Origin: an uncultured Clostridia bacterium
Lineage (GTDB): Bacteria; Bacillota; Clostridia; Christensenellales; CAG-314
Direction: 5' to 3'
NCBI GenBank assembly: GCA_944336125.1
Contig: CALVLA010000007.1
Span: forward strand, 1-64,000
DNA length: 64,000 nt
Shown here: piece after piece, positions 1 through 64,000 of the stretch
Position numbering within the stretch: position 1 is the stretch's first letter
Layout: every line of letters starts with the position of its first letter
Notes under the pieces: generated by a model
What the model saw: the letters and a program-made list of their open reading frames with translations, nothing else
The model's database searches: none
Told to the model about the DNA's origin: nothing
Made by a program: the position numbers and the translations under genes

Positions 1-120
1 AAACGACGTTTTCCTGGACAAATGACAAAACCGCTTCGGCGGTTTTTGTTTAATAATTTGAGAAAAAGGCAAACGACGTTTTCCTGGACAAATGACAAAA
101 CCGCTTCGGCGGCTTTTGTT
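1..120. repeat. tandem direct repeat containing gene-end-like codons and terminators
   Basis: Bases 1-50 recur at 71-120 with a single mismatch (t at 43, c at 113), a period of 70. Each copy holds codons that could be the last of a gene (N-D-V-F-L-D-K-stop, stop at 23-25 and 93-95) followed by a GC-rich hairpin with a T-run. The unit looks like a duplicated gene end plus terminator. The gene itself lies outside the window, so the coding reading is a guess. Confidence 0.6.
27..50 (+). terminator. intrinsic terminator, repeat copy 1
   Basis: Stem AAAACCGC (27-34) pairs with GCGGTTTT (39-46) around a TTCG loop, followed by T-rich sequence. It would end transcription of a gene left of the window. 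Confidence 0.75.
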
Positions 121-131
121 GTTTTTTTTGT

Positions 132-160
132 GAAAACCGCAAATGCGGTTTTCTTTTTTT
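132..160 (+). terminator. intrinsic terminator upstream of ctsR
   Basis: Stem GAAAACCGC (132-140) and GCGGTTTTC (145-153) around AAAT, followed by seven T. It is the third terminator-like hairpin in 160 bases and insulates the ctsR promoter. Confidence 0.8.
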
Positions 161-194
161 CGACAAAAAAATTTTTTATTTTTACAAAAATGTG

Positions 195-222
195 TTGACA
201 AACTGAAAAAGTAGCATATAAT
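195..222 (+). promoter_or_regulatory. sigma-A promoter of the ctsR operon
   Basis: A perfect -35 TTGACA (195-200) and a perfect -10 TATAAT (217-222) are 16 bases apart. The start point should fall near 229, just ahead of the CtsR operator. Confidence 0.85.
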
Positions 223-231
223 ATAATCAAA

Positions 232-248
232 GGTCAAAGAAAGTCAAA
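232..248 (+). promoter_or_regulatory. CtsR operator
   Basis: The heptads GGTCAAA (232-238) and AGTCAAA (242-248) are separated by three bases, matching the CtsR consensus of two RGTCAAA heptads. The site overlaps the expected transcription start, so CtsR would repress its own operon and relieve repression on heat or protein stress. Confidence 0.9.
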
Positions 249-267
249 CTTTTAAAAGGAGGAAAAA

Positions 268-744
268 ATGGCAAACATAAGCGACGTAATCGAAAACTTT
301 TTGCTGGGGCTTATGGGAGAGGAAAACTCAATTTTGATTTCCCGAAACGAGCTTGCGCAATATTTCAACTGTGCGCCCAGTCAGATAAATTACGTCCTTT
401 CGACAAGGTTTACCCTTGACAAAGGTTATTGCGTCGAAAGCAGGCGGGGCGGCGGAGGATACGTTACTCTTGAAAAGCTCAGCGACGAGGACGGATATAT
501 CGCCGAACTTTTGAAAAACAGCATAGGCGACAAAATTTCGCACCAGCGTGTTTGCCAGATTTGCGACAGGCTGAAAAACAACGGTGCCATTACTCAAAGA
601 GAGTGCGTCATAATCAAAAACATGCTTAGCGACAAGGCTATCGTTTCTTACGACAAGTTGAGCAAGGAGGCGGTGAGAGCGGGTATTTTCAAAAGCGTTT
701 TGACTTTGCTCGTAAAATCCGATTTCGGAGGTGAACATCAATGA
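268..744 (+). CDS. ctsR: transcriptional repressor CtsR
   Basis: CtsR is the heat-sensing repressor of clp genes in Bacillota. The 158-residue length fits the family. The N-terminal winged helix-turn-helix (about residues 20-65) carries the glycine-rich wing RGGGGY at 60-65, which docks in the DNA minor groove and senses temperature. The C-terminal half (about 80-150) matches the dimerisation/McsB-contact domain. AAAGGAGG precedes the ATG, and a matching operator lies just upstream. First gene of ctsR-mcsA-mcsB-clpC; its end overlaps mcsA by four bases. Confidence 0.95.
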   Translation: MANISDVIENFLLGLMGEENSILISRNELAQYFNCAPSQINYVLSTRFTLDKGYCVESRRGGGGYVTLEKLSDEDGYIAELLKNSIGDKISHQRVCQICDRLKNNGAITQRECVIIKNMLSDKAIVSYDKLSKEAVRAGIFKSVLTLLVKSDFGGEHQ

Positions 745-1172
745 AATGCATGATTTGCGGCGCGCCCGCCACGGTTTTTGTTACGCAGACGGTAAACGGC
801 AGGACAAGACAGCAGTTTTTGTGTGACAGCTGCGCCAGACAGCGTGAAAACGGACTTTACATTCAGTCAAGACAGCGGCAGAGGCAAAAGCAAAATACCG
901 TTTGTCCTAAATGCGGAACAAGGCTTGACGAATTTTTGAAAACGGGCTTTTTGGGGTGTCCCGAGTGTTACGACGCTTTTTCGGAGCAGATGCAGAAAAT
1001 TCTTCCTAAAATTCAGGGAAAAACAAGACACGTACCGAGAAAGCACATCGTTCTTTCTCCTGCCGAGCAAGTTGCCGACCTTAAAGCACAGCTTGACGCG
1101 GCTACACGTGAAAGAAGGTACGACGAAGCTGAAATAATTTACCGCAAATTGAAGGAGATGGGAGAAATATGA
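741..1172 (+). CDS. mcsA: McsA, zinc-binding activator of arginine kinase McsB
   Basis: McsA activates the protein-arginine kinase McsB and links it to ClpC. The 143-residue protein has two zinc-ribbon pairs, C3/C6 with C28/C31 and C55/C58 with C73/C76, then a UVR-type coiled segment at about 105-140 that in related proteins contacts ClpC. The start overlaps the ctsR stop and the stop overlaps the mcsB start, so translation is probably coupled. Confidence 0.93.
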   Translation: MKCMICGAPATVFVTQTVNGRTRQQFLCDSCARQRENGLYIQSRQRQRQKQNTVCPKCGTRLDEFLKTGFLGCPECYDAFSEQMQKILPKIQGKTRHVPRKHIVLSPAEQVADLKAQLDAATRERRYDEAEIIYRKLKEMGEI

Positions 1173-2176
1173 ACAAAAGCGTAAACGACGCCGTCATTTC
1201 TTCGAGAATCAGGCTTGCCAGAAATATAGCCGGACTGGCTTTTCCGCACAAGCTTGACAGCGAAACGGCTTTTTCCTTCATTAAAAAAATATACGACGTG
1301 CTTCAAAAAACCGATTCCTTCAAGATGTACGTCATAGGTCAGCTTGACGACGTAGAAAAGCGAGCATTTGTCGAAAAACACCTCATAAGCCTCGACTTAA
1401 CCAAAAACGACAGAATCGGCGCCGTATTGGTAAACGCCGACGAAAGTCTTTCGGTCATGCTCAACGAGGAAGACCACATCCGCGAGCAAAGCATTGTCAA
1501 ATCTTTTAATCTTGAAAAGGCATACAAAAAAATAAGAAAAGTCGATGACGCAATCATCAACAACATATCTCTCGCTTACGACGACAATTTGGGATTTTTG
1601 ACCAGCTGTCCGACAAACGTCGGCACGGGAATGCGCGCTTCGGTAATGTTATTTTTGCCGGCGCTTACCCGTTCGGGGCTTATGCCTGCTCTCATTAAAA
1701 CTCTCGACGAAGTCAAAATGGCGGTGAGAGGTATTTACGGTGAGGGAAGCCAAAGCACAGGTTACATCTATCAAGTTTCAAACAAGGTGTCGCTGGGTTA
1801 CTCCGAAGAGGAAATCATTTCAAACGTTTCCAAGGCGGTGGTAAGACTGTGCGACCTTGAAGAGCAGGAACGCAACAAACTGTTTTCTCAAAACAAAATA
1901 GGCTGGACGGACAAAATTATGCGCTCCAAAGGAGTTTTGACAAATGCTTACGTCTTGTCCACAAACGAGTTTTTCGAAAGGTTTGCCGACGTTAAAGTAG
2001 GCGTGGCTTTGGGACTTATAGGCTGTTCCGACATGATAAAACTCAATGACTTTTTAACCGACATGCTTCCCGCAAACCTTATGCTTAAAAAAGGTTCTGT
2101 CATAAACGAAACTCAACGGGACATTTTGAGGGCAAGTTTTGCGAGAGAAAATTTAAATAAAATTTTAGACTGTTAA
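1169..2176 (+). CDS. mcsB: protein arginine kinase McsB
   Basis: McsB phosphorylates arginine residues on CtsR and damaged proteins, marking them for ClpC-ClpP. It belongs to the phosphagen (guanidino) kinase fold. Nucleotide-binding SSRIRLARN lies at residues 11-19, the acidic NEEDH loop at 99-103, and the cysteine-containing CPTNVGTGMR signature at 147-156. The length of 335 is typical, and the C-terminal part resembles the phospho-arginine-binding region. It sits between mcsA and clpC in the standard operon, fifteen bases before clpC. Confidence 0.94.
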   Translation: MNKSVNDAVISSRIRLARNIAGLAFPHKLDSETAFSFIKKIYDVLQKTDSFKMYVIGQLDDVEKRAFVEKHLISLDLTKNDRIGAVLVNADESLSVMLNEEDHIREQSIVKSFNLEKAYKKIRKVDDAIINNISLAYDDNLGFLTSCPTNVGTGMRASVMLFLPALTRSGLMPALIKTLDEVKMAVRGIYGEGSQSTGYIYQVSNKVSLGYSEEEIISNVSKAVVRLCDLEEQERNKLFSQNKIGWTDKIMRSKGVLTNAYVLSTNEFFERFADVKVGVALGLIGCSDMIKLNDFLTDMLPANLMLKKGSVINETQRDILRASFARENLNKILDC

Positions 2177-2191
2177 AGGAGGATATAAATT

Positions 2192-4609
2192 ATGTTTGAA
2201 AGACTTACGGAAAACGCTCAAAGAGCAGTAAACATAGCAATAGATTTCAGCAGGCAGACTCACAACAGCGTTGTGGGTACAGAACACATCCTCACCGGTC
2301 TTCTTTACGTTGACGGCGAGGCAAAAAAACTTTTGAACGACGCCGGTATCAGCAAAGACAACTTCCGCGTCGCAAGCGACAATCAGGGCGGTTTTGAGCT
2401 GGAACTTTCGGCGCGTACAAGACAAATGTATGCTTATGCCGAAAAGGTCGCGCAGGCAGGAAACAATTACTACGTCGATACGGAACATTTGCTGTTCGGA
2501 ATTCTTATGGACTCAAACAGCTATGCCGTGCGTAAAATGCAACAGATGGGCGCCGACGTCAGCGAACTTTTGAGGCGTACAGCAGAGGTATGCGGAGTTT
2601 CGCTTGACGGCGGATACGAAGCTTCACCTCAGCAGAAAGAGGAAAAAGCCGACGGCAGACTTGGCGAACTGGCAAAGTTCGGCGTCGATCTTACTCAAAA
2701 AGCAAAGCAGGGCAAACTTGACCCGGTCATTGGCAGAAGCGAGGAAATCGAACGTGTAATTCAGATTCTCAGCCGTCGTACAAAAAACAACCCGATTCTT
2801 ATCGGCGAACCGGGCGTCGGCAAATCGGCGGTAGTCGAAGGACTTGCTCAAAAGATAGCAAACAACGACGTGCCTGAGCTTTTGAAAAACAAAATCGTGT
2901 TTTCGCTTGACCTTGCGGGACTGCTTGCAGGCACCAAATACCGTGGCGATTTTGAGGAAAGACTCAAAGACGCAATCGATTTTGTTACCAAAGACGGCAA
3001 CATCATTATCTTTATCGACGAAATTCACAACCTTGTAGGCGCGGGCAGCACGGGTGAAGGAAAAATGGACGCGGCCGACATTCTCAAACCGCTTCTCGCA
3101 AGGGGCGAAATGCAGACTATAGGTGCTACTACCATTGAGGAATACCGCAAATACATCGAAAAAGACACCGCGCTTGAAAGAAGGTTTCAGCCTATTATGG
3201 TAAATCAGCCTAGCGTAGAGGACGCAATTCTTATCCTCAAAGGCTTGCGTGAAAAATACGAACAGCACCACAAGGTAAAAATTACAGACGAGGCTATCGA
3301 AGCGGCTGCAAAACTTTCGGACAGATACATTTCCGACAGGTTTTTGCCTGACAAGGCAATCGACCTTATCGACGAGGCGGCAAGCCGTGCAAAACTTGAC
3401 AGTTACGTTTTGCCTGAAGACGTGAAGAAAAAGGAAAACGAACGCGAAAGGCTGAGTTTCGAAATGCAGCAGTATGCCGACAGGCGTATGTACGACAAGG
3501 CGCAGGAACTCAAAAACAAAGTGGAAGCGCTTAATGCCGAAATCGAAAAGGAAAGGAAAGCTCACGCGGAAAAAATCAAGCAGAGTCAGCCTTCCATAGG
3601 CGAAAAGGAAATTGCCGCAATCGTTTCAAAATGGACCTCGATTCCTGTCGAGCGTATCAGCGAGACCGAAAGCCAAAAACTCATTAACCTCGAAGAACTT
3701 CTGCACAAACGTGTAGTAGGTCAGGACGAAGCGGTAAAAGCCGTCGCAAAAGCTATCAGAAGGGCAAGGGCGGGACTTAAAGACCCGAAAAGACCAATCG
3801 GTTCATTTATCTTTTTGGGACCTACCGGTGTAGGTAAAACCGAGCTTTCAAAGGCACTTGCCGAAGGCGTGTTCGGTGACGAAAACCTGCTCATCAGGCT
3901 TGACATGAGCGAGTACATGGAAAAACATTCTACCGCAAAAATCATAGGTGCGCCTCCGGGATACGTCGGTTTTGACGACAACGGCGGACAGCTCACCGAA
4001 AAAGTAAGAAGAAAACCTTACTCGGTAGTTTTGTTTGACGAAATTGAAAAGGCGCATCCTGACGTGTTCAACATTTTGCTGCAAATCCTCGACGACGGCA
4101 GACTTACCGACAGCAGGGGACGTGTCATTGACTTCAAAAATACAATCATCATCATGACAAGCAACAACGGCGTCAGCGAAATTGCCAAGATGAGAAAACT
4201 CGGTTTCAGTGGGGACAGCGAGCAAGCTTACGACGACATGAAAGAAAAACTTATGGAGTCGCTTAAAAACACCTTTAAGCCTGAATTCCTCAACCGTGTC
4301 GACGATATTATCATATTCAACCAGCTCACAAAGGACGAAACCAAACAAATCGCAAAAATCCTCGTCGCAAACCTTTCCAAACGTCTTAAAGAAAACGGCA
4401 TGAGCCTTGAAGTTACCGACAAGGCAATAGACTTCCTTGCTGACAAAGGCTACGACAAGGAGTACGGCGCAAGACCTCTCAAACGTGTTATTCAGCGTAT
4501 GGTTGAGGACAGACTCAGCGAGGAAATTTTGAAAAACACAATTCATCAAGGACAGACCGTTGTAGTGGACTTCGACGGCAGTCAGCTTACTTTTACAAAT
4601 AAAAACTGA
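2192..4609 (+). CDS. clpC: ATP-dependent Clp protease ATPase subunit ClpC
   Basis: ClpC is the AAA+ unfoldase that feeds tagged proteins to ClpP. The 805-residue protein has an N-terminal Clp repeat domain (1-140), a first AAA module with Walker A GEPGVGKS at 205-212, a middle domain with a UVR motif near 415-445, and a second AAA module with GPTGVGKT and a C-terminal ClpB-type small domain. AAAGGAGG stands before the ATG. No clpP is nearby, so the peptidase is encoded elsewhere. Confidence 0.96.
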
Positions 4610-4616
4610 TTTGCTA

Positions 4617-4645
4617 TTGAAATTTGCTTCGCGCTTTGTTAAAAT
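4617..4645 (+). promoter_or_regulatory. promoter of the hpf gene
   Basis: TTGAAA (4617-4622) and TAAAAT (4640-4645) are separated by 17 bases in the gap between clpC and hpf, giving hpf its own transcription start near 4652. Confidence 0.7.
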
Positions 4646-4672
4646 ATAAGCAGTAATAGATGGAGGTGTCAT

Positions 4673-5194
4673 ATGAAACTTGACGTTGTTACGAAAAACT
4701 ACTCTCCAAGCAACAGGCTTATCGAAGTTTTGCAAAAAAAACTCGACAAACTCGACAAGTATTTTCCTGACGAGCCTTCCGCTCGCGTGGTTATGAAAGC
4801 CGAAAAGAAAGACGAAGTTTTGGAAATTTCGATAAATTACAAAGGCACTTTGCTTCGCGCGGAAGTTAAGGACGAACACATTTACGACTGTATCGACATC
4901 GCTTTGCCTAAACTTGAAAAACAGCTCATCAAACACAGAGGGAAATTTAACGACAAAATCAAGGAAACCGTCGCTCCTTACGAGTTTGTCAAGGAGGAGG
5001 AAATCGACGCCGTTCCCGAAATTGTCAAAACAAAAGAGTTTGACGTCAAAGCCGAAGACCTCAAAGAGGCCGTCGCGGGACTTGAACTTGTCGATCACGA
5101 TTTTTATCTTTTCCTGAACGTTGCAACGGGGCACATCGAAGCCGTTTACCGCAGGTCAGACGGAAAAATAGGTCACCTTATTCCACGCGTTTGA
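4673..5194 (+). CDS. hpf: ribosome hibernation-promoting factor, long form (HPF/RaiA)
   Basis: Long HPF dimerises inactive 70S ribosomes into 100S particles in stationary phase. The 173-residue length and two-domain layout fit: the N-terminal S30AE/YfiA domain (about 1-100) binds the small subunit, and the C-terminal domain (about 115-173, with the F-Y-L-F-L-N and GHIEAVYRR segments) dimerises. TGGAGGTG precedes the ATG. It has its own promoter and a strong terminator. Confidence 0.93.
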   Translation: MKLDVVTKNYSPSNRLIEVLQKKLDKLDKYFPDEPSARVVMKAEKKDEVLEISINYKGTLLRAEVKDEHIYDCIDIALPKLEKQLIKHRGKFNDKIKETVAPYEFVKEEEIDAVPEIVKTKEFDVKAEDLKEAVAGLELVDHDFYLFLNVATGHIEAVYRRSDGKIGHLIPRV

Positions 5195-5205
5195 TTAAAA
5201 TTTAA

Positions 5206-5231
5206 GAGCCGCAGTTTGCGGCTCTTTTTTT
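5206..5231 (+). terminator. intrinsic terminator of hpf
   Basis: GAGCCGC (5206-5212) pairs with GCGGCTC (5218-5224), followed by seven T. It lies between convergent genes. Confidence 0.9.
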
Positions 5232-5232
5232 G

Positions 5233-5739
5233 TTATTTTAAGCTTTCCAAAAATTCTTTCGTCCAGTCGTCGGGAGGTATTTCCACCGTGCCGATAAAAT
5301 CAGCTCCGCTTTCCTGTTTTGAAAACATAGTTATCACAGGACCGTTTCTCATTCTGTCGCGGTATACGACACAGTTGAAAAGTATGTAATCGATGTAACC
5401 CGTTTTTGAAACGACAATGGTAATAAATGCGAAATCTCCTTCAAATGTATTTGTCAGCGCGTTTTCGTTAAAGGGGACCTGCATTACCGGAGTATAACCG
5501 TATTTGTCGGTGTAGTAACTTTTCCCTGTTTCGATTACCGTTACCTTAGCGTCTTTTAGGTAACTTCCGTTAAGCGTTTTGACTTGCACTTTTAGTGAAG
5601 AAACAGATTCGTTTACCACATCTTCTGTTGACGGAACATCTTTGGTTACCACTGCTGCGGTGATTTGCGCCGTTGAAGCGACAAGCACAAATGCCATAAA
5701 CACAAAAGCAAAAACCCTGCTTTTAAAAAACTTTTTCAT
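5233..5739 (-). CDS. secreted protein of unknown function with a Cna-B/CarboxypepD-like beta domain
   Basis: I do not recognise a named family. The 168-residue protein begins with a signal peptide (about 1-29, basic start then hydrophobic run, A-x-A-like end). Residues about 45-100 have a pattern common in carboxypeptidase-regulatory-like or Cna-B folds (V-x-V-x-T-L-N-G, then D-A-x-V-T-V, then Y-x-T-D-x-Y-G-Y). No ribosome binding site precedes the ATG; instead the start codon lies inside an inverted repeat (5713-5760). It is downstream of thiT on the same strand and could be read through from it. Confidence 0.6.
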   Translation of the reverse strand: MKKFFKSRVFAFVFMAFVLVASTAQITAAVVTKDVPSTEDVVNESVSSLKVQVKTLNGSYLKDAKVTVIETGKSYYTDKYGYTPVMQVPFNENALTNTFEGDFAFITIVVSKTGYIDYILFNCVVYRDRMRNGPVITMFSKQESGADFIGTVEIPPDDWTKEFLESLK

Positions 5740-5760
5740 ACTAAAAGTTTATGCAGGGTT
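5713..5760 (-). terminator. terminator-like hairpin spanning a start codon
   Basis: On the minus strand AACCCTGC (5760-5753) pairs with GCAGGGTT (5720-5713), and inside this AAACTTTT pairs with AAAAGTTT, leaving the ATG of the next gene in the loop. A T-rich tract follows. It probably ends the thiT transcript and at the same time hides the start codon of the downstream secreted-protein gene. Confidence 0.55.
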
Positions 5761-5800
5761 CAGGCTTTTTTTTCGTATATAACTTTTATTGTTTTTTTGT

Positions 5801-6532
5801 TTATGCGGCTTTTGCCGATTTGTTTTCATCCTCGGCTTTTGCTTTGAGCATCATGTTTTCCAAAGTGAAAAATTGCTTGCTTTTTACAAGGGCGATGATT
5901 GCAACATAAAGGATGATTGTTTCAGGTACCATGTAGATAGCGTTGTAAAGCAAAGAATAAATAAATCCGCCCATTCCTGCAGTGCTTCCGAAAAGAGGAA
6001 GTTCAGGAGACACTACGCTCATGTTGAACCAGATGAGGCCGCTGCCTACGTGGAAGGCAAGTCTCAAAATCGAGAACAATGCTACGCCGCAGTAAATGGA
6101 CGCGCTTTTAGGCATTGCTTTTTTGAACACGCCTGCAAGGCAGATACCCGCAAACGGCAAAATGTAGTCAAGCAAAAACTGCGGAACCGAAAGGAAGTAA
6201 GGTCCCTGAATGAATTGAAGCAAACCGTAAATCACACCTACGATAAGTCCTTTGCCGATACCGAAAACATAGCAGTAGATAAACAAAGGCAGCATGCTTG
6301 CAAGCGTAATGCTTCCGCCGTATGACATCGATACTTTGATGTAACTCAAAACGAACGAGCCTGCTACGCAGATACCGCCGTATACGATGGAACGGGTGGA
6401 TTGCTTGTTTGTTTTGTTCGACAAACAAATTGCTACGCCTACTACCAGCACAAGAGCCAGCACGACAAGCGTAATTGTGTTGATGAGCGATGTGGTAGGG
6501 TCCAGATCGTCAAAGAGCAAAAAGTTGTTCAT
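5801..6532 (-). CDS. thiT: ECF transporter S-component ThiT (thiamine)
   Basis: ThiT is the membrane substrate-binding subunit of a group II energy-coupling-factor transporter for thiamine. The 243-residue protein is almost entirely hydrophobic with about six or seven membrane segments, and has the family's central stretch with GGSITLASMLPL and the following GLLQFIQGPYFL region. I chose the ATG at 6532 because CGAAGGAG lies eight bases before it; an in-frame ATG at 6604 falls inside the riboswitch. A TPP riboswitch upstream confirms the substrate. The shared EcfA/A'/T module is not in this window. Confidence 0.92.
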   Translation of the reverse strand: MNNFLLFDDLDPTTSLINTITLVVLALVLVVGVAICLSNKTNKQSTRSIVYGGICVAGSFVLSYIKVSMSYGGSITLASMLPLFIYCYVFGIGKGLIVGVIYGLLQFIQGPYFLSVPQFLLDYILPFAGICLAGVFKKAMPKSASIYCGVALFSILRLAFHVGSGLIWFNMSVVSPELPLFGSTAGMGGFIYSLLYNAIYMVPETIILYVAIIALVKSKQFFTLENMMLKAKAEDENKSAKAA

Positions 6533-6554
6533 AAAAACTCCTTCGGCGTGTAAA

Positions 6555-6583
6555 AAAGAAAAAACCCGAGCAAAATGCACGGG
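6555..6583 (-). terminator. riboswitch expression-platform terminator of thiT
   Basis: On the minus strand CCCG-T-GCA pairs with TGC-T-CGGG around TTT, followed by a run of T. Lying between aptamer and ribosome binding site, it fits transcription termination when TPP is bound. Confidence 0.8.
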
Positions 6584-6584
6584 G

Positions 6585-6660
6585 TGACTCAAATTTCCCT
6601 TCAAGCATTACCTTGCGGGTTCATTGGGTATAATCTCAGCTTTTTACAGCACCCCTGATA
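6585..6660 (-). ncRNA. TPP riboswitch (THI element)
   Basis: Read on the minus strand, the segment contains the conserved GGGGTGC, the CTGAGA motif followed by ATACCC, then GAACC and a GGTAATGC element with a closing GAAGGG. These are the hallmark blocks of the thiamine pyrophosphate aptamer in the correct order and spacing. It precedes thiT, so high thiamine should shut off uptake. Confidence 0.93.
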
Positions 6661-6670
6661 TTTTTTTTAC

Positions 6671-6699
6671 AATATACAACCGATTTTAAAGGCTGTCAA
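6671..6699 (-). promoter_or_regulatory. promoter of the TPP riboswitch-thiT transcript
   Basis: On the minus strand a perfect TTGACA (6699-6694) and TATATT (6676-6671) are 17 bases apart. The start falls just before the aptamer. Confidence 0.85.
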
Positions 6700-6713
6700 C
6701 TATTTTTCGGCGG

Positions 6714-6742
6714 TTGCAAAACATACGCCGTTTTGTTATAAT
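6714..6742 (+). promoter_or_regulatory. promoter of the yfbR-like gene
   Basis: TTGCAA (6714-6719) and a perfect TATAAT (6737-6742) are 17 bases apart, back to back with the thiT promoter. Confidence 0.85.
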
Positions 6743-6763
6743 TCTTATTCAAGGAGAAAAACA

Positions 6764-7339
6764 ATGTTTAATTTTTTCGCTTATCTCGACAGAATGAAGT
6801 ATATCAACCGCTGGTCGCTTATGCGAAGCACACAGCAGGAAAACATCATGGAGCACTCGTGTCAGGTTGCAATGATTGCGCACGCTCTTGCGGTTATCGG
6901 AAACTGCTACTTCAACAAAAATTACGACGCCGAAAAAGCTGCCGTTTATGCTTTGTTTCATGAGGCAAGCGAAGTGATAACGGGGGATTTACCTACTCCG
7001 ATAAAATATTTTAATCCTGAAATCAACAAGGCCTACAAGGAACTTGAAGAAGTGGCAAACCAAAAACTTTTGGGAATGCTCCCAAAAGAGATGCAGGAAG
7101 TTTACCGTCCCGTAATTTGCGCAGACAAAAACGAGGAGGAGGCAAAACTTGCGAAGTACGCCGACAAAATTTCGGCTTACATCAAATGTCTGACGGAACT
7201 TAAATCCTCCAACAACGAGTTTAAAAAAGCCAAAAGCTCAATTGAAAAGGAACTCAACTTTATCGACAGTCAGGAAGTCAGGTACTTTTTGAACAATTTC
7301 ATAAAGCCTTTCAACCTTACTTTGGACGAGCTTGACTGA
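6764..7339 (+). CDS. YfbR-like HD-domain 5'-deoxynucleotidase
   Basis: The family removes phosphate from deoxyribonucleoside 5'-monophosphates and balances dNTP pools. The 191-residue protein has the YfbR start (R-W-S-L-M-R), a metal-binding H in EHSCQVA (about 30), the paired H-E motif in ALFHEASE (about 68-71), the TGDLPTPIK segment and a late D in KYADKISA. AAGGAG precedes the ATG. The next gene starts on its last base, so the two are probably co-translated. Confidence 0.88.
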   Translation: MFNFFAYLDRMKYINRWSLMRSTQQENIMEHSCQVAMIAHALAVIGNCYFNKNYDAEKAAVYALFHEASEVITGDLPTPIKYFNPEINKAYKELEEVANQKLLGMLPKEMQEVYRPVICADKNEEEAKLAKYADKISAYIKCLTELKSSNNEFKKAKSSIEKELNFIDSQEVRYFLNNFIKPFNLTLDELD

Positions 7340-8040
7340 TGGAAACGCTTTTTTTTGAAAACGTAAGGAAAAAATATCCTTACGAAAAATATTTTTTGCT
7401 TGACGGCATAACTTTTTCCGTCAAAAAAGGGCAAAAGAAGGGTATATTATGCGAAAGGCAAAGCGGAAAGTCCACGATAGTTAAACTTGCCGCAGACCTT
7501 ACCAAACCCACCGAAGGACAAATTTTGCTTGACGGAAAACCTCTTTGCGAAACGGAAATTTCAAAAAGGAACATTTGCGTAATTTTCGATGACTTTGCGC
7601 TCATGAACAAAAGCGTCGAAAAAAATCTTGGCTATCCGCTGAAAGTCAGAAAGGAAAAGGACATACAAAACAAGGTAGATTTTGCGCTTAAAGAGTTTTG
7701 TCTTGAAGAAGTAAAAAACTTCAAACCCAAAAAACTGACGGAAAGTCAAAAACTTGCCGCAGTTTTTGCAAGGGCAAGTTTGAGAAATTTTGATTTTGTT
7801 TTGTTTGACGACATTTTCAGACATACGGAAAAAAGCGAGGCCATGGCACTTGCGGACAAACTTTTGGATGGGAAAAACGCAGGTTGTCTGTTTTTTTCCT
7901 CTGACGCCAACGACCTTGATTTTTGCGACAGTGTGATTGTGATTGCCGACGGCAAAACCCTTTTCGAGGGGGAATCGTCGGAAGCGGAAAATTTTGTAAA
8001 AACCACAAAATGTTTTAATAAATATGAAACGGGAGAATAA
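7339..8040 (+). CDS. degenerate orphan ABC-type ATPase
   Basis: The 233-residue protein aligns with ABC transporter ATP-binding subunits but its key motifs have decayed. The P-loop reads CERQSGKST, with C where the first glycine belongs. The signature LSGGQ is LTESQ. Walker B ends D-D instead of D-E (FVLFDDI), and the switch histidine is missing (SSDANDL). No permease or binding protein is adjacent. It overlaps the nucleotidase before and the malic enzyme after. It may bind nucleotide without turnover; the role is unknown. Confidence 0.7.
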   Translation: METLFFENVRKKYPYEKYFLLDGITFSVKKGQKKGILCERQSGKSTIVKLAADLTKPTEGQILLDGKPLCETEISKRNICVIFDDFALMNKSVEKNLGYPLKVRKEKDIQNKVDFALKEFCLEEVKNFKPKKLTESQKLAAVFARASLRNFDFVLFDDIFRHTEKSEAMALADKLLDGKNAGCLFFSSDANDLDFCDSVIVIADGKTLFEGESSEAENFVKTTKCFNKYETGE

Positions 8041-9209
8041 TGATGGACGTATACGAAAAATCGCTTTTGTGCCACGAAAAGTGGGCAGGTAAATGGGAAA
8101 CCAAAAGCAGAGCCAAAGTTGAAAATGCAGAAGATTTGAGCCTTGCATACACCCCCGGCGTAGCAAAGCCTTGCCTTGAAATAAAAGAAGACAAAAGCGC
8201 GGCTTACAAATATACTTTGAAAAACAATTTGGTCGCGGTCATTTCCGACGGCAGCGCAGTTTTGGGACTTGGCAACATAGGAGGTCTTGCCGGACTTCCG
8301 GTAATGGAAGGCAAGTGCATACTTTTTAAGGAGTTTGCAGGCGTTGACGCAATTCCTCTTGTGCTTGACACTCAGGACCCTGACGACATTGTAAACACTG
8401 TAAAAAACGTGGCTATAGGCTTCGGCGGCATCAACCTTGAAGATATTTCGGCTCCGAGGTGTTTCGAGGTGGAGAGCAGGCTGAAAGAGATTTTGGACAT
8501 TCCCGTTTTTCACGACGACCAGCACGGTACGGCGATAGTGGTGCTTGCAGGAGTTATCAACAGCCTTAAACTGGTTGGCAAAAAACCCGAAGAAATAAAA
8601 TGCGTAATAAACGGTATGGGGGCTGCGGGAACTTCCATTTGCAGGTTGCTCATGACATACGGCATAAAAAACATGGTGTGCTGCGACAGAGACGGCATAC
8701 TCAACGAAACAAACGCAAAACTTCCGCACCACAAAAAGCTTGTGGAGGAAACGGGTACGCAAAATCTTCACGGTACTCTTTCCGACGCGCTGAAAGGAGC
8801 AGACCTTTTCGTAGGCGTTTCGGTGGCAGGTTGCGTCACACAAGAAATGGTAAAGACAATGAACAGGGACGCCATTATTTTTGCAATGGCAAACCCTAGT
8901 CCCGAAATTATGCCCGACGTTGCAAAACAGGCAGGCGCAAGGGTAGTGGGTACGGGACGAAGCGACTTCCCTAACCAAATAAATAACGTTTTGGCGTTTC
9001 CCGGCGTGTTCAGGGGGGCTTTGGACGCAAAAGCAAAACAAATCACAGAGGGCATGAAGCTCGCTGCCGCAAATGCGATAGCAAACCTTGTGTCAGACGA
9101 ATTGCTTTGTGACGACAAGGTGATTCCGAATCCGTTTGACAAAAGAGTTGCGGCGGCTGTCGCCAAAGCCGTTGCAGACGAGGCAGTTAAAGAAAACATG
9201 GTGAGGTAA
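8040..9209 (+). CDS. NAD(P)-dependent malic enzyme
   Basis: Malic enzyme decarboxylates malate to pyruvate with reduction of NAD or NADP. The 389-residue length is that of the short bacterial form. Seen are the SLAYTPGVA segment (about 38-46), the catalytic lysine region with the metal-binding DDQHGTA motif (about 159-165), the Rossmann glycine motif NGMGAAG (about 192-198), and FAMANPSPE (about 281-289). GGGAG precedes two neighbouring ATGs (8040 and 8043), either of which may be used. Confidence 0.92.
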   Translation: MMDVYEKSLLCHEKWAGKWETKSRAKVENAEDLSLAYTPGVAKPCLEIKEDKSAAYKYTLKNNLVAVISDGSAVLGLGNIGGLAGLPVMEGKCILFKEFAGVDAIPLVLDTQDPDDIVNTVKNVAIGFGGINLEDISAPRCFEVESRLKEILDIPVFHDDQHGTAIVVLAGVINSLKLVGKKPEEIKCVINGMGAAGTSICRLLMTYGIKNMVCCDRDGILNETNAKLPHHKKLVEETGTQNLHGTLSDALKGADLFVGVSVAGCVTQEMVKTMNRDAIIFAMANPSPEIMPDVAKQAGARVVGTGRSDFPNQINNVLAFPGVFRGALDAKAKQITEGMKLAAANAIANLVSDELLCDDKVIPNPFDKRVAAAVAKAVADEAVKENMVR

Positions 9210-9211
9210 AA

Positions 9212-10696
9212 ATGTCTGACAAAAATTTAAACGATTTTTTCGGCGAAGAACTTGAAAAGCAGGAAGAACAACAAAAAAGGCAGGCAAATGCCCAAGCCGT
9301 AGGTTTCGGAGCAGCTAATTCCGACGAAGACGGCAGAAGGGAAATGTTTATCAATGCCGGTATGTACGATTCCCAACAAAAATACACTTCCCGAAAAAGC
9401 AAGGGCAAAAAAGCTTTTTTGATTGCCGTGGGCGCCGTGGTGCTTGCGGTGGTGTTTATGCTGGGGTATCTGACTTACTCTTTGGCAAATCCAGATTTGA
9501 TGTTTATTAAAAACGTGCTTGACCTCGTAAACGAAAACGCTTACATCTGGGACGAAAGCGAGGACAAATATCAGCACGATTACGCTTATCAGGCGGCAAA
9601 AGCAATTCTCGAATCTGTTGACCAGTATTCTACCTTGCTTACGCCTGAAGAATATTACCAGCTCATGAATCCGCAAGTAAGCTACGAGGCATCGCTAGGC
9701 GTAGGGCTTTCTCTCGGCAAAGACGGTTACTTTTTGTCTGAAGTTAAAGTCGGAAGCCCGGCTTATCAGGCAGGATACATGCCGTTTGACGTTATTAACG
9801 CAGTTACAGTAGAGGGTTCCGTTCCCGAAGGACTTGTTTCGGGTACGACTTATCCCGTTACTGTTTCAACCGACATGGACGAATTTGTCAAATACATGAG
9901 TGCCGAAAGAGTTTCGCTGACCGTTACCCGTGACGGAAAATCGGTAGTGCTTCCTTTCATATCTAAAGCTAATTACAATTCCAGCGAGATTGAGTACTAT
10001 TTCGGCGCAAACTTTTCCAATATGTCCGAACCTTACAAACAGCGCATTAATGCTTCGTCGCTTCCCAACAACGTCGGGTACATCAGGGTTACTTCCTTTA
10101 TGAACAACGGCGTCGTGAAGGAAATGGAAAGCGCTATGCGAATTTTCAAAACTACCGGCAAAACAAAGCTTATTCTTGACCTGTGCGGAAACACCGGCGG
10201 ACTCGACACCGCCGCGGAAGGAGTTGGTTCATACCTCCTTTACGACAAAAACAATACTTCCTCCGACGAAATCGTAATGGCTGTGTGCAGAAACAACAAG
10301 GATCAGGTTATCTCGCAAATGTCATGCAAAAGCCTTTACGGCGACTATTTTGACAAATCATCCTCGAAAACGCAGATTGTGGTGCTTACCGACGGTTACA
10401 GCGCAAGCGCAAGTGAGCTTCTGTTGGGTTCGCTTCTCGACTACGGCACCGCTGTGCAGGTGGGTACGACTACTTACGGAAAGGGCATCGCTCAGGGCGT
10501 GATTTTGCTTAAATCGGCTCAGGCAAACATAGACGGTCAGCTTGTCGACTCTTACTGGGCGGCATACATGACCTACGTCAAGTACTACACCCCTAGCGAT
10601 TTCTGTCCGCACGGCGTAGGATTTACTCCTTCCGTCCAAAATACGGCTGATACCTACCAACAAAAAATGTCAAGGGCAATTGAAATTTTAAACTAA
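9212..10696 (+). CDS. membrane-anchored S41 family (C-terminal processing) peptidase
   Basis: S41 peptidases cleave proteins outside the membrane with a Ser-Lys dyad. The 494-residue protein has an acidic cytoplasmic start (1-65), one membrane segment (about 70-92), a helical domain, a diverged PDZ-like region (about 150-260) and the S41 core. The nucleophile serine lies in GYSASASELLLG (about 396-407) and the lysine in TTYGKGIAQ about 25 residues later. It starts two bases after the malic enzyme stop and ends before a strong terminator. Confidence 0.9.
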   Translation: MSDKNLNDFFGEELEKQEEQQKRQANAQAVGFGAANSDEDGRREMFINAGMYDSQQKYTSRKSKGKKAFLIAVGAVVLAVVFMLGYLTYSLANPDLMFIKNVLDLVNENAYIWDESEDKYQHDYAYQAAKAILESVDQYSTLLTPEEYYQLMNPQVSYEASLGVGLSLGKDGYFLSEVKVGSPAYQAGYMPFDVINAVTVEGSVPEGLVSGTTYPVTVSTDMDEFVKYMSAERVSLTVTRDGKSVVLPFISKANYNSSEIEYYFGANFSNMSEPYKQRINASSLPNNVGYIRVTSFMNNGVVKEMESAMRIFKTTGKTKLILDLCGNTGGLDTAAEGVGSYLLYDKNNTSSDEIVMAVCRNNKDQVISQMSCKSLYGDYFDKSSSKTQIVVLTDGYSASASELLLGSLLDYGTAVQVGTTTYGKGIAQGVILLKSAQANIDGQLVDSYWAAYMTYVKYYTPSDFCPHGVGFTPSVQNTADTYQQKMSRAIEILN

Positions 10697-10698
10697 AA

Positions 10699-10726
10699 AA
10701 ACGCGGAAAATTTTCCGCGTTTTTTG
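10699..10726 (+). terminator. intrinsic terminator after the S41 peptidase gene
   Basis: A perfect 11-bp inverted repeat (700-721 of this kilobase) of AACGCGGAAAA and its complement is followed by T residues. Confidence 0.9.
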
Positions 10727-10785
10727 TTTAAAAATTGTCGTACTTCGTCAATTTGATATTTAGCGTGATACTATCAAAATAATGC

Positions 10786-10814
10786 TTGAATTTTGGTTTT
10801 TGTTGTGTTAAAGT
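10786..10814 (+). promoter_or_regulatory. promoter of the ECF S-component gene
   Basis: TTGAAT (10786-10791) and TAAAGT (10809-10814) are 17 bases apart. No riboswitch is recognisable in the short leader. Confidence 0.6.
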
Positions 10815-10833
10815 CATTTGCAAGAGGTGTGAT

Positions 10834-11397
10834 ATGAACAAAAATCTTTTACTTTTGACAAGAACCGCGGTTATGCTCGCATTGGTCGTCGTTTTTCAGT
10901 GGCTGGGAAAAATGCTGGGGGACGCTATCTTCCCGGGCGTCGGTTCGACTATTCTCGTAGGATCTCTCGTTAACCTCGTTTTGTACGTTACCGCAATTTA
11001 CTGCGGAGTCATCGGAGCAGTGTGCGTGGGATTTTTGACGCCTGTCATGGCGTTTGTCATAGGGCAGTTGGCTTTTCCTGTGCTCATGCCTTTCGTGGGG
11101 CTTGGCAACGCTATACTCGCCGTAGTTTTTTGGGCTGTCAACAAATATCTCAAAATCAACTCCTCGGCAAAAGTGGTGACAGGCGTTGTTGCGGCAAGTC
11201 TTTTGAAGTTCCTTTATATGGGTTTCGCTCTCGTCGCTTTACTTCCTTCTCTCGGTTTTAACGAAAAACAGGTGGCTGTACTTTCTGCCAACTACGGCTG
11301 GGTTCAGCTTGTTGCGGCGGTTGTCGGCGGCATCATCTTCTTCGGAGTCTGGCAGGGACTTAAAAAAGCAAAAGTTCAGCAGGTTTCGGAAATGTAA
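10834..11397 (+). CDS. ECF transporter S-component-like membrane protein, substrate unknown
   Basis: The 187-residue protein has about six membrane segments and the typical start of S-components (T-R-T-A-V-M-L-A-L-V-V-V-F-Q-W). The overall size and glycine-rich helices fit, but no substrate signature is clear. The ATG at 10834 is chosen because AGAGGTG lies just before it; an in-frame ATG at 10786 falls in the promoter. It is a single-gene unit between terminators. Confidence 0.65.
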   Translation: MNKNLLLLTRTAVMLALVVVFQWLGKMLGDAIFPGVGSTILVGSLVNLVLYVTAIYCGVIGAVCVGFLTPVMAFVIGQLAFPVLMPFVGLGNAILAVVFWAVNKYLKINSSAKVVTGVVAASLLKFLYMGFALVALLPSLGFNEKQVAVLSANYGWVQLVAAVVGGIIFFGVWQGLKKAKVQQVSEM

Positions 11398-11408
11398 ACA
11401 AAAAAATC

Positions 11409-11433
11409 GACCCCTTCGCGGGGTCATTTTTTT
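11409..11433. terminator. bidirectional terminator between convergent genes
   Basis: GACCCC (11409-11414) pairs with GGGGTC (11420-11425), followed by T on the plus strand and preceded by A. It overlaps the stop codon of the minus-strand gene. Confidence 0.85.
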
Positions 11434-11864
11434 ATGTACCAGTTGTCGTAAAGTCCGTACAGTTTGCTTGAAATTTCCACCCCCGCGACTTTTTCCACGG
11501 GTCTGAAAAAATCTCTGCTTTCCTGCGAAAAATTTTGCTTTTCCTCAAAAGGAGCATTTTCCTGCTTGTCTGCGGCTTTTTCCTCAGTTTGCTCGTCGTT
11601 TGTTTTGTTTTCGCTTTTTGACGTAAATTTTTGCATGAGTTCGAATACGGCCGGATTTGTCATGAGCTGCATCATCGCTTGGTTTTTTTCTTCCTCGGTC
11701 GCGTTTTTGTCGGCAAATTTGGCTACGTGGGGGAGCAGCGACATCATGTCGGAATTTGACAACATTCCCATTATGTCGTTTAACGAACTTTTTGTTCCGC
11801 CGCTCTTTTTTTTGTTGAGTCCGCTTAATGCCAAAAATCCCAAAACGATGGGTAACAGGTTCAT
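11424..11864 (-). CDS. hypothetical protein with N-terminal hydrophobic segment
   Basis: I do not recognise a family. The 146-residue protein starts with a short hydrophobic segment (about 2-14), then a K-rich and M-rich helical part (SLNDIMGMLS, ADKNATEEEKNQAMMQLM) and a charged, low-complexity middle (about 85-115), ending with an aromatic tail. The ATG at 11864 follows a clear GGGAGG; an in-frame ATG at 11909 has none. It is divergent from a small gene (11947) with a similar helical, charged character. Confidence 0.6.
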   Translation of the reverse strand: MNLLPIVLGFLALSGLNKKKSGGTKSSLNDIMGMLSNSDMMSLLPHVAKFADKNATEEEKNQAMMQLMTNPAVFELMQKFTSKSENKTNDEQTEEKAADKQENAPFEEKQNFSQESRDFFRPVEKVAGVEISSKLYGLYDNWYIKK

Positions 11865-11946
11865 AAAAAAACCTCCCGTTAAAGTAGTCAATATATTGTA
11901 TGCAAGCATATATATTTGTAGTGAGTTTTTTTAAGGAGAATTTTTT

Positions 11947-12198
11947 ATGAATTTCGATAACGGCAAGGGACTGAGCAAACAGCAAATCGAGTTTTTTACC
12001 AAACTCATCAACTACTACGACAAAAACGGCGAGGACAAACTTATCAAAGATATTTTTGAAAACGTCGCGTCGCAAAAACGGCAGGGCAAACTTTCCAACG
12101 AGCAAATCAGACAGTTTGTGAAAAACGTGTCGCCTATGCTTAACCAAAAACAAAAGGAAAAATTAAACGGTTTGGTGGAAGATTTGCTTAAAATTTAA
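11947..12198 (+). CDS. small hypothetical helical protein
   Basis: The 83-residue protein is charged and predicted helical (K-Q-Q-I-E-F-F-T-K-L-I-N-Y-Y), without membrane segment or cysteine. AAGGAG precedes the ATG. It is divergent from the hypothetical gene at 11424-11864, and the two might act together. No function can be assigned. Confidence 0.65.
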   Translation: MNFDNGKGLSKQQIEFFTKLINYYDKNGEDKLIKDIFENVASQKRQGKLSNEQIRQFVKNVSPMLNQKQKEKLNGLVEDLLKI

Positions 12199-12200
12199 TT

Positions 12201-12233
12201 TAATTAAACCCGGCTTTGAGCCGGGTTTAATTA
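12201..12233. terminator. bidirectional terminator between convergent genes
   Basis: A 14-bp perfect stem (12201-12214 with 12220-12233) around TTTGA separates the small hypothetical gene from the cysteine desulfurase-family gene. Confidence 0.85.
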
Positions 12234-13361
12234 TTCCGAAATTTCCTTTATCGCACGCAAAAAAGTTATCACTTCGTTTCTATTGTTTTCCGCAGAAACG
12301 CTTGCTCGCACGAGTCCTTCCTTGTCTGTTCCCAAATGTTTGTGAATAAGAGGCGCGCAGTGAAGTCCCGAGCGTACTGCGATTTCGTATTTTTCGGCAA
12401 GTATATCCGCCGCCGTCATTGAGTCGATGCCTTCTATCTTGAAACTGACGATTCCGCTTTTAAAGTTAGGACATGAAAGAACCGTTACTTTTTTCAGCGT
12501 GTGAAGTCCGTCGTAAAGCATTTTGGCGAGTTCTTTCCGTTTTTCGGCATTTGAATTTTTTGTCTTTTCGTACCAGTCGATTGCCGCGTTGAGTCCTAAA
12601 ATTGCAGGCAGATTTTGCGTGCCGCTTTCAAAGCACTCAGGCGAAGTTGTGGGCTGCGTGAGAAGGTGCGAGTCGGTTCCCGTTCCGCCGTAAAGGATAG
12701 GGGTTGGTTTTGCTTCGTCCTTAAAGCAAAGGCAGCCCAGACCCATTATGCCGTGAAGCCCTTTGTGCGCAGGAAATGCCAAAAGGTCGATGTTTTGTTT
12801 TTCCATATTTACGTCGGCGTATCCTACGCTCTGCGCGCCGTCCACGATAAAAATCAGTTTGTTGTTTTTTGTTATTTTTCCTATTTCCTCGATTTCCTGT
12901 TCGGCACCCGTTACGTTTGATATGTGTCCTAAAACAACCATACGAGTGTTTCGTTTTATTTCGCGCTGTACGTCAAGAGGGGAAATTTTGTTTTCCTTGT
13001 CGGGTACTAAAAAACTTACCTCCGCAATGCCGCGGCGTTTAAGCTCGAAAAGAGGACGCAATACCGAATTGTGCTCGGACAGGCTTGATATGATGTGACA
13101 GCCGCGGGTTATGCTTCCCAGTATCGCCTGATTCAATGCCGTAGTGCAGTTGAGCGAAAACACTACGTTGTCGGGATTGGGACATCCTACCAGTTTCGCT
13201 ATTTTCTCGCGTGTTTCCGCCATTTTTAGGCTTCCTTCTATTGCCTGTCTGTGCGCGGATCTTCCCGGATTTGCCGAAAGATGCGTCAACGCGTAATTGA
13301 CTGCTTGTATCACTTCCGGCGGCTTGTATCCCGTCGTCGCAGCGTTGTCAAAGTATATCAT
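12231..13361 (-). CDS. cysteine desulfurase family protein (class V aminotransferase)
   Basis: The 376-residue PLP enzyme resembles the NifS/SufS-like family often found beside DUF3343. Seen are the start YFDNAATTGYKP, the substrate loop SEHNSV (about 98-103), the PLP-lysine region AFPAHKGLHG (K at about 200) and the cysteine in RSGLHCAPLIHK (about 338), the sulfur-carrying residue of desulfurases. AAGGAG precedes the ATG. It is divergent from a DUF3343 gene, a pairing linked to sulfur or selenium transfer in Clostridia. The sulfur acceptor is not known. Confidence 0.85.
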   Translation of the reverse strand: MIYFDNAATTGYKPPEVIQAVNYALTHLSANPGRSAHRQAIEGSLKMAETREKIAKLVGCPNPDNVVFSLNCTTALNQAILGSITRGCHIISSLSEHNSVLRPLFELKRRGIAEVSFLVPDKENKISPLDVQREIKRNTRMVVLGHISNVTGAEQEIEEIGKITKNNKLIFIVDGAQSVGYADVNMEKQNIDLLAFPAHKGLHGIMGLGCLCFKDEAKPTPILYGGTGTDSHLLTQPTTSPECFESGTQNLPAILGLNAAIDWYEKTKNSNAEKRKELAKMLYDGLHTLKKVTVLSCPNFKSGIVSFKIEGIDSMTAADILAEKYEIAVRSGLHCAPLIHKHLGTDKEGLVRASVSAENNRNEVITFLRAIKEISE

Positions 13362-13460
13362 CTTTTTCTCCTTAACAAATTTTTGTTTTTGTCAGTACAA
13401 TATACTATGCTGCTTTTTCCTCTTTTAGTTATTGCGGCAAATCTTTTCGGAGTATGGTTT

Positions 13461-13706
13461 ATGTATTATATAATCGTCGTATTCCGCTCGCGAAACCAAA
13501 CTGCCAGAATGTTTGACGTTTTCAGGTCATACGGCATAAACTGCAATATAATAAATACGCCGCGGCAGGCTAACGTGGGGTGCGGTTTAAGCCTCAGGAT
13601 TAGCGAAAACGACCTTTACAACGCGCGCGTCGTAGTCAACAAACATCCTCAATCGAGTTTTGTCGGCTTTTTTAAAGTTTACGCAAACGGAAAAATTTTT
13701 TGCTGA
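13461..13706 (+). CDS. DUF3343 protein (putative Se/S carrier-like)
   Basis: The 81-residue protein matches DUF3343: an aromatic start followed by VVFRSRNQT, then the cysteine-containing PRQANVGCGLSLR and the basic N-x-A-R-V-V end. I chose the ATG at 13461, eight bases after CGGAG and at the position where family members begin. The frame stays open upstream, and an ATG at 13407 would add a hydrophobic 18-residue extension. A promoter (TTAACA 13372, TACAAT 13396) starts transcription near 13408. Divergent partner of the cysteine desulfurase gene. Confidence 0.75.
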   Translation: MYYIIVVFRSRNQTARMFDVFRSYGINCNIINTPRQANVGCGLSLRISENDLYNARVVVNKHPQSSFVGFFKVYANGKIFC

Positions 13707-13724
13707 AAAGGGTTTGATAAAGTA

Positions 13725-13753
13725 TTTACAATTGACAAAAATTTGTTTATAAT
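13725..13753 (+). promoter_or_regulatory. promoter of nth
   Basis: TTTACA (13725-13730) and a perfect TATAAT (13748-13753) are 17 bases apart. The start near 13759 would make the transcript begin with the hairpin at 13758-13784. Confidence 0.8.
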
Positions 13754-13757
13754 ATTT

Positions 13758-13784
13758 CGGATAGGAAAGGCTTTTTTCTATCCG
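13758..13784 (+). promoter_or_regulatory. 5'-terminal leader hairpin of nth
   Basis: CGGATAG (13758-13764) pairs with CTATCCG (13778-13784), extended by GAAA/TTTT. The only ribosome-binding-like bases (AGGAAAGG) are inside the stem, and ATTTATTTTT separates it from the ATG. It may be the terminator of the preceding gene, an mRNA-stabilising cap, or an attenuator. Confidence 0.6.
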
Positions 13785-13794
13785 ATTTATTTTT

Positions 13795-14415
13795 ATGAAC
13801 CAGCGTACGAAAGAAATTTTGGATATCTTAAAACAGCGATTCCCCGAGGCTAAAAGCGAGCTTGTTTTCAACTCGCCTTTTCAGCTCCTTGTCGCAGTCG
13901 TGCTTTCGGCTCAGTGTACCGACAAACGCGTCAATTCAGTCACTGAAAAATTGTTTGCCGTCGCTCCTACGCCTGAAAAAATGCTGCAACTGTCCATAGA
14001 GGATATCGAAAAATATATCTTTTCCTGCGGGTTTTACAAAAACAAGGCAAAATTTATTCACAGCCTCAGTTTCGACATAGTTACGCGTTTCGGCGGTGAG
14101 GTTCCTTCAAACAAAAAGGATCTCGAATCTCTCGCGGGCGTCGGCAAAAAAACCGCAAACGTCGTGTATGCCGTCGGCTTCGGCGGACAAGCTATTGCCG
14201 TAGATACACACGTTTTCCGCGTGTCAAACAGGCTGGGAATTACTCAGTCAAACAACGTTCAGACAAGCCAAAAGCAGCTGGAAGAAGCTATCGACCCTGA
14301 CCTTTGGGCCGACAGTCATCACCTTCTGCTTCTTTTCGGCAGGTACGTTTGCAAAAGTCAGAATCCAAATTGCGTAGACTGTCCTCTGACGGCTTACTGC
14401 AAATATAAAGTATAA
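13795..14415 (+). CDS. nth: endonuclease III
   Basis: Endonuclease III removes oxidised pyrimidines and cuts the abasic site in base-excision repair. The 206-residue protein has the helix-hairpin-helix LAGVGKKTANVV (about 114-125) with the catalytic lysine, the catalytic aspartate in VDTHVFRVSNRLG (about 137-149), and the C-x6-C-x2-C-x5-C cluster ligands at the C-terminus. No ribosome binding site is visible before the ATG; the start follows from family alignment. Confidence 0.95.
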   Translation: MNQRTKEILDILKQRFPEAKSELVFNSPFQLLVAVVLSAQCTDKRVNSVTEKLFAVAPTPEKMLQLSIEDIEKYIFSCGFYKNKAKFIHSLSFDIVTRFGGEVPSNKKDLESLAGVGKKTANVVYAVGFGGQAIAVDTHVFRVSNRLGITQSNNVQTSQKQLEEAIDPDLWADSHHLLLLFGRYVCKSQNPNCVDCPLTAYCKYKV

Positions 14416-14426
14416 AGGAGTTTGAA

Positions 14427-15260
14427 ATGTTTGAAATTGTTAAAAAAACAATGTTGACAGACAGCGTTATCGAATACGTCCTTAACGCTCCGAAAGTCGC
14501 TGCTAAGGCTTTGCCTGGTCAATTTATTCTCCTTCGTATCGACGCTGAAGGCGAAAGAGTTCCTTTCACCATCTCGGACTACGACAGAGAAAAGGGCACC
14601 ATTACGCTTCTTATTCAGTCGGTCGGCGCTACTACAATGCGTTTGGCTAAAATGAACGAGGGCGATTGCCTCCACGATATCGTAGGACCTCTCGGCGTTG
14701 CTACCGATTTGTCCGAAAGCAACAAAATTCTTCTCGTTGCCGGCGGTATCGGTGTTGCCGTTCTTTACCCACAGGCTAAATACCTCAAATCAATCGGCAA
14801 AAAAGTAGTTTGCGTCATGGGCGCTCGTAACGTCAGCCTCCTCGCTTACCTCGAAGAAATGAAACAGGTTTGCGACGAACTTTACGTTACTACCGACGAC
14901 GGCACTTACGGCGAAAAAGGCTTCGTTACAAACGTTGTTCAAAGAATTTTCGAACAGGACAAAAACGCTTATGACCTCGTATTCGCAGTAGGTCCGCTCC
15001 CGATGATGAGAGCTGTTTGCAACGTAACCAAAACTTTCGGCATCCACACCGTAGTCAGCATGAACCCTATCATGATTGACGGAACCGGTATGTGCGGCTG
15101 CTGCCGTCTTACCGTAGGCGGCGTAGTTAAATACGCTTGCGTAGACGGTCCTGAATTCGACGGTCATCAGGTTGACTTTGACGAAGTCATCAACCGTAAC
15201 AGATATTTCAGCGAAATCGAAAAACAACACGTCTGCAATTTGACGGGGGAGGTAAGATAA
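14427..15260 (+). CDS. NfnA-type FAD/[2Fe-2S] oxidoreductase subunit (sulfide dehydrogenase beta-like)
   Basis: The 277-residue protein is the small subunit of NADH-dependent ferredoxin:NADP oxidoreductase or a close homologue (SudB). The N-terminal FAD-binding barrel holds R-V-P-F-T-I-S-D (about 49-56), the NAD-binding half has the VAGGIGVAVLYP motif (about 109-120), and the C-terminal cluster motif C-G-C-C-R with a later Y-A-C-V-D-G lies at about 223-250. AAAGGAG precedes the ATG; the stop abuts the next start. Confidence 0.88.
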   Translation: MFEIVKKTMLTDSVIEYVLNAPKVAAKALPGQFILLRIDAEGERVPFTISDYDREKGTITLLIQSVGATTMRLAKMNEGDCLHDIVGPLGVATDLSESNKILLVAGGIGVAVLYPQAKYLKSIGKKVVCVMGARNVSLLAYLEEMKQVCDELYVTTDDGTYGEKGFVTNVVQRIFEQDKNAYDLVFAVGPLPMMRAVCNVTKTFGIHTVVSMNPIMIDGTGMCGCCRLTVGGVVKYACVDGPEFDGHQVDFDEVINRNRYFSEIEKQHVCNLTGEVR

Positions 15261-16631
15261 ATGGCTAAAATCGAAAGACAACATCCTATCGAACTGGATG
15301 CTGAAGTCAGAAAACACAGTTTTTGCGAAGTAACAGACGGTTTTGACGAGGAAAGGGCTCTTATCGAAGCTTCGAGATGCCTCAACTGCAAAAACGCTCC
15401 TTGCAAAAAGGGCTGCCCTGTCGAAATCGACATTCCTGAATTTATCGGATTTATCAAAGAAAAGAAATATTTCGAAGCTCTTGCTTCTATCAAAAAGACA
15501 AGCAACCTTCCTGCAGTTTGCGGTCGTGTTTGCCCTCAGGAAACTCAATGCGAGCAGCACTGCATCAGAGGCAGAATGGAAGGTCCTGTAGCTATCGGTA
15601 CTCTTGAGAGATTTGTCGCTGACAGATTCCTCAACGAAGAAATCGAAGTAAAAAAACCTGAACGCATCGGCAAATCGGTAGCGGTAGTCGGCAGCGGTCC
15701 TAGCGGACTTACTTTGGCGGGCGACCTCGCTAACGCAGGCGTAGACGTTACCATTTTCGAAGCTTTCCACGAAGCCGGCGGCGTTTTGCTTTACGGTATT
15801 CCTGAATTCCGTCTTCCTAAGGAAATCGTTAAAAAGGAAATCGAAAACCTTAAAAAACTCGGCGTTAAAATCGAACTTAACACCGTTGTCGGAAAAACCG
15901 TTTTCCTCGACGAACTCAGAAAACAGTTTGACGCGGTTTACCTCTGCTCGGGCGCAGGTCTTCCTATGTTCCTCGGCATCCCCGGCGAAAACCTCAACGG
16001 CGTTATGAGCGCAAACGAGTTCCTCACAAGGGTTAACCTTATGAAGGCTTACAAACCCGGTGCCGCAACTCCTATCAAAATCGGCAAGCACGTAGCCGTT
16101 GTAGGCGCGGGCAACGTTGCTATGGACGCGGCTCGTACTGCAATGCGTCTCGGCGCCGAAAGCGTTTCCGTAGTTTACAGAAGAAGCAGAGAAGAAGTTC
16201 CTGCTCGTGCCGAAGAAGTAAGACACGCTATGGAAGAAGGTGTTGAATTTAAATTCCTCACCAACCCTGTACGTATCGAAGGCGAAAACGGCGCGGTAAG
16301 CAAAATGGTTTGCGTTAAAATGGAACTCGGCGAACCTGACGCAAGCGGTCGTCGTTCTCCTATCACTATTCCTAACAGCGAATTCGATCTTCCATGCGAC
16401 ACCGTTATCATCGCTTTGGGTACTAAGTCAAGCCCAATCATCTCGGGCAGCGCTCCTGAACTCGAAGTCAGCAAAAAAGGTCTCGTAATCGTTGACGAAA
16501 ACAACAAAACAAACCTCGACAATGTTTTCGCAGGCGGCGACAACGTTACAGGTGCGGCTACCGTTATCCTCGCTATGGGTGCCGGCAAAAATGCTGCAAA
16601 AGCAATTCTTAAATTACTTGAAGGAAAATAA
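15261..16631 (+). CDS. gltA: NfnB-type / glutamate synthase small-subunit-like oxidoreductase
   Basis: The 456-residue protein is the large partner of the preceding subunit. An N-terminal region carries eight cysteines for two [4Fe-4S] clusters (C-x2-C-x3-C-x3-C at about 39-50 and a second group near 86-101). Two dinucleotide folds follow: VVGSGPSGLTLAGDLA (about 141) for FAD and VVGAGNVAMDAARTA (about 279) for NADPH. Together the pair probably performs flavin-based electron bifurcation between NADH, ferredoxin and NADPH. The older name is glutamate synthase, small chain; no large GltB-type subunit is present. Confidence 0.88.
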   Translation: MAKIERQHPIELDAEVRKHSFCEVTDGFDEERALIEASRCLNCKNAPCKKGCPVEIDIPEFIGFIKEKKYFEALASIKKTSNLPAVCGRVCPQETQCEQHCIRGRMEGPVAIGTLERFVADRFLNEEIEVKKPERIGKSVAVVGSGPSGLTLAGDLANAGVDVTIFEAFHEAGGVLLYGIPEFRLPKEIVKKEIENLKKLGVKIELNTVVGKTVFLDELRKQFDAVYLCSGAGLPMFLGIPGENLNGVMSANEFLTRVNLMKAYKPGAATPIKIGKHVAVVGAGNVAMDAARTAMRLGAESVSVVYRRSREEVPARAEEVRHAMEEGVEFKFLTNPVRIEGENGAVSKMVCVKMELGEPDASGRRSPITIPNSEFDLPCDTVIIALGTKSSPIISGSAPELEVSKKGLVIVDENNKTNLDNVFAGGDNVTGAATVILAMGAGKNAAKAILKLLEGK

Positions 16632-16634
16632 AAA

Positions 16635-17897
16635 ATGTTTATCGACAAAGTGAAAATTTACGTTAAGTCGGGCAACGGCGGAAACGGCGCGGTTTCATTT
16701 CATACCGAAAAATACGTACCTAACGGCGGTCCCGACGGCGGCGACGGCGGCAAAGGGGGCGACATTATTCTTGTTGCCACCAAAGCCAAAAATACCTTGA
16801 ACGATTTTCACTTTGCAAAACATTTTCGTGCGCAAAACGGTGAAAACGGCGCTCCGAAAAGAAGCTACGGCAAGCAGGGTAAAGACCTTGTCATTACCGT
16901 TCCCGTGGGAACTGTCGTCAGGGACTTTGAGAGCGGCAAAATCATCACCGATATGTTTGAGGAAGACAAACCTTTCGTTTTGCTTAAAGGCGGAAGGGGA
17001 GGAAAAGGCAATACGCACTTTAAAACAAGTACGCGTCAGGCTCCTCATTTCAGTCAAACCGGCGAAAAAACCATTGAAAGGGAAATTGTCCTCGAACTTA
17101 AAACTATTGCCGACGTAGGGTTGATCGGATTTCCTAACGTCGGAAAATCCACCTTGCTTTCGGTTATTTCCGAAGCAAAACCTAAAATCGCTAATTATCA
17201 CTTTACCACTTTGAGTCCTAACCTCGGCGTCGTGAAATTTTACGACAGCGAGTTTGTTGTGGCGGACATCCCGGGGCTTATCGAAGGCGCGGGACAAGGT
17301 TTGGGACTGGGTCACGAATTTTTGAGGCACATCGAAAGGACGAGATGCCTTGTGCACGTTATCGATGTCAGCGGACATGAAGGCAGAGATCCTTATCAGG
17401 ATTATCTCGCAATCAACGAGGAACTTGCCGTTTATAGCGAAGAACTCGTCAAAAGACCTCAGATTATCGTGGCAAACAAAATGGATATGCCCGACTCGCA
17501 AAAAAATCTGGAAGAGCTGAAAAGCAAACTCCCCGACAAAGTCATCGTTCCTCTTACGGCAATTATTGCCGAAGGCATAGAGGAGCTGATGAAACAAATA
17601 GTCAAGCTCATTGAATCGCTTCCTCCTGTAACGCCGCTCGAATACGAACCGTTCGAGTACGAAACAATTAACAGAGAGCATTTCGAAGTCAAAAACATGG
17701 GCGAGGGGATTTTCGAGGTTTCGGGCGGACTTATGGAAGAACTTGGCAGACGCGTCGTCTTTGACGACTCCGAGTCGCTCAAATTTTTTCAAAAAATGCT
17801 TCGTCAAAAAGGCGTCATAGCCGCGCTGCGTAAAGCGGGCGCGGAAGACGGCGACACCGTCGTTATCGGCGACATCGAATTTGACTTTGTCGACTAG
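16635..17897 (+). CDS. obg: GTPase Obg/CgtA
   Basis: Obg is an essential GTPase in large-subunit ribosome maturation and stress control. The 420-residue protein has the glycine-rich Obg fold (1-158), the G domain with G1 GFPNVGKST (about 166-174), G3 DIPGLIEGA and G4 ANKMD, and a C-terminal OCT domain (about 340-420) typical of Bacillota. It heads the conserved order obg-yhbY-(hypothetical)-nadD/yqeK-rsfS. Confidence 0.96.
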   Translation: MFIDKVKIYVKSGNGGNGAVSFHTEKYVPNGGPDGGDGGKGGDIILVATKAKNTLNDFHFAKHFRAQNGENGAPKRSYGKQGKDLVITVPVGTVVRDFESGKIITDMFEEDKPFVLLKGGRGGKGNTHFKTSTRQAPHFSQTGEKTIEREIVLELKTIADVGLIGFPNVGKSTLLSVISEAKPKIANYHFTTLSPNLGVVKFYDSEFVVADIPGLIEGAGQGLGLGHEFLRHIERTRCLVHVIDVSGHEGRDPYQDYLAINEELAVYSEELVKRPQIIVANKMDMPDSQKNLEELKSKLPDKVIVPLTAIIAEGIEELMKQIVKLIESLPPVTPLEYEPFEYETINREHFEVKNMGEGIFEVSGGLMEELGRRVVFDDSESLKFFQKMLRQKGVIAALRKAGAEDGDTVVIGDIEFDFVD

Positions 17898-17908
17898 GAG
17901 TAAACTAT

Positions 17909-18202
17909 ATGATTACCACAAAACAGCGCGCTTCGCTCAGGACTCTTTCAAACAAATTGCCCGATTCGGTAATTATCGGAAAGGGCGGACTTACCGATAC
18001 GGTTGTGAACGAAATCGATACGGCTTTGTTCCACAAAGAACTTGTCAAAATTACCGTGCTCAAAAATTGTGAATCTGATTTGAGAGATATGGCAAACGCC
18101 GCGGCGGAAAAACTCGGCGCGGAACAAGTTCAGATTATCGGAAGTAAATTTGTACTTTACAGATATTCTTCAAAAAAAGATATCGAACATATTCAATTTT
18201 AA
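17909..18202 (+). CDS. yhbY: CRS1/YhbY-family RNA-binding protein
   Basis: The 97-residue CRM-domain protein binds pre-50S RNA. Seen are T-x-x-Q-R-A-x-L-R-x-L at the start, the GKGGLTD loop (about 27-33, matching the family GxxG loop), and the C-terminal IGSKFVLYR. It lies twelve bases after obg with GGAGTAA before the ATG. Confidence 0.92.
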   Translation: MITTKQRASLRTLSNKLPDSVIIGKGGLTDTVVNEIDTALFHKELVKITVLKNCESDLRDMANAAAEKLGAEQVQIIGSKFVLYRYSSKKDIEHIQF

Positions 18203-18218
18203 ACAATCCTTTATACCG

Positions 18219-18246
18219 TTAAAGGCTCCCGCAAGGGAGCCTTTAA
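18219..18246. terminator. bidirectional terminator between convergent genes
   Basis: A perfect 12-bp stem (18219-18230 with 18235-18246) around GCAA ends both the obg-yhbY unit and the minus-strand membrane hypothetical. Confidence 0.88.
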
Positions 18247-19013
18247 TCGTTGTGTCGCAAATTGAAGCGTGTGTTGAATTTGGTGTATATGAAAAGACAA
18301 AACAAAATTGTAGCGCTTATCAGGTAGTAAATTCTGAAAAAAGTGAAAAAGCTTGTTGCCAGCAAAAACAAACACGAAAACAGGTAGTATTTTGCTCGCG
18401 ATTTGTCGAATGCGACGTAAAAAAACTTTTTTCCCAGCAGTTTGTTTTTGGGCTTTTGTTTGATTTCGGGCATTTTTCCCTTTTTGTCAAAAAGGAGAAA
18501 GGTTTGACTTATATCAAACAATTTGACGGGCAAAGGGGAGTTTGCGACAACTGTCAAGGCAAATTTGTCAAAACCGTCGGCATAAATTACAAGTGAGTCT
18601 GCTTTGGCTTCGCATGCGTTTTTTATATGTTCAGTAAGTTCCTTTGGTGTGAGAGAACAAAGGCAAAAATCAAAAACAAACATTGTTTTTTTGTCCGATA
18701 CTGTGGTAATCAAAGCATTTTTCATAGCTTTAAATTCGTTTAATCCCAGAGCGTCGGAAAAAAGCTTAATCGTTTCCTTTTGTGGCAAAAAAGCGAGATA
18801 ATTGCGAAGTACCTCAGTCTTTTTTTGCTGGTCTTTTTTAAGCCTGTTTTTATTTTTTTTCGTTTTGAACAGGGCGTTTACCAAAAGATAAATTAGTGCC
18901 GAAATCAACAGGGCAATCAAGAGACATATTACGTTGTCTTTAACGTAATATCTGCTCCAACAAAACGAAACGAAAAAGGAAGTAAGTACCAAAAATACGG
19001 TGTCCAACAACAT
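18243..19013 (-). CDS. hypothetical membrane protein with central soluble domain
   Basis: I do not recognise a family. The 256-residue protein has two N-terminal membrane segments (about 3-19 and 27-49), a soluble lysine-rich domain of about 150 residues (60-205) with an alternating pattern (TMFVFDFCL, ADSLVIYADGFDKF), and a C-terminal hydrophobic pair (about 210-243). The central domain has the look of a nuclease or restriction-like fold, but no catalytic motif is certain. It is divergent from nadD and possibly leaderless (AACAAT six bases before ATG). Confidence 0.65.
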   Translation of the reverse strand: MLLDTVFLVLTSFFVSFCWSRYYVKDNVICLLIALLISALIYLLVNALFKTKKNKNRLKKDQQKKTEVLRNYLAFLPQKETIKLFSDALGLNEFKAMKNALITTVSDKKTMFVFDFCLCSLTPKELTEHIKNACEAKADSLVIYADGFDKFALTVVANSPLPVKLFDISQTFLLFDKKGKMPEIKQKPKNKLLGKKFFYVAFDKSRAKYYLFSCLFLLATSFFTFFRIYYLISATILFCLFIYTKFNTRFNLRHND

Positions 19014-19054
19014 AATTCCATTGTTGACAATTATTTACTTTTTGACACATCTTG

Positions 19055-19083
19055 TTGAATTTTTTTTGCTTGTCGGTTATAAT
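19055..19083 (+). promoter_or_regulatory. leaderless promoter of nadD-yqeK
   Basis: TTGAAT (19055-19060) and a perfect TATAAT (19078-19083) are 17 bases apart. The ATG starts seven bases after the -10, at the expected transcription start, and no ribosome binding site is present. Confidence 0.8.
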
Positions 19084-19089
19084 AATCCC

Positions 19090-20250
19090 ATGCGTAAAAT
19101 CGGTATTTACGGCGGAACTTTCGATCCGCCTCATCTCGGACACAACGAAATGCTTTTGCAGGCTCAATCACAGCTGGAACTTGATTTCATTGTTGTTTTG
19201 CCGTGCGGCGAACCTGTCCACAAAAAAACTTCAACCGACAAGGCAAAAAGACTGGATATGTGCAGGCTTGCTTTTTCGGGAGAAAAAAACGTCGTTGTGT
19301 CGGATTTTGAAATTTTCAATACCGAAAAAAATTATACCCTGACAACTTTGAGGTATTTTGCCGAAATTTACGCCGACAGTCATTTGTACTATATTATCGG
19401 CAGCGACAGTCTGGAAGATTTCCCGAAGTGGTATCATCCCGAACAAATTTCCGAACTTGCAACCATTGTCGTGGCTCCGAGAGCAAACACCAAATTTAGT
19501 AAGGCAAAAGAATACGCCGAAAAAACTTACGGTGCCGACGTAGTGGTTTTGAAAGAGGAACCACTCAATATTTCTTCAAGCGAGCTGAGATGTCTTTTTC
19601 AGTTTGGGCTCGATACCTCGCAGTATATAGACAAGGACGTCGCGGAATACATAAAAAAGAACAAACTTTACAGCGAACATGCCGAAATATGTTCGAAAGT
19701 CCGCAGTTTTTTGGATAAGGGAAGGTATCTTCACACTTTTTACACTACGATGGAGGGGCTTAAACTGGCAAAACTTTTAAACGTCGACAAGGAAAAAGTT
19801 TTTTTCGCTTGTCTGCTCCATGACGTTGCCAAAAATATCCCTCAGTCCGACTGGGGTAAATACTCATTTGAAAATACCGAAAATCTGCCTCCTCCGGTAG
19901 TTCACTCGTTTTTGGGCGCTTTGGTGGCAAAGCAGGTGTTTGGTATAAACGACGAGGAAATTTTAAACGCTATCAAGTATCACACTACCGGCAGACCCGA
20001 CATGACGCGGCTTGAACAAATCGTTTACGTCGCCGATATGATTGAAATTACTCGCGGAGCCAATCTTGACGAAGTGCGCAAAAAAGTGTATGCTGATTTT
20101 GACGAAGGTTTTCTGCTTTGTTTAAAAAGTTCCTACAACTGCGCGGCAAGACGTTTCGGCGCCGAAAACGTGCACAAACTAACTAAGGAAAGCATCAAAT
20201 TTTACAGAAAACTGTCGAAGGAGAAAAATGAAAAACGAAAAATTGGTTAA
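19090..20250 (+). CDS. nadD: NadD-YqeK fusion: nicotinate-nucleotide adenylyltransferase with HD-domain Ap4A-hydrolase-like domain
   Basis: The 386-residue protein joins two enzymes that are usually separate neighbours. The N-terminal part (1-about 195) is NadD, making NaAD from NaMN and ATP, with GGTFDPPHLGH (8-18) and ISSSELR (about 164-170). The C-terminal part (about 200-375) is YqeK, an HD phosphohydrolase that in Bacillota cleaves Ap4A, with H (YLHTFYT), H-D (LLHDVAKN) and a late D (VADMIE). The ATG at 19090 is chosen by alignment; it is probably leaderless. The end overlaps rsfS. Confidence 0.92.
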   Translation: MRKIGIYGGTFDPPHLGHNEMLLQAQSQLELDFIVVLPCGEPVHKKTSTDKAKRLDMCRLAFSGEKNVVVSDFEIFNTEKNYTLTTLRYFAEIYADSHLYYIIGSDSLEDFPKWYHPEQISELATIVVAPRANTKFSKAKEYAEKTYGADVVVLKEEPLNISSSELRCLFQFGLDTSQYIDKDVAEYIKKNKLYSEHAEICSKVRSFLDKGRYLHTFYTTMEGLKLAKLLNVDKEKVFFACLLHDVAKNIPQSDWGKYSFENTENLPPPVVHSFLGALVAKQVFGINDEEILNAIKYHTTGRPDMTRLEQIVYVADMIEITRGANLDEVRKKVYADFDEGFLLCLKSSYNCAARRFGAENVHKLTKESIKFYRKLSKEKNEKRKIG

Positions 20251-20575
20251 TGACATGTGCAAGGCAATGTCTGACAAAAAGGCCTTTGATATCAGAATCA
20301 TCGACGTTGAGGGATTGAGCGACGTCGCCGATACTTTTATCATCGCTAGCGGAAAATCGGCTCCGCAGGTTAAAGCAATTTTTGACAACCTTGAAGCCGA
20401 AATGGAAAAACAAGGCTTGTTTGCCAACCGCAAAGAGGGTATGACCGAAGGAAGATGGATTGCAGTCGATTACTTCGACATCATCGTTCACATCTTTCAG
20501 GAAGAAGCCAGAAAATTTTATCAGCTTGAAAAGCTTTGGATTAACGAAAACAACGTTACTAAATACGAAGACTAA
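20228..20575 (+). CDS. rsfS: ribosomal silencing factor RsfS
   Basis: RsfS binds L14 and blocks subunit joining when nutrients are low. The 115-residue protein shows the family core: D-V-E-G-L-S-D-V-A-D-T-F-I-I-A-S-G then R-K-E-G then W-I-A-V-D-Y, V-H-I-F and the terminal Y-x-L-E-K-L-W. AAGGAG precedes the ATG. It overlaps the end of nadD-yqeK by 23 bases, the usual yqeK-rsfS coupling. Confidence 0.95.
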   Translation: MKNEKLVNDMCKAMSDKKAFDIRIIDVEGLSDVADTFIIASGKSAPQVKAIFDNLEAEMEKQGLFANRKEGMTEGRWIAVDYFDIIVHIFQEEARKFYQLEKLWINENNVTKYED

Positions 20576-20603
20576 AAGCGGCGCATTAAGCGCCGCTTTT
20601 TTT
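20575..20603. terminator. bidirectional terminator after rsfS
   Basis: AAAGCGGCGC (20575-20584) pairs with GCGCCGCTTT (20590-20599) around ATTAA, followed by more T; it overlaps the stop of the convergent small gene. Confidence 0.9.
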
Positions 20604-20781
20604 AGTTTTCTTCCTGCTCGACAAAGGCAAACACGTTTTCTTCCTCAACGGTGTAACTGTGTTTTTTCACGTGGGGCATTTCGCGCTTTTCACATAAAAC
20701 TTTTTTTATCTGACCAAACAGATAAACAATGCATACGAGAATCCCTACGCTGAATAATACTATCAAAAAGTCATTTATCAT
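20602..20781 (-). CDS. small single-pass membrane protein
   Basis: The 59-residue product has one N-terminal membrane segment (about 4-23) and a charged cytoplasmic tail rich in K and E. The ATG at 20781 is preceded by GAGAGGT, which marks the true start within a longer open frame. Function unknown; it lies between rsfS and a secreted protein gene. Confidence 0.6.
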   Translation of the reverse strand: MINDFLIVLFSVGILVCIVYLFGQIKKVLCEKREMPHVKKHSYTVEEENVFAFVEQEEN

Positions 20782-20892
20782 AATTACCTCTCGAAAAAAG
20801 CTTATCTCTGTTTTTGTTGTGCTTTTTGCCAAAAAAAGGAAATTTTTGCATTTTTTTGAAAGCATTGCAAAAACTAACGGTGAGGTAAAATT

Positions 20893-21312
20893 ATGAAAAA
20901 ATTTTTTATTTGTTTGGTGTTGCTCCTTTGTATTTTTGTGCCGCAAAACTGCACGGCAATGACAAAAGAAAGCGAAATTGTTTCTTACGTAAAAAGTTTG
21001 CCAAATACCGAGGAAGTTACCTGTGTTATTTTTGGCAAATATTGTGGCTTGGGCATAAGAACAAAAGGCATTTTGCTTAAAAGTCAATCGGTAGCTTACG
21101 TCAAAGAAGTGGAGGAAAACGTTAAAAAAATCGATCCGTCACTCAAAAAAATTTTTGTGACTACCGACCTGAAAGAAACCATGATTTTAAAGGAAATAAA
21201 AAAGCAGCTTGAAGCAGGTGCGTCGCCTTTTGAAATTTATCGTTACGTCAAAAATAAATATCCTTCCGAGCTTGACAAATACTTTTTTCAAAACTATAAT
21301 GCAGTTAAATAA
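20893..21312 (+). CDS. secreted YhcN/YlaJ-like protein
   Basis: The 139-residue protein starts with a signal peptide (about 1-22, ending near N-C-T-A, a possible but imperfect lipobox). The rest resembles YhcN/YlaJ spore-associated lipoproteins: a segment on either side of G-I-R-T-K-G, then V-E-E-N-V-K-K-I-D-P-S-L-K-K-I-F-V-T-T-D and a helical end. The match is by pattern only. GAGGTAAA precedes the ATG. The FMN riboswitch begins directly after the stop. Confidence 0.5.
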   Translation: MKKFFICLVLLLCIFVPQNCTAMTKESEIVSYVKSLPNTEEVTCVIFGKYCGLGIRTKGILLKSQSVAYVKEVEENVKKIDPSLKKIFVTTDLKETMILKEIKKQLEAGASPFEIYRYVKNKYPSELDKYFFQNYNAVK

Positions 21313-21314
21313 AA

Positions 21315-21426
21315 ATTCTTTGGGGCAAGGTGAAAGTCCTTACCGACGGTATAGTCCGTGAGCGTTTCGACGCAGGAGCAGGTGAAATTCCCGCACCGAC
21401 AGTTAAAGTCTGGATGAGAAAAGAAT
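21315..21426 (+). ncRNA. FMN riboswitch (RFN element)
   Basis: The conserved blocks stand in order: TTCTTTGGGGCAAGGTGAAA, then CCGACGGTATAGTCC, GAGCG, a variable hairpin, GCAGGAGCAGGTGAAATTCC, CCGACAGTTAAAGTC and TGGATGAGAAAAGAA. All arms of the aptamer can be traced. It precedes ribU, so FMN should repress riboflavin uptake. Confidence 0.97.
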
Positions 21427-21449
21427 GACAAGTTGGTTTGTATTTTTTT

Positions 21450-21479
21450 GCCCCCGTTTTTTCGGGGGCTTTTCTTCTT
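21450..21479 (+). terminator. riboswitch expression-platform terminator of ribU
   Basis: GCCCCCG (21450-21456) pairs with CGGGGGC (21463-21469) around six T, followed by TTTTCTTCTT. FMN binding should favour it. Confidence 0.92.
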
Positions 21480-21510
21480 GTCATTATTGCACTTTGACAA
21501 GGAGGTAACT

Positions 21511-22140
21511 ATGGAACAAATTAAGCAAACTCAAAACCGTACGGAAAAACAAAATGTTTTTTCAACAAAAAATCTGGCGAAAATCGCGGTTCTTACGGCA
21601 ATTTCTTACGTACTTTACATGTTCGTAAAGTTTCCGCTTCCGTTTTTTCCCCAATTTCTCGACATTCAGTTTTCCGACCTGCCTGCTCTTATCGGCGGTT
21701 TCGCAATGGGACCTGTCGCAGGCTGTATCATCATCGTGGCAAAATGTCTGCTCAAAATGCCTTTTTCCTCAACCGCCTGTGTTGGTGAAATAGGGGACAT
21801 CATTATCGGCATCGCTTTTGTTCTTCCCGCTGCTTTGATTTACAAAAAGCACAAAAACAAAAAAGGTGCGTTGATAGGACTTGTGGTAGGTGCATTGGTA
21901 GGTATCGCTGCGGCAATGCTTGCAAACTGGGTGCTTCTTATTCCGTTTTACGTAAAAGCTTTCGGTTGGGAAGCCATCATCGGAATGGTTGCGGAACTTT
22001 ACCCGGGAATTACCCAGCAGACTTTCTTCTCATATTATCTCTTTCTCGGCGTCGCTCCGTTTAACCTTTTGAGGTTTATCGTGTCAGGCGGTCTTACTTT
22101 CTTGGTTTACAAGCACGTCAGTCCGATTTTACATATGTAG
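21511..22140 (+). CDS. ribU: ECF transporter S-component RibU (riboflavin)
   Basis: RibU is the riboflavin-binding membrane subunit of an ECF transporter. The 209-residue protein has a polar start, six membrane segments and the RibU-like stretches K-F-P-L-P-F-F-P, L-D-I-Q-F-S-D-L-P-A-L-I-G-G and an S-T-A-C-V-G-E-I-G-D loop. The ATG at 21511 follows AAGGAGGT. The FMN riboswitch upstream fixes the substrate. Confidence 0.94.
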   Translation: MEQIKQTQNRTEKQNVFSTKNLAKIAVLTAISYVLYMFVKFPLPFFPQFLDIQFSDLPALIGGFAMGPVAGCIIIVAKCLLKMPFSSTACVGEIGDIIIGIAFVLPAALIYKKHKNKKGALIGLVVGALVGIAAAMLANWVLLIPFYVKAFGWEAIIGMVAELYPGITQQTFFSYYLFLGVAPFNLLRFIVSGGLTFLVYKHVSPILHM

Positions 22141-22170
22141 TTGATTTATTTATTGTTTTAATTGTATAAT
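22141..22170 (+). promoter_or_regulatory. candidate promoter of tsaE operon
   Basis: TTGATT (22141-22146) and TATAAT (22165-22170) are 18 bases apart. The start near 22176 coincides with the base of the hairpin at 22174-22197. Confidence 0.6.
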
Positions 22171-22173
22171 TAT

Positions 22174-22205
22174 AGGGCTTAACAAAGGTTAAGCCCTGTT
22201 TTTGT
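22174..22205 (+). terminator. hairpin with T-run between ribU and tsaE
   Basis: AGGGCTTAAC (22174-22183) pairs perfectly with GTTAAGCCCT (22188-22197), followed by GTTTTTGTT. It is either the ribU terminator or the 5' leader of tsaE; the tsaE ATG comes nine bases later with no ribosome binding site. Confidence 0.75.
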
Positions 22206-22206
22206 T

Positions 22207-22638
22207 ATGAAAAAAGTTTTTGTTTCAAATTGTGTCGAAGATACAAAAAAAATCGCTAAAAATTTTGCGGCTCAGTTAAATGGCGGCGACGTGGTTGTTC
22301 TCGGCGGAGAGCTGGGAGCAGGAAAAACCGCTTTTTCAAAAGGAGTTGCGGAAGGACTTTCTGTTTCGGCAAATGTCACAAGCCCGACTTTTGCGATACA
22401 CAACGTTTATCAGGGGAGGCTCAGGCTTGACCATTTTGATTTTTATCGACTTGACGAGGCGGAAGCCGAGGCGCTTGGATTAAACGAATTTTTCGGCGAC
22501 AAAAATGCCGTTTCGCTTATCGAATGGTGGACTAATATAAGGTATCTGCTTCCTAAAAAATGCATATTCGTTGACATCAAAAAAACAGGTGAGGAAGAAA
22601 GGGAAATTACGATAGATTATGAATATACTTGCTATTGA
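22207..22638 (+). CDS. tsaE: tRNA threonylcarbamoyladenosine biosynthesis ATPase TsaE
   Basis: TsaE is the ATPase of the t6A37 tRNA modification complex. The 143-residue protein has the P-loop GELGAGKTAFSKG (about 35-47), V-T-S-P-T-F-A-I (about 57-64), the acidic H-F-D-F-Y-R-L-D box and a late W-W. No ribosome binding site precedes the ATG. It overlaps tsaB by 20 bases. Confidence 0.95.
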   Translation: MKKVFVSNCVEDTKKIAKNFAAQLNGGDVVVLGGELGAGKTAFSKGVAEGLSVSANVTSPTFAIHNVYQGRLRLDHFDFYRLDEAEAEALGLNEFFGDKNAVSLIEWWTNIRYLLPKKCIFVDIKKTGEEEREITIDYEYTCY

Positions 22639-23182
22639 TACTACGGGAAGGCACTTGACGATTGCCTTGAAGCACAACAATCAATGGAAAAGCAAATTTT
22701 CGAAAGAGTGCAATCTCAATCACAGTGTCGTTTTAAACAATCAGATACAGCGACTTTTGGATGAATCTGAATTGACTTTTCATGACATCGACGTTTATGC
22801 CTGCAACGTAGGAGTGGGCTCTTTCACCGGTATTCGCGTGGGAATTTCTACAATCAAAGGTTTTTGCATGGCAAGTCCCAAAAAACTTGTGTCAGTCAAC
22901 ACTTTTGAAATTTTGGCATACAATGAAAAAGACAAGGTCGATGTGCTTGTGCCAGACAACAGGGGATTTTACGTTGCGACCTTTAGTGACGGACAACAAA
23001 TTTGTCCGCCGTGCCACGTAACCGAAAAACCCGATTCGCCAAGGCAGGTGATTTTTGACGATGAAACAGATTATTCGCAAAAATTCACTTCGCTTATTGA
23101 CGAAAAAATAAGCAAAAATATATTTGCCGATTCGCTTGAACCGCTTTATATTCGAAAAAGTCAGGCGGAGGAGAACAGATGA
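22619..23182 (+). CDS. tsaB: tRNA threonylcarbamoyladenosine biosynthesis protein TsaB
   Basis: TsaB is the non-catalytic partner of TsaD in t6A synthesis. The 187-residue protein has the ASKHA start I-L-A-I-D-T-T-G-R, the H-S motif (about 37-38), and V-G-V-G-S-F-T-G-I-R-V-G (about 63-74). It is a short form. TsaD itself is not in the window. Confidence 0.93.
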   Translation: MNILAIDTTGRHLTIALKHNNQWKSKFSKECNLNHSVVLNNQIQRLLDESELTFHDIDVYACNVGVGSFTGIRVGISTIKGFCMASPKKLVSVNTFEILAYNEKDKVDVLVPDNRGFYVATFSDGQQICPPCHVTEKPDSPRQVIFDDETDYSQKFTSLIDEKISKNIFADSLEPLYIRKSQAEENR

Positions 23183-23601
23183 CGCAGCTGCTTTCCAAAA
23201 ACGACGTCGGAGAACTTTGTTTTATCGAAAAAGTGTGTTTCGGAGCCGACGCTTGGAATGAAAACATGCTTTCGGGCGAATTTGACTGCGGTTCTGTTTT
23301 TTTAGGAATACGCGAAAAGGGAAAACTTGTCGCTTACATCTGTGCCCGTATCGTTTTTGATGAGGCGGACATAAACAACGTTGCTGTTTTACCTGAGTTC
23401 AGGCGTCAAGGACTAGGTTCAAAACTGCTTGAAGGTTTGTTTGAGTTTTGTGAAAAACAAAACGTTTTTAAATTTACGCTTGAAGTAAACGAGAACAACC
23501 TGGCTGCAAAAAAATTATATGAAAAACACGGCTTTGAGGTCGGGGGACAAAGAAAAGGCTATTATCACGGTGAAAACGCATTGATTATGTGGAAACGCTA
23601 A
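23179..23601 (+). CDS. rimI: RimI-like ribosomal protein N-acetyltransferase
   Basis: The 140-residue GNAT enzyme acetylates protein N-termini, classically S18. The acetyl-CoA motif R-R-Q-G-L-G-S-K-L-L (about 74-83) and the later E-V-x-E-N-N-L-A-A-K-K-L-Y-E-K-H-G-F are clear. tsaE-tsaB-rimI is a standard cluster. The start overlaps the tsaB stop. Confidence 0.92.
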   Translation: MTQLLSKNDVGELCFIEKVCFGADAWNENMLSGEFDCGSVFLGIREKGKLVAYICARIVFDEADINNVAVLPEFRRQGLGSKLLEGLFEFCEKQNVFKFTLEVNENNLAAKKLYEKHGFEVGGQRKGYYHGENALIMWKR

Positions 23602-23604
23602 AAA

Positions 23605-24348
23605 ATGTATATCGACGTAAACGGAATAAAGACTTTTTACAGACAGGAAGGGGAAGGCAAAGACCTTTTGCTGTTGCACGGATGGGGCGGAAGCAATGAT
23701 AGCTTCGCCCCTGTTTTTAACAGTTTGAAAAAACATTTCAGGGTGACGGCCGTCGATTTTTGGGGATTCGGAAAAAGCGGTTTGCCGCCAGACGGCGTTG
23801 ATACTTTTTGGTATGCCGATATGCTTGACGAATTTTTGAAAAAGCTTGAAATTGCAAAAATTTTTGTAATTTCACACAGTTTCGGCTGTCGTGTATTTTT
23901 GATTTTGGCTTCAAAAAACAAAAACATGTTTGAAAAAGCCGTGATTTGCGACGGGGCGGGAATAAAACCAAAATTCAGCATTGCAAAAAAACTGAAAGTT
24001 TTGAAATATAAATTTTTTAAAAAACTGGCTTTTTTAAAAATAATTAAAAAGGAAAGGCTGAATAAATTCGGAAGCGACGATTTTAAAAATTTGCCGCCCG
24101 AAATGAAAAAAACTTTTGTAAAAGTCGTCAACTGCCATCTTGACGAATTTGCGAAAAACACAAATGCGGAAACTTTGCTTGTTTGGGGAAAGAAGGACAA
24201 AGACACTCCGCTGTATATGGCAAAAAAATTGAACAGATACATTAAAAACAGCGGACTTGTCATCTTTGAAGAGGCAGGTCATTTTTGTTATCTCGACGAT
24301 TTTTATCGTTTTGACCTGATTGCTAAAAAATTTTTTGGTGTGATATGA
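23605..24348 (+). CDS. alpha/beta hydrolase
   Basis: The 247-residue protein has the alpha/beta-hydrolase fold: oxyanion-side LLLHGWGGSNDSF (about 22-34), nucleophile serine in ISHSFGCR (about 91-98), probable acid in VWGKKDKDTP (about 195) and the histidine in EEAGHFCYLDD (about 223-233). Substrate is unknown; its place between rimI and cell-wall ligases gives no firm clue. No clear ribosome binding site; translation may continue from rimI. Confidence 0.85.
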   Translation: MYIDVNGIKTFYRQEGEGKDLLLLHGWGGSNDSFAPVFNSLKKHFRVTAVDFWGFGKSGLPPDGVDTFWYADMLDEFLKKLEIAKIFVISHSFGCRVFLILASKNKNMFEKAVICDGAGIKPKFSIAKKLKVLKYKFFKKLAFLKIIKKERLNKFGSDDFKNLPPEMKKTFVKVVNCHLDEFAKNTNAETLLVWGKKDKDTPLYMAKKLNRYIKNSGLVIFEEAGHFCYLDDFYRFDLIAKKFFGVI

Positions 24349-25835
24349 TTGCCGGACTTATTTTTTCGTTTTTTTTGTGCGTAGCGTGTCTTAAAGCGGA
24401 TTGTTTTTTGCAACTGTGCGGTTACCGTGCCGAAGCGGGGTTTTGGAGATACTTCAAAAGCAGGCATTTCTTTTTGTCTGCCGTGTTTTTTTTGTTTAAC
24501 TTGGCGGTTTTTATATGGGCAAGCGAAGTTTTTTACTTTGTTTGTTTTGTTTCGATTGTTATTTTGGCTTCCTTTTATTTTTTTGAAAGCAAAAAAACAC
24601 CTTTCAAGTTTACCAAAAGGGCAAGGAGGCTTTTGGCGACTCAGTTTGTTTTGTGTCTTATTGCGTCCTGCGTTTTTATACCGACGACATTTTTGCTAAT
24701 TCCGTTTATCGCGCTTTTGTCAAATGCGATAAACAAACCTTTCGAGTTTTTGATTAACAGAACTTTTGTAGAAGAAGCAAAAATAAAACTTAAAAACTAT
24801 CAGCAGTTGAAAATTATAGGAATTACCGGAAGTTATGGCAAAACAAGTGTGAAAAACATTTTGTACGCGCTTTTAAAAGAGAAATACAAGGTAATCAAAA
24901 CTCCCGAAAGTTTCAACACGCCTATGGGAATTGTCAAAACCATAAACGCCGAAAATTTTGAAAACGTGGATTTTTTCATTTGCGAAATGGGCGCGAGAAA
25001 AAAAGGGGACATAAACGAAATTTGCGAAATTTTAAAGCCCGATATTTCAATTGTGACGGGAATCGCTCCTCAACATATGGAAACTTTCAAGACGATGGAA
25101 AACCTCATCGAAACTAAAAGCGAGATAATTTTGAACACCGTGAAAGACGGCACGGTTTTTTTTAACGGCGACTGCGAATTTTGTCGTGAAATGGCAAAAA
25201 GCTGCGATAAAAAACATTGCATCTGCGGACAAAACTGCAGTGATTTTGCGTGGGAAAAAGCGTCTTTGTCAAGCGACGGAACACGGTTTGAGTTTAACTC
25301 TAAAAATCAAAAATTCGTTTTTAAGACAAAACTTTTGGGGTTGCATAATGTGTCAAACATCTGTCTTTGCGCCGCTGTGGCTTATTTTACGGGCTTAAAC
25401 GGTGAGGAAATTGCGAGAGGCGTCGAAAAGCTTGAATTTTCTCCTCACAGATTGCAGCTTATCAAAGGCAACGGTTTGTATATTTTGGATGACAGCTACA
25501 ACGCAAATATAGACGGAATAAGGCAAAGTGCAGAGGTGTTGAAACTGTTTGAAAAAAGAAAATTCGCGATAGTTTCGGGAATTGTGGAGGGAGGAAAAAC
25601 TGAGGAAAAACTAAACGAAGAAGTAGGCAAAATTTTTGCCGAAGTTTGCGACGCCGTTTTTCTTGTCGGCAAAAATTCCTGTCACATAAAAAGAGGAATG
25701 AGCGAAATTGGGTATCCGTCAAGCAAAATCGTGATGTGTCAAAGCACGGAAGACGCGGTTTCGGCGCTTGGATGCTGGGCGGAAAGGGGTGACGTCGTTT
25801 TGTTTTCAAACGACTTGCCTGACAATGTAATTTGA
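24345..25835 (+). CDS. membrane-anchored MurF-like Mur ligase
   Basis: The 496-residue protein has an unusual design. Residues 1-about 145 form four or five membrane helices in place of the normal UDP-binding domain. The Mur ligase central domain follows, with P-loop GITGSYGKTSVK (about 162-173) and E-M-G-A-R-K-K-G-D-I, then the C-terminal ligase domain with L-D-D-S-Y-N-A-N (about 382). It most resembles MurF, which adds D-Ala-D-Ala, and it overlaps the hydrolase stop and precedes ddl. Substrate is inferred from the neighbour; a lipid-linked precursor would fit the membrane domain. Confidence 0.85.
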   Translation: MIAGLIFSFFLCVACLKADCFLQLCGYRAEAGFWRYFKSRHFFLSAVFFLFNLAVFIWASEVFYFVCFVSIVILASFYFFESKKTPFKFTKRARRLLATQFVLCLIASCVFIPTTFLLIPFIALLSNAINKPFEFLINRTFVEEAKIKLKNYQQLKIIGITGSYGKTSVKNILYALLKEKYKVIKTPESFNTPMGIVKTINAENFENVDFFICEMGARKKGDINEICEILKPDISIVTGIAPQHMETFKTMENLIETKSEIILNTVKDGTVFFNGDCEFCREMAKSCDKKHCICGQNCSDFAWEKASLSSDGTRFEFNSKNQKFVFKTKLLGLHNVSNICLCAAVAYFTGLNGEEIARGVEKLEFSPHRLQLIKGNGLYILDDSYNANIDGIRQSAEVLKLFEKRKFAIVSGIVEGGKTEEKLNEEVGKIFAEVCDAVFLVGKNSCHIKRGMSEIGYPSSKIVMCQSTEDAVSALGCWAERGDVVLFSNDLPDNVI

Positions 25836-25845
25836 CGGAGGGGTT

Positions 25846-26976
25846 ATGAGCGTATTGTTGATGTACGGCGGCAAAAGCTGTGAGCATGATATTTCGGTAA
25901 TAACGGGCAAGCAAGCCGCCGCAAACATTAAAAAAGATTTTCACGAAGTTTTTGTTTCCAAAGAGGGCAAATGGCTGCTGGCAGACGAAATGAAAAACAT
26001 TTCGGATTTTTCAAACGCCAAAAAAATAAGCCGGTTGCCTCAAGTCGTTTTGGTTACCGGCGAAAAAAAACTTTTCAAATTGAAAGGCAAAAAGCTTTTG
26101 CCATTTTGCGAAGTTGATGCTGCATTGCTTTGTTTTCACGGCGAAAACGGTGAAGACGGCTGTGTGCAGGGACTTTTGGAAATGTGCGAGATACCTTATA
26201 CTTCATGCGGAGTGACTTCGTCTGCCTTATGTATGGATAAAATTTCGGCAAAAGCTATGCTTAAAGGTTTTGATTTTCCCGTGGTTGAAGGAATTTTTCT
26301 CGAAAAAAGTTTTTTTGAACAAAATTTTAGGCAGTGCGAAAGTGAAATAAGGCAAAAACTGGGTTATCCTGTTATCGTAAAACCATCAAAACTGGGTTCG
26401 AGCATAGGAATTTCGGTTTGTGAAGACGAAAATTCTTTTGCTGATGCTATGAAACTTGCATTGGGCTTTGACGACAGAGTTTTGGTGGAAAAGGCACTCA
26501 CGAATTTTTGCGACATAAATGTTTCCGTTTTGAAAAAAGACGGTGAAATTATTGTCAGTCAGGCTGAAAAACCTGCTTCGTTAAAAAACTTTTTGACTTT
26601 TGACGAAAAATATCTGGAAGGCGGAAAGGGAATGAGCGGGTTGAAAAGAGAGTTTCCTTTCGAAAACGAAAAAACCGAGGCAATAAAGGACATTGCGAAA
26701 AAGGTTTATTCTTCACTTAACTGCTTCGGCATAGTAAGAATCGATTTTTTGATAGATTTTGACAGCGGAAAAATTTTCGTGAACGAAATAAACACAATTC
26801 CCGGTTCTTTGTCTTTTTATCTTTGGAAAGACGTTTTCGGTTTCGAAAGTCTTATAGACGTTTTGCTTGACGAAGCTAAAAAAAGAACCGCCGAAAAGCA
26901 AAAGCTTTTGAGGCGGTTTGAGTCGTCAGTGCTTAGCGGAGCATCGGGAGGAAAGATCAAAGGTCGTAAGTTTTAA
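25846..26976 (+). CDS. ddl: D-alanine--D-alanine ligase
   Basis: Ddl makes the D-Ala-D-Ala dipeptide for peptidoglycan. The 376-residue ATP-grasp protein has MYGGKSCEHDISVITG (about 6-21), H-G-E-N-G-E-D-G (about 98-105), the phosphate loop K-P-S-K-L-G-S-S-I-G and the metal site N-E-I-N-T-I-P-G. GGAGGGG precedes the ATG. It sits directly behind the MurF-like gene. The last 20 bases overlap the convergent WYL gene. The C-terminal tail (about 350-376) is extra and basic. Confidence 0.95.
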   Translation: MSVLLMYGGKSCEHDISVITGKQAAANIKKDFHEVFVSKEGKWLLADEMKNISDFSNAKKISRLPQVVLVTGEKKLFKLKGKKLLPFCEVDAALLCFHGENGEDGCVQGLLEMCEIPYTSCGVTSSALCMDKISAKAMLKGFDFPVVEGIFLEKSFFEQNFRQCESEIRQKLGYPVIVKPSKLGSSIGISVCEDENSFADAMKLALGFDDRVLVEKALTNFCDINVSVLKKDGEIIVSQAEKPASLKNFLTFDEKYLEGGKGMSGLKREFPFENEKTEAIKDIAKKVYSSLNCFGIVRIDFLIDFDSGKIFVNEINTIPGSLSFYLWKDVFGFESLIDVLLDEAKKRTAEKQKLLRRFESSVLSGASGGKIKGRKF

Positions 26977-27874
26977 GGGCGGCTTTGAGCTTTTGCCTTA
27001 CCGTGTCTCTTACCTTTTTTGGCGACAAAATTTTTACGCCGTCGCCGAAACTCAGCAGTTTTGAAATAAGCTCGTTGTTCAGATACTGAGTGGTTTTGGC
27101 AAAATATCCTTCGGTGTTTTTTGTTATGTTTTCTACGCCCAGCCATTCTTCGGCGTCGGGTAAAGCCGCGTCTGTAATTTTTAGCGTCAACTCGACTTTT
27201 TCGAGAGGGGGAAGATTTTCTTCCTCCTTTTTTACGTCGGGCATTTGCAGGCGTTCAAAACTTTCGTCGGTAAGTACGATTTTTGTTATCCTTGAAATTT
27301 TGAAAAGTCGAAAATCGTTGCGTGAAGTACAAAATGCGTAAACGTACCATTGACCGTCTTTTACCGCAAGGGCATGTGGCAAAATTTTTCGGAAAGTAAT
27401 TTCTCTGTAACGCGAGCAGTATTCTATCTCAACGGCTTTCTGCTCGAACAAGGCTTTTTGAACAACGCTTATTTTGTGCTTTACCGCGTCGAAAGAGGGG
27501 ATGTCGACAAAAAGCCTGTCGCTTTGAAGTACGTAATTTTCTTCTCTGCCCTGCGACATGCTTTTAAATTTTTCGATAAGAAGCCGAGTTTCTTTTTCAT
27601 CGGTCATTTCGCCGAAACTAGTCAAAGCCGCGATGATTTTTGAATATTCTTCCTTGCTGAAAAAAGTTTTGTCAAGTTTAAAATTGTCGGCAACGGCAAT
27701 TCCGCCTCCGCTTCCCGAAAAAGACACAATGGGAACTCCTGCCTGATTGAGTACGTCTATGTAGCGGTAAATAGTGCGTTTGCTTAACTCATACTTTTCA
27801 GCCAGTTCAGAAGCGGTGACTTTTTTGCTGTTTATGAGGGTAAGCATGATTGAGAATAAAATATCGTTTTGCAT
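26957..27874 (-). CDS. WYL-domain transcriptional regulator
   Basis: The 305-residue regulator has an N-terminal helix-turn-helix (about 10-55, S-A-S-E-L-A-x-x-Y-x-L-S-K-R-T-I-Y-R-Y-I-D-type pattern), a WYL sensor domain (about 135-210) with the W-Y-V-Y-A-F core, and a C-terminal WCX part. Such proteins often answer to DNA damage or bound nucleic acid. The start has no ribosome binding site and a -10 six bases before it, suggesting a leaderless message. Target genes are unknown. Confidence 0.88.
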   Translation of the reverse strand: MQNDILFSIMLTLINSKKVTASELAEKYELSKRTIYRYIDVLNQAGVPIVSFSGSGGGIAVADNFKLDKTFFSKEEYSKIIAALTSFGEMTDEKETRLLIEKFKSMSQGREENYVLQSDRLFVDIPSFDAVKHKISVVQKALFEQKAVEIEYCSRYREITFRKILPHALAVKDGQWYVYAFCTSRNDFRLFKISRITKIVLTDESFERLQMPDVKKEEENLPPLEKVELTLKITDAALPDAEEWLGVENITKNTEGYFAKTTQYLNNELISKLLSFGDGVKILSPKKVRDTVRQKLKAALKTYDL

Positions 27875-27880
27875 AATATA

Positions 27881-27910
27881 ATTTTAGCAAAAGTGACAAG
27901 CAGTTGTCAA
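27881..27910 (-). promoter_or_regulatory. leaderless promoter of the WYL regulator
   Basis: On the minus strand TTGACA (27910-27905) and TAAAAT (27886-27881) are 18 bases apart, and the ATG begins exactly six bases after the -10. Confidence 0.8.
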
Positions 27911-27946
27911 TATTGTCGGTTTATTATACAGAAAAAGAGGTTGAAA

Positions 27947-28108
27947 ATGAAAACAAACTTGAAAAAATACGATTTGGAAGAAATAAAAAGAAAATTGTTT
28001 GCTTGTCCCGAAAGGAGAAAGATGTTTGTTTACACCTTTGACCTTTCGTATGCAAGCGGTGAGGAATACCTTAAAAAATATTTTGCCGACTGCGGTTTTA
28101 GGAGTTGA
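27947..28108 (+). CDS. small hypothetical protein
   Basis: The 53-residue, strongly basic and aromatic product (L-K-K-Y-D-L-E-E-I-K-R-K-L near the start, then a C-P-E-R-R-K segment) has AGAGG six bases before its ATG. It is divergent from the WYL regulator and its last 11 bases overlap the murG end on the other strand. No family is recognised. It could be a peptide controlled by the regulator. Confidence 0.55.
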   Translation: MKTNLKKYDLEEIKRKLFACPERRKMFVYTFDLSYASGEEYLKKYFADCGFRS

Positions 28109-29147
28109 CTTGCTTGTCGATATATGCGGCAATTTCGTCTGTTCCGTCGATTTTGATTTTTGACTGATTTTGTTTCATTGCGTCGGCATAATCAAACAGA
28201 TTTTGAATTTTTTGGCAAAACACGCCGGGTGTCAAATTGTTTTCGTCTGCGGTGAGGCAGCATCCGTTTTTAAAAAAGTAGTCGGCATTTTGTGTTTGTT
28301 CGCCTCTGGTGGCGTTTGTGAGGGGTATCACCAGCATTGGTTTTTTCATTGCCACAAGTTCACAGAGAGCGTTGCTTCCTCCTCGGGTTACTACGACGTC
28401 GCTTGCGGCAAACACGTCAAATATGTCATTGCAAAATTCCGCAGTTTTAAAGTGCGGATTTTTTATTTCAGGCGCTTTTCCTTTTCCCGAAATGAGAAAA
28501 ACATCGTATTTTTCGGCAAGTTTGTCAATGCTTGCGGCAACGATGTTGTTTAGTTTTTTTGCGCCCAAGCTTCCTCCGACGATTGTTATTATTTTTCTGT
28601 TTCCGTTAAACCCCATGGTCGAAAGGCCGTGGGGTTTTTTTGCCGAGTAAACACTTTGTCTTATCGGGCTGCCTGTGCAGACGGCTTTTTTGCCTGCCTT
28701 TTTTGCCGTGTCGGAAAAAGTGGTGAAAAATCTGTCGCACTTTTTCAGTAAAAGCTTGTTGGCAAGTCCTACGGAAAAATCGCTCTCATGAATAAAAAGG
28801 GGAATTTTAAGTTTTTTGGCGGCTTTTGCCACGGGGTACGAAACGTATCCGCCTTTAGCGAAAACGAGAGACGGATTAATTTGCCTCATCAGTTTTTTGC
28901 AATCCTTGACGCTTTTTAGCATTTTGAAAGGCAGAAGAAGATTTTTGAGGGTGAGTTTTCTCACAAACTTTGCCGCTTTGATTTCAAAAAAAGTTACGTC
29001 ATCGAAGTTTTGTTTAATCAACTTTTTTTCCATTCCGTCGGTACCTACGTAAACGCAGTCATATCTGTCTTTAAGTTTTTCGATTAAAGCGACGTTTGGC
29101 ATGATATGTCCTGCCGTTCCGCCGCCTGTAAACAAAATTGTTTTCAT
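28098..29147 (-). CDS. murG: MurG, UDP-GlcNAc:lipid I N-acetylglucosaminyltransferase
   Basis: MurG adds GlcNAc to lipid I, giving lipid II at the inner membrane face. The 349-residue GT28 protein has the glycine loop GGGTAGHIMPN (about 7-17), F-A-K-G-G-Y-V-S-Y-P, H-E-S-D and the second-domain signature G-G-S-L-G-A-K-K-L-N followed by S-D-V-V-V-T-R-G-G-S-N-A-L-C-E. It stands alone rather than in a dcw cluster. The ATG lies six bases after a TATAAT with no ribosome binding site. Confidence 0.95.
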   Translation of the reverse strand: MKTILFTGGGTAGHIMPNVALIEKLKDRYDCVYVGTDGMEKKLIKQNFDDVTFFEIKAAKFVRKLTLKNLLLPFKMLKSVKDCKKLMRQINPSLVFAKGGYVSYPVAKAAKKLKIPLFIHESDFSVGLANKLLLKKCDRFFTTFSDTAKKAGKKAVCTGSPIRQSVYSAKKPHGLSTMGFNGNRKIITIVGGSLGAKKLNNIVAASIDKLAEKYDVFLISGKGKAPEIKNPHFKTAEFCNDIFDVFAASDVVVTRGGSNALCELVAMKKPMLVIPLTNATRGEQTQNADYFFKNGCCLTADENNLTPGVFCQKIQNLFDYADAMKQNQSKIKIDGTDEIAAYIDKQVNS

Positions 29148-29153
29148 ACTGAA

Positions 29154-29159
29154 ATTATA
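29154..29159 (-). promoter_or_regulatory. -10 element of murG (leaderless geometry)
   Basis: On the minus strand a perfect TATAAT (29159-29154) is followed by TTCAGT and then the murG ATG. The -35 is weak. Confidence 0.65.
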
Positions 29160-29186
29160 TCTTTTTTTAAAGCTAAAAATACCCTG

Positions 29187-29215
29187 TTGACGAATTGTTT
29201 TTTTTTGCTTATAAT
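29187..29215 (+). promoter_or_regulatory. promoter of the lipase-like hydrolase gene
   Basis: TTGACG (29187-29192) and a perfect TATAAT (29210-29215) are 17 bases apart, divergent from murG. Confidence 0.85.
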
Positions 29216-29281
29216 GGAAAATAATAAGTAGGTATGCCCACTTTTTTATTTTGTTTATGAGTTTGCCCTTTGGAGGTAAAG

Positions 29282-30199
29282 ATGAAAATTATAGATTTTA
29301 AAGTCGGTGACGACAAAATCGCAAAGCTTTATATATGGGATGACGTAAGGCAGGAAAAGCCTAAAGGCGTCGTTCAACTTATTCACGGCATGGCGGAACA
29401 CATGGGCCGTTACAGCAACTTTGCTAAGTTTTTGAACAAAAACGGTTACTACGTTTACGGCAACGACCTTCGCGGCTGCGGACTTAACGTCGACATGGAG
29501 CATCTCGGCTGGGACGAGGGCAATATGTGGGAAAACGACATCAGTGACCAGCTTCGTCTTACCGAATACATCAAAATTCAGCATCCCGATTTGCCTGTTA
29601 TCGTTCACGGGCACAGCTACGGCTCGTTTTTGACTCAGATGTACATGGCTTACAACAAATCTGCCGACGCGTTTGCGCTTAGCGGTTCAAACTTTATGAA
29701 GGGAGCGGACGTTTCTTTCGGACGTTTCCTTGCAAACTGGATGTATCGTCGTCACGGAGATTTTGTCAGGGCAAAACTCATGTACAAGCTTACCTTCGGC
29801 AATTACCAAAGTCAGATGAACGGCAACGGCAGTTGGCTTTGCACAAATGCTCCTGAGGTTGAAAAGTACAAAAAAGATCCTCGTTGCGGATATATCAACT
29901 CTACAAACTTTTACAAGTGGTTTTTGATAGGGGTCAAAAACCTTTATACCAAGGAATATGCTCAAAGCATCAACCCCGAAACTCCTATTTACCTTTATGC
30001 CGGCGACAACGACCCTGTCGGAAAAAACGGCAAAGGGGTTGCCAAACTTTACAACTATTACAAAAACCTCGGAGTCAAGGATTTGACTTGCAAACTTTAT
30101 CCCGGCGGACGCCACGAAATGCTCAACGAAGTTAACCGTGACGAAGTTTATGCCGATGTGCTGGCTTACTTTGACCGTGTGTCTTCGGTGAAAAACTGA
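29282..30199 (+). CDS. alpha/beta hydrolase, monoacylglycerol lipase / lysophospholipase-like
   Basis: The 305-residue protein matches the Hydrolase_4 (serine aminopeptidase S33-like lipase) group: V-V-Q-L-I-H-G-M-A-E-H-M-G-R-Y (about 27-41), nucleophile elbow H-G-H-S-Y-G-S (about 102-108), acid in A-G-D-N-D-P-V-G (about 239-246) and histidine in G-G-R-H-E-M-L-N-E (about 276-284). GGAGGT lies five bases before the ATG at 29282. It probably handles lipid esters in the cytoplasm; a single-gene unit. Confidence 0.9.
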   Translation: MKIIDFKVGDDKIAKLYIWDDVRQEKPKGVVQLIHGMAEHMGRYSNFAKFLNKNGYYVYGNDLRGCGLNVDMEHLGWDEGNMWENDISDQLRLTEYIKIQHPDLPVIVHGHSYGSFLTQMYMAYNKSADAFALSGSNFMKGADVSFGRFLANWMYRRHGDFVRAKLMYKLTFGNYQSQMNGNGSWLCTNAPEVEKYKKDPRCGYINSTNFYKWFLIGVKNLYTKEYAQSINPETPIYLYAGDNDPVGKNGKGVAKLYNYYKNLGVKDLTCKLYPGGRHEMLNEVNRDEVYADVLAYFDRVSSVKN

Positions 30200-30204
30200 A
30201 TTTT

Positions 30205-30237
30205 AACGGAACGATTTTTACGTTCCGTTTTTATTTT
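30205..30237 (+). terminator. intrinsic terminator
   Basis: AACGGAACG (30205-30213) pairs with CGTTCCGTT (30221-30229), followed by T. Confidence 0.9.
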
Positions 30238-30350
30238 GCCTAATTGTGCATAAAAAGAAAATGACTTAAATAATTATGCAAAAATTTTTATTGCAAAGCG
30301 TTTAAATACAAAATATATGATTAAAAATTGCATAAATACTATTCATAAAG

Positions 30351-30379
30351 TTGATTTAAAAGGCGTTTTGTGGTATAAT
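30351..30379 (+). promoter_or_regulatory. promoter of the topoisomerase operon
   Basis: TTGATT (30351-30356) and a perfect TATAAT (30374-30379) are 17 bases apart. The preceding 100 bases are A/T-rich and hold three TGCATAA motifs (see findings). Confidence 0.85.
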
Positions 30380-30401
30380 AAATCGTAGGAGGATTTTTGA
30401 C

Positions 30402-32378
30402 ATGAGCGAAGTCAAAAACAATGATTACAAGGCGTCTGCGATAGAGGTTCTCGAAGGGCTTGACGCCGTCAGGCTGCGTCCGGGTATGTACATCGGTACT
30501 ACCGGCGTAAAAGGTTTGCACCACATTTTGTGGGAGATTGTCGACAATGCGGTGGACGAGGCGGCAAACGGTTTTGCGTCACGCGTTTCGGTGGAAATAC
30601 ATGAGGACGGCAGCGTTTCGGTTGAGGACAACGGAAGGGGCATACCTGTCGACATTCATCCGCAGCTTAAAGTTTCCGGCGTGGAAGTCGTTTTCACACA
30701 GCTTCATGCGGGCGGAAAATTCAACAATAAAAACTACTCCTTTTCGGGAGGACTTCACGGCGTAGGCGCGTCTGTCGCAAACGCTTTGAGCGAGTGGCTT
30801 ACCGTTGAGGTTTTTCAAAACGACAAAACTTACAGGATGAGGTTTGAAAGTTACTTCAGTCAGGAAAAAAACAAAATCATAAGCGGTGCTCCTGTCGAGC
30901 ATCTTAAAGCTTATGACGACAACCCCGGAAAAGTGGGTACGAGAGTTACCTTTTTACCTGACAAAACAGTATTCGGAAAGGCTGAGTTCAGTGCTGAAGT
31001 CATCCACAAAAGGCTCAAGGAACTTGCTTTTTTGAATAAGGGCATAGAGTTCAGACTGATTAACGAAAAGGCAACGGGGGACGAGCAGTTTGAATTTGTC
31101 TTCAAATTCGACGGCGGTCTTAACGATTTTGTGTCATATCTTAACGAAAGCAAACCTATCGCTCACGCAAATCCTGTTTATTTCGAAGGAAAAAACGACG
31201 TTTTGCAGCTTCAGTGCAGCTTTCAGTACTGTGAAACATACAACGAAAACATCTGTTCCTACGTAAACAACATTCCTACTCCGGAAGGCGGAATGCACGA
31301 AACGGGACTTAAAACGGCTTTTACCAAATCATTGAACGATTATGCGCGAAAAACCGGCTTTTTGAAGGAAAAGGAAGAAAACTTTTTGGGCGATGATTTC
31401 AGGGAAGGTCTTACCCTTGTTTTGAGCGTCAAAATGGCAAACGTGCAGTTTGAGGGACAAACCAAAACAAAACTCGGCAACCCTGAAGCAAAACCTGCGG
31501 TAGAAAGTATAATTTCCGATTGTTTTGACGAGTTTTTCAAAAACGACAAGGACAAAGTCGCCGACGTGATACTCAAAAAGGCGCAGTGCGCAAGGAAGGT
31601 GCGCGAGGCGTCAAGGAGAGCTAAGGAAGAAACAAGAAAGCGCAACAGCATTGACAACGCTACCTTGGTTGGCAAGCTGTCAAGCTGCACCGGCAGAGAT
31701 TACAAACGCAACGAGCTTTTTATCGTAGAGGGCGACTCGGCAGGCGGCAGCGCAAAACAGGCGAGAGACAGAAAATTTCAGGGTGTGTTGCCTTTGAAAG
31801 GAAAACCGCTTAACGCCGAAAGGAAAAGACTCGATCAGGTTTTGGCTAACGACGAGTACAGGGCTATGATTGCCGCTTTGGGTACCAGCATAGGCGAGGA
31901 CTTTGATATTTCCTCTTTGAAATATGACAAAGTCATTATTCTTGCCGATGCCGATCAGGACGGAGCTCACATCAGGGCGATTTTGCTGACATTCTTCTTC
32001 AGATACATGAAGGAACTCATTACCGAAGGACACATTTACATCGGCATGCCGCCGCTTTACAAAGTGTTCAAAAAAGACAACGTACTTTATGCGTATGACG
32101 ATGCGGCACTTCCCGAATGTATGGAAAAAATAGGCAGGGGCGCAAGTCTTCAGCGTTACAAGGGGCTTGGCGAAATGAATCCGCAGCAACTTTGGGACAC
32201 TACAATGAACCCTAAAACTCGTATGCTCATGCGCGTTACCCTTGAAGACGTCGCGGAAGCAGAAAGAATGCTCACTATTCTCATGGGCGACAGCGCGGAC
32301 CTCAGAAAATCATATATTACCGAATACGCCAACTTCAACAAGGACGACGACAAAATCCTTGATAAGTACGGAGCTTAA
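30402..32378 (+). CDS. type IIA DNA topoisomerase subunit B (ParE/GyrB family)
   Basis: The 658-residue ATPase subunit has the GHKL motifs E-I-V-D-N-A-V-D-E (about 45-53), D-N-G-R-G-I-P-V-D (about 72-80) and G-G-L-H-G-V-G-A-S (about 112-120), then the Toprim [10 protein letters not shown] and D-A-D-Q-D-G-A-H-I. GyrB and ParE are hard to tell apart by eye. The partner lacks a GyrA box and no dnaA-recF genes are near, which favours topoisomerase IV (ParE). AGGAGG precedes the ATG. Confidence 0.85.
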
Positions 32379-32380
32379 CT

Positions 32381-34876
32381 ATGGATGAAAATTTGACGGA
32401 CTACAATCAGGAATTTCAAAACGAAAAAACAGGCGAGATAAAACTTGCCGACGGCACAAAGCTCGTGACCAAAGCCATGGGCGACATTATGCACGACTCA
32501 ATGCTGCCGTATGCCGAATACGTCATTCTGGACAGGGCGTTGCCTCGTGTCGAGGACGGACTCAAGCCCGTGCAAAGGCGTATTCTTTATACCATGTACG
32601 AAATGGGGCTGACGCCTGACAAACCTTACAGGAAATCGGCGGCGGTAGTGGGCGACTGTCTTGCAAAATACCATCCTCACGGCGACACTTCGGTTTACGA
32701 CGCTATGGTGCGTATGGCGCAAAACTTCAACATGCGTATGCCTCTTGTGGACGGACAGGGAAACTTCGGCTCGGTGGACGGCGACAGCGCAGCCGCAATG
32801 AGGTACACGGAAGCTCGAATGACTCCGCTTGCTTTGGAACTTTTGCGCGACATCGACAAAAACACCGTAACATGGGCAAGGAACTACGACGACAGACTGA
32901 AAGAACCTACGATTCTTCCCGGAAGATATCCAAACCTTCTCATAAACGGCAGCACGGGTATCGCAGTAGGCCTTGCGACAAATATTCCGCCGCACAACAT
33001 GAACGAAGTCATTGACGGCGTGATTGCTTTTATCGAAAACAGAAAAATCAAATTGTCCGAAATGATGAAAATCATCAAAGGGCCTGATTTTCCTACCGGC
33101 GGATACTGCATTGTAGGCGAGGAACTTGAAAACGCATATGCGACGGGCAAAGGCAAAATCATTTTGCGTGCAAAAATTCACATCGAAACTCAAAACGACA
33201 AAAAGAGTATCGTAATTACCGAGCTTCCTTATCAGGTAAACAAGGCAAACCTTTTGCAGAAGATACTTGCCGTAAGAGAGGACAAAAAGGAACTTTTGTC
33301 GGGTATTGCCGAAATCGTAGACGAGTCGGACAAAGAGGGTATGCGCGCCGTCATCAAAATCAAAAAGGATTTTGACGCGAACAAAATTTTGCAGGTACTT
33401 TACAAATACACCGATTTGCAGGTTACTTACGGCATAAACATGGTTGCCATTGCAGACGGCAAGCCTCAGCTGATGGGACTTCTCGACATCATAGCTTATT
33501 ACACCAATTATCAGCGAAGCGTCATTATTTCAAGAACCAAATTTGACCTTCAAAACGCAAAAGAAAGAGCTCACATCCTCGAAGGTTTAGTCATTGCCGT
33601 AAAAAACATCGACGAAGTAATCAAAATCATCAAAAAGTCGGGTTCTACCACCGAGGCAAGACAAAATCTCAGGGCAAGGTTTGAGCTGTCGGAAGCGCAG
33701 GCACAGGCGATTTTGGATTTAAGGCTGAGCAGGCTCACTAAACTTGAAATAGACAAGCTTGTAAACGAACTTAAGGAACTGCACGAACTTATCAAAAAAC
33801 TCACTGCCGTACTTGCCGACAAAAACTTGCAGATGGACATCATAAAGACAGAGTTGCAGCAGATAAAACGCAATTACAAAACAGCGCGTAAAACGGTAAT
33901 CACCGATAAAATCGACGAGGTGGTAGTCAGCGCAAAAACCGAGGAAAAACCTCAGGAAGAGTTTGTGGTAGGGCTGACCTATGCGGATACTCTCAAACGC
34001 ATGCCTATCAAGCACGTGTCAATGTCAAACAAAATCGCGGCGGAAAAAGTAAACGGAGCGGACACGCACGTTAGGCTTTTGCTTGCGGCTACCGGAAAGA
34101 CGCTTCATATTTTCACCAACAAAGGCAACTGTTTCAAAATAGACGGCTCGGATATCCCCGAGTGCCGGTGGAGAGAAAAAGGCGTTTCGCTTAAAGAACT
34201 GGTGGGCGGCGTAGGCAAGGACGAAAAAATCGTTTACGTCCAACCGATAGCGGTGGATATGCCTAAAAACGATTTGTATTTCTTTACGAAACAGGGTATG
34301 GTAAAGCGTACTCCGTGGGAAGAATACGGTCTGCTTAAAAAATCTTTCCAAGCGATGAAACTCAAAGAGGACGACGAGATTATCGCCGTACAAAACGAAG
34401 TGCCGCAGTCAAGCATAGTTTTTGTAACAAAGCAGGGCATGGTGCTTAACTTCCAAAAGACCGACATTCCTCAGCAAGGCAGGATTTCAGGCGGCGTAAA
34501 AGGTATGTTGCTTAATGAAAAAGACCAAGTGGTTTTTGCGGGACAGGTAAACGAGGAGGGCGAAATTGCGGTAATTACCGACAAATGCTTCATGAAGCGA
34601 GTGGTCATAGGCGACATCGACGTCATGGCAAGATACCGCAAAGGCGTGAAAATCATCGACTTCAACGGAGCAAACGGAAAGAAAGTTTTGTTTGCTGGTT
34701 ACGTTCAAAATCCTTACTACGTCACTTGTTTTGCCGACGGTGCGTGCAGGGTTTACAGCACCGACGAAATGTCAATCGACAGCAGGACGGGCAGAGGAAA
34801 GCCGCCTAAAGACACCAAAAAGGGAATTGATATTTCCGCCGCGGCCGTATGCTGTACCACAGCGGAAGAATTTTAA
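32381..34876 (+). CDS. type IIA DNA topoisomerase subunit A (ParC/GyrA family)
   Basis: The 831-residue breakage-reunion subunit starts two bases after its partner. The winged-helix domain holds the quinolone-determining region with [10 protein letters not shown] (about 97-106) and the catalytic tyrosine in A-A-M-R-Y-T-E-A-R (about 139-147). A coiled-coil arm (about 360-490) and a beta-pinwheel C-terminal domain (about 530-810) follow. The glycine-rich GyrA box that wraps DNA in gyrase is not seen where expected, so topoisomerase IV is more likely than gyrase. Confidence 0.85.
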
Positions 34877-34890
34877 TAAACTTAATTTTA

Positions 34891-34918
34891 AAAAGCACGG
34901 TTTATCCGTGCTTTTTTT
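34891..34918 (+). terminator. intrinsic terminator of the topoisomerase operon
   Basis: AAAAGCACGG (34891-34900) pairs with CCGTGCTTTT (34906-34915), followed by T. Confidence 0.92.
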
Positions 34919-35058
34919 GTTTTTTGCGGAATAAAAAAACAGCAAGTTAAATAAATTTTACTATAAAAAAGCCTTTAAAGTTTTTGACAAAATTTGACAA
35001 AATGACAGCAAATTTCGGAAATAAAGGCAGTACTATTTTTTTATAATTGTGAGGAAAC

Positions 35059-35832
35059 ATGAGGGTAGCCGTACTGAAAAAAAGTTTTTTGTTTAAGCTG
35101 TCGGCAATTTTTTTGTGTTGTCTGTTTGTGGCGTCGGTTGCGGTTTATTTCCGTTATGACGCTTTGGCAGTTTTTGCGAGCGGCAGAAAAGTTCCCGTTT
35201 ACTCGGTTGATACCGACAAAAGGGTAGTAAGCCTTACTTTTGACGCGGCATGGGGCGCCGACAAAACAAAAGGTATTTTGGACATACTGGACAGTTACGG
35301 CATAAAGGCGACGTTTTTTCTGGTTGGTTTTTGGGTGGACAATTTTCCCGATATGGTGAAGGAAATAGATGCGAGAGGTCACGAGATAGGCACTCACAGC
35401 GAAACGCATCCGCACATGCCAAAACTGACGGCTGAAAAAATGACGGAGGAACTAAAAACCTCATCGCAAAAAATAACGGCAATTAACGGAAAGAGCGTTG
35501 AAATTTTCCGTCCGCCTTTCGGTGATTACAACAACACGCTAATTGAAGTGTGCGAAGCGCAAAATATAATACCTATTCAGTGGGACGTGGACTCGCTGGA
35601 CTGGAAAGGTTATTCCGCGGCGGTTATCAACAAACGAGTTACCGACAAGGTTAAAAACGGCTCGATAGTGCTTTTACACAACAACAGCGACAATATTCTC
35701 GAAGCTTTGCCTCTTGTCATAGAAACGCTTAAACTCAAAGGCTTTTCCTTTGAACCTGTGGGCAACGTAATTTACAAACAAAACTATACTGTCGACAACA
35801 ACGGCGTACAACATAAAAACGACGTACAATAA
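35059..35832 (+). CDS. polysaccharide deacetylase, PdaB-like
   Basis: The 257-residue protein has an N-terminal membrane anchor (about 10-30) and a NodB domain (about 55-240). Motifs are T-F-D-A-A-W-G-A-D (about 60-68), H-S-E-T-H-P-H-M (about 113-120), R-P-P-F-G-D-Y-N (about 153-160) and L-L-H-N. The Y-S-V-D-T lead and F-D-A-A-W-G are typical of the sporulation protein PdaB, suggesting a role in spore cortex or cell wall. GAGGAAA precedes the ATG. Confidence 0.87.
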   Translation: MRVAVLKKSFLFKLSAIFLCCLFVASVAVYFRYDALAVFASGRKVPVYSVDTDKRVVSLTFDAAWGADKTKGILDILDSYGIKATFFLVGFWVDNFPDMVKEIDARGHEIGTHSETHPHMPKLTAEKMTEELKTSSQKITAINGKSVEIFRPPFGDYNNTLIEVCEAQNIIPIQWDVDSLDWKGYSAAVINKRVTDKVKNGSIVLLHNNSDNILEALPLVIETLKLKGFSFEPVGNVIYKQNYTVDNNGVQHKNDVQ

Positions 35833-35841
35833 GGAGGAATT

Positions 35842-36522
35842 ATGAACAACATCGCAACCAACAAGGTTTTTTTAAGCGGAGAAATCGTCTCCACACCTGT
35901 TTTTTCTCACGAAATGTTCGGCGAAGAATTTTTTGAGACCGAAATAGCAGTCAAAAGACTTTCCGAACAAGTGGACGTTATTCCGCTGACCGTAAGCGAA
36001 AGACTCATAACGGAAAAAAATCTCAAACAAGGGGACAAAATTTCACTGGCCGGTCAGTTCCGCAGTTACAACAAAATGGCGGAAGGCAAAAGCAAACTTA
36101 TGCTTACCGTATTTGTCAGGGATATTCTCGATTACGACGAACAGGCAAATCCAAACTCAATCGAACTTATTGGTTTTATATGCAAGCCTACGGTATATCG
36201 CACAACTCCGTTTAATCGTGAAATTTGCGACATGCTGGTAGCGGTAAACAGAGCATACAACAAAAGCGACTACATACCTTGCATTGCATGGGGCAGAAAC
36301 GCGCGTTTCGTAAAATACCTTTCGGTAGGCGAACAGGTTGCCGTTTTCGGAAGAATTCAAAGCCGTGAATATCAAAAGAAAATTTCAGAAGACGAAATAG
36401 TTACCAAAACGGCTTTTGAGGTTTCGGTAAGCAGAATTACCGTAGGCGAAAAGGTAAACGAGCTTCTCGAAAGAAACGACGATGTTTACTACGACAGCTA
36501 CCGTACAGAATACGCAATTTAA
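35842..36522 (+). CDS. tandem OB-fold single-stranded DNA-binding-like protein
   Basis: The 226-residue protein looks like two SSB-type OB folds in a row: residues about 6-100 (N-K-V-F-L-S-G-E-I-V...) and about 105-205 (S-I-E-L-I-G-F-I-C-K-P-T-V-Y-R-T-T..., then I-P-C-I-A-W-G-R-N-A-R-F and the S-V-G-E-Q-V-A-V-F-G-R-I-Q-S-R-E-Y strand). The second copy is closer to SSB. No acidic SSB tail is present. AAGGAGG precedes the ATG, ten bases after the deacetylase. Role in DNA metabolism is inferred from the fold. Confidence 0.7.
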   Translation: MNNIATNKVFLSGEIVSTPVFSHEMFGEEFFETEIAVKRLSEQVDVIPLTVSERLITEKNLKQGDKISLAGQFRSYNKMAEGKSKLMLTVFVRDILDYDEQANPNSIELIGFICKPTVYRTTPFNREICDMLVAVNRAYNKSDYIPCIAWGRNARFVKYLSVGEQVAVFGRIQSREYQKKISEDEIVTKTAFEVSVSRITVGEKVNELLERNDDVYYDSYRTEYAI

Positions 36523-36527
36523 AAAAT

Positions 36528-36553
36528 AAAAGCGGCTTTAAGCCGCTTTTTTT
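36528..36553. terminator. bidirectional terminator between convergent genes
   Basis: AAAAGCGGC (36528-36536) pairs with GCCGCTTTT (36542-36550) around TTTAA, followed by T. Confidence 0.9.
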
Positions 36554-38174
36554 ATTGTCTGCGTTTTTTTCGATATCTCCACACCAAAGCAAATCCTACG
36601 CACAGCAACAAAATAATGCCGATTGCAAGCCCCAATGCCACGGTGTCAGTCATTCCGCCTTTGATAAGGTATTTTGTTTCAACGTAACCGTAAACATCCT
36701 TACCGTCTATCGAAAGCCTTATTTTGGACCATTTTTCGTTTTGTTCGTAAACGTTTACCGTCTGACCGCTTTTTATCCTCGAAATTATTTCAGAGGAAAG
36801 GTCAGCATCGGCGTAAACCGAAAGGCTGCTGCCTATCGGAGGGTTTGCTACGAACATTTCGTAGGTAGGGAGAACTACCGGTGGGTCTTTGAGCTTTCCG
36901 CTGAGAATAAACCCGTATGTATCGTCAATTCGGACAAAGGACCACACTCCGCCGTCAAAGCCCTTTATGTTTGTTATCAAACGGACGGGAGTTGTGTTTG
37001 ATAGAGAAACAATTTGTCCGCCTGCGTCTCTGACTTTATATTCGTTTGAGTTAACGGGCAAAGTGAAAAAGTTTTCGTTTGAGTTGATTGTTACCTTGTC
37101 TGCATTCAAAAGCTCAAAACTTTGTGTTTGAGTTTTGCTTTTTTCCACAAACCCGAAGCAAGGATTTCCTTCGCCGTTGATGTAAAGCACGTAAAGGAAA
37201 TTTTCGTTTGCTATTTCGCTAAGAACAAATACGTATTCGTTTTCGTTTAAGTAACCGTACCAGCCGTTTTCGTCAGCGGCGTACAAAAAGGTGCGAGAGG
37301 TGATTTTCCTTACGTCCAAATCGTCGTCGCCGTCAATTTTGTCGTAATCGGTGGAAAAATCCTTCACGTTTGTGCCAAGCACTAACTGTTGTTTTTGAAG
37401 GTTTCCGTCAATTTTTTTGTAGAAATAAACTTTAAGTCCCGCTGTGTCGCAAACGTACATTTCGTCGCCCGTTACACAAAAGGCTCCGTTTTGAAAATCA
37501 AATTCAAGCAGCGTTTGCCCGTTTTGTGAAATTTTGCCTGGTGCGGCTTCATACGTTTTACCGTCTTCCCAATCTACTGCAAAAGCGCTTTCGGCTTCGT
37601 AATTTGAAAATACGCCGTTTTCGCTTTTGTAAACAACAACGCCGCTTTGAGTTTTTAGAAGATAACAAAAGTCATTGCCGTTTCCTGCCGCGAGGTCAAT
37701 TATTTCGTCGCTGCCAGAAGAGGGGAGAACAATATCGAAATCACCTGCGTTTGCTCCGTCGTTAACAGATGAAAGTTCCTTGCGGTAAATCACGCCGTCA
37801 AGCGAAAGAAAAACAAAGCTGTCGTTTACGTCAAAAGCCGTGAGGTTTTGAGCGGTGATTTTGATTTGCGACATGTCCGTAGGGTTTACGACAAACAATG
37901 CGTTTTCAACTCCGACGTAAACTTTGCCGTTTGACTCCCGTACGAACTTAATTGTTTCGGTAAAACCAAGGCTTTTTGTCTCGCTTTCGCCAAACACGTA
38001 CAAAATACCGCCCTTATCGGTGTTGTCGCCTACGTAAACGTACCGGTCGTCGGCGCACACCGCAGAAGGACTGTCGAAATGCAGGTTTTGCGATACGCTT
38101 TCCAACGCGCAAACATTGATATTTAACGGTAAAAGAAACAGTACCGCCATTAAAAGCACGCACAACTTTTTCAT
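36552..38174 (-). CDS. secreted, membrane-anchored beta-propeller/SH3-type protein
   Basis: The 540-residue protein has a signal peptide (about 1-23), a long beta-rich region (about 30-300) with propeller-like repeats (Y-V-Y-V-G-D, K-V-Y-V-G-V), several bacterial SH3-like segments (about 310-505, with W-S-F-V-R-I-D-D-T-Y-G-F and W-S-K-I-R-L), one membrane helix (about 512-532) and a basic tail. It shares this layout with the protein at 38943. A leaderless promoter drives it. A cell-wall sensor or scaffold role is possible, not shown. Confidence 0.65.
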   Translation of the reverse strand: MKKLCVLLMAVLFLLPLNINVCALESVSQNLHFDSPSAVCADDRYVYVGDNTDKGGILYVFGESETKSLGFTETIKFVRESNGKVYVGVENALFVVNPTDMSQIKITAQNLTAFDVNDSFVFLSLDGVIYRKELSSVNDGANAGDFDIVLPSSGSDEIIDLAAGNGNDFCYLLKTQSGVVVYKSENGVFSNYEAESAFAVDWEDGKTYEAAPGKISQNGQTLLEFDFQNGAFCVTGDEMYVCDTAGLKVYFYKKIDGNLQKQQLVLGTNVKDFSTDYDKIDGDDDLDVRKITSRTFLYAADENGWYGYLNENEYVFVLSEIANENFLYVLYINGEGNPCFGFVEKSKTQTQSFELLNADKVTINSNENFFTLPVNSNEYKVRDAGGQIVSLSNTTPVRLITNIKGFDGGVWSFVRIDDTYGFILSGKLKDPPVVLPTYEMFVANPPIGSSLSVYADADLSSEIISRIKSGQTVNVYEQNEKWSKIRLSIDGKDVYGYVETKYLIKGGMTDTVALGLAIGIILLLCVGFALVWRYRKKRRQ

Positions 38175-38180
38175 GCGATT

Positions 38181-38209
38181 ATTGTAACAAATTTTTTTTC
38201 ATAAGTAAA
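38181..38209 (-). promoter_or_regulatory. leaderless promoter of the propeller/SH3 protein
   Basis: On the minus strand TTTACT (38209-38204) and TACAAT (38186-38181) are 17 bases apart; AATCGC then the ATG follow, with no ribosome binding site. Confidence 0.75.
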
Positions 38210-38330
38210 TAAAATGTACTTTTTTGTCGATTTTCGCCGCTTACGGAATATCGGCATTTTTTACTTTTTTGTCTGCTTAATGTTGCCATATAGATGTCAT
38301 ATTCCGAGTGCTAAAATAAAATAAAAAATC

Positions 38331-38344
38331 CGAACAAATGTTCG
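38331..38344. promoter_or_regulatory. LexA (SOS) box
   Basis: CGAACAAATGTTCG is a perfect match to the Gram-positive LexA/DinR consensus CGAAC-N4-GTTCG. It lies 19 bases upstream of the -35 of the regulator gene at 38464 and is the only perfect box noticed in the intergenic parts of this window. Confidence 0.85.
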
Positions 38345-38362
38345 AATTTGTGGCAGTCGATA

Positions 38363-38392
38363 TTGCTTTTGAATTTTGCGGTTTTTTATAAT
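38363..38392 (+). promoter_or_regulatory. promoter of the sigma-like regulator gene
   Basis: TTGCTT (38363-38368) and a perfect TATAAT (38387-38392) are 18 bases apart, just downstream of the LexA box. Start expected near 38399. Confidence 0.75.
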
Positions 38393-38404
38393 ATCGGTGC
38401 ATCG

Positions 38405-38450
38405 GACAACCGAAGTTGAAAGCCCCGTCAATTGGTTGTCAATTTTTTTT
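38405..38450 (+). terminator. terminator-like leader hairpin before the regulator gene
   Basis: GACAACC (38405-38411) pairs with GGTTGTC (38434-38440), with an inner TTGA/TCAA helix, then AATTTTTTTT. It lies within a few bases of the expected transcription start and ahead of the ribosome binding site, so it can act as an attenuator or as an insulating terminator. Confidence 0.65.
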
Positions 38451-38463
38451 GAAGGAGACAACA

Positions 38464-38946
38464 ATGAACAAAGTAACGGCAAAAACAATTTTGCGTTCTT
38501 ACAAATCGCTTTTTTCAATAGCGGAACAAATTGACGACCTTGTGCTGAAAAGGGCTATGTCTACTCATTCGTTGAAGACCGACTGTGTTTTTTGCTGCGC
38601 CGAAAAGCAGGTTGAGCAGGTGGTGAAGCTGATGAACAAAAAAAACAATCTTATCAACCTCAAGCTTTTGACGGACGAGACGCTTGAGGCACTCGGCGAA
38701 GAGTGCCGTACGGTTTTGAAAAATAAGTACATAGAGTGTTTGAAGCCTGAGGAAACGGCAAAAAGTCTCGGAATAAGTTTGAGGACATATTTCAGAAGGC
38801 TTGACAAAGCCGAAAAGAGTTTCGCGAAGGAGCTTTTAAGACGGGGCTGTGACGACGAATGGTTTAAGGAAAACTATTTTGACCAAAGCTGGCTTAAATA
38901 TCTTTACGAAAACACTTTGGAAAAAGTCGAAAAACAGGAGGCTTAA
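38464..38946 (+). CDS. sigma-70 region-4-like / ArpU-like phage transcription regulator
   Basis: The 160-residue protein has a C-terminal helix-turn-helix (about 95-128) of sigma region 4 type: L-K-P-E-E-T-A-K-S-L-G-I-S-L-R-T-Y-F-R-R. The N-terminal part is helical with a C-V-F-C-C cluster (about 40-44) and no obvious region 2. This size and design resemble phage late-gene activators such as ArpU. AAGGAG precedes the ATG at 38464. LexA box, promoter and hairpin upstream suggest damage-induced expression. It probably controls the head cassette, which has no clear sigma-A promoter. Confidence 0.65.
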   Translation: MNKVTAKTILRSYKSLFSIAEQIDDLVLKRAMSTHSLKTDCVFCCAEKQVEQVVKLMNKKNNLINLKLLTDETLEALGEECRTVLKNKYIECLKPEETAKSLGISLRTYFRRLDKAEKSFAKELLRRGCDDEWFKENYFDQSWLKYLYENTLEKVEKQEA

Positions 38947-39716
38947 AGCAAATCGAGGTCGTCGAAGGTGTCGCCTTCCGACATATATTTTGGTCTCGGC
39001 GGCTGAAACTTTTTTTGATGAGGTTTTTTCTGCGGCATAAAAAGCAAAATGACGATTACCACTGCGGGAATACAAATTAAAAGTATCATGGCTATTTCGA
39101 CGGGAGACGAGCCGTTTGTTTCGGCAGGTTTTTCCGTCTGATTTTCGTCGGGAGTTTCAGGAACCGTTTCGGAAGGAAGCGGCGTAGGATGCGGCGTTAT
39201 CACAAGGTCGGAAAGCTGCCTTTTTTGAACGTATCCGAAGTCTGTGCGGTATTTTACGTAATACCAGTCGGAGTTTTGCCATGCTTTTCCGTAAAAACAT
39301 ACTTCCTGACCGCTAAGCGCGGCTGAAATATCTGCCGCGGACATGTCGGGCGAAGTTTTCAATACGGCGTTGCTTTGGTTTACGTTAAGTATTTCAGTAG
39401 GGTAGTAAGGCGCTACCGGCGGCTGGTCGCACTTGACCACGTCTGCGGCTTTTACGTATCCGCTGATTTTGGTAAATCCGTTTGAATTGTCAAAAAGCTG
39501 TACCGTCAAAAATTCGTTGGCAGATGAATACGCAAATACGTAATACGTCTTTTCAAGTAAAAACAATTTCTGACTGTCCGTGTCAATCGGCTGTTTGAAA
39601 AATACCACGTTATCCGTCTCTATGCGATACCAGCCTCCCGTCTGAGCGGCGGCAGGCTTTGGAACGAACAAAATCGCTATTATCAACAGACAAAAAACTT
39701 TAACAACTTTTTTCAT
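38943..39716 (-). CDS. secreted, membrane-anchored SH3-domain protein
   Basis: The 257-residue protein has a signal peptide (about 1-24, ending A-A-A), two bacterial SH3-like domains (about 26-95 with W-Y-R-I-E, and 105-165 with W-Y-Y-V-K-Y and F-G-Y-V-Q), a P/T/E-rich linker (170-200), one membrane helix (about 204-226) and a K/P-rich cytoplasmic tail with an acidic end. GAGGAAAG precedes the ATG. Its stop overlaps that of the regulator by four bases, and its start faces the terminase gene. Confidence 0.7.
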   Translation of the reverse strand: MKKVVKVFCLLIIAILFVPKPAAAQTGGWYRIETDNVVFFKQPIDTDSQKLFLLEKTYYVFAYSSANEFLTVQLFDNSNGFTKISGYVKAADVVKCDQPPVAPYYPTEILNVNQSNAVLKTSPDMSAADISAALSGQEVCFYGKAWQNSDWYYVKYRTDFGYVQKRQLSDLVITPHPTPLPSETVPETPDENQTEKPAETNGSSPVEIAMILLICIPAVVIVILLFMPQKKPHQKKFQPPRPKYMSEGDTFDDLDLL

Positions 39717-39807
39717 ATTTCTTTCCTCGTCAGCAAAGTATAAATCGGGTATAACTACGCTTTATAGCAATTAATGTAGAAAAAGATAAAAGTGTGGTGA
39801 AAAATAT

Positions 39808-41229
39808 ATGGACGACATTTCGCAGAAAATAAAGCTGATTGAGGCGGAACTTAAAAGACGAAGCCAACTCAAACTTAATTTGTACAACAGCGGCGAAAAG
39901 GTCCATTTGAAACAGCTTGAATTTCACAAGTGTCAAAAGCGAAACAGGTGGGTTTTCGGGGGAAACCGCAGCGGAAAAACAGAGTGCGGTGCCGTCGAGA
40001 CCGTCTGGCTCGCGAGAGGGATACACCCTTACAGGCAAAACAGAAAAGACGTCAGCTGCTGGGTGGTATCGTTGTCAAATCAGGTACAGCGCGACGTTGC
40101 GCAGCAAAAAATTTTGAGTTATCTCGACCCGACGTGGATTGTCGAAGTGGCAATGAACTCGGGCAAAAAAACGGGGCTTGAATACGGCGTAATAGACTAC
40201 ATAGTAATCAAAAACGTATTCGGAGGCCTCAGTAAAATCGGGTTTAAAAGCTGCGAGGCGGGCAGAGAGAAATTTCAGGGCACAAGTCTGGATTTCGTTT
40301 GGTTTGACGAAGAACCTCCAAAGGACATTTACGACGAATGCAAAATGAGGGTGCTTGACAGAAAGGGTGAAATTTTCGGCACAATGACGCCTCTCAAAGG
40401 ACTGACTTTCATATACGAAGAAATTTACCTTAACAAGTACGACTCCGACGAAGTGTGGTGCGAGTTTATGGAATGGGCGGACAATCCTTACCTCGACGAG
40501 GGGGAAACAGAGCTTATGCAGCGCACCATGTCGGAGGAAACGCTCAACAGCAGGCGATACGGAAAGTTTAACAGCGCGGTGGGCCTAGTTTATCCCGAGT
40601 TTGACCCGTCCGTACACGTAATCGAGCCTTTTGACGTTCCTTACGAGTGGCAGGACACGATGTCTATCGACCCCGGTCTCAACAATCCGCTAAGCTGTCA
40701 CTGGTATGCCGTCGATTACGACGGAAACGTTTTCGTCGTGGCTGAGCATTACGCCAAAGGCATGGACGTTTTTTGGCACGCCGACAAGATTAAGGAAAAG
40801 TGCAGACTTTTGAACTGGCACACCGACTCGACGGGAAACTATCAGGCTTTAATCGATTCGGCGGCAAATCAGCGTACGCTTGCTTCAAGCAAAAGCGTCG
40901 CCGAGCTTTTTTGCGAAAACGGCATTTCGGTAAACACAAAAGTAAACAAGGACGTTTTTTCGGGTATCAACCGAGTCAAAGGATATCTCATGCCTTTGGA
41001 CAAAAAACCGCGCCTTTTCATTTTTTCAAACTGCACAAATATGATTAGGGAAATCAAGTCATATTGGTGGGGCGAAAACGATATGCCCAAAAAAATCGAC
41101 GACCACAGCATGGACGAGCTGCGATATTATATTTCTTCCCGTCCCGACGCTCCCAAAAGAAAAACCGAAAAAACCGTTATTCAAAAGGACAAGGAAAAAC
41201 TCATGCGAAAACTCAGGAGCGTCAGATGA
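39808..41229 (+). CDS. terL: phage terminase large subunit
   Basis: TerL is the ATP-driven DNA-packaging motor and headful nuclease. The 473-residue protein is complete: Walker A GGNRSGKT at 51-58, Walker B VWFDEE at 164-169, coupling motif G-T-M-T-P-L-K-G at 191-198, and RNase-H-type nuclease acids D288 (S-I-D-P-G), D350 (I-D-S-A-A) and D436 (S-M-D-E-L). Only a weak ribosome binding site (GTGGTG) and no convincing sigma-A promoter precede it. It heads a run of ten same-strand head genes. Confidence 0.93.
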   Translation: MDDISQKIKLIEAELKRRSQLKLNLYNSGEKVHLKQLEFHKCQKRNRWVFGGNRSGKTECGAVETVWLARGIHPYRQNRKDVSCWVVSLSNQVQRDVAQQKILSYLDPTWIVEVAMNSGKKTGLEYGVIDYIVIKNVFGGLSKIGFKSCEAGREKFQGTSLDFVWFDEEPPKDIYDECKMRVLDRKGEIFGTMTPLKGLTFIYEEIYLNKYDSDEVWCEFMEWADNPYLDEGETELMQRTMSEETLNSRRYGKFNSAVGLVYPEFDPSVHVIEPFDVPYEWQDTMSIDPGLNNPLSCHWYAVDYDGNVFVVAEHYAKGMDVFWHADKIKEKCRLLNWHTDSTGNYQALIDSAANQRTLASSKSVAELFCENGISVNTKVNKDVFSGINRVKGYLMPLDKKPRLFIFSNCTNMIREIKSYWWGENDMPKKIDDHSMDELRYYISSRPDAPKRKTEKTVIQKDKEKLMRKLRSVR

Positions 41230-41522
41230 ACAAAAAACTCAATTTATCGCTTAAAGACGCTTTGATAAAAAAAGCAATGGGTTATACCGCCGAGGAAACG
41301 GTGGACGAGCTTGCTCCTGAACCTTTTACAGGCGAACTTAAAATCGTCAAAAGAAAGGTGACTACAAAGCACATTCCTCCTGACCTTACGGCGGCAAAAC
41401 TGCTTTTTGAGGTTACGGGAGACAAGACATTCGACCTTTCGGCGTTGTCCGATGAACAACTTCTCGCCGAAAAAAACAGGCTTGAAAAATTGAGGAAAAA
41501 AAATGCTCAAAAAATGCAATGA
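41226..41522 (+). CDS. small phage-type protein between terL and portal
   Basis: The 98-residue protein overlaps the terL stop (ATGA) and is mostly charged: K-A-M-G-Y-T-A-E-E-T-V-D-E-x-A, then K-R-K-V-T-T-K-H-I-P-P-D-L-T-A-A-K-L-L-F-E. This type of small protein accompanies terminases in Bacillota phages. It might serve as small terminase or as a packaging accessory; no helix-turn-helix is evident. Identity is open. Confidence 0.6.
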   Translation: MNKKLNLSLKDALIKKAMGYTAEETVDELAPEPFTGELKIVKRKVTTKHIPPDLTAAKLLFEVTGDKTFDLSALSDEQLLAEKNRLEKLRKKNAQKMQ

Positions 41523-41730
41523 AACTATGTCGTGCGACGCCGTCGATTGTATGAACAAGGCGTCGCACTTCTTTAAAATCAAGGGCGGCATGAAAACCGT
41601 TTGTCTTTGCGAGCAGTGCATGAAAAAACTGTTTGACGATTTGTCAGGCGTATTCGTGCCAAAAAGCCCTAAAAACAAAATTTCCGACGTGATGGATAAA
41701 AAGAAAGGAGCTTTGAAAGGTGACCGATAA
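41503..41730 (+). CDS. small zinc-ribbon-like protein
   Basis: The 75-residue protein has six cysteines (5, 11, 16, 34, 36, 39), of which C11/C16 and C36/C39 with neighbouring H22 could bind zinc. It overlaps the previous gene by 20 bases and the portal start by 11. No function is known; nucleic-acid or adaptor binding is a guess. Confidence 0.55.
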   Translation: MLKKCNETMSCDAVDCMNKASHFFKIKGGMKTVCLCEQCMKKLFDDLSGVFVPKSPKNKISDVMDKKKGALKGDR

Positions 41731-43591
41731 ACAACTTTTTTATGAGGAGCTTGTACGCGAAGTCAAGGAGGATTTTGCCGCGCGCAGGGAAATGCGCAGG
41801 CCTTACGAGCTTACTTGGCAGCTCAACATGAATTTTCTCATGGGCAACCAATTTTGTAACATTACCGGTCGCGGCGAAATCGAGCAGGACGAAAAATATT
41901 TTTTCTGGCAGGAACGCGAAGCGTACAACCACATCGCTCCTATCATCGAAACCCGTGTGGCGAAACTTGACAGAGTCAGACCCGCAATTAAAGTTATGCC
42001 TTTTTCGGACGGCGAAAAGCATTTGCAGGCGGCGGCGGAAGCCGAAAGAATTTTGAATTATGCCGCCGACAATGTCGAACTGTCGCAAAAAGTTACACAG
42101 GCGACAACGTGGAGCGAAACCTGCGGCACGGTTTTTTACAAAGTCGTGTGGGACAAAAACAAAGGAAAAAAACTCGGAGTTTCCGACAAGGGACAAGACA
42201 TTTTCGAAGGTGACGTTGACCTTTCGGTATGTCCGCCTTTTGAAATTTATCCCGACAGCAACGTTTCGCAGACAATCGAAGAATGCGGATCGATAATTCA
42301 CGCAAAAGCCTATTCGGTAAGCGACGTCAAAAAGATATGGGGCGTAGACGTCGAAGGAGAGGATATTCAGGTTTTTGCTCTCGACGGAACGATAGGCATA
42401 GGCGGACTCGGGTACTACTCGACGGTGCCAAACATAATTTCGCAGACAAAGCACGATCAGGTGATTGTCATCGAAAAATACGTTCGTCCAGACGTCAACT
42501 ACCCAAACGGCAGGCTGATTATCGTAGCCGGGGACAAGCTGCTTTTCAACGGGGATTTGCCTTTCATAAACCGCGAAAACGGTCAAAGAGGTTTTCCTTT
42601 CGTAAGGCAGCTTTCGCAAACGGTGGCAGGCTGTTTTTGGGGGATGTGCGTTATCGACAGGCTGATACCTATTCAGCGCGCTTACAACGCCGTCAAAAAC
42701 AGAAAGCACGAGTTTTTGAACAGAATTTCAATGGGAGTGCTTACCGTGGAGGACGGGTCGGTTGACGTTGAAAATTTGCAGGAAGAAGGTCTTTCTCCCG
42801 GCAAGGTTTTGATTTACAGACAGGGAAGCGAGCCGCCTAAAATCATGGACGGCGGAAACGTGCCGCTTGATTTTACCTATGAGGAAGAAAGGCTTATCAA
42901 CGAATTCATGGTAATAAGCGGAACAAGCGAACTCAGCCGAAACTCGGCAACGCCTACAAACGTTACCAGCGGCGTGGCTTTGCAGCTGCTTATCGATCAG
43001 GACGACACACGTCTTGCGGCAACCGCCGACGAACTCAGATACGCCATTTCGAAAATAGGACAAATGATTTTGTCCGCTTACAAACAGTTCGCGCTTACTC
43101 CGAGAACCGCAAAGGTGTGGGGAAGCGACGGAAAACTCAGTTCTTTCACTTTTGACAGGGACGATATTCTTTGCGAAAAAGTTACCGTTGACACTCAAAA
43201 CGAGATAAACGATACCGTAAGTCAAAGAAGAAGTATGATGCTCGACCTTTTGCAAAAAGGCGTGCTTTACGACGAAAACGGAAATTTGCCCGAAAGCACA
43301 AAATCAAAAATTCTCAAACTCGCGGGCTTTTCCGATTGGGAAAAAAGGCAAACTCTTTCCTCCCTTCACGCCAAAAAGGCGGCGGAAGAAAACGAGTCGT
43401 CTTTTGAAAATATTTCGGTATGCGAAATCGACGACCACAAAATTCATATCGAGGAACACACGAGATTTTTGCTTTCCGACGACGGCAAAAAAGTTTCCGA
43501 CCAAAAAAAGGACGCGATTGTCCGACATATTTCGCAGCATAAAAAGTTTTTGAAAAAATTGCGTGAGGAGGAAAAGGGTGAGCAACTTTGA
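41720..43591 (+). CDS. phage portal protein (P22-like)
   Basis: The portal is the dodecameric ring at the capsid vertex through which DNA enters. The 623-residue protein resembles P22-type portals: an N-terminal helical region with N-F-L-M-G-N-Q-F and R-P-A-I-K-V-M-P, a beta-rich wing, the R-A-Y-N-A-V-K-N-R-K-H-E stretch (about 321-332) and a long C-terminal helical barrel. The start is GTG at 41720, preceded by AAAGGAG. It is complete and in place after the terminase. Confidence 0.88.
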   Translation: MTDKQLFYEELVREVKEDFAARREMRRPYELTWQLNMNFLMGNQFCNITGRGEIEQDEKYFFWQEREAYNHIAPIIETRVAKLDRVRPAIKVMPFSDGEKHLQAAAEAERILNYAADNVELSQKVTQATTWSETCGTVFYKVVWDKNKGKKLGVSDKGQDIFEGDVDLSVCPPFEIYPDSNVSQTIEECGSIIHAKAYSVSDVKKIWGVDVEGEDIQVFALDGTIGIGGLGYYSTVPNIISQTKHDQVIVIEKYVRPDVNYPNGRLIIVAGDKLLFNGDLPFINRENGQRGFPFVRQLSQTVAGCFWGMCVIDRLIPIQRAYNAVKNRKHEFLNRISMGVLTVEDGSVDVENLQEEGLSPGKVLIYRQGSEPPKIMDGGNVPLDFTYEEERLINEFMVISGTSELSRNSATPTNVTSGVALQLLIDQDDTRLAATADELRYAISKIGQMILSAYKQFALTPRTAKVWGSDGKLSSFTFDRDDILCEKVTVDTQNEINDTVSQRRSMMLDLLQKGVLYDENGNLPESTKSKILKLAGFSDWEKRQTLSSLHAKKAAEENESSFENISVCEIDDHKIHIEEHTRFLLSDDGKKVSDQKKDAIVRHISQHKKFLKKLREEEKGEQL

Positions 43592-44156
43592 AAAACAAAA
43601 AAAGCTACAAAATCAAACAGAATCCGTGGAGGAAAAAGAACTTCACAAAACAGACCCCGACGCTGAAAAACAAATCGATTCCCAAAGTGTAGGAAACGAA
43701 ACTAATTTCGGCAAATTCAAGGACGCGGCTGAACTTCTCAAAGCCTACGAAAACCTTGAAAGGGAATTTACAAAAAAAAGCCAAAGGCTTAAAGAACTTG
43801 AAAACAGCTTCAACCGCGATAATGAAGAACTTTCACCGCGGCAAATTCTTCCGACGGCAAATCCCAAAAAGGATTCGTCGGCAACTGACGGCGTTTTTGT
43901 CGACAACCCCGCTTATGCGGACGAAAACCACCGTCTGAAAAATCTTTTGAGCGACAGAGATTTTATCGAACAGTACGTCCTCAACAACGACGAACTGGCA
44001 AAAACCGTTTTGAAACGTTACATAAACGCTTTGTCGCAAAGCGACCTGCCTTCCACAATCAACAGCAGGAACGGCTGTATGTCGCTTACTCCGCCAAACA
44101 GACCTAAGTCAATCAAAGAGGCTTCGCGTATGGCGGAAAAATACTTTAACAAATAA
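43578..44156 (+). CDS. phage scaffold-like protein
   Basis: The 192-residue protein lies between portal and capsid, where scaffolds are found. It is highly charged and helical (about 40-90: K-D-A-A-E-L-L-K-A-Y-E-N-L-E-R-E-F) with a proline/serine-rich middle and a basic helix-turn end (S-R-M-A-E-K-Y-F) that could bind coat protein. The GTG at 43578 is chosen because AGGAGG lies six bases before it, although an upstream GTG at 43563 is in frame. The call rests on position and composition. Confidence 0.65.
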   Translation: MSNFEKQKKLQNQTESVEEKELHKTDPDAEKQIDSQSVGNETNFGKFKDAAELLKAYENLEREFTKKSQRLKELENSFNRDNEELSPRQILPTANPKKDSSATDGVFVDNPAYADENHRLKNLLSDRDFIEQYVLNNDELAKTVLKRYINALSQSDLPSTINSRNGCMSLTPPNRPKSIKEASRMAEKYFNK

Positions 44157-44167
44157 TCGGAGGAAAA

Positions 44168-45337
44168 ATGGTTACATTACAAAGTGCTGAAAACGCTCTG
44201 AAAACTCTTTATCTCGGAGTCGTTTCCGACCAGCTCAACACCAACGTCAATCCGCTTCTTGCGATGATTGAAAAAACTTCAAGCGACGTTTGGGGCAAGG
44301 AAGTAAGAAAACTCGCGCCTTACGGCGTAAACGGCGGTATCGGTGCGGGTACCGAAACCGGCGACCTTCCGTCCGCCGCCCAAAACAACTATGCACAGTT
44401 TGTTTTGACGCTCAAAAACCTTTACGGCACAATTGAAATTTCCGACAAGGCAATCAGGGCTTCTCAAAACAACGCCGGCGCTTTCGTAAATCTTCTCAAT
44501 GCCGAAATGGAAGGACTTCTCAAAGCAAGCAAATTCAACTTCGGCAGAATGCTTTACGGCGACGGTAGCGGCAAACTCGCGGCAGTCGAATCGGCTTCCG
44601 GCAACGACGTTGTGGTTGACAATCTTCAAAACCTTATGGAAGGTATGGTTGTCGACGTTCTTACCGCAGAGGGTGGTTCAACCGGCGTAGTAAGCAGACG
44701 AATCGTCGCAATCGACCGCGATACCGACACAGTTACTCTTTCGGGCAACGCGGTTAACGGTTCAGTTTCCGCTGGCAACATTCTTACCGTTCAGGGAAGC
44801 TACAACAACGAAATTACAGGCCTCGGCGCCATTTTCGGAAACAGCGCAACTCTCTACGGCATCAACAGAGCCGCAAACAAATGGCTTTCTCCAAAATCTT
44901 TCGAAGCTTCAAGCGGCGAAATCAACGACATTACCCTTCAAAAAGCGGTGGACACTCTTGAAGAAGTTTCCGGCAGCTCGGTAAACTTTATCGTTTGTCC
45001 GTTCGGCGTAAAAAGAGCTTATCAGGAATACCTGACCGCAAACAGAACAAACGTCGACATTATGAATCTCGCGGGCGGTTACAAGGCAATTTCCTACAAC
45101 GGTATTCCTATCGTCAGCGACAGATTTGCGCCAAAGGGTACTATGTACCTTCTTAACACCGACGAATTCAGCCTTCATCAGCTTTGCGACTGGCGCTGGC
45201 TCGAAGGCGACGACGGCAAAATCATCAAACAGATTCCGGGAAAACCTGTTTACACCGCCACGCTCGTGAAATATGCGGACCTTATCTGCAACAAACCTAG
45301 CGGTCAGGCAAAAATTACCGGTATCAACGAAAAATAA
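44168..45337 (+). CDS. phage major capsid protein (HK97-fold, P22-coat-like)
   Basis: The 389-residue coat protein has the features of P22-like/Clostridial coat proteins: a Q-S-A-E-N-A-L-K-T-L-Y start, an E-loop-type segment with G-G-I-G-A-G-T-E-T-G-D-L-P, an I-E-I-S-D-K-A-I-R-A-S spine region, a beta insert (about 150-215) and a C-terminal P-domain core with F-I-V-C-P-F-G-V-K-R-A-Y. Codon use is like highly expressed host genes. CGGAGG precedes the ATG. Confidence 0.88.
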   Translation: MVTLQSAENALKTLYLGVVSDQLNTNVNPLLAMIEKTSSDVWGKEVRKLAPYGVNGGIGAGTETGDLPSAAQNNYAQFVLTLKNLYGTIEISDKAIRASQNNAGAFVNLLNAEMEGLLKASKFNFGRMLYGDGSGKLAAVESASGNDVVVDNLQNLMEGMVVDVLTAEGGSTGVVSRRIVAIDRDTDTVTLSGNAVNGSVSAGNILTVQGSYNNEITGLGAIFGNSATLYGINRAANKWLSPKSFEASSGEINDITLQKAVDTLEEVSGSSVNFIVCPFGVKRAYQEYLTANRTNVDIMNLAGGYKAISYNGIPIVSDRFAPKGTMYLLNTDEFSLHQLCDWRWLEGDDGKIIKQIPGKPVYTATLVKYADLICNKPSGQAKITGINEK

Positions 45338-45368
45338 TTTTTGATTTTTTCTGAAAGGAGGTCGGACA

Positions 45369-45710
45369 ATGTCCCGCAAAGTTAAAATCAACAACGACGT
45401 TTTTGACATTGCAAGGCGTCTTAAAGAAATAGACGACGGATACTTTGTTCTTTACGACAAAAAGCTCATGCGTTTCGAAGTACACAACAGACGCCAGCGT
45501 CCCGACACATTGTGTTTGGTTTTGCCATATGATACTTTGGACTGTCGTGCCATCGAAAGGGTATTGCGGACTCGTCTTGACAATATCGAAAAAGAATTGA
45601 AAACCATGGACGAATTCAACGAAAAAGTATCAAAAAAGCATTTGGCGGACAATGTCGAAAAACATATTGCCATAGGCGGCGAATTGTTCGACAGACTTTC
45701 AAAGACGTGA
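45369..45710 (+). CDS. small phage-type protein after the capsid gene
   Basis: The 113-residue protein has an N-terminal part with V-F-D-I-A-R-R-L-K-E-I-D-D-G-Y-F-V-L-Y and V-H-N, then a helical C-terminus. AAAGGAGG precedes the ATG. The place behind the coat gene suggests a head decoration or completion protein, but no family is recognised. Confidence 0.6.
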   Translation: MSRKVKINNDVFDIARRLKEIDDGYFVLYDKKLMRFEVHNRRQRPDTLCLVLPYDTLDCRAIERVLRTRLDNIEKELKTMDEFNEKVSKKHLADNVEKHIAIGGELFDRLSKT

Positions 45711-45723
45711 CAAGGAGAATTTA

Positions 45724-46305
45724 ATGAAAATCAGAGATATTGTGGAACTTGCCGCGGTTTTGCTGCAAAAGCACGAAATCATAAACACCGGAATTTTCGC
45801 CCAAACCGAGTCAAGCGATTGGGTAGAGGCGGAACTTAACGGCAACAGGGAACTGCGGCTTATCATCAGATGTGCAAACCTTGTCCTTAAAGAAGTCGCC
45901 TGCGAATATATTCCGCTTTACCACAAGCAAAATATGGTAAGCCATGACGGAAAAATAAATTATTCCGATTTTGAAAAGTCTTTGCTTGAAATAAAAAAGA
46001 TAAAAAACAAATATGGCAACGAAGTGAGATATTTCACTTTGCCCGACTACGTCGCGGTGGAAGACGGTAATTTTGAAGTTTCGTACGCCTTTATACCCGA
46101 CGACAAAGGTTTTTTTGACGAAATTGATTTTTCAGGCACAAAAGCATGCGACAGACTGTTTGCTTACGGTACGGCAGCTGAGTTTTGTCTTATCAGCGGA
46201 ATGTACGAGGACGCTTTGATGTGGGAAAAAAGATACAAGGACGCATTGCTTGTCGCAACTCGCAAGACAGGCGAAAAAGTAATGCCGAAACGGAGGTGGT
46301 GGTAA
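45724..46305 (+). CDS. head-tail adaptor-like protein (P22 gp4-position)
   Basis: The 193-residue protein begins with a helical segment (I-R-D-I-V-E-L-A-A-V-L-L-Q) and contains R-L-I-I-R-C-A-N-L-V-L-K-E-V-A, a pattern seen in connector/adaptor proteins built of helices. Its order and size correspond to P22 gp4, which seals the portal. AAGGAG precedes the ATG. The identity is inferred from position; the stop overlaps the next start. Confidence 0.55.
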   Translation: MKIRDIVELAAVLLQKHEIINTGIFAQTESSDWVEAELNGNRELRLIIRCANLVLKEVACEYIPLYHKQNMVSHDGKINYSDFEKSLLEIKKIKNKYGNEVRYFTLPDYVAVEDGNFEVSYAFIPDDKGFFDEIDFSGTKACDRLFAYGTAAEFCLISGMYEDALMWEKRYKDALLVATRKTGEKVMPKRRWW

Positions 46306-47699
46306 TGTTTTACCGCAAAAGTCTTTTGACAAAAACCGCCCAAACTTCCGAAATTTCGTTTGACGATTTTTCTGGAGGAATGAATCCCGCTTTGTACAAT
46401 ATTTCTGCAAGCCACGCAAGACTTTGTTTCAACGTCGAAGGAAAAGACGGGGCGCTTAAACAGTGGAAAGGTTTTGACCGACCGCGTTTAGGCGCCTCGG
46501 TTTTTTACCCCGAAGCGCAGGAAGTTTTTTGTCCGCGAGAGGTTTGTAAAATAGTAGCCGCGGGAAAAGACGGAAAGATTTACGTTTTCAAAGGAGAAAC
46601 CTTTGAGGAAATTTGCTCGTTCGGCGGAAAAGTATGTTTTGCCGACTTCAAAAAGGACGGCAACTACTGCCTTTTGATTTTTGACGACAGCGGAATAAGA
46701 ATTTATGACGGACAAAGTGTTTCGACGGTTACTTCGGACGTTAAAATCGAAAGGGCGACGGTATTTAAGGAAAGAATTTTCGGCATTTCGAGGGAAGACG
46801 ATACTAAAATTTATTTTTCCAAGCCGCTTGACTGCCTCAACTGGACAAGCTCTTTTGAAGAAGGCGGCTTTGTCTGTTTTGACGACAACTTCGGCAGAGT
46901 GTTTGACATCGGGGTGTTCGAAGACAGGCTTTACGCTTTCGGAAACGGAAAAATCGCGGCACTGCACGCGGGGCTTCCTCAAAGCGAGTTTGAAGTGGAA
47001 AAGATTTTCGCATCGGGCGGAAGAACGGTAAAAAACAGCGTTTCAAACTGCGGATGCGGACTGGTATTTCTGACTTCCGACGGATTGTATTTTTTCGACG
47101 GAAGCGGATCTGAAAAAATTTGCGGGGAGCTTGACGGATTTATAAGCGGAAAACATGCCGTTTCTGTTTGTGACGGAAGTAATTATTACCTCGCTTGCCT
47201 TTGCGATTTCGGCGATCATCAAAAAGTTTTGTGCGAAAAAGGCAACTTTTTCAACAATGCGTTGATTTGCGTGAATACCGAGGATTTTTCGGTAAAAATC
47301 GCAAGAGGCGTCGACATAAGCTCGCTTGCGCTTTTTGAGGACCAAGAGGAAAACTCCGTTTTGTTTGCCGAAAGGGGACAGATAGGCTATTTGTCTGAAA
47401 GCGGCAGCTACTTCGGACAAAACCTGCCTAAAATATGGCGTACGGCTTGCAGTGATTTGGGTTATCCCACTTCAAAAAAATGCCTGAAAAATTTGTTCTT
47501 GCTCACTACGTCAGACGCCGAAGTAAAAATTATGGCGGACGGAGTGCCCCATTCTTTCAGCGTAAAGGGTAAAGAAACGCCGCAAAAAGTCAAAATAGGG
47601 GTCAGCGGAGTTAACCTCAGGATTTCCTTCGAAACTAATTCACCTGAGTTTTTGATTTTGAAACCCACATTTACCATGGAAATTTACAAGGAGGGCTGA
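46305..47699 (+). CDS. beta-rich tail-hub-like protein (P22 gp10-position)
   Basis: The 464-residue protein starts with an S-F-D-D-F-S-G-G-M-N-P motif and continues as a beta-rich chain with W-K-G-F-D-R-P-R and repeated F-D-D/G-R-x-F-D strands, consistent with a beta-propeller. Length and position fit P22 gp10 (472 residues), the tail hub that closes the portal. The ATG at 46305 follows CGGAGG and overlaps the previous stop; an in-frame upstream start at 46185 is less likely. Confidence 0.55.
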   Translation: MFYRKSLLTKTAQTSEISFDDFSGGMNPALYNISASHARLCFNVEGKDGALKQWKGFDRPRLGASVFYPEAQEVFCPREVCKIVAAGKDGKIYVFKGETFEEICSFGGKVCFADFKKDGNYCLLIFDDSGIRIYDGQSVSTVTSDVKIERATVFKERIFGISREDDTKIYFSKPLDCLNWTSSFEEGGFVCFDDNFGRVFDIGVFEDRLYAFGNGKIAALHAGLPQSEFEVEKIFASGGRTVKNSVSNCGCGLVFLTSDGLYFFDGSGSEKICGELDGFISGKHAVSVCDGSNYYLACLCDFGDHQKVLCEKGNFFNNALICVNTEDFSVKIARGVDISSLALFEDQEENSVLFAERGQIGYLSESGSYFGQNLPKIWRTACSDLGYPTSKKCLKNLFLLTTSDAEVKIMADGVPHSFSVKGKETPQKVKIGVSGVNLRISFETNSPEFLILKPTFTMEIYKEG

Positions 47700-47701
47700 T
47701 T

Positions 47702-48604
47702 ATGGGCGTAATACCGGCGGACCTTTTGAAACAATACCTGCGTATAGACAAGAGGTATTCGATAAATCCCGTGGAAGAACCGTTTTTCGACGTCCCTACA
47801 AGTCTGGATTTGGATAAGATGGAATACACGCCGCCTACTTCGGAGCAAATCGAAGCGCAGGCGAGGGAAAACCTTGCGGCAAGCTATTCCGAAAAAAAAC
47901 TCAAAGAGGAATTGAGTTACCAAAAGGCGGTAAACGACGCCGAAATCAAAAAACAACAGATTGCGGCTGTCCTCGAAGCGGACAAACAAAAAACAGACGC
48001 GGATTTTGAGGCGGAAAAAGCCGCTTTGAAATTAAAACTTATAAACAGCGGTCTATCCAGAAGTTCGGTTTTTGATAATGCCGTTTTAAGCATTGACGCT
48101 TCCTGTCAGGAGCAAAAGCAGCTTTTGGAACAGCAGGCTCAAAGCAAAATAAACGCCGTTGACGCCGAAGTTTTAAAAGCCGAAGAAGAAAAAAATTCGG
48201 CGATAGCAAACATCGAACAGGTTTTTTTGCTTGATCTCGAAGCTGAAAAGGCAAAACTTACCGATGACGTTGCGAAAAAGCAGGAAGAAGTTTTAAAATA
48301 CAACAACACCGTTGACGAAAAACAGGCTACCTACAAACGAACATGGAACTCGGCTTACATAGCAGCGCAAAAGCAACACACCGAAAGCGCAACGGCATTG
48401 CAGGATATTGCTGTAAATCAAGGTTACGAAATTATTCAAAATTATATTTTCGACGACAAAACTTTGTTTACCAAGGACTATTTTTTGAACTTTACACCGC
48501 AGGAGGCGGTCAACGCTCTTGCTGCGGCGCGTACTGATTTTGAAAATCAGCTGGGTGTAACTAATTACAACGAGCTGGTAGGTTTTTTTCAGGAAAGAAC
48601 CTGA
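47702..48604 (+). CDS. coiled-coil phage-type protein (needle/ejection-protein position)
   Basis: The 300-residue protein has a proline-rich start (1-60, with E-E-P-F-F-D-V-P-T-S) followed by a long K/E/A-rich coiled coil (about 65-230) and a mixed end. In P22 the gene in this position is the trimeric coiled-coil tail needle gp26. The sequence match is by architecture only; a minor head or internal protein is also possible. It is the last gene of the cassette, before a terminator. Confidence 0.55.
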   Translation: MGVIPADLLKQYLRIDKRYSINPVEEPFFDVPTSLDLDKMEYTPPTSEQIEAQARENLAASYSEKKLKEELSYQKAVNDAEIKKQQIAAVLEADKQKTDADFEAEKAALKLKLINSGLSRSSVFDNAVLSIDASCQEQKQLLEQQAQSKINAVDAEVLKAEEEKNSAIANIEQVFLLDLEAEKAKLTDDVAKKQEEVLKYNNTVDEKQATYKRTWNSAYIAAQKQHTESATALQDIAVNQGYEIIQNYIFDDKTLFTKDYFLNFTPQEAVNALAAARTDFENQLGVTNYNELVGFFQERT

Positions 48605-48629
48605 AAGCGGGCACTATGCCCGCTTTTTT
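48604..48629 (+). terminator. intrinsic terminator of the head cassette
   Basis: AAAGCGGGCA (48604-48613) pairs with TGCCCGCTTT (48617-48626), followed by T. It marks the right border of the phage-like transcription unit. Confidence 0.92.
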
Positions 48630-48681
48630 GTTTTGTTGACAAATTGCCAACAATTTGGACGCTTGCCTCTTCCCGTCTTTA

Positions 48682-48710
48682 TTGAAATGTTTGTTAAAAA
48701 AATATATAAT
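48682..48710 (+). promoter_or_regulatory. promoter of comEC
   Basis: TTGAAA (48682-48687) and a perfect TATAAT (48705-48710) are 17 bases apart. Confidence 0.8.
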
Positions 48711-48746
48711 TTTATATAATTATATTTATTTTCAGGGGAACGTTTG

Positions 48747-50834
48747 ATGGCTCGCAGGCCTGTTTTAGCTTCGCTTTGCGGTACCGCTTTAGGTATCGTG
48801 TTTGCATATTTGACACAAACAAGCATCGGCTTTTCCGCATTACTTTTGATTGCGGTTGCCGGTGTGATTTTCATGCTGACTTACTTTGCGGGCTACAAGT
48901 CTGTCGCCGGGTGTCTTGCCGTCTTTTCCGTGATAGGGTTTCTTTTGTTTTCGGTAAATCTTTGCGTATACGAAGCCGGTTATTACGACAATGCCGAAGT
49001 CGAAGTTACAGGTGTGTTGACAGATGATGAAAACGTTTTGCGCGATTGTAAAGTTGACGGCAAAAGCATAGACGGCAAAATCGAAATCGATGCGTTTTAC
49101 TTACCAAAAGGCGAAAGAAATCCCGATGTCGGCGATGTGTTTACTTTCAGGTGCAAACTCGGCGACTATGTTTTGATAAAAGACGGCGTCGATACCGTAA
49201 AATTCAAAAAGGGTATCAGATATCGCGTGACCGAATTTTTAAGCGATGTTTACGTAGTTGACGGCGAGGCAAATCTCGGTGAGAAAATAAGACTTTACGT
49301 TAAGGACTTACTTGGTGAGTATCTTTCCGATGACGCTTTCGGTGTTGCTTACGCAATGCTTCTTGGCGACAAGTCTGAAATGGACAGCGAAATTTCCGAT
49401 ATGTTCAGCAATGTCGGCATAGCTCACATCTTTGCGGTAAGCGGTCTGCATATCGGTTTCGTAGTAATGCTGGTAAATATGTTTGTCAAGCGTCGCAGAA
49501 AACTGTCTTTCGCTTTGACCATGTCCGCCGTATTTTGTTACGCTTCGATATGCGGTTTTCCGCCAAGCGTGATGAGAGCAATGATAATGACGGGTCTGAT
49601 GTTGTTTCTCAAAATGATAGGGCGTCAAACCGATTTGCTTTCTTCCGTAGCTTTTGCGGCAAATCTCATTTTGCTTGTTCGTCCGTTTTATCTTTTCGAC
49701 GTCAGTTTCCAAATGTCAGTGGGTGCTGTTTTAGGTATTTGTCTTGTGACGAGACCTCTCAACATCTTTTTCAACGACAAACTAAAAGATAAACCCAAGT
49801 TTGTCAAAAACATTGTTTCTTCTCTTTGCGTGAGCATAGGCGCAACTCTCGGTACTTCTCCTTTTCTTATCGAATATTTCGGAGGCGTTTCGGTTATCGG
49901 TGTGTTCTTCAATGTAATTATGCTTCCGCTGGTTTCCCTTTTGTTCATGTTTATTTTGCTGTCCGTTCTTATTCCGCCTCTCGCTTTGCTTCTTCCTTTG
50001 GCAGGTGCCGTACTCGAATTCGTGATAGACGCGACAAGTTTGTTTTCCGAAATTCCTCAGCTGGTTTTGCCAAAAATAGGGCTTGTTTCGGCAGTCGTCT
50101 TTATTGTTTGTCTTTTTGTCGCGGGCGGCTACCTTTTGATTAAAAATCGTGAGAGAGTTATGCTTTCTCTCATGCTTTTCGCTACTTTGTTTTGCTGCTG
50201 TATATTTTACGATATAAAGCCTATGGTGAACGGACTAACGTATTTCGATACGGGCGGCAGCACTTTTGCCGTGGCTTGCGACAACGATGAGTATTTGTTT
50301 TGTGATTTGAAAAACTTTTACGACTATGAAAAAGCGGAGGAGTTTGACAAAGACGGGACTATTGAGCTTTTTGTGCTTAACTACGAAAACATAAACGAAA
50401 ACGTCGCTTTGACACTTGCTCAAAAATACAAACTGCGGCTGTTCGTAATAGGGCTTATTAAAACCGACGACAAGTATTATTCACTCATTAAAAACGGTGT
50501 GGAAATTAAAAGACTGACGTCCTTCAATTCGCCTGATTTTTTCTTTTCGACTTTGCAGTATTTAGGCTCGCCCGTTGCGGTAAACATAAATTTTTCAAAT
50601 TCGACTTTTACTTACGTTTACCCGCTGACTTCCTTCAGGCTTGAATTTTTGCGAAAAAACACGACGTCTGACTTTTATTTTGTGTCAAATTTTTCGGAAG
50701 AGACAAAATCCGCTTTTCCGTCTTCGCTTGTTTTTACTTCGGAATACGTTGTGAGTGGCGACATTTACTCCACGCAACTGACAGGCAACTTTACATTGTC
50801 GGCAAATGGTGGTAAAATTACCTTTATCAAATAA
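48747..50834 (+). CDS. comEC: ComEC/Rec2-family DNA uptake channel
   Basis: ComEC forms the inner-membrane pore for single-stranded DNA in transformation. The 695-residue protein has N-terminal membrane segments, an extracytoplasmic OB-like domain (about 70-180), the competence domain (about 195-455) with A-Y-A-M-L-L-G-D-K-S-E-M and H-I-F-A-V-S-G-L-H-I-G, and a C-terminal metallo-beta-lactamase-like region (about 490-695). That last region keeps Y-F-D-T-G but has no H-x-H-x-D-H motif. AGGGGAA precedes the ATG at 48747. Next gene is holA, as usual. Confidence 0.9.
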   Translation: MARRPVLASLCGTALGIVFAYLTQTSIGFSALLLIAVAGVIFMLTYFAGYKSVAGCLAVFSVIGFLLFSVNLCVYEAGYYDNAEVEVTGVLTDDENVLRDCKVDGKSIDGKIEIDAFYLPKGERNPDVGDVFTFRCKLGDYVLIKDGVDTVKFKKGIRYRVTEFLSDVYVVDGEANLGEKIRLYVKDLLGEYLSDDAFGVAYAMLLGDKSEMDSEISDMFSNVGIAHIFAVSGLHIGFVVMLVNMFVKRRRKLSFALTMSAVFCYASICGFPPSVMRAMIMTGLMLFLKMIGRQTDLLSSVAFAANLILLVRPFYLFDVSFQMSVGAVLGICLVTRPLNIFFNDKLKDKPKFVKNIVSSLCVSIGATLGTSPFLIEYFGGVSVIGVFFNVIMLPLVSLLFMFILLSVLIPPLALLLPLAGAVLEFVIDATSLFSEIPQLVLPKIGLVSAVVFIVCLFVAGGYLLIKNRERVMLSLMLFATLFCCCIFYDIKPMVNGLTYFDTGGSTFAVACDNDEYLFCDLKNFYDYEKAEEFDKDGTIELFVLNYENINENVALTLAQKYKLRLFVIGLIKTDDKYYSLIKNGVEIKRLTSFNSPDFFFSTLQYLGSPVAVNINFSNSTFTYVYPLTSFRLEFLRKNTTSDFYFVSNFSEETKSAFPSSLVFTSEYVVSGDIYSTQLTGNFTLSANGGKITFIK

Positions 50835-50836
50835 TT

Positions 50837-51802
50837 ATGAAATTGACTTTTAATCAACTCAAAGGGCAGCTCGACAAACTGTCCGACATAGTAGTTATTT
50901 ACGGCGAGGATTATTATCTGCGTGAAAAAGCAGCCGAACAAATCGAAAAGTCGCTTAATCTCGATTTTGTCGATTTGAACAAGGAAGTTTTGGCTCAGGC
51001 GCCTATGGAAAAAATAACCGACGCTTGCGTCACAATGCCTTTTATGTCAGGACGACGTTTGGTAATAGCCGAGGATTATGCCGTTCCGAAAGGAAGGGAT
51101 CAGAAAGAAAGGGAAATAATGGAAAATTATGCTAAAAATCCCACTCTTACCACAATGCTGGTTTTCGTGACGGAAACTCTTCCGAGCGTACTTGACGGAA
51201 TAGTAAACGCCGATTACGTGGACTGCAAAAAGCTTGACGGCAACACTCTCGAAAAATGGATTACCGTTTTTTGTAGGAAAGAGGGAAAACAAATTTCCCC
51301 TTACGACGCAAGACTTTTGGCGGATTATTGTTTGGGGGACATGTCCCGCATAAGTACCGAAACGAAAAAGCTTTGCGATTTTTCGGACCGTGAAATTACC
51401 AAAGAGGACATCGACCTCATGGTGGAAAAGGACAACGAAATCAAACTTTACGAATTGGCAAACGACATCGCAAACAAAAACTGCGACAAGGCATTTTTGT
51501 CGGCTAAAAACCTGCTTGACAAGGGAGTTACCGTTTCGGCATTGGTATCAAGCGTTTACCGCACTTTCAGGAGGATGTTTTACTCGTTGGTGTCGTCGGG
51601 GACAGGACAGAAGGAAATGGCGTCTTACCTCGGGGTGCAGCCTTTTGCGGTGGCGAAAGCGCGCGAAGTGGCTCAAAAGTTTTCGCCGGTAAAGCTTAAA
51701 AAGGCGTTGGAAATTTGTGCAGAGGCAGACGAAAACATCCGCAAAAACATAAACAACAACGCCGTCATAAATTTTTTGATTTTAAGTCTCATAAACATTT
51801 AG
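50837..51802 (+). CDS. holA: DNA polymerase III delta subunit
   Basis: HolA opens the sliding clamp in the clamp loader. The 321-residue protein has the start I-V-V-I-Y-G-E-D-Y-Y-L-R-E-K-A (about 17-31), the P-F-M-S-G-R-R-L-V-I motif (about 68-77) and a helical C-terminal collar domain with L-K-K-A-L-E-I-C-A-E-A-D. It begins two bases after comEC. Length is close to family norm. Confidence 0.92.
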   Translation: MKLTFNQLKGQLDKLSDIVVIYGEDYYLREKAAEQIEKSLNLDFVDLNKEVLAQAPMEKITDACVTMPFMSGRRLVIAEDYAVPKGRDQKEREIMENYAKNPTLTTMLVFVTETLPSVLDGIVNADYVDCKKLDGNTLEKWITVFCRKEGKQISPYDARLLADYCLGDMSRISTETKKLCDFSDREITKEDIDLMVEKDNEIKLYELANDIANKNCDKAFLSAKNLLDKGVTVSALVSSVYRTFRRMFYSLVSSGTGQKEMASYLGVQPFAVAKAREVAQKFSPVKLKKALEICAEADENIRKNINNNAVINFLILSLINI

Positions 51803-51809
51803 GTGAAAT

Positions 51810-52334
51810 ATGCTAGGTCTTTTGAAAAAAAATTACGGCCTTTCGCTTTGGATTGTCAGGGTGATTTTCGGCCTGACGCTCATTTTGGGGCAGTTTTTTT
51901 ACATCGATTCGGTAATGGCTTACGTGTCCATGCTTTTGGGCGTGCAAATCCCTCGCGTATGGTGGTTTTACTTCATTTACGCGCTTTTTGCCACCGCGAT
52001 TGCCGAACTTTTGATAAGGTTGCTTTCCCGTGCGGCTTTCAATCTTTTGCACGTGTACGTCATTCCTTTCAACGAGTTTGTGGTTTTGTTTATGCTTGCC
52101 ACCGCATTGAAAAATCTCGTTGCCGGGCTTATCAAACTCCTTTATCTTTTGACGCCGGTTGTTATGGTGTTCGGCGAAATACTCATCGACTTCATAGTGG
52201 GAGCGGGAGTTTATTTCGCATTGTACTTGGTTGTCAAAAAGCTGTATCTAAACGACAAAACCGCACCTTTTGTTTTTAAATGGGGCGTGATACTTTATAT
52301 GGCGTTCAGCTTTTTGTCGCTGTTTTTCCTGTGA
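51810..52334 (+). CDS. hypothetical multi-pass membrane protein
   Basis: The 174-residue protein has four to five membrane segments (about 12-32, 50-72, 85-103, 110-140, 152-173). AGGTGA precedes the ATG, which follows holA by seven bases. No family or function is recognised. Confidence 0.65.
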   Translation: MLGLLKKNYGLSLWIVRVIFGLTLILGQFFYIDSVMAYVSMLLGVQIPRVWWFYFIYALFATAIAELLIRLLSRAAFNLLHVYVIPFNEFVVLFMLATALKNLVAGLIKLLYLLTPVVMVFGEILIDFIVGAGVYFALYLVVKKLYLNDKTAPFVFKWGVILYMAFSFLSLFFL

Positions 52335-52341
52335 GGTGATC

Positions 52342-53586
52342 ATGAAAAAACTTCTTTCGTTGTTTGCGGCTTTTGTCTGCATGTTTGTTTTTCTGTCACC
52401 CGCAAACGTTTATGCCGCCGAAAGCGGAAATTATGATTACAAGGATTACCGTACTTACTACTGGCTGGAAAAATTCGTGTCGGAAAATCCTTCGCGCACA
52501 GCCGGCACCGACGGGGAAGCTGCCGCCGCCGATTGGATTGCCGAAAATCTTTTAAACATTGGTTTTTCTGCACCAAACATTTCACGCCAATCGTTTGACG
52601 TTTACGCTTACGGCTACGTAAAAGGGGCGGAGGAAAACGCAAAATCGCAAAATGTTATTCTTGACATAAAAAATCAAAATTCAAAAGGTACCGTAGTGAT
52701 TGGCGCTCATTACGACAACGCCACAAACCTCATCGTCGGAAACGATGTTTCGGGAGGGCAAGGCGCATTTGACAACGGCAGCGGAGTCGCGGCGGCACTT
52801 ACGCTTGCCGAAAAACTGAAAAACGTGCCGCTTCCTTTTGACATTCGTTTCGTGTTTTTCGGAGGCGAGGAACTGGGGCTTTCGGGATCCAATTATTATG
52901 TAAACAGCCTTACGCAGCAGCAAAAGGACGACATCGTTTTGATGATTAACTTCGATTCGATTTGTGCGGGTGAGTATCTTTACGTATGGGGCGAGGACGT
53001 TTACAATCCGCAGGAAAACTACTTCGTCGAAAAAAGCGGCGGAGCAATAAGAAAAACGCCTGCGAACAAACGCGCAATAATGGGGGTTACTCTCGGCGGT
53101 TTCAGGCCTTATTACACAACTATGCAGGCTAGCGACAGCACACCTTTCCTCAACGCGGGTGTCCCTGTGGCATTCTTCTTTTCGGGTAACCTTTCTTCTT
53201 CATCATTCGGTTACGTCGAAAACGACGGGAAAAATTCCGTCATGCATTCGCAAAACGATACTTTGGAATACCTGAAAGCAAACTTCGGCATAAATTTTGT
53301 GCTTAATATGGAAAGTGTGGTAAATACTGTTTACGAAGGGCTTGTCGATTCCGACGCATTTGTTTCGGCAGTACAAAATGCCAGAGATTACATCGCAAAG
53401 GGTTTTTGGCTCAACAGCATTTACGCTTACTTGATTTTGCTTGTAGTCGTAATAGGTCTTTGCGTTGCGGCATATTGCTATCACAAAAAACTCATGAAAA
53501 ACGCTATTTTGGGAAATGCGGACGTAAAAGACACCAAAATTTTCTCAAAACCTAATGACGACGACATCTTTACTTTCAGAGAGTGA
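52342..53586 (+). CDS. membrane-anchored M28 family metallopeptidase
   Basis: M28 peptidases are zinc aminopeptidases. The 414-residue protein has a signal peptide (about 1-26), the PA-like lid and the zinc core: H in G-A-H-Y-D-N (about 119-124), D in F-D-N-G-S-G (about 141), E-E in F-G-G-E-E-L-G (about 177-178), D in N-F-D-S-I (about 206) and a late H in V-M-H-S-Q-N-D. A C-terminal membrane helix (about 358-382) follows. AGGTG precedes the ATG at 52342; the GTG at 52336 is less likely. Confidence 0.88.
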   Translation: MKKLLSLFAAFVCMFVFLSPANVYAAESGNYDYKDYRTYYWLEKFVSENPSRTAGTDGEAAAADWIAENLLNIGFSAPNISRQSFDVYAYGYVKGAEENAKSQNVILDIKNQNSKGTVVIGAHYDNATNLIVGNDVSGGQGAFDNGSGVAAALTLAEKLKNVPLPFDIRFVFFGGEELGLSGSNYYVNSLTQQQKDDIVLMINFDSICAGEYLYVWGEDVYNPQENYFVEKSGGAIRKTPANKRAIMGVTLGGFRPYYTTMQASDSTPFLNAGVPVAFFFSGNLSSSSFGYVENDGKNSVMHSQNDTLEYLKANFGINFVLNMESVVNTVYEGLVDSDAFVSAVQNARDYIAKGFWLNSIYAYLILLVVVIGLCVAAYCYHKKLMKNAILGNADVKDTKIFSKPNDDDIFTFRE

Positions 53587-53588
53587 TT

Positions 53589-54464
53589 ATGACAGGGTGG
53601 TTTGTTACCAGCGGCTATTTTACCAACGATTCGGTCGAGTATGTCGCGGAAAGTTTTAAAAAAGCATTTGAAAAAGAGAAAATTCGCTTCGTCAGAAAAA
53701 AAAGCAATGAGCTCGGTTGTTTTTTGAGTGAAAGCGGTGAGGTTTGTTTTGACGAGCCTATGCCTGATTTCGTGTTGTTTTGGGACAAGGATGTGACACT
53801 TGCCAAGTGCATTGAAAAATGCGGCGTCAGAGTTTTCAACAAAAGCAGCGTAATTGAAATTTGCGACAGCAAAATCAATACGGCGGTAGCGCTTTCAAAC
53901 CGCAACCTACCTATGCCGAAAACAGTTTTTTCGCCTCTGGTTTTTTCAAATAGGGATGAAACCGACGACGTTTTTCTCAAAGGACTTTTGAAACAACTTT
54001 CTTTTCCCATTGTCGTAAAGGAAGCCTGCGGCTCTTTCGGAAGTCAGGTTTATCTTGTAAAAAACATTGAACAACTTAAAGAAATAAGAAAAAAACTTTT
54101 GCATGTTCCGCATCTATATCAGGAGTTTGTTTCTTCGAGCGAGGGCAGGGACGAAAGGATAATAGTCATAGGCAAAAAAGCCGTTGCTTTTATGCAAAGG
54201 AAAAACGACAAGGATTTCAGGGCTAATATAGAACTTGGCGGAAAAGCATATTTTGACGTTCCGCCGTGCGAGTTTGTTCAAGTCGCGCAAAAGGTAGCTG
54301 AAATACTTGACGCCGATTATCTCGGGGTAGATTTGCTTTATGACAAAAGCGGGCTTCCGCTTGTTTGCGAAGTCAATTCAAACGCCTATTTCAAAGGCAT
54401 ACAAAGTGTAAGCGACGCCGATATCGCCGAAATTTATCTCAAACATATTGTGTCGGTATTGTGA
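53589..54464 (+). CDS. RimK/LysX-like ATP-grasp ligase
   Basis: The 291-residue protein is an ATP-grasp enzyme of the RimK type, which joins an amino acid or amine to a carboxylate. Seen are the K-I-N-T-A-V-A-L segment (about 97-104), the P-loop-like K-E-A-C-G-S-F-G-S-Q-V (about 141-151), the D-E-R-I-I-V-I-G strand, F-R-A-N-I-E-L-G-G and the metal site C-E-V-N-S-N-A-Y. Substrate unknown. The ATG at 53589 overlaps with the previous stop region. Confidence 0.8.
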   Translation: MTGWFVTSGYFTNDSVEYVAESFKKAFEKEKIRFVRKKSNELGCFLSESGEVCFDEPMPDFVLFWDKDVTLAKCIEKCGVRVFNKSSVIEICDSKINTAVALSNRNLPMPKTVFSPLVFSNRDETDDVFLKGLLKQLSFPIVVKEACGSFGSQVYLVKNIEQLKEIRKKLLHVPHLYQEFVSSSEGRDERIIVIGKKAVAFMQRKNDKDFRANIELGGKAYFDVPPCEFVQVAQKVAEILDADYLGVDLLYDKSGLPLVCEVNSNAYFKGIQSVSDADIAEIYLKHIVSVL

Positions 54465-54471
54465 GGACTTT

Positions 54472-55146
54472 ATGGATAACGTCGAACTTGTCAAACAAAA
54501 AATTTCAACTGCGGCTCAAAAAGCTGGCAAAACTTTTGATGACATAACGGTGGTTTGCGCCACTAAAACGAGAGATATCGAAACCGTTAAAAAAATCAAG
54601 GACTGGGGTTTTCATATCGCGGGTGAAAACAGGGTTCAGGAACTGACGGAAAAATATCAGCCGATTGAGGGAATAAGCTGGCAGATTGTGGGGCAGTTGC
54701 AAACAAACAAAGTCAAATACATCGCAGACAAAGTCGATATGATTCAGTCGCTTGACAGGGAAAGCTTAGCGGCGGAAATAGACAGACAGTGTAAAAAGAT
54801 AGGAAAAGTCATGCCAGTGCTTGTTGAAGTGAACATTTCCGAAATCGAGGGGCGCGGCGGCGTAATGTACGACGAAGCCGTTGATTTCGTTAACCTCGTG
54901 GCAGAAAAATACAAAAACGTGAAAGTGGAAGGATTTATGACGGTTTTGCCTATCTGCGACAGCGACGAAGAGCGAAGCGTATTTTGCAAAAAAATGAAAA
55001 CGCTGTTTGACAAAGCTCAAAAATTGTGCCAAACTTGCGATATAAAATTTTTGTCGATGGGTATGTCCGACGACTATGAAGTCGCCGTCGAAAACGGCGC
55101 CAATATGATAAGACTGGGCAGATGCCTTTTCGGGGAGAGACACTGA
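54472..55146 (+). CDS. YggS/PROSC-family pyridoxal phosphate homeostasis protein
   Basis: The 224-residue protein has the alanine-racemase-like N-terminal barrel. The PLP lysine is in V-C-A-T-K-T-R (about 27-33); further signs are G-E-N-R-V-Q-E-L (about 50-57), W-Q-I-V-G-Q-L-Q-T-N-K (the family H-F-I-G-x-L-Q-x-N-K, here changed), and L-S-M-G-M-S-D-D-Y with I-R-L-G-R-C-L-F-G at the end. GAGGA precedes the ATG. Before sepF, as in many Gram-positives. Confidence 0.92.
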   Translation: MDNVELVKQKISTAAQKAGKTFDDITVVCATKTRDIETVKKIKDWGFHIAGENRVQELTEKYQPIEGISWQIVGQLQTNKVKYIADKVDMIQSLDRESLAAEIDRQCKKIGKVMPVLVEVNISEIEGRGGVMYDEAVDFVNLVAEKYKNVKVEGFMTVLPICDSDEERSVFCKKMKTLFDKAQKLCQTCDIKFLSMGMSDDYEVAVENGANMIRLGRCLFGERH

Positions 55147-55427
55147 TGAAAAAATTTAAAAAAGAATCTGCTGAAAACAAAATTAGCGTAAAAAACGTTT
55201 ATGTGTTTTATCCGCTTAATTTCGACGACGTTCAGTATTCCATCGACGCGCTGATGGACGGCACTCCGCTTATTATTTCCTTTTCCAAAGTGGACGAAAA
55301 AAACACTCAGCGCTTTTTGGACTTTTTGAGCGGCGCCATTTACGCGCTTAAAGGCAGGGTTCTTCAGTTGGGACAACGTGATTTTCTGTTCAGTCCCGAC
55401 GGAGTTGAGGTGATTTTTGACAACTAA
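55146..55427 (+). CDS. sepF: cell division protein SepF
   Basis: SepF anchors FtsZ filaments to the membrane at the septum. The 93-residue protein is nearly only the core domain (about 15-93): V-Y-V-F-Y-P-L-N-F-D-D-V, then P-L-I-I-S-F-S-K-V-D, R-F-L-D-F-L-S-G-A-I-Y-A-L and a terminal F-L-F-S-P. The usual long linker and N-terminal membrane helix are short or missing, only a lysine-rich start of 10 residues remains. It overlaps yggS by one base and lspA by 11. Confidence 0.9.
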   Translation: MKKFKKESAENKISVKNVYVFYPLNFDDVQYSIDALMDGTPLIISFSKVDEKNTQRFLDFLSGAIYALKGRVLQLGQRDFLFSPDGVEVIFDN

Positions 55428-55950
55428 AAGTTTTTTTTCAAAATATAAGTATCTTATTACTATACTCATTACGGTAATTTTGTCTGTTGCCATAGACATG
55501 ATTACCAAAGTCATTGCCGAAAATTCTTTGCAGGACGTTACGATAAACGTCATCGGCAGCTGGCTTACGTTTACTTTCGTGACAAACCCGGGTGCTGCTT
55601 TCGGAAGCATGGAAGGCGCAAATATATTCTTTTTTATCGCAACTTTAATCGGCGTGCCTTTAATCGTGTTTTTGCTTGCCGTAAACAAAAAGCAAAGCCT
55701 TTTCGGCAACATCGGTTTGGCTTTGATGCTGGGAGGTACGATAGGCAACGCAATCGACCGCGCGTTTTTGGGAAACGGTTTTTTCAACGGCGAAGTGCGC
55801 GACTTTATCGCGGTCAGGGGATTTGCCGTGTTTAACATCGCGGACAGCTGTCTTGTGGTGGGCGTGATTATTTTTATAATTGCAATACTTTTTATCGACA
55901 AGGACGCTTTGTTTACCAAAAAGGAAAAAAAGCATGAGTCAGACGCATAA
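55417..55950 (+). CDS. lspA: lipoprotein signal peptidase (signal peptidase II)
   Basis: LspA cleaves prolipoprotein signal peptides. The 177-residue membrane protein has four helices and the catalytic aspartate boxes: F-V-T-N-P-G-A-A-F-G (about 52-61), G-N-A-I-D-R-A-F (about 110-117) and F-N-I-A-D-S-C (about 137-143). The start is TTG at 55417, six bases after GAGG. Between the N-R boxes the family G-x-N-D motif appears as G-N-G-F-F-N-G. Confidence 0.9.
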   Translation: MTTKSFFSKYKYLITILITVILSVAIDMITKVIAENSLQDVTINVIGSWLTFTFVTNPGAAFGSMEGANIFFFIATLIGVPLIVFLLAVNKKQSLFGNIGLALMLGGTIGNAIDRAFLGNGFFNGEVRDFIAVRGFAVFNIADSCLVVGVIIFIIAILFIDKDALFTKKEKKHESDA

Positions 55951-56842
55951 CATTTTTTTTGACGAAAATTACGACGGTGACAGATTTGACGCTGCGCTTT
56001 GCGAAGCAATTCCTGATTTCAGCCGTTCGGCTTGTCTGAAACTCATTAAGGAAGGGGCGGCTCTTCTCAACGGAAAAGCCGAAAAGCCATCAAAAACGAT
56101 AAGGGAAGGTGACGTGGCGTGCGTTACCGTACCCGACGCGAAACCTGTGGAAATTTTGCCTCAGGACATTCCTATCGACATCGTCTGGCAGGACAGCTGC
56201 ATGGCGGTGATAAACAAACAGCAGGGGCTTACGGTTCATCCGGCAAACGGCGTTTATACCGATACTTTGGTCAATGCTTTGCTTTTTCACATAAAAGACC
56301 TTTCGGGAATTAACGGCGACATAAGACCCGGCATAGTTCACAGGCTTGACAAAGATACGTCGGGGCTTATGTTGGTTGCGAAAAACGACGTGGCGCACAG
56401 GAAGCTTGCCGAGCAGATTGCCACCAAAACCTGCAAAAGGATTTATTACGCTTTGCTTGAAGGAGTGGTGAAAGAGGACAGCGGAGTTGTTGAACAACCC
56501 ATAGGCCGCAGCAAAACCGACAGAAAAAAAATGGCGGTGGTTTCCGACGGAAAGTGGGCAAAAACTTACTATACCGTACTCGAAAGGTTCAAAAATTTTA
56601 CACTCATGAAGTTTGAACTGGCAACGGGCAGAACTCATCAGATTCGAGTGCATGCAAAGTTTTTGGGGCATCCTGTGGTGGGAGACCCTGTTTACGGATT
56701 TAAAAATCAAAAGTTCAAACTTAACGGCCAGCTTTTGCATTCAAAACAAATTTCGTTTTTTCACCCTGGTTCGGGAGAACAAATGACTTTTGACAGCGAG
56801 CTGCCCGACTACTTCAAAAAAATTTTGGACGCTTTGAAATAA
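55934..56842 (+). CDS. RluD-family 23S rRNA pseudouridine synthase
   Basis: The 302-residue protein has an N-terminal S4 RNA-binding domain (about 10-75, D-G-D-R-F-D-A-A-L then S-R-S-A-C-L-K-L-I-K-E-G) and the RluA/RluD catalytic core with H-R-L-D-K-D-T-S-G-L-M-L (about 135-146), G-R-T-H-Q-I-R-V-H and a final P-D-Y-F. It overlaps lspA by 17 bases, the common lspA-rluD pair. ATG at 55934 is the only start that leaves the S4 domain whole. Confidence 0.93.
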   Translation: MSQTHNIFFDENYDGDRFDAALCEAIPDFSRSACLKLIKEGAALLNGKAEKPSKTIREGDVACVTVPDAKPVEILPQDIPIDIVWQDSCMAVINKQQGLTVHPANGVYTDTLVNALLFHIKDLSGINGDIRPGIVHRLDKDTSGLMLVAKNDVAHRKLAEQIATKTCKRIYYALLEGVVKEDSGVVEQPIGRSKTDRKKMAVVSDGKWAKTYYTVLERFKNFTLMKFELATGRTHQIRVHAKFLGHPVVGDPVYGFKNQKFKLNGQLLHSKQISFFHPGSGEQMTFDSELPDYFKKILDALK

Positions 56843-56847
56843 AAAGG

Positions 56848-56876
56848 TTTACACTTAAAAAAAAGTGTGATATTAT
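56848..56876 (+). promoter_or_regulatory. promoter of the pyrimidine operon
   Basis: TTTACA (56848-56853) and TATTAT (56871-56876) are 17 bases apart; transcription would start near 56883. Confidence 0.85.
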
Positions 56877-56891
56877 TTACGAAATCGGATA

Positions 56892-56985
56892 TCTTTAAGT
56901 CGGTACAGAGAGACCGTCAAGATTGACATATTTATTTCTTTCGGGTGTATTATGATGTCTTGCGGTCACGCAAGACATTTTTTTT
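56892..56985 (+). promoter_or_regulatory. PyrR-dependent attenuator (binding loop, antiterminator, terminator)
   Basis: The PyrR binding loop at 56892-56921 has the conserved ACAGAGAGACCG core. Downstream a perfect terminator stem ATGTCTTGC (56955-56963) with GCAAGACAT (56970-56978) and T-run lies before the pyrR ribosome binding site. CCGTCAAGAT (56914-56923) can pair with ATGTCTTGCGG as antiterminator with one bulge. UMP-bound PyrR should favour termination. Confidence 0.85.
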
Positions 56986-56995
56986 AGGGGAACAA

Positions 56996-57517
56996 ATGAA
57001 AACCGATAGGATTTTTTTGAACGAAACCGAAATGGCCAAAACAATTGCGCGTTTGAGTTTCGCAATATTCGAAAACAACCCTTCCGAAAACCTGGGTATT
57101 TTGGGAATTCACACCGGCGGCGCCGTGCTGGCACGTCGTATTTGCCGTTTTCTCAAAAACACTAAAGGCGTTGACGTTCCTTGCGGAGTGTTGGACGTTT
57201 CTCTTTTCAGGGACGACAACAAATGCGGCGCCGATTATATTGACAAGACAAGTATCGATTTCTGCGTCGCCGACAAACATATCGTGTTAGTCGACGACGT
57301 TTTGTTTACCGGAAGAACTGTCAGGGCTGCGCTTAACGCAATCAACGCTCTCGGACGTCCAAAGTCAGTCAAACTTGCCGTTTTGGTTGACAGGGGACAC
57401 AGAGAACTTCCGATAAAACCCGATTACGTAGGAAAAAACATTCCGACAAACAGCGGTCAGAAAGTCGTCGTAAGGTTTGACGAAACAGACGGTTACGACG
57501 CGGTTGAAATTTTGTAA
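56996..57517 (+). CDS. pyrR: PyrR, pyr operon attenuator protein / uracil phosphoribosyltransferase
   Basis: PyrR binds the leader RNA with UMP and also has UPRT activity. The 173-residue protein shows the PRPP loop H-I-V-L-V-D-D-V-L-F-T-G-R-T-V-R (about 95-110), the G-I-H-T-G-G (about 39-44) and R-D-D-N segment. AGGGGAA precedes the ATG at 56996; the upstream in-frame start lies in the terminator. It is the first gene of the operon it controls. Confidence 0.95.
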   Translation: MKTDRIFLNETEMAKTIARLSFAIFENNPSENLGILGIHTGGAVLARRICRFLKNTKGVDVPCGVLDVSLFRDDNKCGADYIDKTSIDFCVADKHIVLVDDVLFTGRTVRAALNAINALGRPKSVKLAVLVDRGHRELPIKPDYVGKNIPTNSGQKVVVRFDETDGYDAVEIL

Positions 57518-57527
57518 CGAGGTGTTT

Positions 57528-58454
57528 ATGTTAAAGCAAAAAGATTTGTTGGGACTCAAGGATTTAAGCAAGGAAAACATCGAGTTGATTTTGTCGACGG
57601 CGGACGAAATGCGAAAAGTCGTTGACTCGTCGCCTAAAAAGTGCGACTTGTTCAAGGGCGGAAGCATGGCAACGCTTTTTTACGAAAACAGTACAAGGAC
57701 AAAGTCGTCCTTTGAACTTGCTTGCAGTTACATGGGAGGCGTTTACACAAGCTTAAACGTTGCTACTTCAAGCGTAAACAAGGGCGAATCGATTTTGGAT
57801 ACTTTAAAAACGATAGACTCGTTCGACACCGACATAATAGTCATCCGTCACAGCAAATCTGGTGTTCCGCACGTGTTTGCGCCATATGTCAAGGCAAGCA
57901 TAATAAATGCGGGTGACGGCACAAACGAACATCCTACGCAAGCGCTTCTCGACATGCTTACAATGAAAAGAGCTTACGGAAAAATCGAGGGACTGACCGT
58001 CGCGATTTTGGGTGACATTAAACACAGCAGAGTTGCCAGAAGCAACATTTGGGGGCTTTCAAAACTGGGCGCGGAAATTAAAATTTTCGGACCTGAAACT
58101 CTGCTCCCTAAAGGAATAGAAAAAATGCCGGGTGTAAAAATGTGCGGCTCACTCAAGGAAGCGGTAAGCGGCTGCGACGCGGTCATGGGACTCAGGCTTC
58201 AGCTTGAAAGGATGACAAAGGGACTTATACCAAGCATGGGCGAATTTGCCAAAAAGTTCGGCGTAAACGAGGAAGTGCTGTCGTGGGCAAAAAAGGACGC
58301 TCTGCTCCTTCACCCCGGTCCGGTAAACAGAAACGTAGAGCTTTCGTACACGGTTGTTGACGGAGACCAAAGCTTCATCAATGAACAGGTTACAAACGGC
58401 GTTGCGGTAAGGATGGCAGCTATGTATCTTCTTAACCAAGCTAAAAGGTCGTGA
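57528..58454 (+). CDS. pyrB: aspartate carbamoyltransferase catalytic subunit
   Basis: PyrB joins carbamoyl phosphate and aspartate. The 308-residue protein has the carbamoyl phosphate motif F-Y-E-N-S-T-R-T-K-S-S-F (about 48-59), I-R-H-S-K-S-G (about 104-110), H-P-T-Q-A-L-L-D (about 129-136) and H-P-G-P-V-N-R near the C-terminus. No regulatory subunit PyrI gene is present, as usual with PyrR regulation. CGAGGTG precedes the ATG. Confidence 0.96.
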   Translation: MLKQKDLLGLKDLSKENIELILSTADEMRKVVDSSPKKCDLFKGGSMATLFYENSTRTKSSFELACSYMGGVYTSLNVATSSVNKGESILDTLKTIDSFDTDIIVIRHSKSGVPHVFAPYVKASIINAGDGTNEHPTQALLDMLTMKRAYGKIEGLTVAILGDIKHSRVARSNIWGLSKLGAEIKIFGPETLLPKGIEKMPGVKMCGSLKEAVSGCDAVMGLRLQLERMTKGLIPSMGEFAKKFGVNEEVLSWAKKDALLLHPGPVNRNVELSYTVVDGDQSFINEQVTNGVAVRMAAMYLLNQAKRS

Positions 58455-58462
58455 GGTGAAAA

Positions 58463-59737
58463 ATGTTGACGCTTATTAAAAACGGAAATGTAGTTACTTT
58501 CGACAAAGTCGAAAAAGCCGACATACTTATTGAAAACGACGTTATCAAACAAATAGGAAAAGACATAAACGCAAAAGCCGACAAGGTAATAGACGCGTCG
58601 GGCAAACACGTGTTCGCGGGGTTTGTGGATATGCACGTTCACCTGCGCGAGCCGGGATTTGAAAGCAAGGAGACAATTCAAAGCGGCGCATACGCGGGAG
58701 TCAAGGGCGGTTTTACAGGTATTGCCTGCATGCCTAACACAAACCCCGTTTGCGACAACAAGTTTGTTTTGAGATACATTATCGACAAGGCAAAGGAAGC
58801 GGGACTTGCAAAAGTTTACCCGATTTGCTCGATAACAAAGGGCGAAGAAGGCGAATTGCTTTCCGATATGCTTACTCTTGCGGACAACGGCGCGGTTGCT
58901 TTTTCCGACGACGGCAAACCGGTAAAAACCTCACAGATGATGAGACTTGCCTTGGAATACAGCAAAGCCTACGACCTTCCGATTTTGTGCCATTGCGAAG
59001 ACATGGCGCTTACAAACGGCGGCGTAGTTCACGAAGGATACAACGCAAATATCTGGGGACTTAAAGGAATTTGCAGAGCAAGCGAAGAAGTTGCGGTTGC
59101 GCGTGAAATCATCATCGCGGAAGAACTGGGGGCAAAAGTTCATATCTGCCACGTAAGTTCGAAAGGCTCCGTAAGGATAATAAGAGATGCCAAAAAACGA
59201 GGAGTCAAGGTAACTGCGGAAACCTGTCCTCATTACGTTTCGCTCACCGACGATGAAATAGCAAACTTCAACACTTTTGCAAAAGTTAATCCGCCGCTCA
59301 GGGAAGAGGAAGACGTCAAGGCGATTATCGAAGGGCTTGTCGACGGAACAATCGACTGTCTGGCTACCGACCACGCTCCTCACGCAAGCTGGGACAAGGA
59401 GTGCGAGTTTGACTCGGCGGCATTCGGTATAAGCGGACTTGAAACGGCTTTTGCAGTCAACTACACCTATCTGGTAAAAACCGGAAAAATCGATTTGCCA
59501 AAACTTTCGAGGCTTATGACAAAAAATCCTTGCGAGGTTTTGAAAATCAAAAACAACGGAATAGCGGTAGGTGAAAAAGCCGACATCACGGTGATAGGCC
59601 TTGACAAAGAGTTTACCGTTGACAGAAACGCTTTTGTGTCAAAAGGCAAAAACACTCCGTTTGACAAAAAGAAACTTTGCGGCGAAGTAATCTGCACCTT
59701 CGTCGACGGAAAAATATGCTTCGGAGGCAAACAATGA
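58463..59737 (+). CDS. pyrC: dihydroorotase, class I
   Basis: PyrC cyclises carbamoyl aspartate. The 424-residue zinc amidohydrolase has the metal motif D-M-H-V-H-L-R-E-P-G (about 56-65), H-C-E-D (about 176-179), H-V-S-S-K-G-S (about 229-235) and the A-T-D-H-A-P-H motif (about 300-306). GAGGTG precedes the ATG. Ends inside the pyrF start by four bases. Confidence 0.96.
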   Translation: MLTLIKNGNVVTFDKVEKADILIENDVIKQIGKDINAKADKVIDASGKHVFAGFVDMHVHLREPGFESKETIQSGAYAGVKGGFTGIACMPNTNPVCDNKFVLRYIIDKAKEAGLAKVYPICSITKGEEGELLSDMLTLADNGAVAFSDDGKPVKTSQMMRLALEYSKAYDLPILCHCEDMALTNGGVVHEGYNANIWGLKGICRASEEVAVAREIIIAEELGAKVHICHVSSKGSVRIIRDAKKRGVKVTAETCPHYVSLTDDEIANFNTFAKVNPPLREEEDVKAIIEGLVDGTIDCLATDHAPHASWDKECEFDSAAFGISGLETAFAVNYTYLVKTGKIDLPKLSRLMTKNPCEVLKIKNNGIAVGEKADITVIGLDKEFTVDRNAFVSKGKNTPFDKKKLCGEVICTFVDGKICFGGKQ

Positions 59738-60645
59738 TTATCGACCGACTGATAGAAAAAATTAAACAGACAAAAAACCCTTCCGTCGTGGGACTCGACA
59801 CTTGTGTCGATTATCTTCCCGACGACATGAAAAATCAAATCAAATCGCTTGACGACGTATGCGAGGCTCTTACCGAGTTCAACAAAAACGTGGTAGATTC
59901 CATTTGCGACATCGTGCCTGCAGTTAAGGTTCAGGTCGCTTACTACGAAATGTACGGCGTTCAGGGCATGCAGGCATTTCAAAACACTTTGAAATACGCT
60001 AAAAGCAAGGGCATGTTCACTATGGCGGACATTAAACGCAACGACATAGGAAGCACCGCTGCGGCATACAGCAAAGCGTATCTCGGAAAAACAGTTTTCA
60101 ACGGAGTTGAAGTCACTCCGTTTGAAAGCGATTTCGTGACAATCAACGGTTACCTCGGCACAGACGGCATTAAACCTTTCGTTGACGACGCCGAAAAATA
60201 CGACAAAGGTGCGTTTGTGCTTGTCAAAACTTCAAATCCTTCGAGCGGCGACCTTCAAAACAAAAAACTCGTAGGTTCCGAAACGGTTTTTGAGGAAATG
60301 GCAAACTTCGTGTGCGAGTGGGGCAAAAATCTCGTGGGAGAAAACGGTTATTCTTCGCTCGGTGCGGTTGTAGGCGCAACTCACAAGGCTGAAGCCGAAC
60401 TTTTGAGAAAAAAATATCCTTCGCTTTTCTTCCTTGTTCCGGGTTACGGCGCGCAAGGAGCTACTGCGGAGGACGTATCGGTAAACTTCGACAAGGATGG
60501 TCTCGGCGCTATCGTAAACTCTTCGAGAGGAATTTTGTGCGCTTACAAAAAGGACAAATACAACGGGCTTAATTACTTCAAGGCGGCAAGACAGGCTGCT
60601 TTGGATATGAAAGACGATTTGACAAAATTTATCAATTTGAAATAA
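59734..60645 (+). CDS. pyrF: orotidine 5'-phosphate decarboxylase, subfamily 2
   Basis: PyrF makes UMP from OMP. The 303-residue length and V-G-L-D-T-C-V-D-Y-L-P start fit subfamily 2, which is longer than the E. coli type. The catalytic set is in M-A-D-I-K-R-N-D-I-G-S-T-A (about 99-111); later V-L-V-K-T-S-N-P-S-S and V-P-G-Y-G-A-Q-G are seen. The true start at 59734 overlaps the pyrC stop. The upstream frame is only extension. Confidence 0.95.
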   Translation: MIIDRLIEKIKQTKNPSVVGLDTCVDYLPDDMKNQIKSLDDVCEALTEFNKNVVDSICDIVPAVKVQVAYYEMYGVQGMQAFQNTLKYAKSKGMFTMADIKRNDIGSTAAAYSKAYLGKTVFNGVEVTPFESDFVTINGYLGTDGIKPFVDDAEKYDKGAFVLVKTSNPSSGDLQNKKLVGSETVFEEMANFVCEWGKNLVGENGYSSLGAVVGATHKAEAELLRKKYPSLFFLVPGYGAQGATAEDVSVNFDKDGLGAIVNSSRGILCAYKKDKYNGLNYFKAARQAALDMKDDLTKFINLK

Positions 60646-60659
60646 AAGGGAAAAAATTT

Positions 60660-61739
60660 ATGAAAGCTTTTTTGATGTTAGAAGACGGCAGTAAATTTTA
60701 CGGCGAACCTTTCGGCGATTTCCAAAACGCCATCGGCGAAGTGGTTTTCAGCACAAGCATGACCGGTTATCAGGAAGGTCTTACAGATCCGTCATTTTTC
60801 GGACAGATTCTCGTTTTGACTTATCCGCTTATCGGCAACGTCGGTTTCAACAACTTCGACTATGAATCAAACAGGATTTCCGTCAAGGGACTTATCATTA
60901 AGGAACTGTGCGACGTACCTAGCAACTGGGCGGTCAAAGGAAACCTCGACGAATTTATGAAAAAATTCAATATCGTAGGTCTTAAAGGAGTGGACACTCG
61001 CGCCCTTACTTTAAAAATTCGCGAGGGCAACGTAAAACGCGGCATTATCTGCGTGGAAGAACCTACGGCCGAACAGCTTGAAAAAATGAAAAATTACAAA
61101 ATCGAAAAACCGGTTTACAAGGTTTCCACCAAAAGGCCTCTCTTTATCGACGGCAAAAGCGGCGGTAAAAACATAGCCGTTTTCGATTTCGGCGTGAAGG
61201 AAAACATGATTAGGATGCTGCACAACAGAGGGCATAACATCACGATTTTCCCTGCCGACACAAGCGCGGAAGAAATTCTCGAAGGTAATTTCGACGGCGT
61301 GCTTTTGTCAAACGGTCCGGGAGACCCGAAAGACAACGAAAGCATTATCGAAAACATCAAAAAGCTTCTCAACAAAAAACCTATCATGGGCATCTGCATG
61401 GGACATCAGCTGCTTGCCCTTGCCAACGGACTTGACAGCTTCCGTCTTAAATTCGGACACAGGGGGGCAAATCAGCCGGTAAAAGATTTGGAACATAACA
61501 GGGTTTACATCACAAGCCAAAATCACGGCTATGCGATTTGCGAACCTGACGAAAACAGCAATGCCGTTGTGACTTTCCGCAACGTCAACGACGGCACGGT
61601 GGAAGGATTGAAATATAAAGACAGTCCTAGTTTTTCGGTGCAGTTTCACCCGGAAGCCTGCCCGGGACCTATGGACACGGAATACTTGTTTAACGACTTT
61701 GAACGTTTGATGGAGGGTTTTGCAAATGCCAAGAAATAA
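60660..61739 (+). CDS. carA: carbamoyl-phosphate synthase small subunit
   Basis: CarA provides ammonia from glutamine to CarB. The 359-residue protein has the N-terminal CPSase domain with [14 protein letters not shown] (about 22-35) and the C-terminal class I amidotransferase with the nucleophile in M-G-I-C-M-G-H-Q (about 244-251) and the pair in Q-F-H-P-E-A (about 326-331). AAGGG precedes the ATG; the stop overlaps carB by 14 bases. Confidence 0.96.
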
Positions 61740-64000
61740 GGACATAAAAAAGGTACTGCTTATAGGCAGCGGACCGATAGTTATAGGTCAGGCGGCAGAA
61801 TTTGACTATGCCGGCACGCAGGCGCTTACCACCCTCAAAAAAGAAGGACTCGAAGTCGTTTTGGTAAACAGCAACCCGGCAACCATCATGACTGACAGCG
61901 AAATGGCGGACAGAGTTTATCTCGAACCGTTGAGCGTGGACGTTTTGAAAAAAATCATCGAGATTGAAAAACCTGACAGCATTTTGCCGACTTTGGGCGG
62001 TCAGACAGGACTTAACCTTGCCATGGAACTTGCCGAAAGCGGATTTTTGAAAGAGAAAAACGTACGACTTCTCGGAACAAATACCGAAGCAATCAAAAAG
62101 GCGGAGGACAGGGAGGCCTTCAAGGAAACGATGGAAAAAATTAAGGAGCCTATCGTCGAAGGCACAATCGTAACGCACGTAGACGAAGCTTTGGTTTTTG
62201 CCGAAAAAGTAGGATACCCTGTTATAGTCAGACCTGCTTACACCTTGGGCGGCACCGGCGGCGGTATTGCCGATAATCCCGAACAACTTCACGAGATTTG
62301 CGAAGGCGGTCTCAAAGCGTCAAGGGTGCACCAGTGCCTTATCGAAAAATGTATTTGCGGCTGGAAGGAAATCGAGTTTGAAGCTATGCGCGACAGCGCG
62401 GGCAACTGCATCACCATCTGCAATATGGAAAACGTAGACCCTGTCGGTATCCATACCGGCGACAGCGTCGTAGTAGCTCCTGTTCAGACACTCAGGGACA
62501 AAGAAACTCAAATGCTTCGTACCGCCAGCCTCAAAATCATAAACGAGCTGGGTATCGAAGGCGGCTGCAACGTTCAGTTTGCTCTTCACCCTGACAACAT
62601 GTCTTACGCGGTAATCGAGGTTAACCCTCGTGTCAGCCGTTCAAGCGCGCTCGCGTCAAAAGCTACGGGTTATCCTATCGCGCGTGTGGCAACTCTTGTC
62701 GCAATAGGATACAACCTCGACGAAATCAAAAATGCCGTTACCGGAAGCACTTACGCTTCTTTTGAGCCGTCTTTGGACTATATCATCTGCAAATTCCCTC
62801 GTTGGCCTTTCGATAAATTTGTGTCGGCTAACAGAAAGTTGGGTACAAAAATGAAGGCTACAGGCGAAGTAATGTCGATAGGCGACAGCTTTGAGGCGGC
62901 ATTGCTTAAATCCATGCGAAGCCTTGAACTTAACATTTTCTCCAGCGAAGTGGCTTTCTTCGGAAAAATGACCAAAGAACAGCTTAAAGACAGGCTTTCA
63001 ATTCAGGACGACCAGCGTATATTCTGTGTGTTTGCCGCTTTGAGAGCAGGCATCACTCCTGAAGAAATTTACGATATAACAAAAATCGACATTTGGTTTT
63101 TGAAAAAGTTTGAAGTCATTTTGAAGCATGAGAAAAAAATCAAGGAAGAAAAACTCGATTGCTTAACTCATGACTACATGCTTGAAATCAAAAAACTGGG
63201 CTTTGCCGACAAATCTATTGCAGAGTGGTGCGGCGTTACGGAAAAAGAAATCCGCGCGCTCCGCGAAAAACTCGGTATAAAACCTGTGTTCAACATGGTT
63301 GATACCTGCGCCGGCGAATTTCAGGCATATTCCGACTACTACTACTCGACATATCAAACTCAGACGGAAGTCAGAAAAACCGACAAAAAGACAATCGTCG
63401 TTTTGGGCAGCGGTCCTATACGTATCGGTCAGGGTGTCGAATTTGACTACTGTTCCGTTCACTGCGTATGGGCGCTCAAAAAGCTCGGGTACGACGCGGT
63501 TATCATAAACAACAACCCTGAAACGGTTTCCACCGACTTCGATACTGCCGACAGGCTTTACTTCGAACCTCTCACAAACGAGGACGTGCTCAACGTTTTG
63601 GAAGTTGAAAAACCTGAGGGCGTTTTCGTTCAGTTCGGCGGACAAACTGCCATCAAGCTTGCAAAAACCGTTTACGAAAACGGATACAAAATTTTGGGTA
63701 CTTCCTACGACGACATCAACAATGCCGAAGACAGGGAAGAGTTTGACGAGCTTTTGACAAAACTTGACCTTGCCAGACCAAAGGGAAAAACAGTCTTTAC
63801 CGAGGCACAGGCTCTTGAAGCTGCGGAAGAACTTACTTATCCTGTTCTCGTTCGTCCTAGCTACGTTTTGGGCGGACAAGGTATGGAAATTTGCTACAAT
63901 GCCGACGACATCAAAAAATACATGTCAATCATCAACCTCAATACGCAGGAACATCCTATTTTGGTTGACAAGTACATCATGGGCAAGGAGCTTGAAGTCG
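61726..64000 (+). CDS. carB: carbamoyl-phosphate synthase large subunit, 3' end cut by the window
   Basis: CarB forms carbamoyl phosphate from bicarbonate, ammonia and two ATP. The ATG at 61726 follows GGAGGG. The visible 758 residues cover the first synthetase half (start [18 protein letters not shown]-grasp with G-G-T-G-G-G-I-A and [15 protein letters not shown]), the oligomerisation region and the start of the second half, recognisable by the repeat [18 protein letters not shown]. The frame stays open to base 64000. Confidence 0.95.

Follow-up and report, generated by a model that had tools for sequence, protein, structure and literature searches.

A candidate SOS-inducible, podovirus-type gene-transfer-agent-like operon in the order Christensenellales

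A phage-derived cassette that most of the order Christensenellales has inherited as one intact copy is a strong candidate for a gene transfer agent (GTA), a tamed virus that ships host DNA between cells. The copy described here lies in a window of 64,000 nucleotides from an uncultured Clostridia bacterium (Christensenellales; CAG-314; GCA_944336125.1, contig CALVLA010000007.1, positions 1–64,000, forward strand). We interpret it as an SOS-inducible, vertically inherited, podovirus-type GTA-like element kept by its host, a reading to which we assign a probability of about three in four. Few GTAs are known, mostly from Alphaproteobacteria, and in the literature found FpGTA is the only one from Gram-positive gut bacteria with an assigned operon. 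The operon reported here occurs in about 60% of the near-complete Christensenellales genomes sampled; it provides a gene set, a particle architecture and a predicted switch by the SOS response.

A compact operon encoding a short-tailed particle

Ten co-directional genes occupy positions 39808–48604 (Table 1), each intact with a single terminal stop codon, and their mean GC content (0.439 versus 0.440 in neighbouring genes) and codon usage (correlation r = 0.97) are host-like. Ten intact same-strand genes, a closing terminator and host-like base and codon use had been claimed in an earlier note on this DNA, and all were borne out, the terminator being strong. Matches to TerL, portal and major capsid protein (MCP) families were far above chance, and for the TerS-like gene tblastn found a match at the corresponding site in 63 of 80 loci. 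For the scaffold, 113-aa, Cys-rich and coiled-coil proteins, family libraries were of little help, with no family match for the scaffold-like protein or for the window's copy of the coiled-coil protein, which is probably an ejection, plug or needle component.

The earlier note had described a head-only cassette. The head genes are indeed present, but two genes that it had listed as unknown encode tail parts according to AlphaFold models and Foldseek searches: the adaptor matched the connectors of KHP30, Pa223, SU10, P1, N4 and T7 (gp11), and the nozzle matched the Pa223 tail (2.1e-21) and also VP1, GP4, P22, Sf6 and SU10. These two folds argue that the cassette encodes a short-tailed particle and thus more than a head.

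The operon lies among genes for ssb, a polysaccharide deacetylase, gyrBA, comEC and holA. None of the genes at the locus could be recognised as an integrase, repressor, replication, fibre or lysis gene, so the absence of integrase and lysis genes noted earlier stands for this site; in some sister families, however, holin genes follow the cassette. Elsewhere in the genome, two integrase-family matches were found, both on other contigs; the two holin families searched (BhlA and Phage_holin_1) were absent, and no endolysin was identified. PADLOC returned no defence match. A divergent gene for a secreted SH3-domain protein, missed by the earlier note, lies between the regulator and the terminase; its family was seen next to TerL in 44 loci (dN/dS about 0.24), and the protein possibly belongs to the cassette system.

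Table 1 Features of the cassette and its upstream region in the window
Feature	Position	Strand	Evidence and remarks
Sigma-70-like promoter, ATGTCA-17-TAAAAT	38294..38322	+	Consensus scan only, 9/12 matches; directly upstream of LexA box
LexA (SOS) box, palindrome CGAACAAATGTTCG	38331..38344	.	Predicted from sequence; upstream of regulator
Sigma-70 region 4/ArpU-like late activator	38464..38946	+	phrog_36 3.7e-10; PF08281 above cut-off
Secreted SH3_3-like, membrane-anchored protein	38943..39716	-	Divergent; SH3_3 match weak
Terminase large subunit (TerL)	39808..41229	+	phrog_2 4.7e-29; PF03237
TerS-like, terminase small-subunit-like protein	41226..41522	+	phrog_309 1.5e-7 over about 50 residues
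75-aa Cys-rich protein	41503..41730	+	Kept between TerS and portal in 39/80 loci
Portal protein, P22/SU10 type	41720..43591	+	phrog_156 7e-36; PF16510 1.7e-23
Scaffold-like protein	43578..44156	+	Position between portal and MCP; kept in 67 loci
Major capsid protein (MCP)	44168..45337	+	phrog_14242 7.7e-70
113-aa conserved protein	45369..45710	+	Kept in 45 loci
Head-to-tail adaptor (portal-tail connector), 193 aa	45724..46305	+	AlphaFold pLDDT 91.5; Foldseek best E 2e-6
Short-tail nozzle, 465 aa, P22 gp10/T7 gp12 class beta-propeller	46305..47699	+	AlphaFold pLDDT 89
Coiled-coil protein	47702..48604	+	At or near the end of the cassette in 65 loci
Intrinsic terminator	48603..48627	+	11-pair stem, then T run

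Predicted control by the host SOS response

The box ahead of the regulator, CGAACAAATGTTCG, is the sole perfect match to CGAACN4GTTCG in the 1.24-Mb genome, although one perfect box per 1.2 Mb is by itself not above chance (a reversed control pattern gives 2). Its conservation is more telling: a box with at least 8 of 10 matches lies upstream of the regulator in 44 of 50 loci, compared with about 7% of shuffled windows. The genome also encodes lexA, whose own promoter carries CAAACAAATGTTTG with the same spacer as the cassette box. Besides these two sites, relaxed matches to the pattern have other spacers and lie inside genes, apart perhaps from one that precedes a typA-like gene, and thus no second SOS-linked operon for tail or lysis functions can be proposed. 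The activator family was present in 50 of the 81 loci compared (median dN/dS 0.11). Upstream of terL, no promoter motif was common to all loci; only words specific to subclades were found. The cassette appears, as judged from sequence, to be under the bacterium's own DNA-damage switch, and the SOS-controlled regulator proposed earlier is borne out as a sigma-like gene with a conserved predicted LexA box.

A similar arrangement is known from PBSX of Bacillus subtilis, a phage-like element of the chromosome that is induced by the SOS response; it has a sigma-like late activator, Xpf, and retains a long contractile tail for killing. The shared coupling of SOS induction to such an activator, here a prediction, and the failure to identify a receptor-binding protein in the cassette would both fit an alternative in which the particles, SOS-induced and encoded by a vertically inherited element, take up host DNA without delivering it, and serve to kill competitors or for some other non-transfer use. 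We consider this unlikely because the cassette encodes only a stub tail of adaptor and nozzle, with no obvious killing part. PBSX has been discussed as a non-injecting, tailocin-like particle (PMC12946183); the cassette differs in its stub tail and in its order-wide conservation.

Conserved terminase residues

In TerL, the Walker A (G51–T58) and Walker B (D167, E168) residues and the nuclease aspartates 288, 350 and 436 are kept in at least 95% of 62 homologues, and the gene has the lowest median dN/dS of the cassette (0.046); together these imply DNA packaging. They also render improbable the idea that the capsid serves the host as a compartment without DNA or in another structural role, to which some genomes outside the order might seem to point, as they retain genes for the MCP, the scaffold, the 113-aa protein and the nozzle, next to which neither a terminase nor a portal gene was recognised.

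Vertical inheritance under purifying selection

Of 395 near-complete Christensenellales genomes, 241 carry the MCP gene, with few exceptions as a single unbroken copy, as do 93 of 151 relatives, nearly all genomes compared being drafts or metagenome assemblies. The roughly 39% of order genomes that lack it fall mostly in one clade of larger genomes in the gyrB tree. Gene order is alike in about 80 loci, the flanks are housekeeping genes, often gyrB–gyrA, and the cassette lies within 32 kb of gyrB in five families. The cassette tree shares 36 of 58 splits with the gyrB tree, whereas label shuffles shared at most 3 (1000 draws); 33 of the 39 supported cassette splits recur in the gyrB tree, and 22 of all 58 splits differ. 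Every gene is under purifying selection, with median dN/dS values between 0.05 and 0.24: after TerL come the portal (0.053), MCP (0.058), adaptor (0.09), coiled-coil (0.11) and 113-aa (0.16) proteins, and the scaffold (0.24) evolves fastest among the head genes.

The domestication claimed in the earlier note is thus strongly supported by order-wide single copy, synteny, a host-congruent tree, purifying selection and the conserved LexA box. The comparisons of gene content, synteny and head-gene dN/dS that it called for gave an order-wide single-copy cassette with housekeeping flanks and conserved order, with purifying selection throughout; the findings it named as refuting (a full prophage, empty att sites or neutral decay) did not appear as a rule. 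The few exceptions were a decayed cassette in one genome, a stop codon within the capsid gene of another and two copies in a few genomes.

These patterns leave very little room for an ordinary prophage or prophage remnant acquired independently many times. The genes are phage-derived, a few genomes hold two copies and same-family head modules occur in prophage-like loci outside the order, one of them adjoining DnaB, a replication-initiation protein and a classical TerS; however, the host-congruent tree, the conserved position and flanks, the selection regime and the failure to recognise an integrase, replication or repressor gene beside the cassette all run against repeated acquisition, and no free phage in the collection searched exceeded about 33% MCP identity. 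An intact temperate prophage was rejected, integration, replication and lysis modules not being recognised at this locus, and a decaying prophage was rejected on synteny, phylogeny and selection. On the same three grounds we dismiss as the most improbable reading a capsid-forming phage-inducible island or satellite with its own heads and borrowed tails, a parallel drawn in the earlier note that the compact head and packaging genes and the SOS link might suggest but that fails on the lack of an integrase at the locus, the cassette's own adaptor and nozzle genes and vertical inheritance in one place.

Proposed mechanism and relation to the GTA definition

We propose that the cassette descends from the structural operon of a short-tailed phage, captured before the order's families diverged and since kept by the host. 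DNA damage would inactivate LexA and free the box, as its conservation suggests, and the activator then made would switch on the terminase operon, as Xpf does in PBSX. A procapsid would be built from portal, scaffold and MCP, and the terminase would fill it by headful cutting, mostly with host DNA, since the element has no phage genome that would be favoured; this step is suggested by the intact motor residues and the absent replication and integration genes. Adaptor and nozzle, from their predicted structures, would seal the head to give a short-tailed particle. Release would occur by lysis, for which operon-linked holins are candidates in some sister families, no partner having been found in this genome. 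Kin might then take up the DNA, possibly through ComEC, whose gene adjoins the locus, and DprA, also encoded in the genome.

GTAs have been defined by six criteria (Kogay et al. 2022, PMC9662315). The assignment made here rests on three of them: structural proteins derived from caudoviricetes, full endogenisation (one copy between housekeeping genes, with no integrase recognised there) and mostly vertical inheritance (gyrB-congruent splits, conserved position near gyrB). The others are packaging of mostly random host DNA, a particle that cannot hold the full gene cluster encoding it and DNA delivery (PMC9662315); here we infer random host DNA packaging and delivery.

Comparison with known systems

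Among known systems, FpGTA (FpGTA I and II), from Faecalibacterium, comes closest (Borodovich et al. 2026, Nat Commun, PMC12946183); it is a podovirus-like GTA with a 10.5-kb operon of ten genes that packages 8.4–8.9 kb. Both systems have ten-gene operons of about 10 kb with TerS, TerL, portal, scaffold, MCP and short-tail proteins and without replication genes; both point to a podovirus-like particle, known here from genes alone, in gut Clostridia. FpGTA, however, is conserved across one host genus and the present cassette across an order; compared by layout, TerS precedes TerL there, whereas the TerS-like gene follows TerL here, and the LexA-boxed sigma-like activator and divergent SH3 gene also set the present layout apart. 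RcGTA and other alphaproteobacterial GTAs (Rhodogtaviriformidae) likewise comprise a cluster of structural genes that is inherited vertically, is congruent with the host phylogeny and is regulated by the host (PMC9662315). RcGTA has a 49-nm tail (PMC9662315), in contrast to the podovirus-type architecture here, with its P22/SU10-like portal and short-tail nozzle in Clostridia. With P22, SU10, Pa223, VP1 and the actinobacterial phages Shocker and Jasmine the cassette shares its portal family, nozzle and adaptor folds and MCP family, although MCP identity is about 33% at best. These phages are free viruses.

These results raise the question of why bacteria with genomes of 0.8–2 Mb maintain, under purifying selection, a capsid operon of 10 kb, and DNA exchange among small-genome gut bacteria by domesticated viruses is testable in existing virome data. 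Host GTA-like genes are also listed as viruses in virus catalogues (IMG/VR fragments), which warrants caution. GTA-like packaging has been observed in Christensenellaceae, the operon being reported for Faecalibacterium only (PMC12946183); a functional SOS-switched podovirus-type GTA older than the order's families would account for such packaging in faecal viromes, an explanation towards which we lean slightly. In one family, MCP has gained a C-terminal Listeria-Bacteroides surface repeat, which could help particles to bind cells or mucus.

Gene content and predicted short tail

The source of the window, a 1.24-Mb draft genome in 20 contigs (94.6% complete), carries ten unbroken, same-direction genes running from the large terminase subunit (TerL) to a coiled-coil protein and closed by a strong terminator, in which family searches identify TerL, a small terminase subunit (TerS)-like protein, a P22/SU10-type portal and the major capsid protein (MCP). 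Upstream lies a sigma-70 region-4/ArpU-like regulator, and GC content and codon use are those of neighbouring genes. The earlier note's account of an intact gene run with a terminator, an upstream regulator and neighbour-like base and codon use is thereby confirmed, although its gene list lacked the divergent SH3-domain gene between regulator and TerL. Two secreted, fast-evolving SH3-domain proteins recur beside the cassette and could act in cell-wall passage or particle binding. In the window's genus, comEC (DNA-uptake channel) follows the cassette; this adjacency possibly reflects a functional link to DNA receipt, or coincidence, because other genera showed no comEC near the cassette.

Features of the cassette, its surroundings and related loci
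Feature	Position	Strand	Remark
Secreted SH3-domain protein, divergent	window 36552-38174	-	homologues in 22 loci
Putative LexA box	window 38331-38344		
Regulator	window 38464-38946	+	
Secreted SH3-domain protein, divergent	window 38943-39716	-	homologues in 44 loci
Cassette, TerL to coiled coil	window 39808-48604	+	ten genes
comEC	window 48744-50834		
Tandem MCP duplication	L278:8035-10337		genome G128
Mini-locus of genus g142	L268:6785-11514		flanked by leucine-biosynthesis-like and serC-like genes

Searched singly, the 193-aa and 465-aa proteins gave no useful family match, but structure comparison of models built from alignments of relatives (pLDDT 91.5 and 89) matched the former to portal-tail adaptors of KHP30, Pa223, SU10 and P1, and the latter to podovirus nozzles (Pa223, 2e-21; VP1, GP4, P22, Sf6 and SU10). 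As modelled, portal, adaptor and nozzle make a stub tail, so that the operon is predicted to encode a short-tailed particle rather than the head-only element proposed earlier. No lysis or receptor-binding genes were found for the window cassette, and searches for BhlA and Phage_holin_1 holins found neither in its genome. Some families have such holins downstream of the cassette, and some have additional genes (~120-390 aa) between nozzle and coiled coil. The locus with a tandem MCP duplication has BhlA and Phage_holin_1-like holin genes farther downstream. Two MCPs of family f3 (L208 in G073, L226 in G115) bear an extra C-terminal Listeria-Bacteroides repeat (PF09479; 7e-16 and 5e-13), possibly a particle-surface adhesion module.

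Vertical inheritance and selection

Comparison across relatives, proposed in the earlier note, revealed one layout in 80 named loci (regulator, divergent SH3 gene, TerL, TerS, Cys-rich, portal, scaffold, MCP, 113-aa, adaptor, nozzle, coiled coil), flanked by housekeeping genes (gyrB-gyrA, ssb, polysaccharide deacetylase, ribonuclease J, murC- and murG-like). In 20 genomes from five families, no more than 32 kb separates MCP from gyrB (binomial P ~2e-9, uncorrected for kinship). Trees of gyrB and of MCP+portal+TerL from 61 genomes have 36 of 58 splits in common (label shuffles: mean 0.2, maximum 3), and 33 of the 39 supported cassette splits recur in the gyrB tree. Each family with at least two members forms one cassette clade except f1, interrupted only by the long-branched G011. 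Host-congruent trees and conserved position support vertical inheritance and the domestication raised in the earlier note.

Among draft and metagenome-assembled genomes, MCP is present in 93/151 relatives and 241/395 order genomes (all except two with completeness of 90% or more and contamination of 5% or less), nearly always as a single, open-frame copy. Every examined f1 genome at least 90% complete has it; the three members of this family that gave no match are 76-82% complete. Mapped on the gyrB tree, presence requires 9 changes versus 18 with shuffled labels, and the genomes lacking MCP fall mostly in a single clade of larger genomes. In genome G054 (L239), the cassette has decayed in place near gyrB, leaving adaptor and nozzle plus an MCP frame of 48 residues; this is what loss looks like once constraint ends.

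Median dN/dS between close pairs, approximate because many dS values are near saturation, was low for all genes: TerL 0.046, portal 0.053, MCP 0.058, TerS 0.08, adaptor 0.09, Cys-rich, coiled coil and regulator 0.11 each, nozzle 0.145, 113-aa 0.16 and scaffold 0.24. The neutral evolution of head genes that the earlier note named as counting against domestication was not seen in these values (0.046-0.24). The Walker A and B motifs of TerL, and its nuclease aspartates, are retained in at least 95% of 62 sequences.

Predicted SOS control

A putative LexA box, CGAACAAATGTTCG, immediately follows a promoter-like -10 upstream of the regulator. One perfect box per genome is not above chance, and the weight therefore rests on conservation: boxes with at least 8/10 matches occur in 44 of 50 regulator upstream regions versus ~7% of shuffled windows, many with an identical AAAT spacer, in agreement with the SOS control suggested earlier. 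The window genome encodes LexA, whose own promoter has CAAACAAATGTTTG; a relaxed pattern matches 11 sites across the genome, of which only the lexA-promoter and regulator boxes have that AAAT spacer. By analogy with PBSX Xpf, LexA would repress the regulator, and the regulator would activate the operon.

Relation to gene transfer agents

Three of the six points of the gene transfer agent (GTA) definition (PMC9662315) are found here, namely phage-derived proteins, endogenisation and vertical inheritance with host-congruent trees; the other three, packaging of random host DNA, a too-small head and delivery, are matters for experiment, so that GTA-like is the appropriate term for the cassette. 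Its nearest counterpart is Faecalibacterium FpGTA, whose podovirus-like operon has ten genes in 10.5 kb and whose 40-nm particles hold 8.4-8.9 kb of host DNA (PMC12946183); the likeness is one of operon layout, although TerS/TerL order differs. GTA-like packaging has also been reported in Christensenellaceae, with an operon described only for Faecalibacterium (PMC12946183).

Homologues outside the order

Among 391 sampled genomes of the class, MCP turned up beyond the order in only 12, five from one genus (g142) and the remainder scattered; one of the scattered cases (L274) is prophage-like, its MCP adjoining a DnaB helicase, a replication-initiation protein and a classical TerS. The g142 mini-locus (nozzle, 176-aa, 113-aa, MCP, scaffold), conserved in all four loci read (L268, L269, L273, L279) with no terminase or portal recognised alongside, is a candidate second domesticated capsid locus. 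The nearest capsid in the phage collection is ~33% identical to the cassette MCP, and IMG/VR matches, a dozen of them (L111-L122) catalogued as viral contigs, are mostly fragments of this chromosomal cassette. Two public records under the name Corallococcus sp. (NALB isolates; L048, L053) look mislabelled, because their cassettes group with this Clostridia order.
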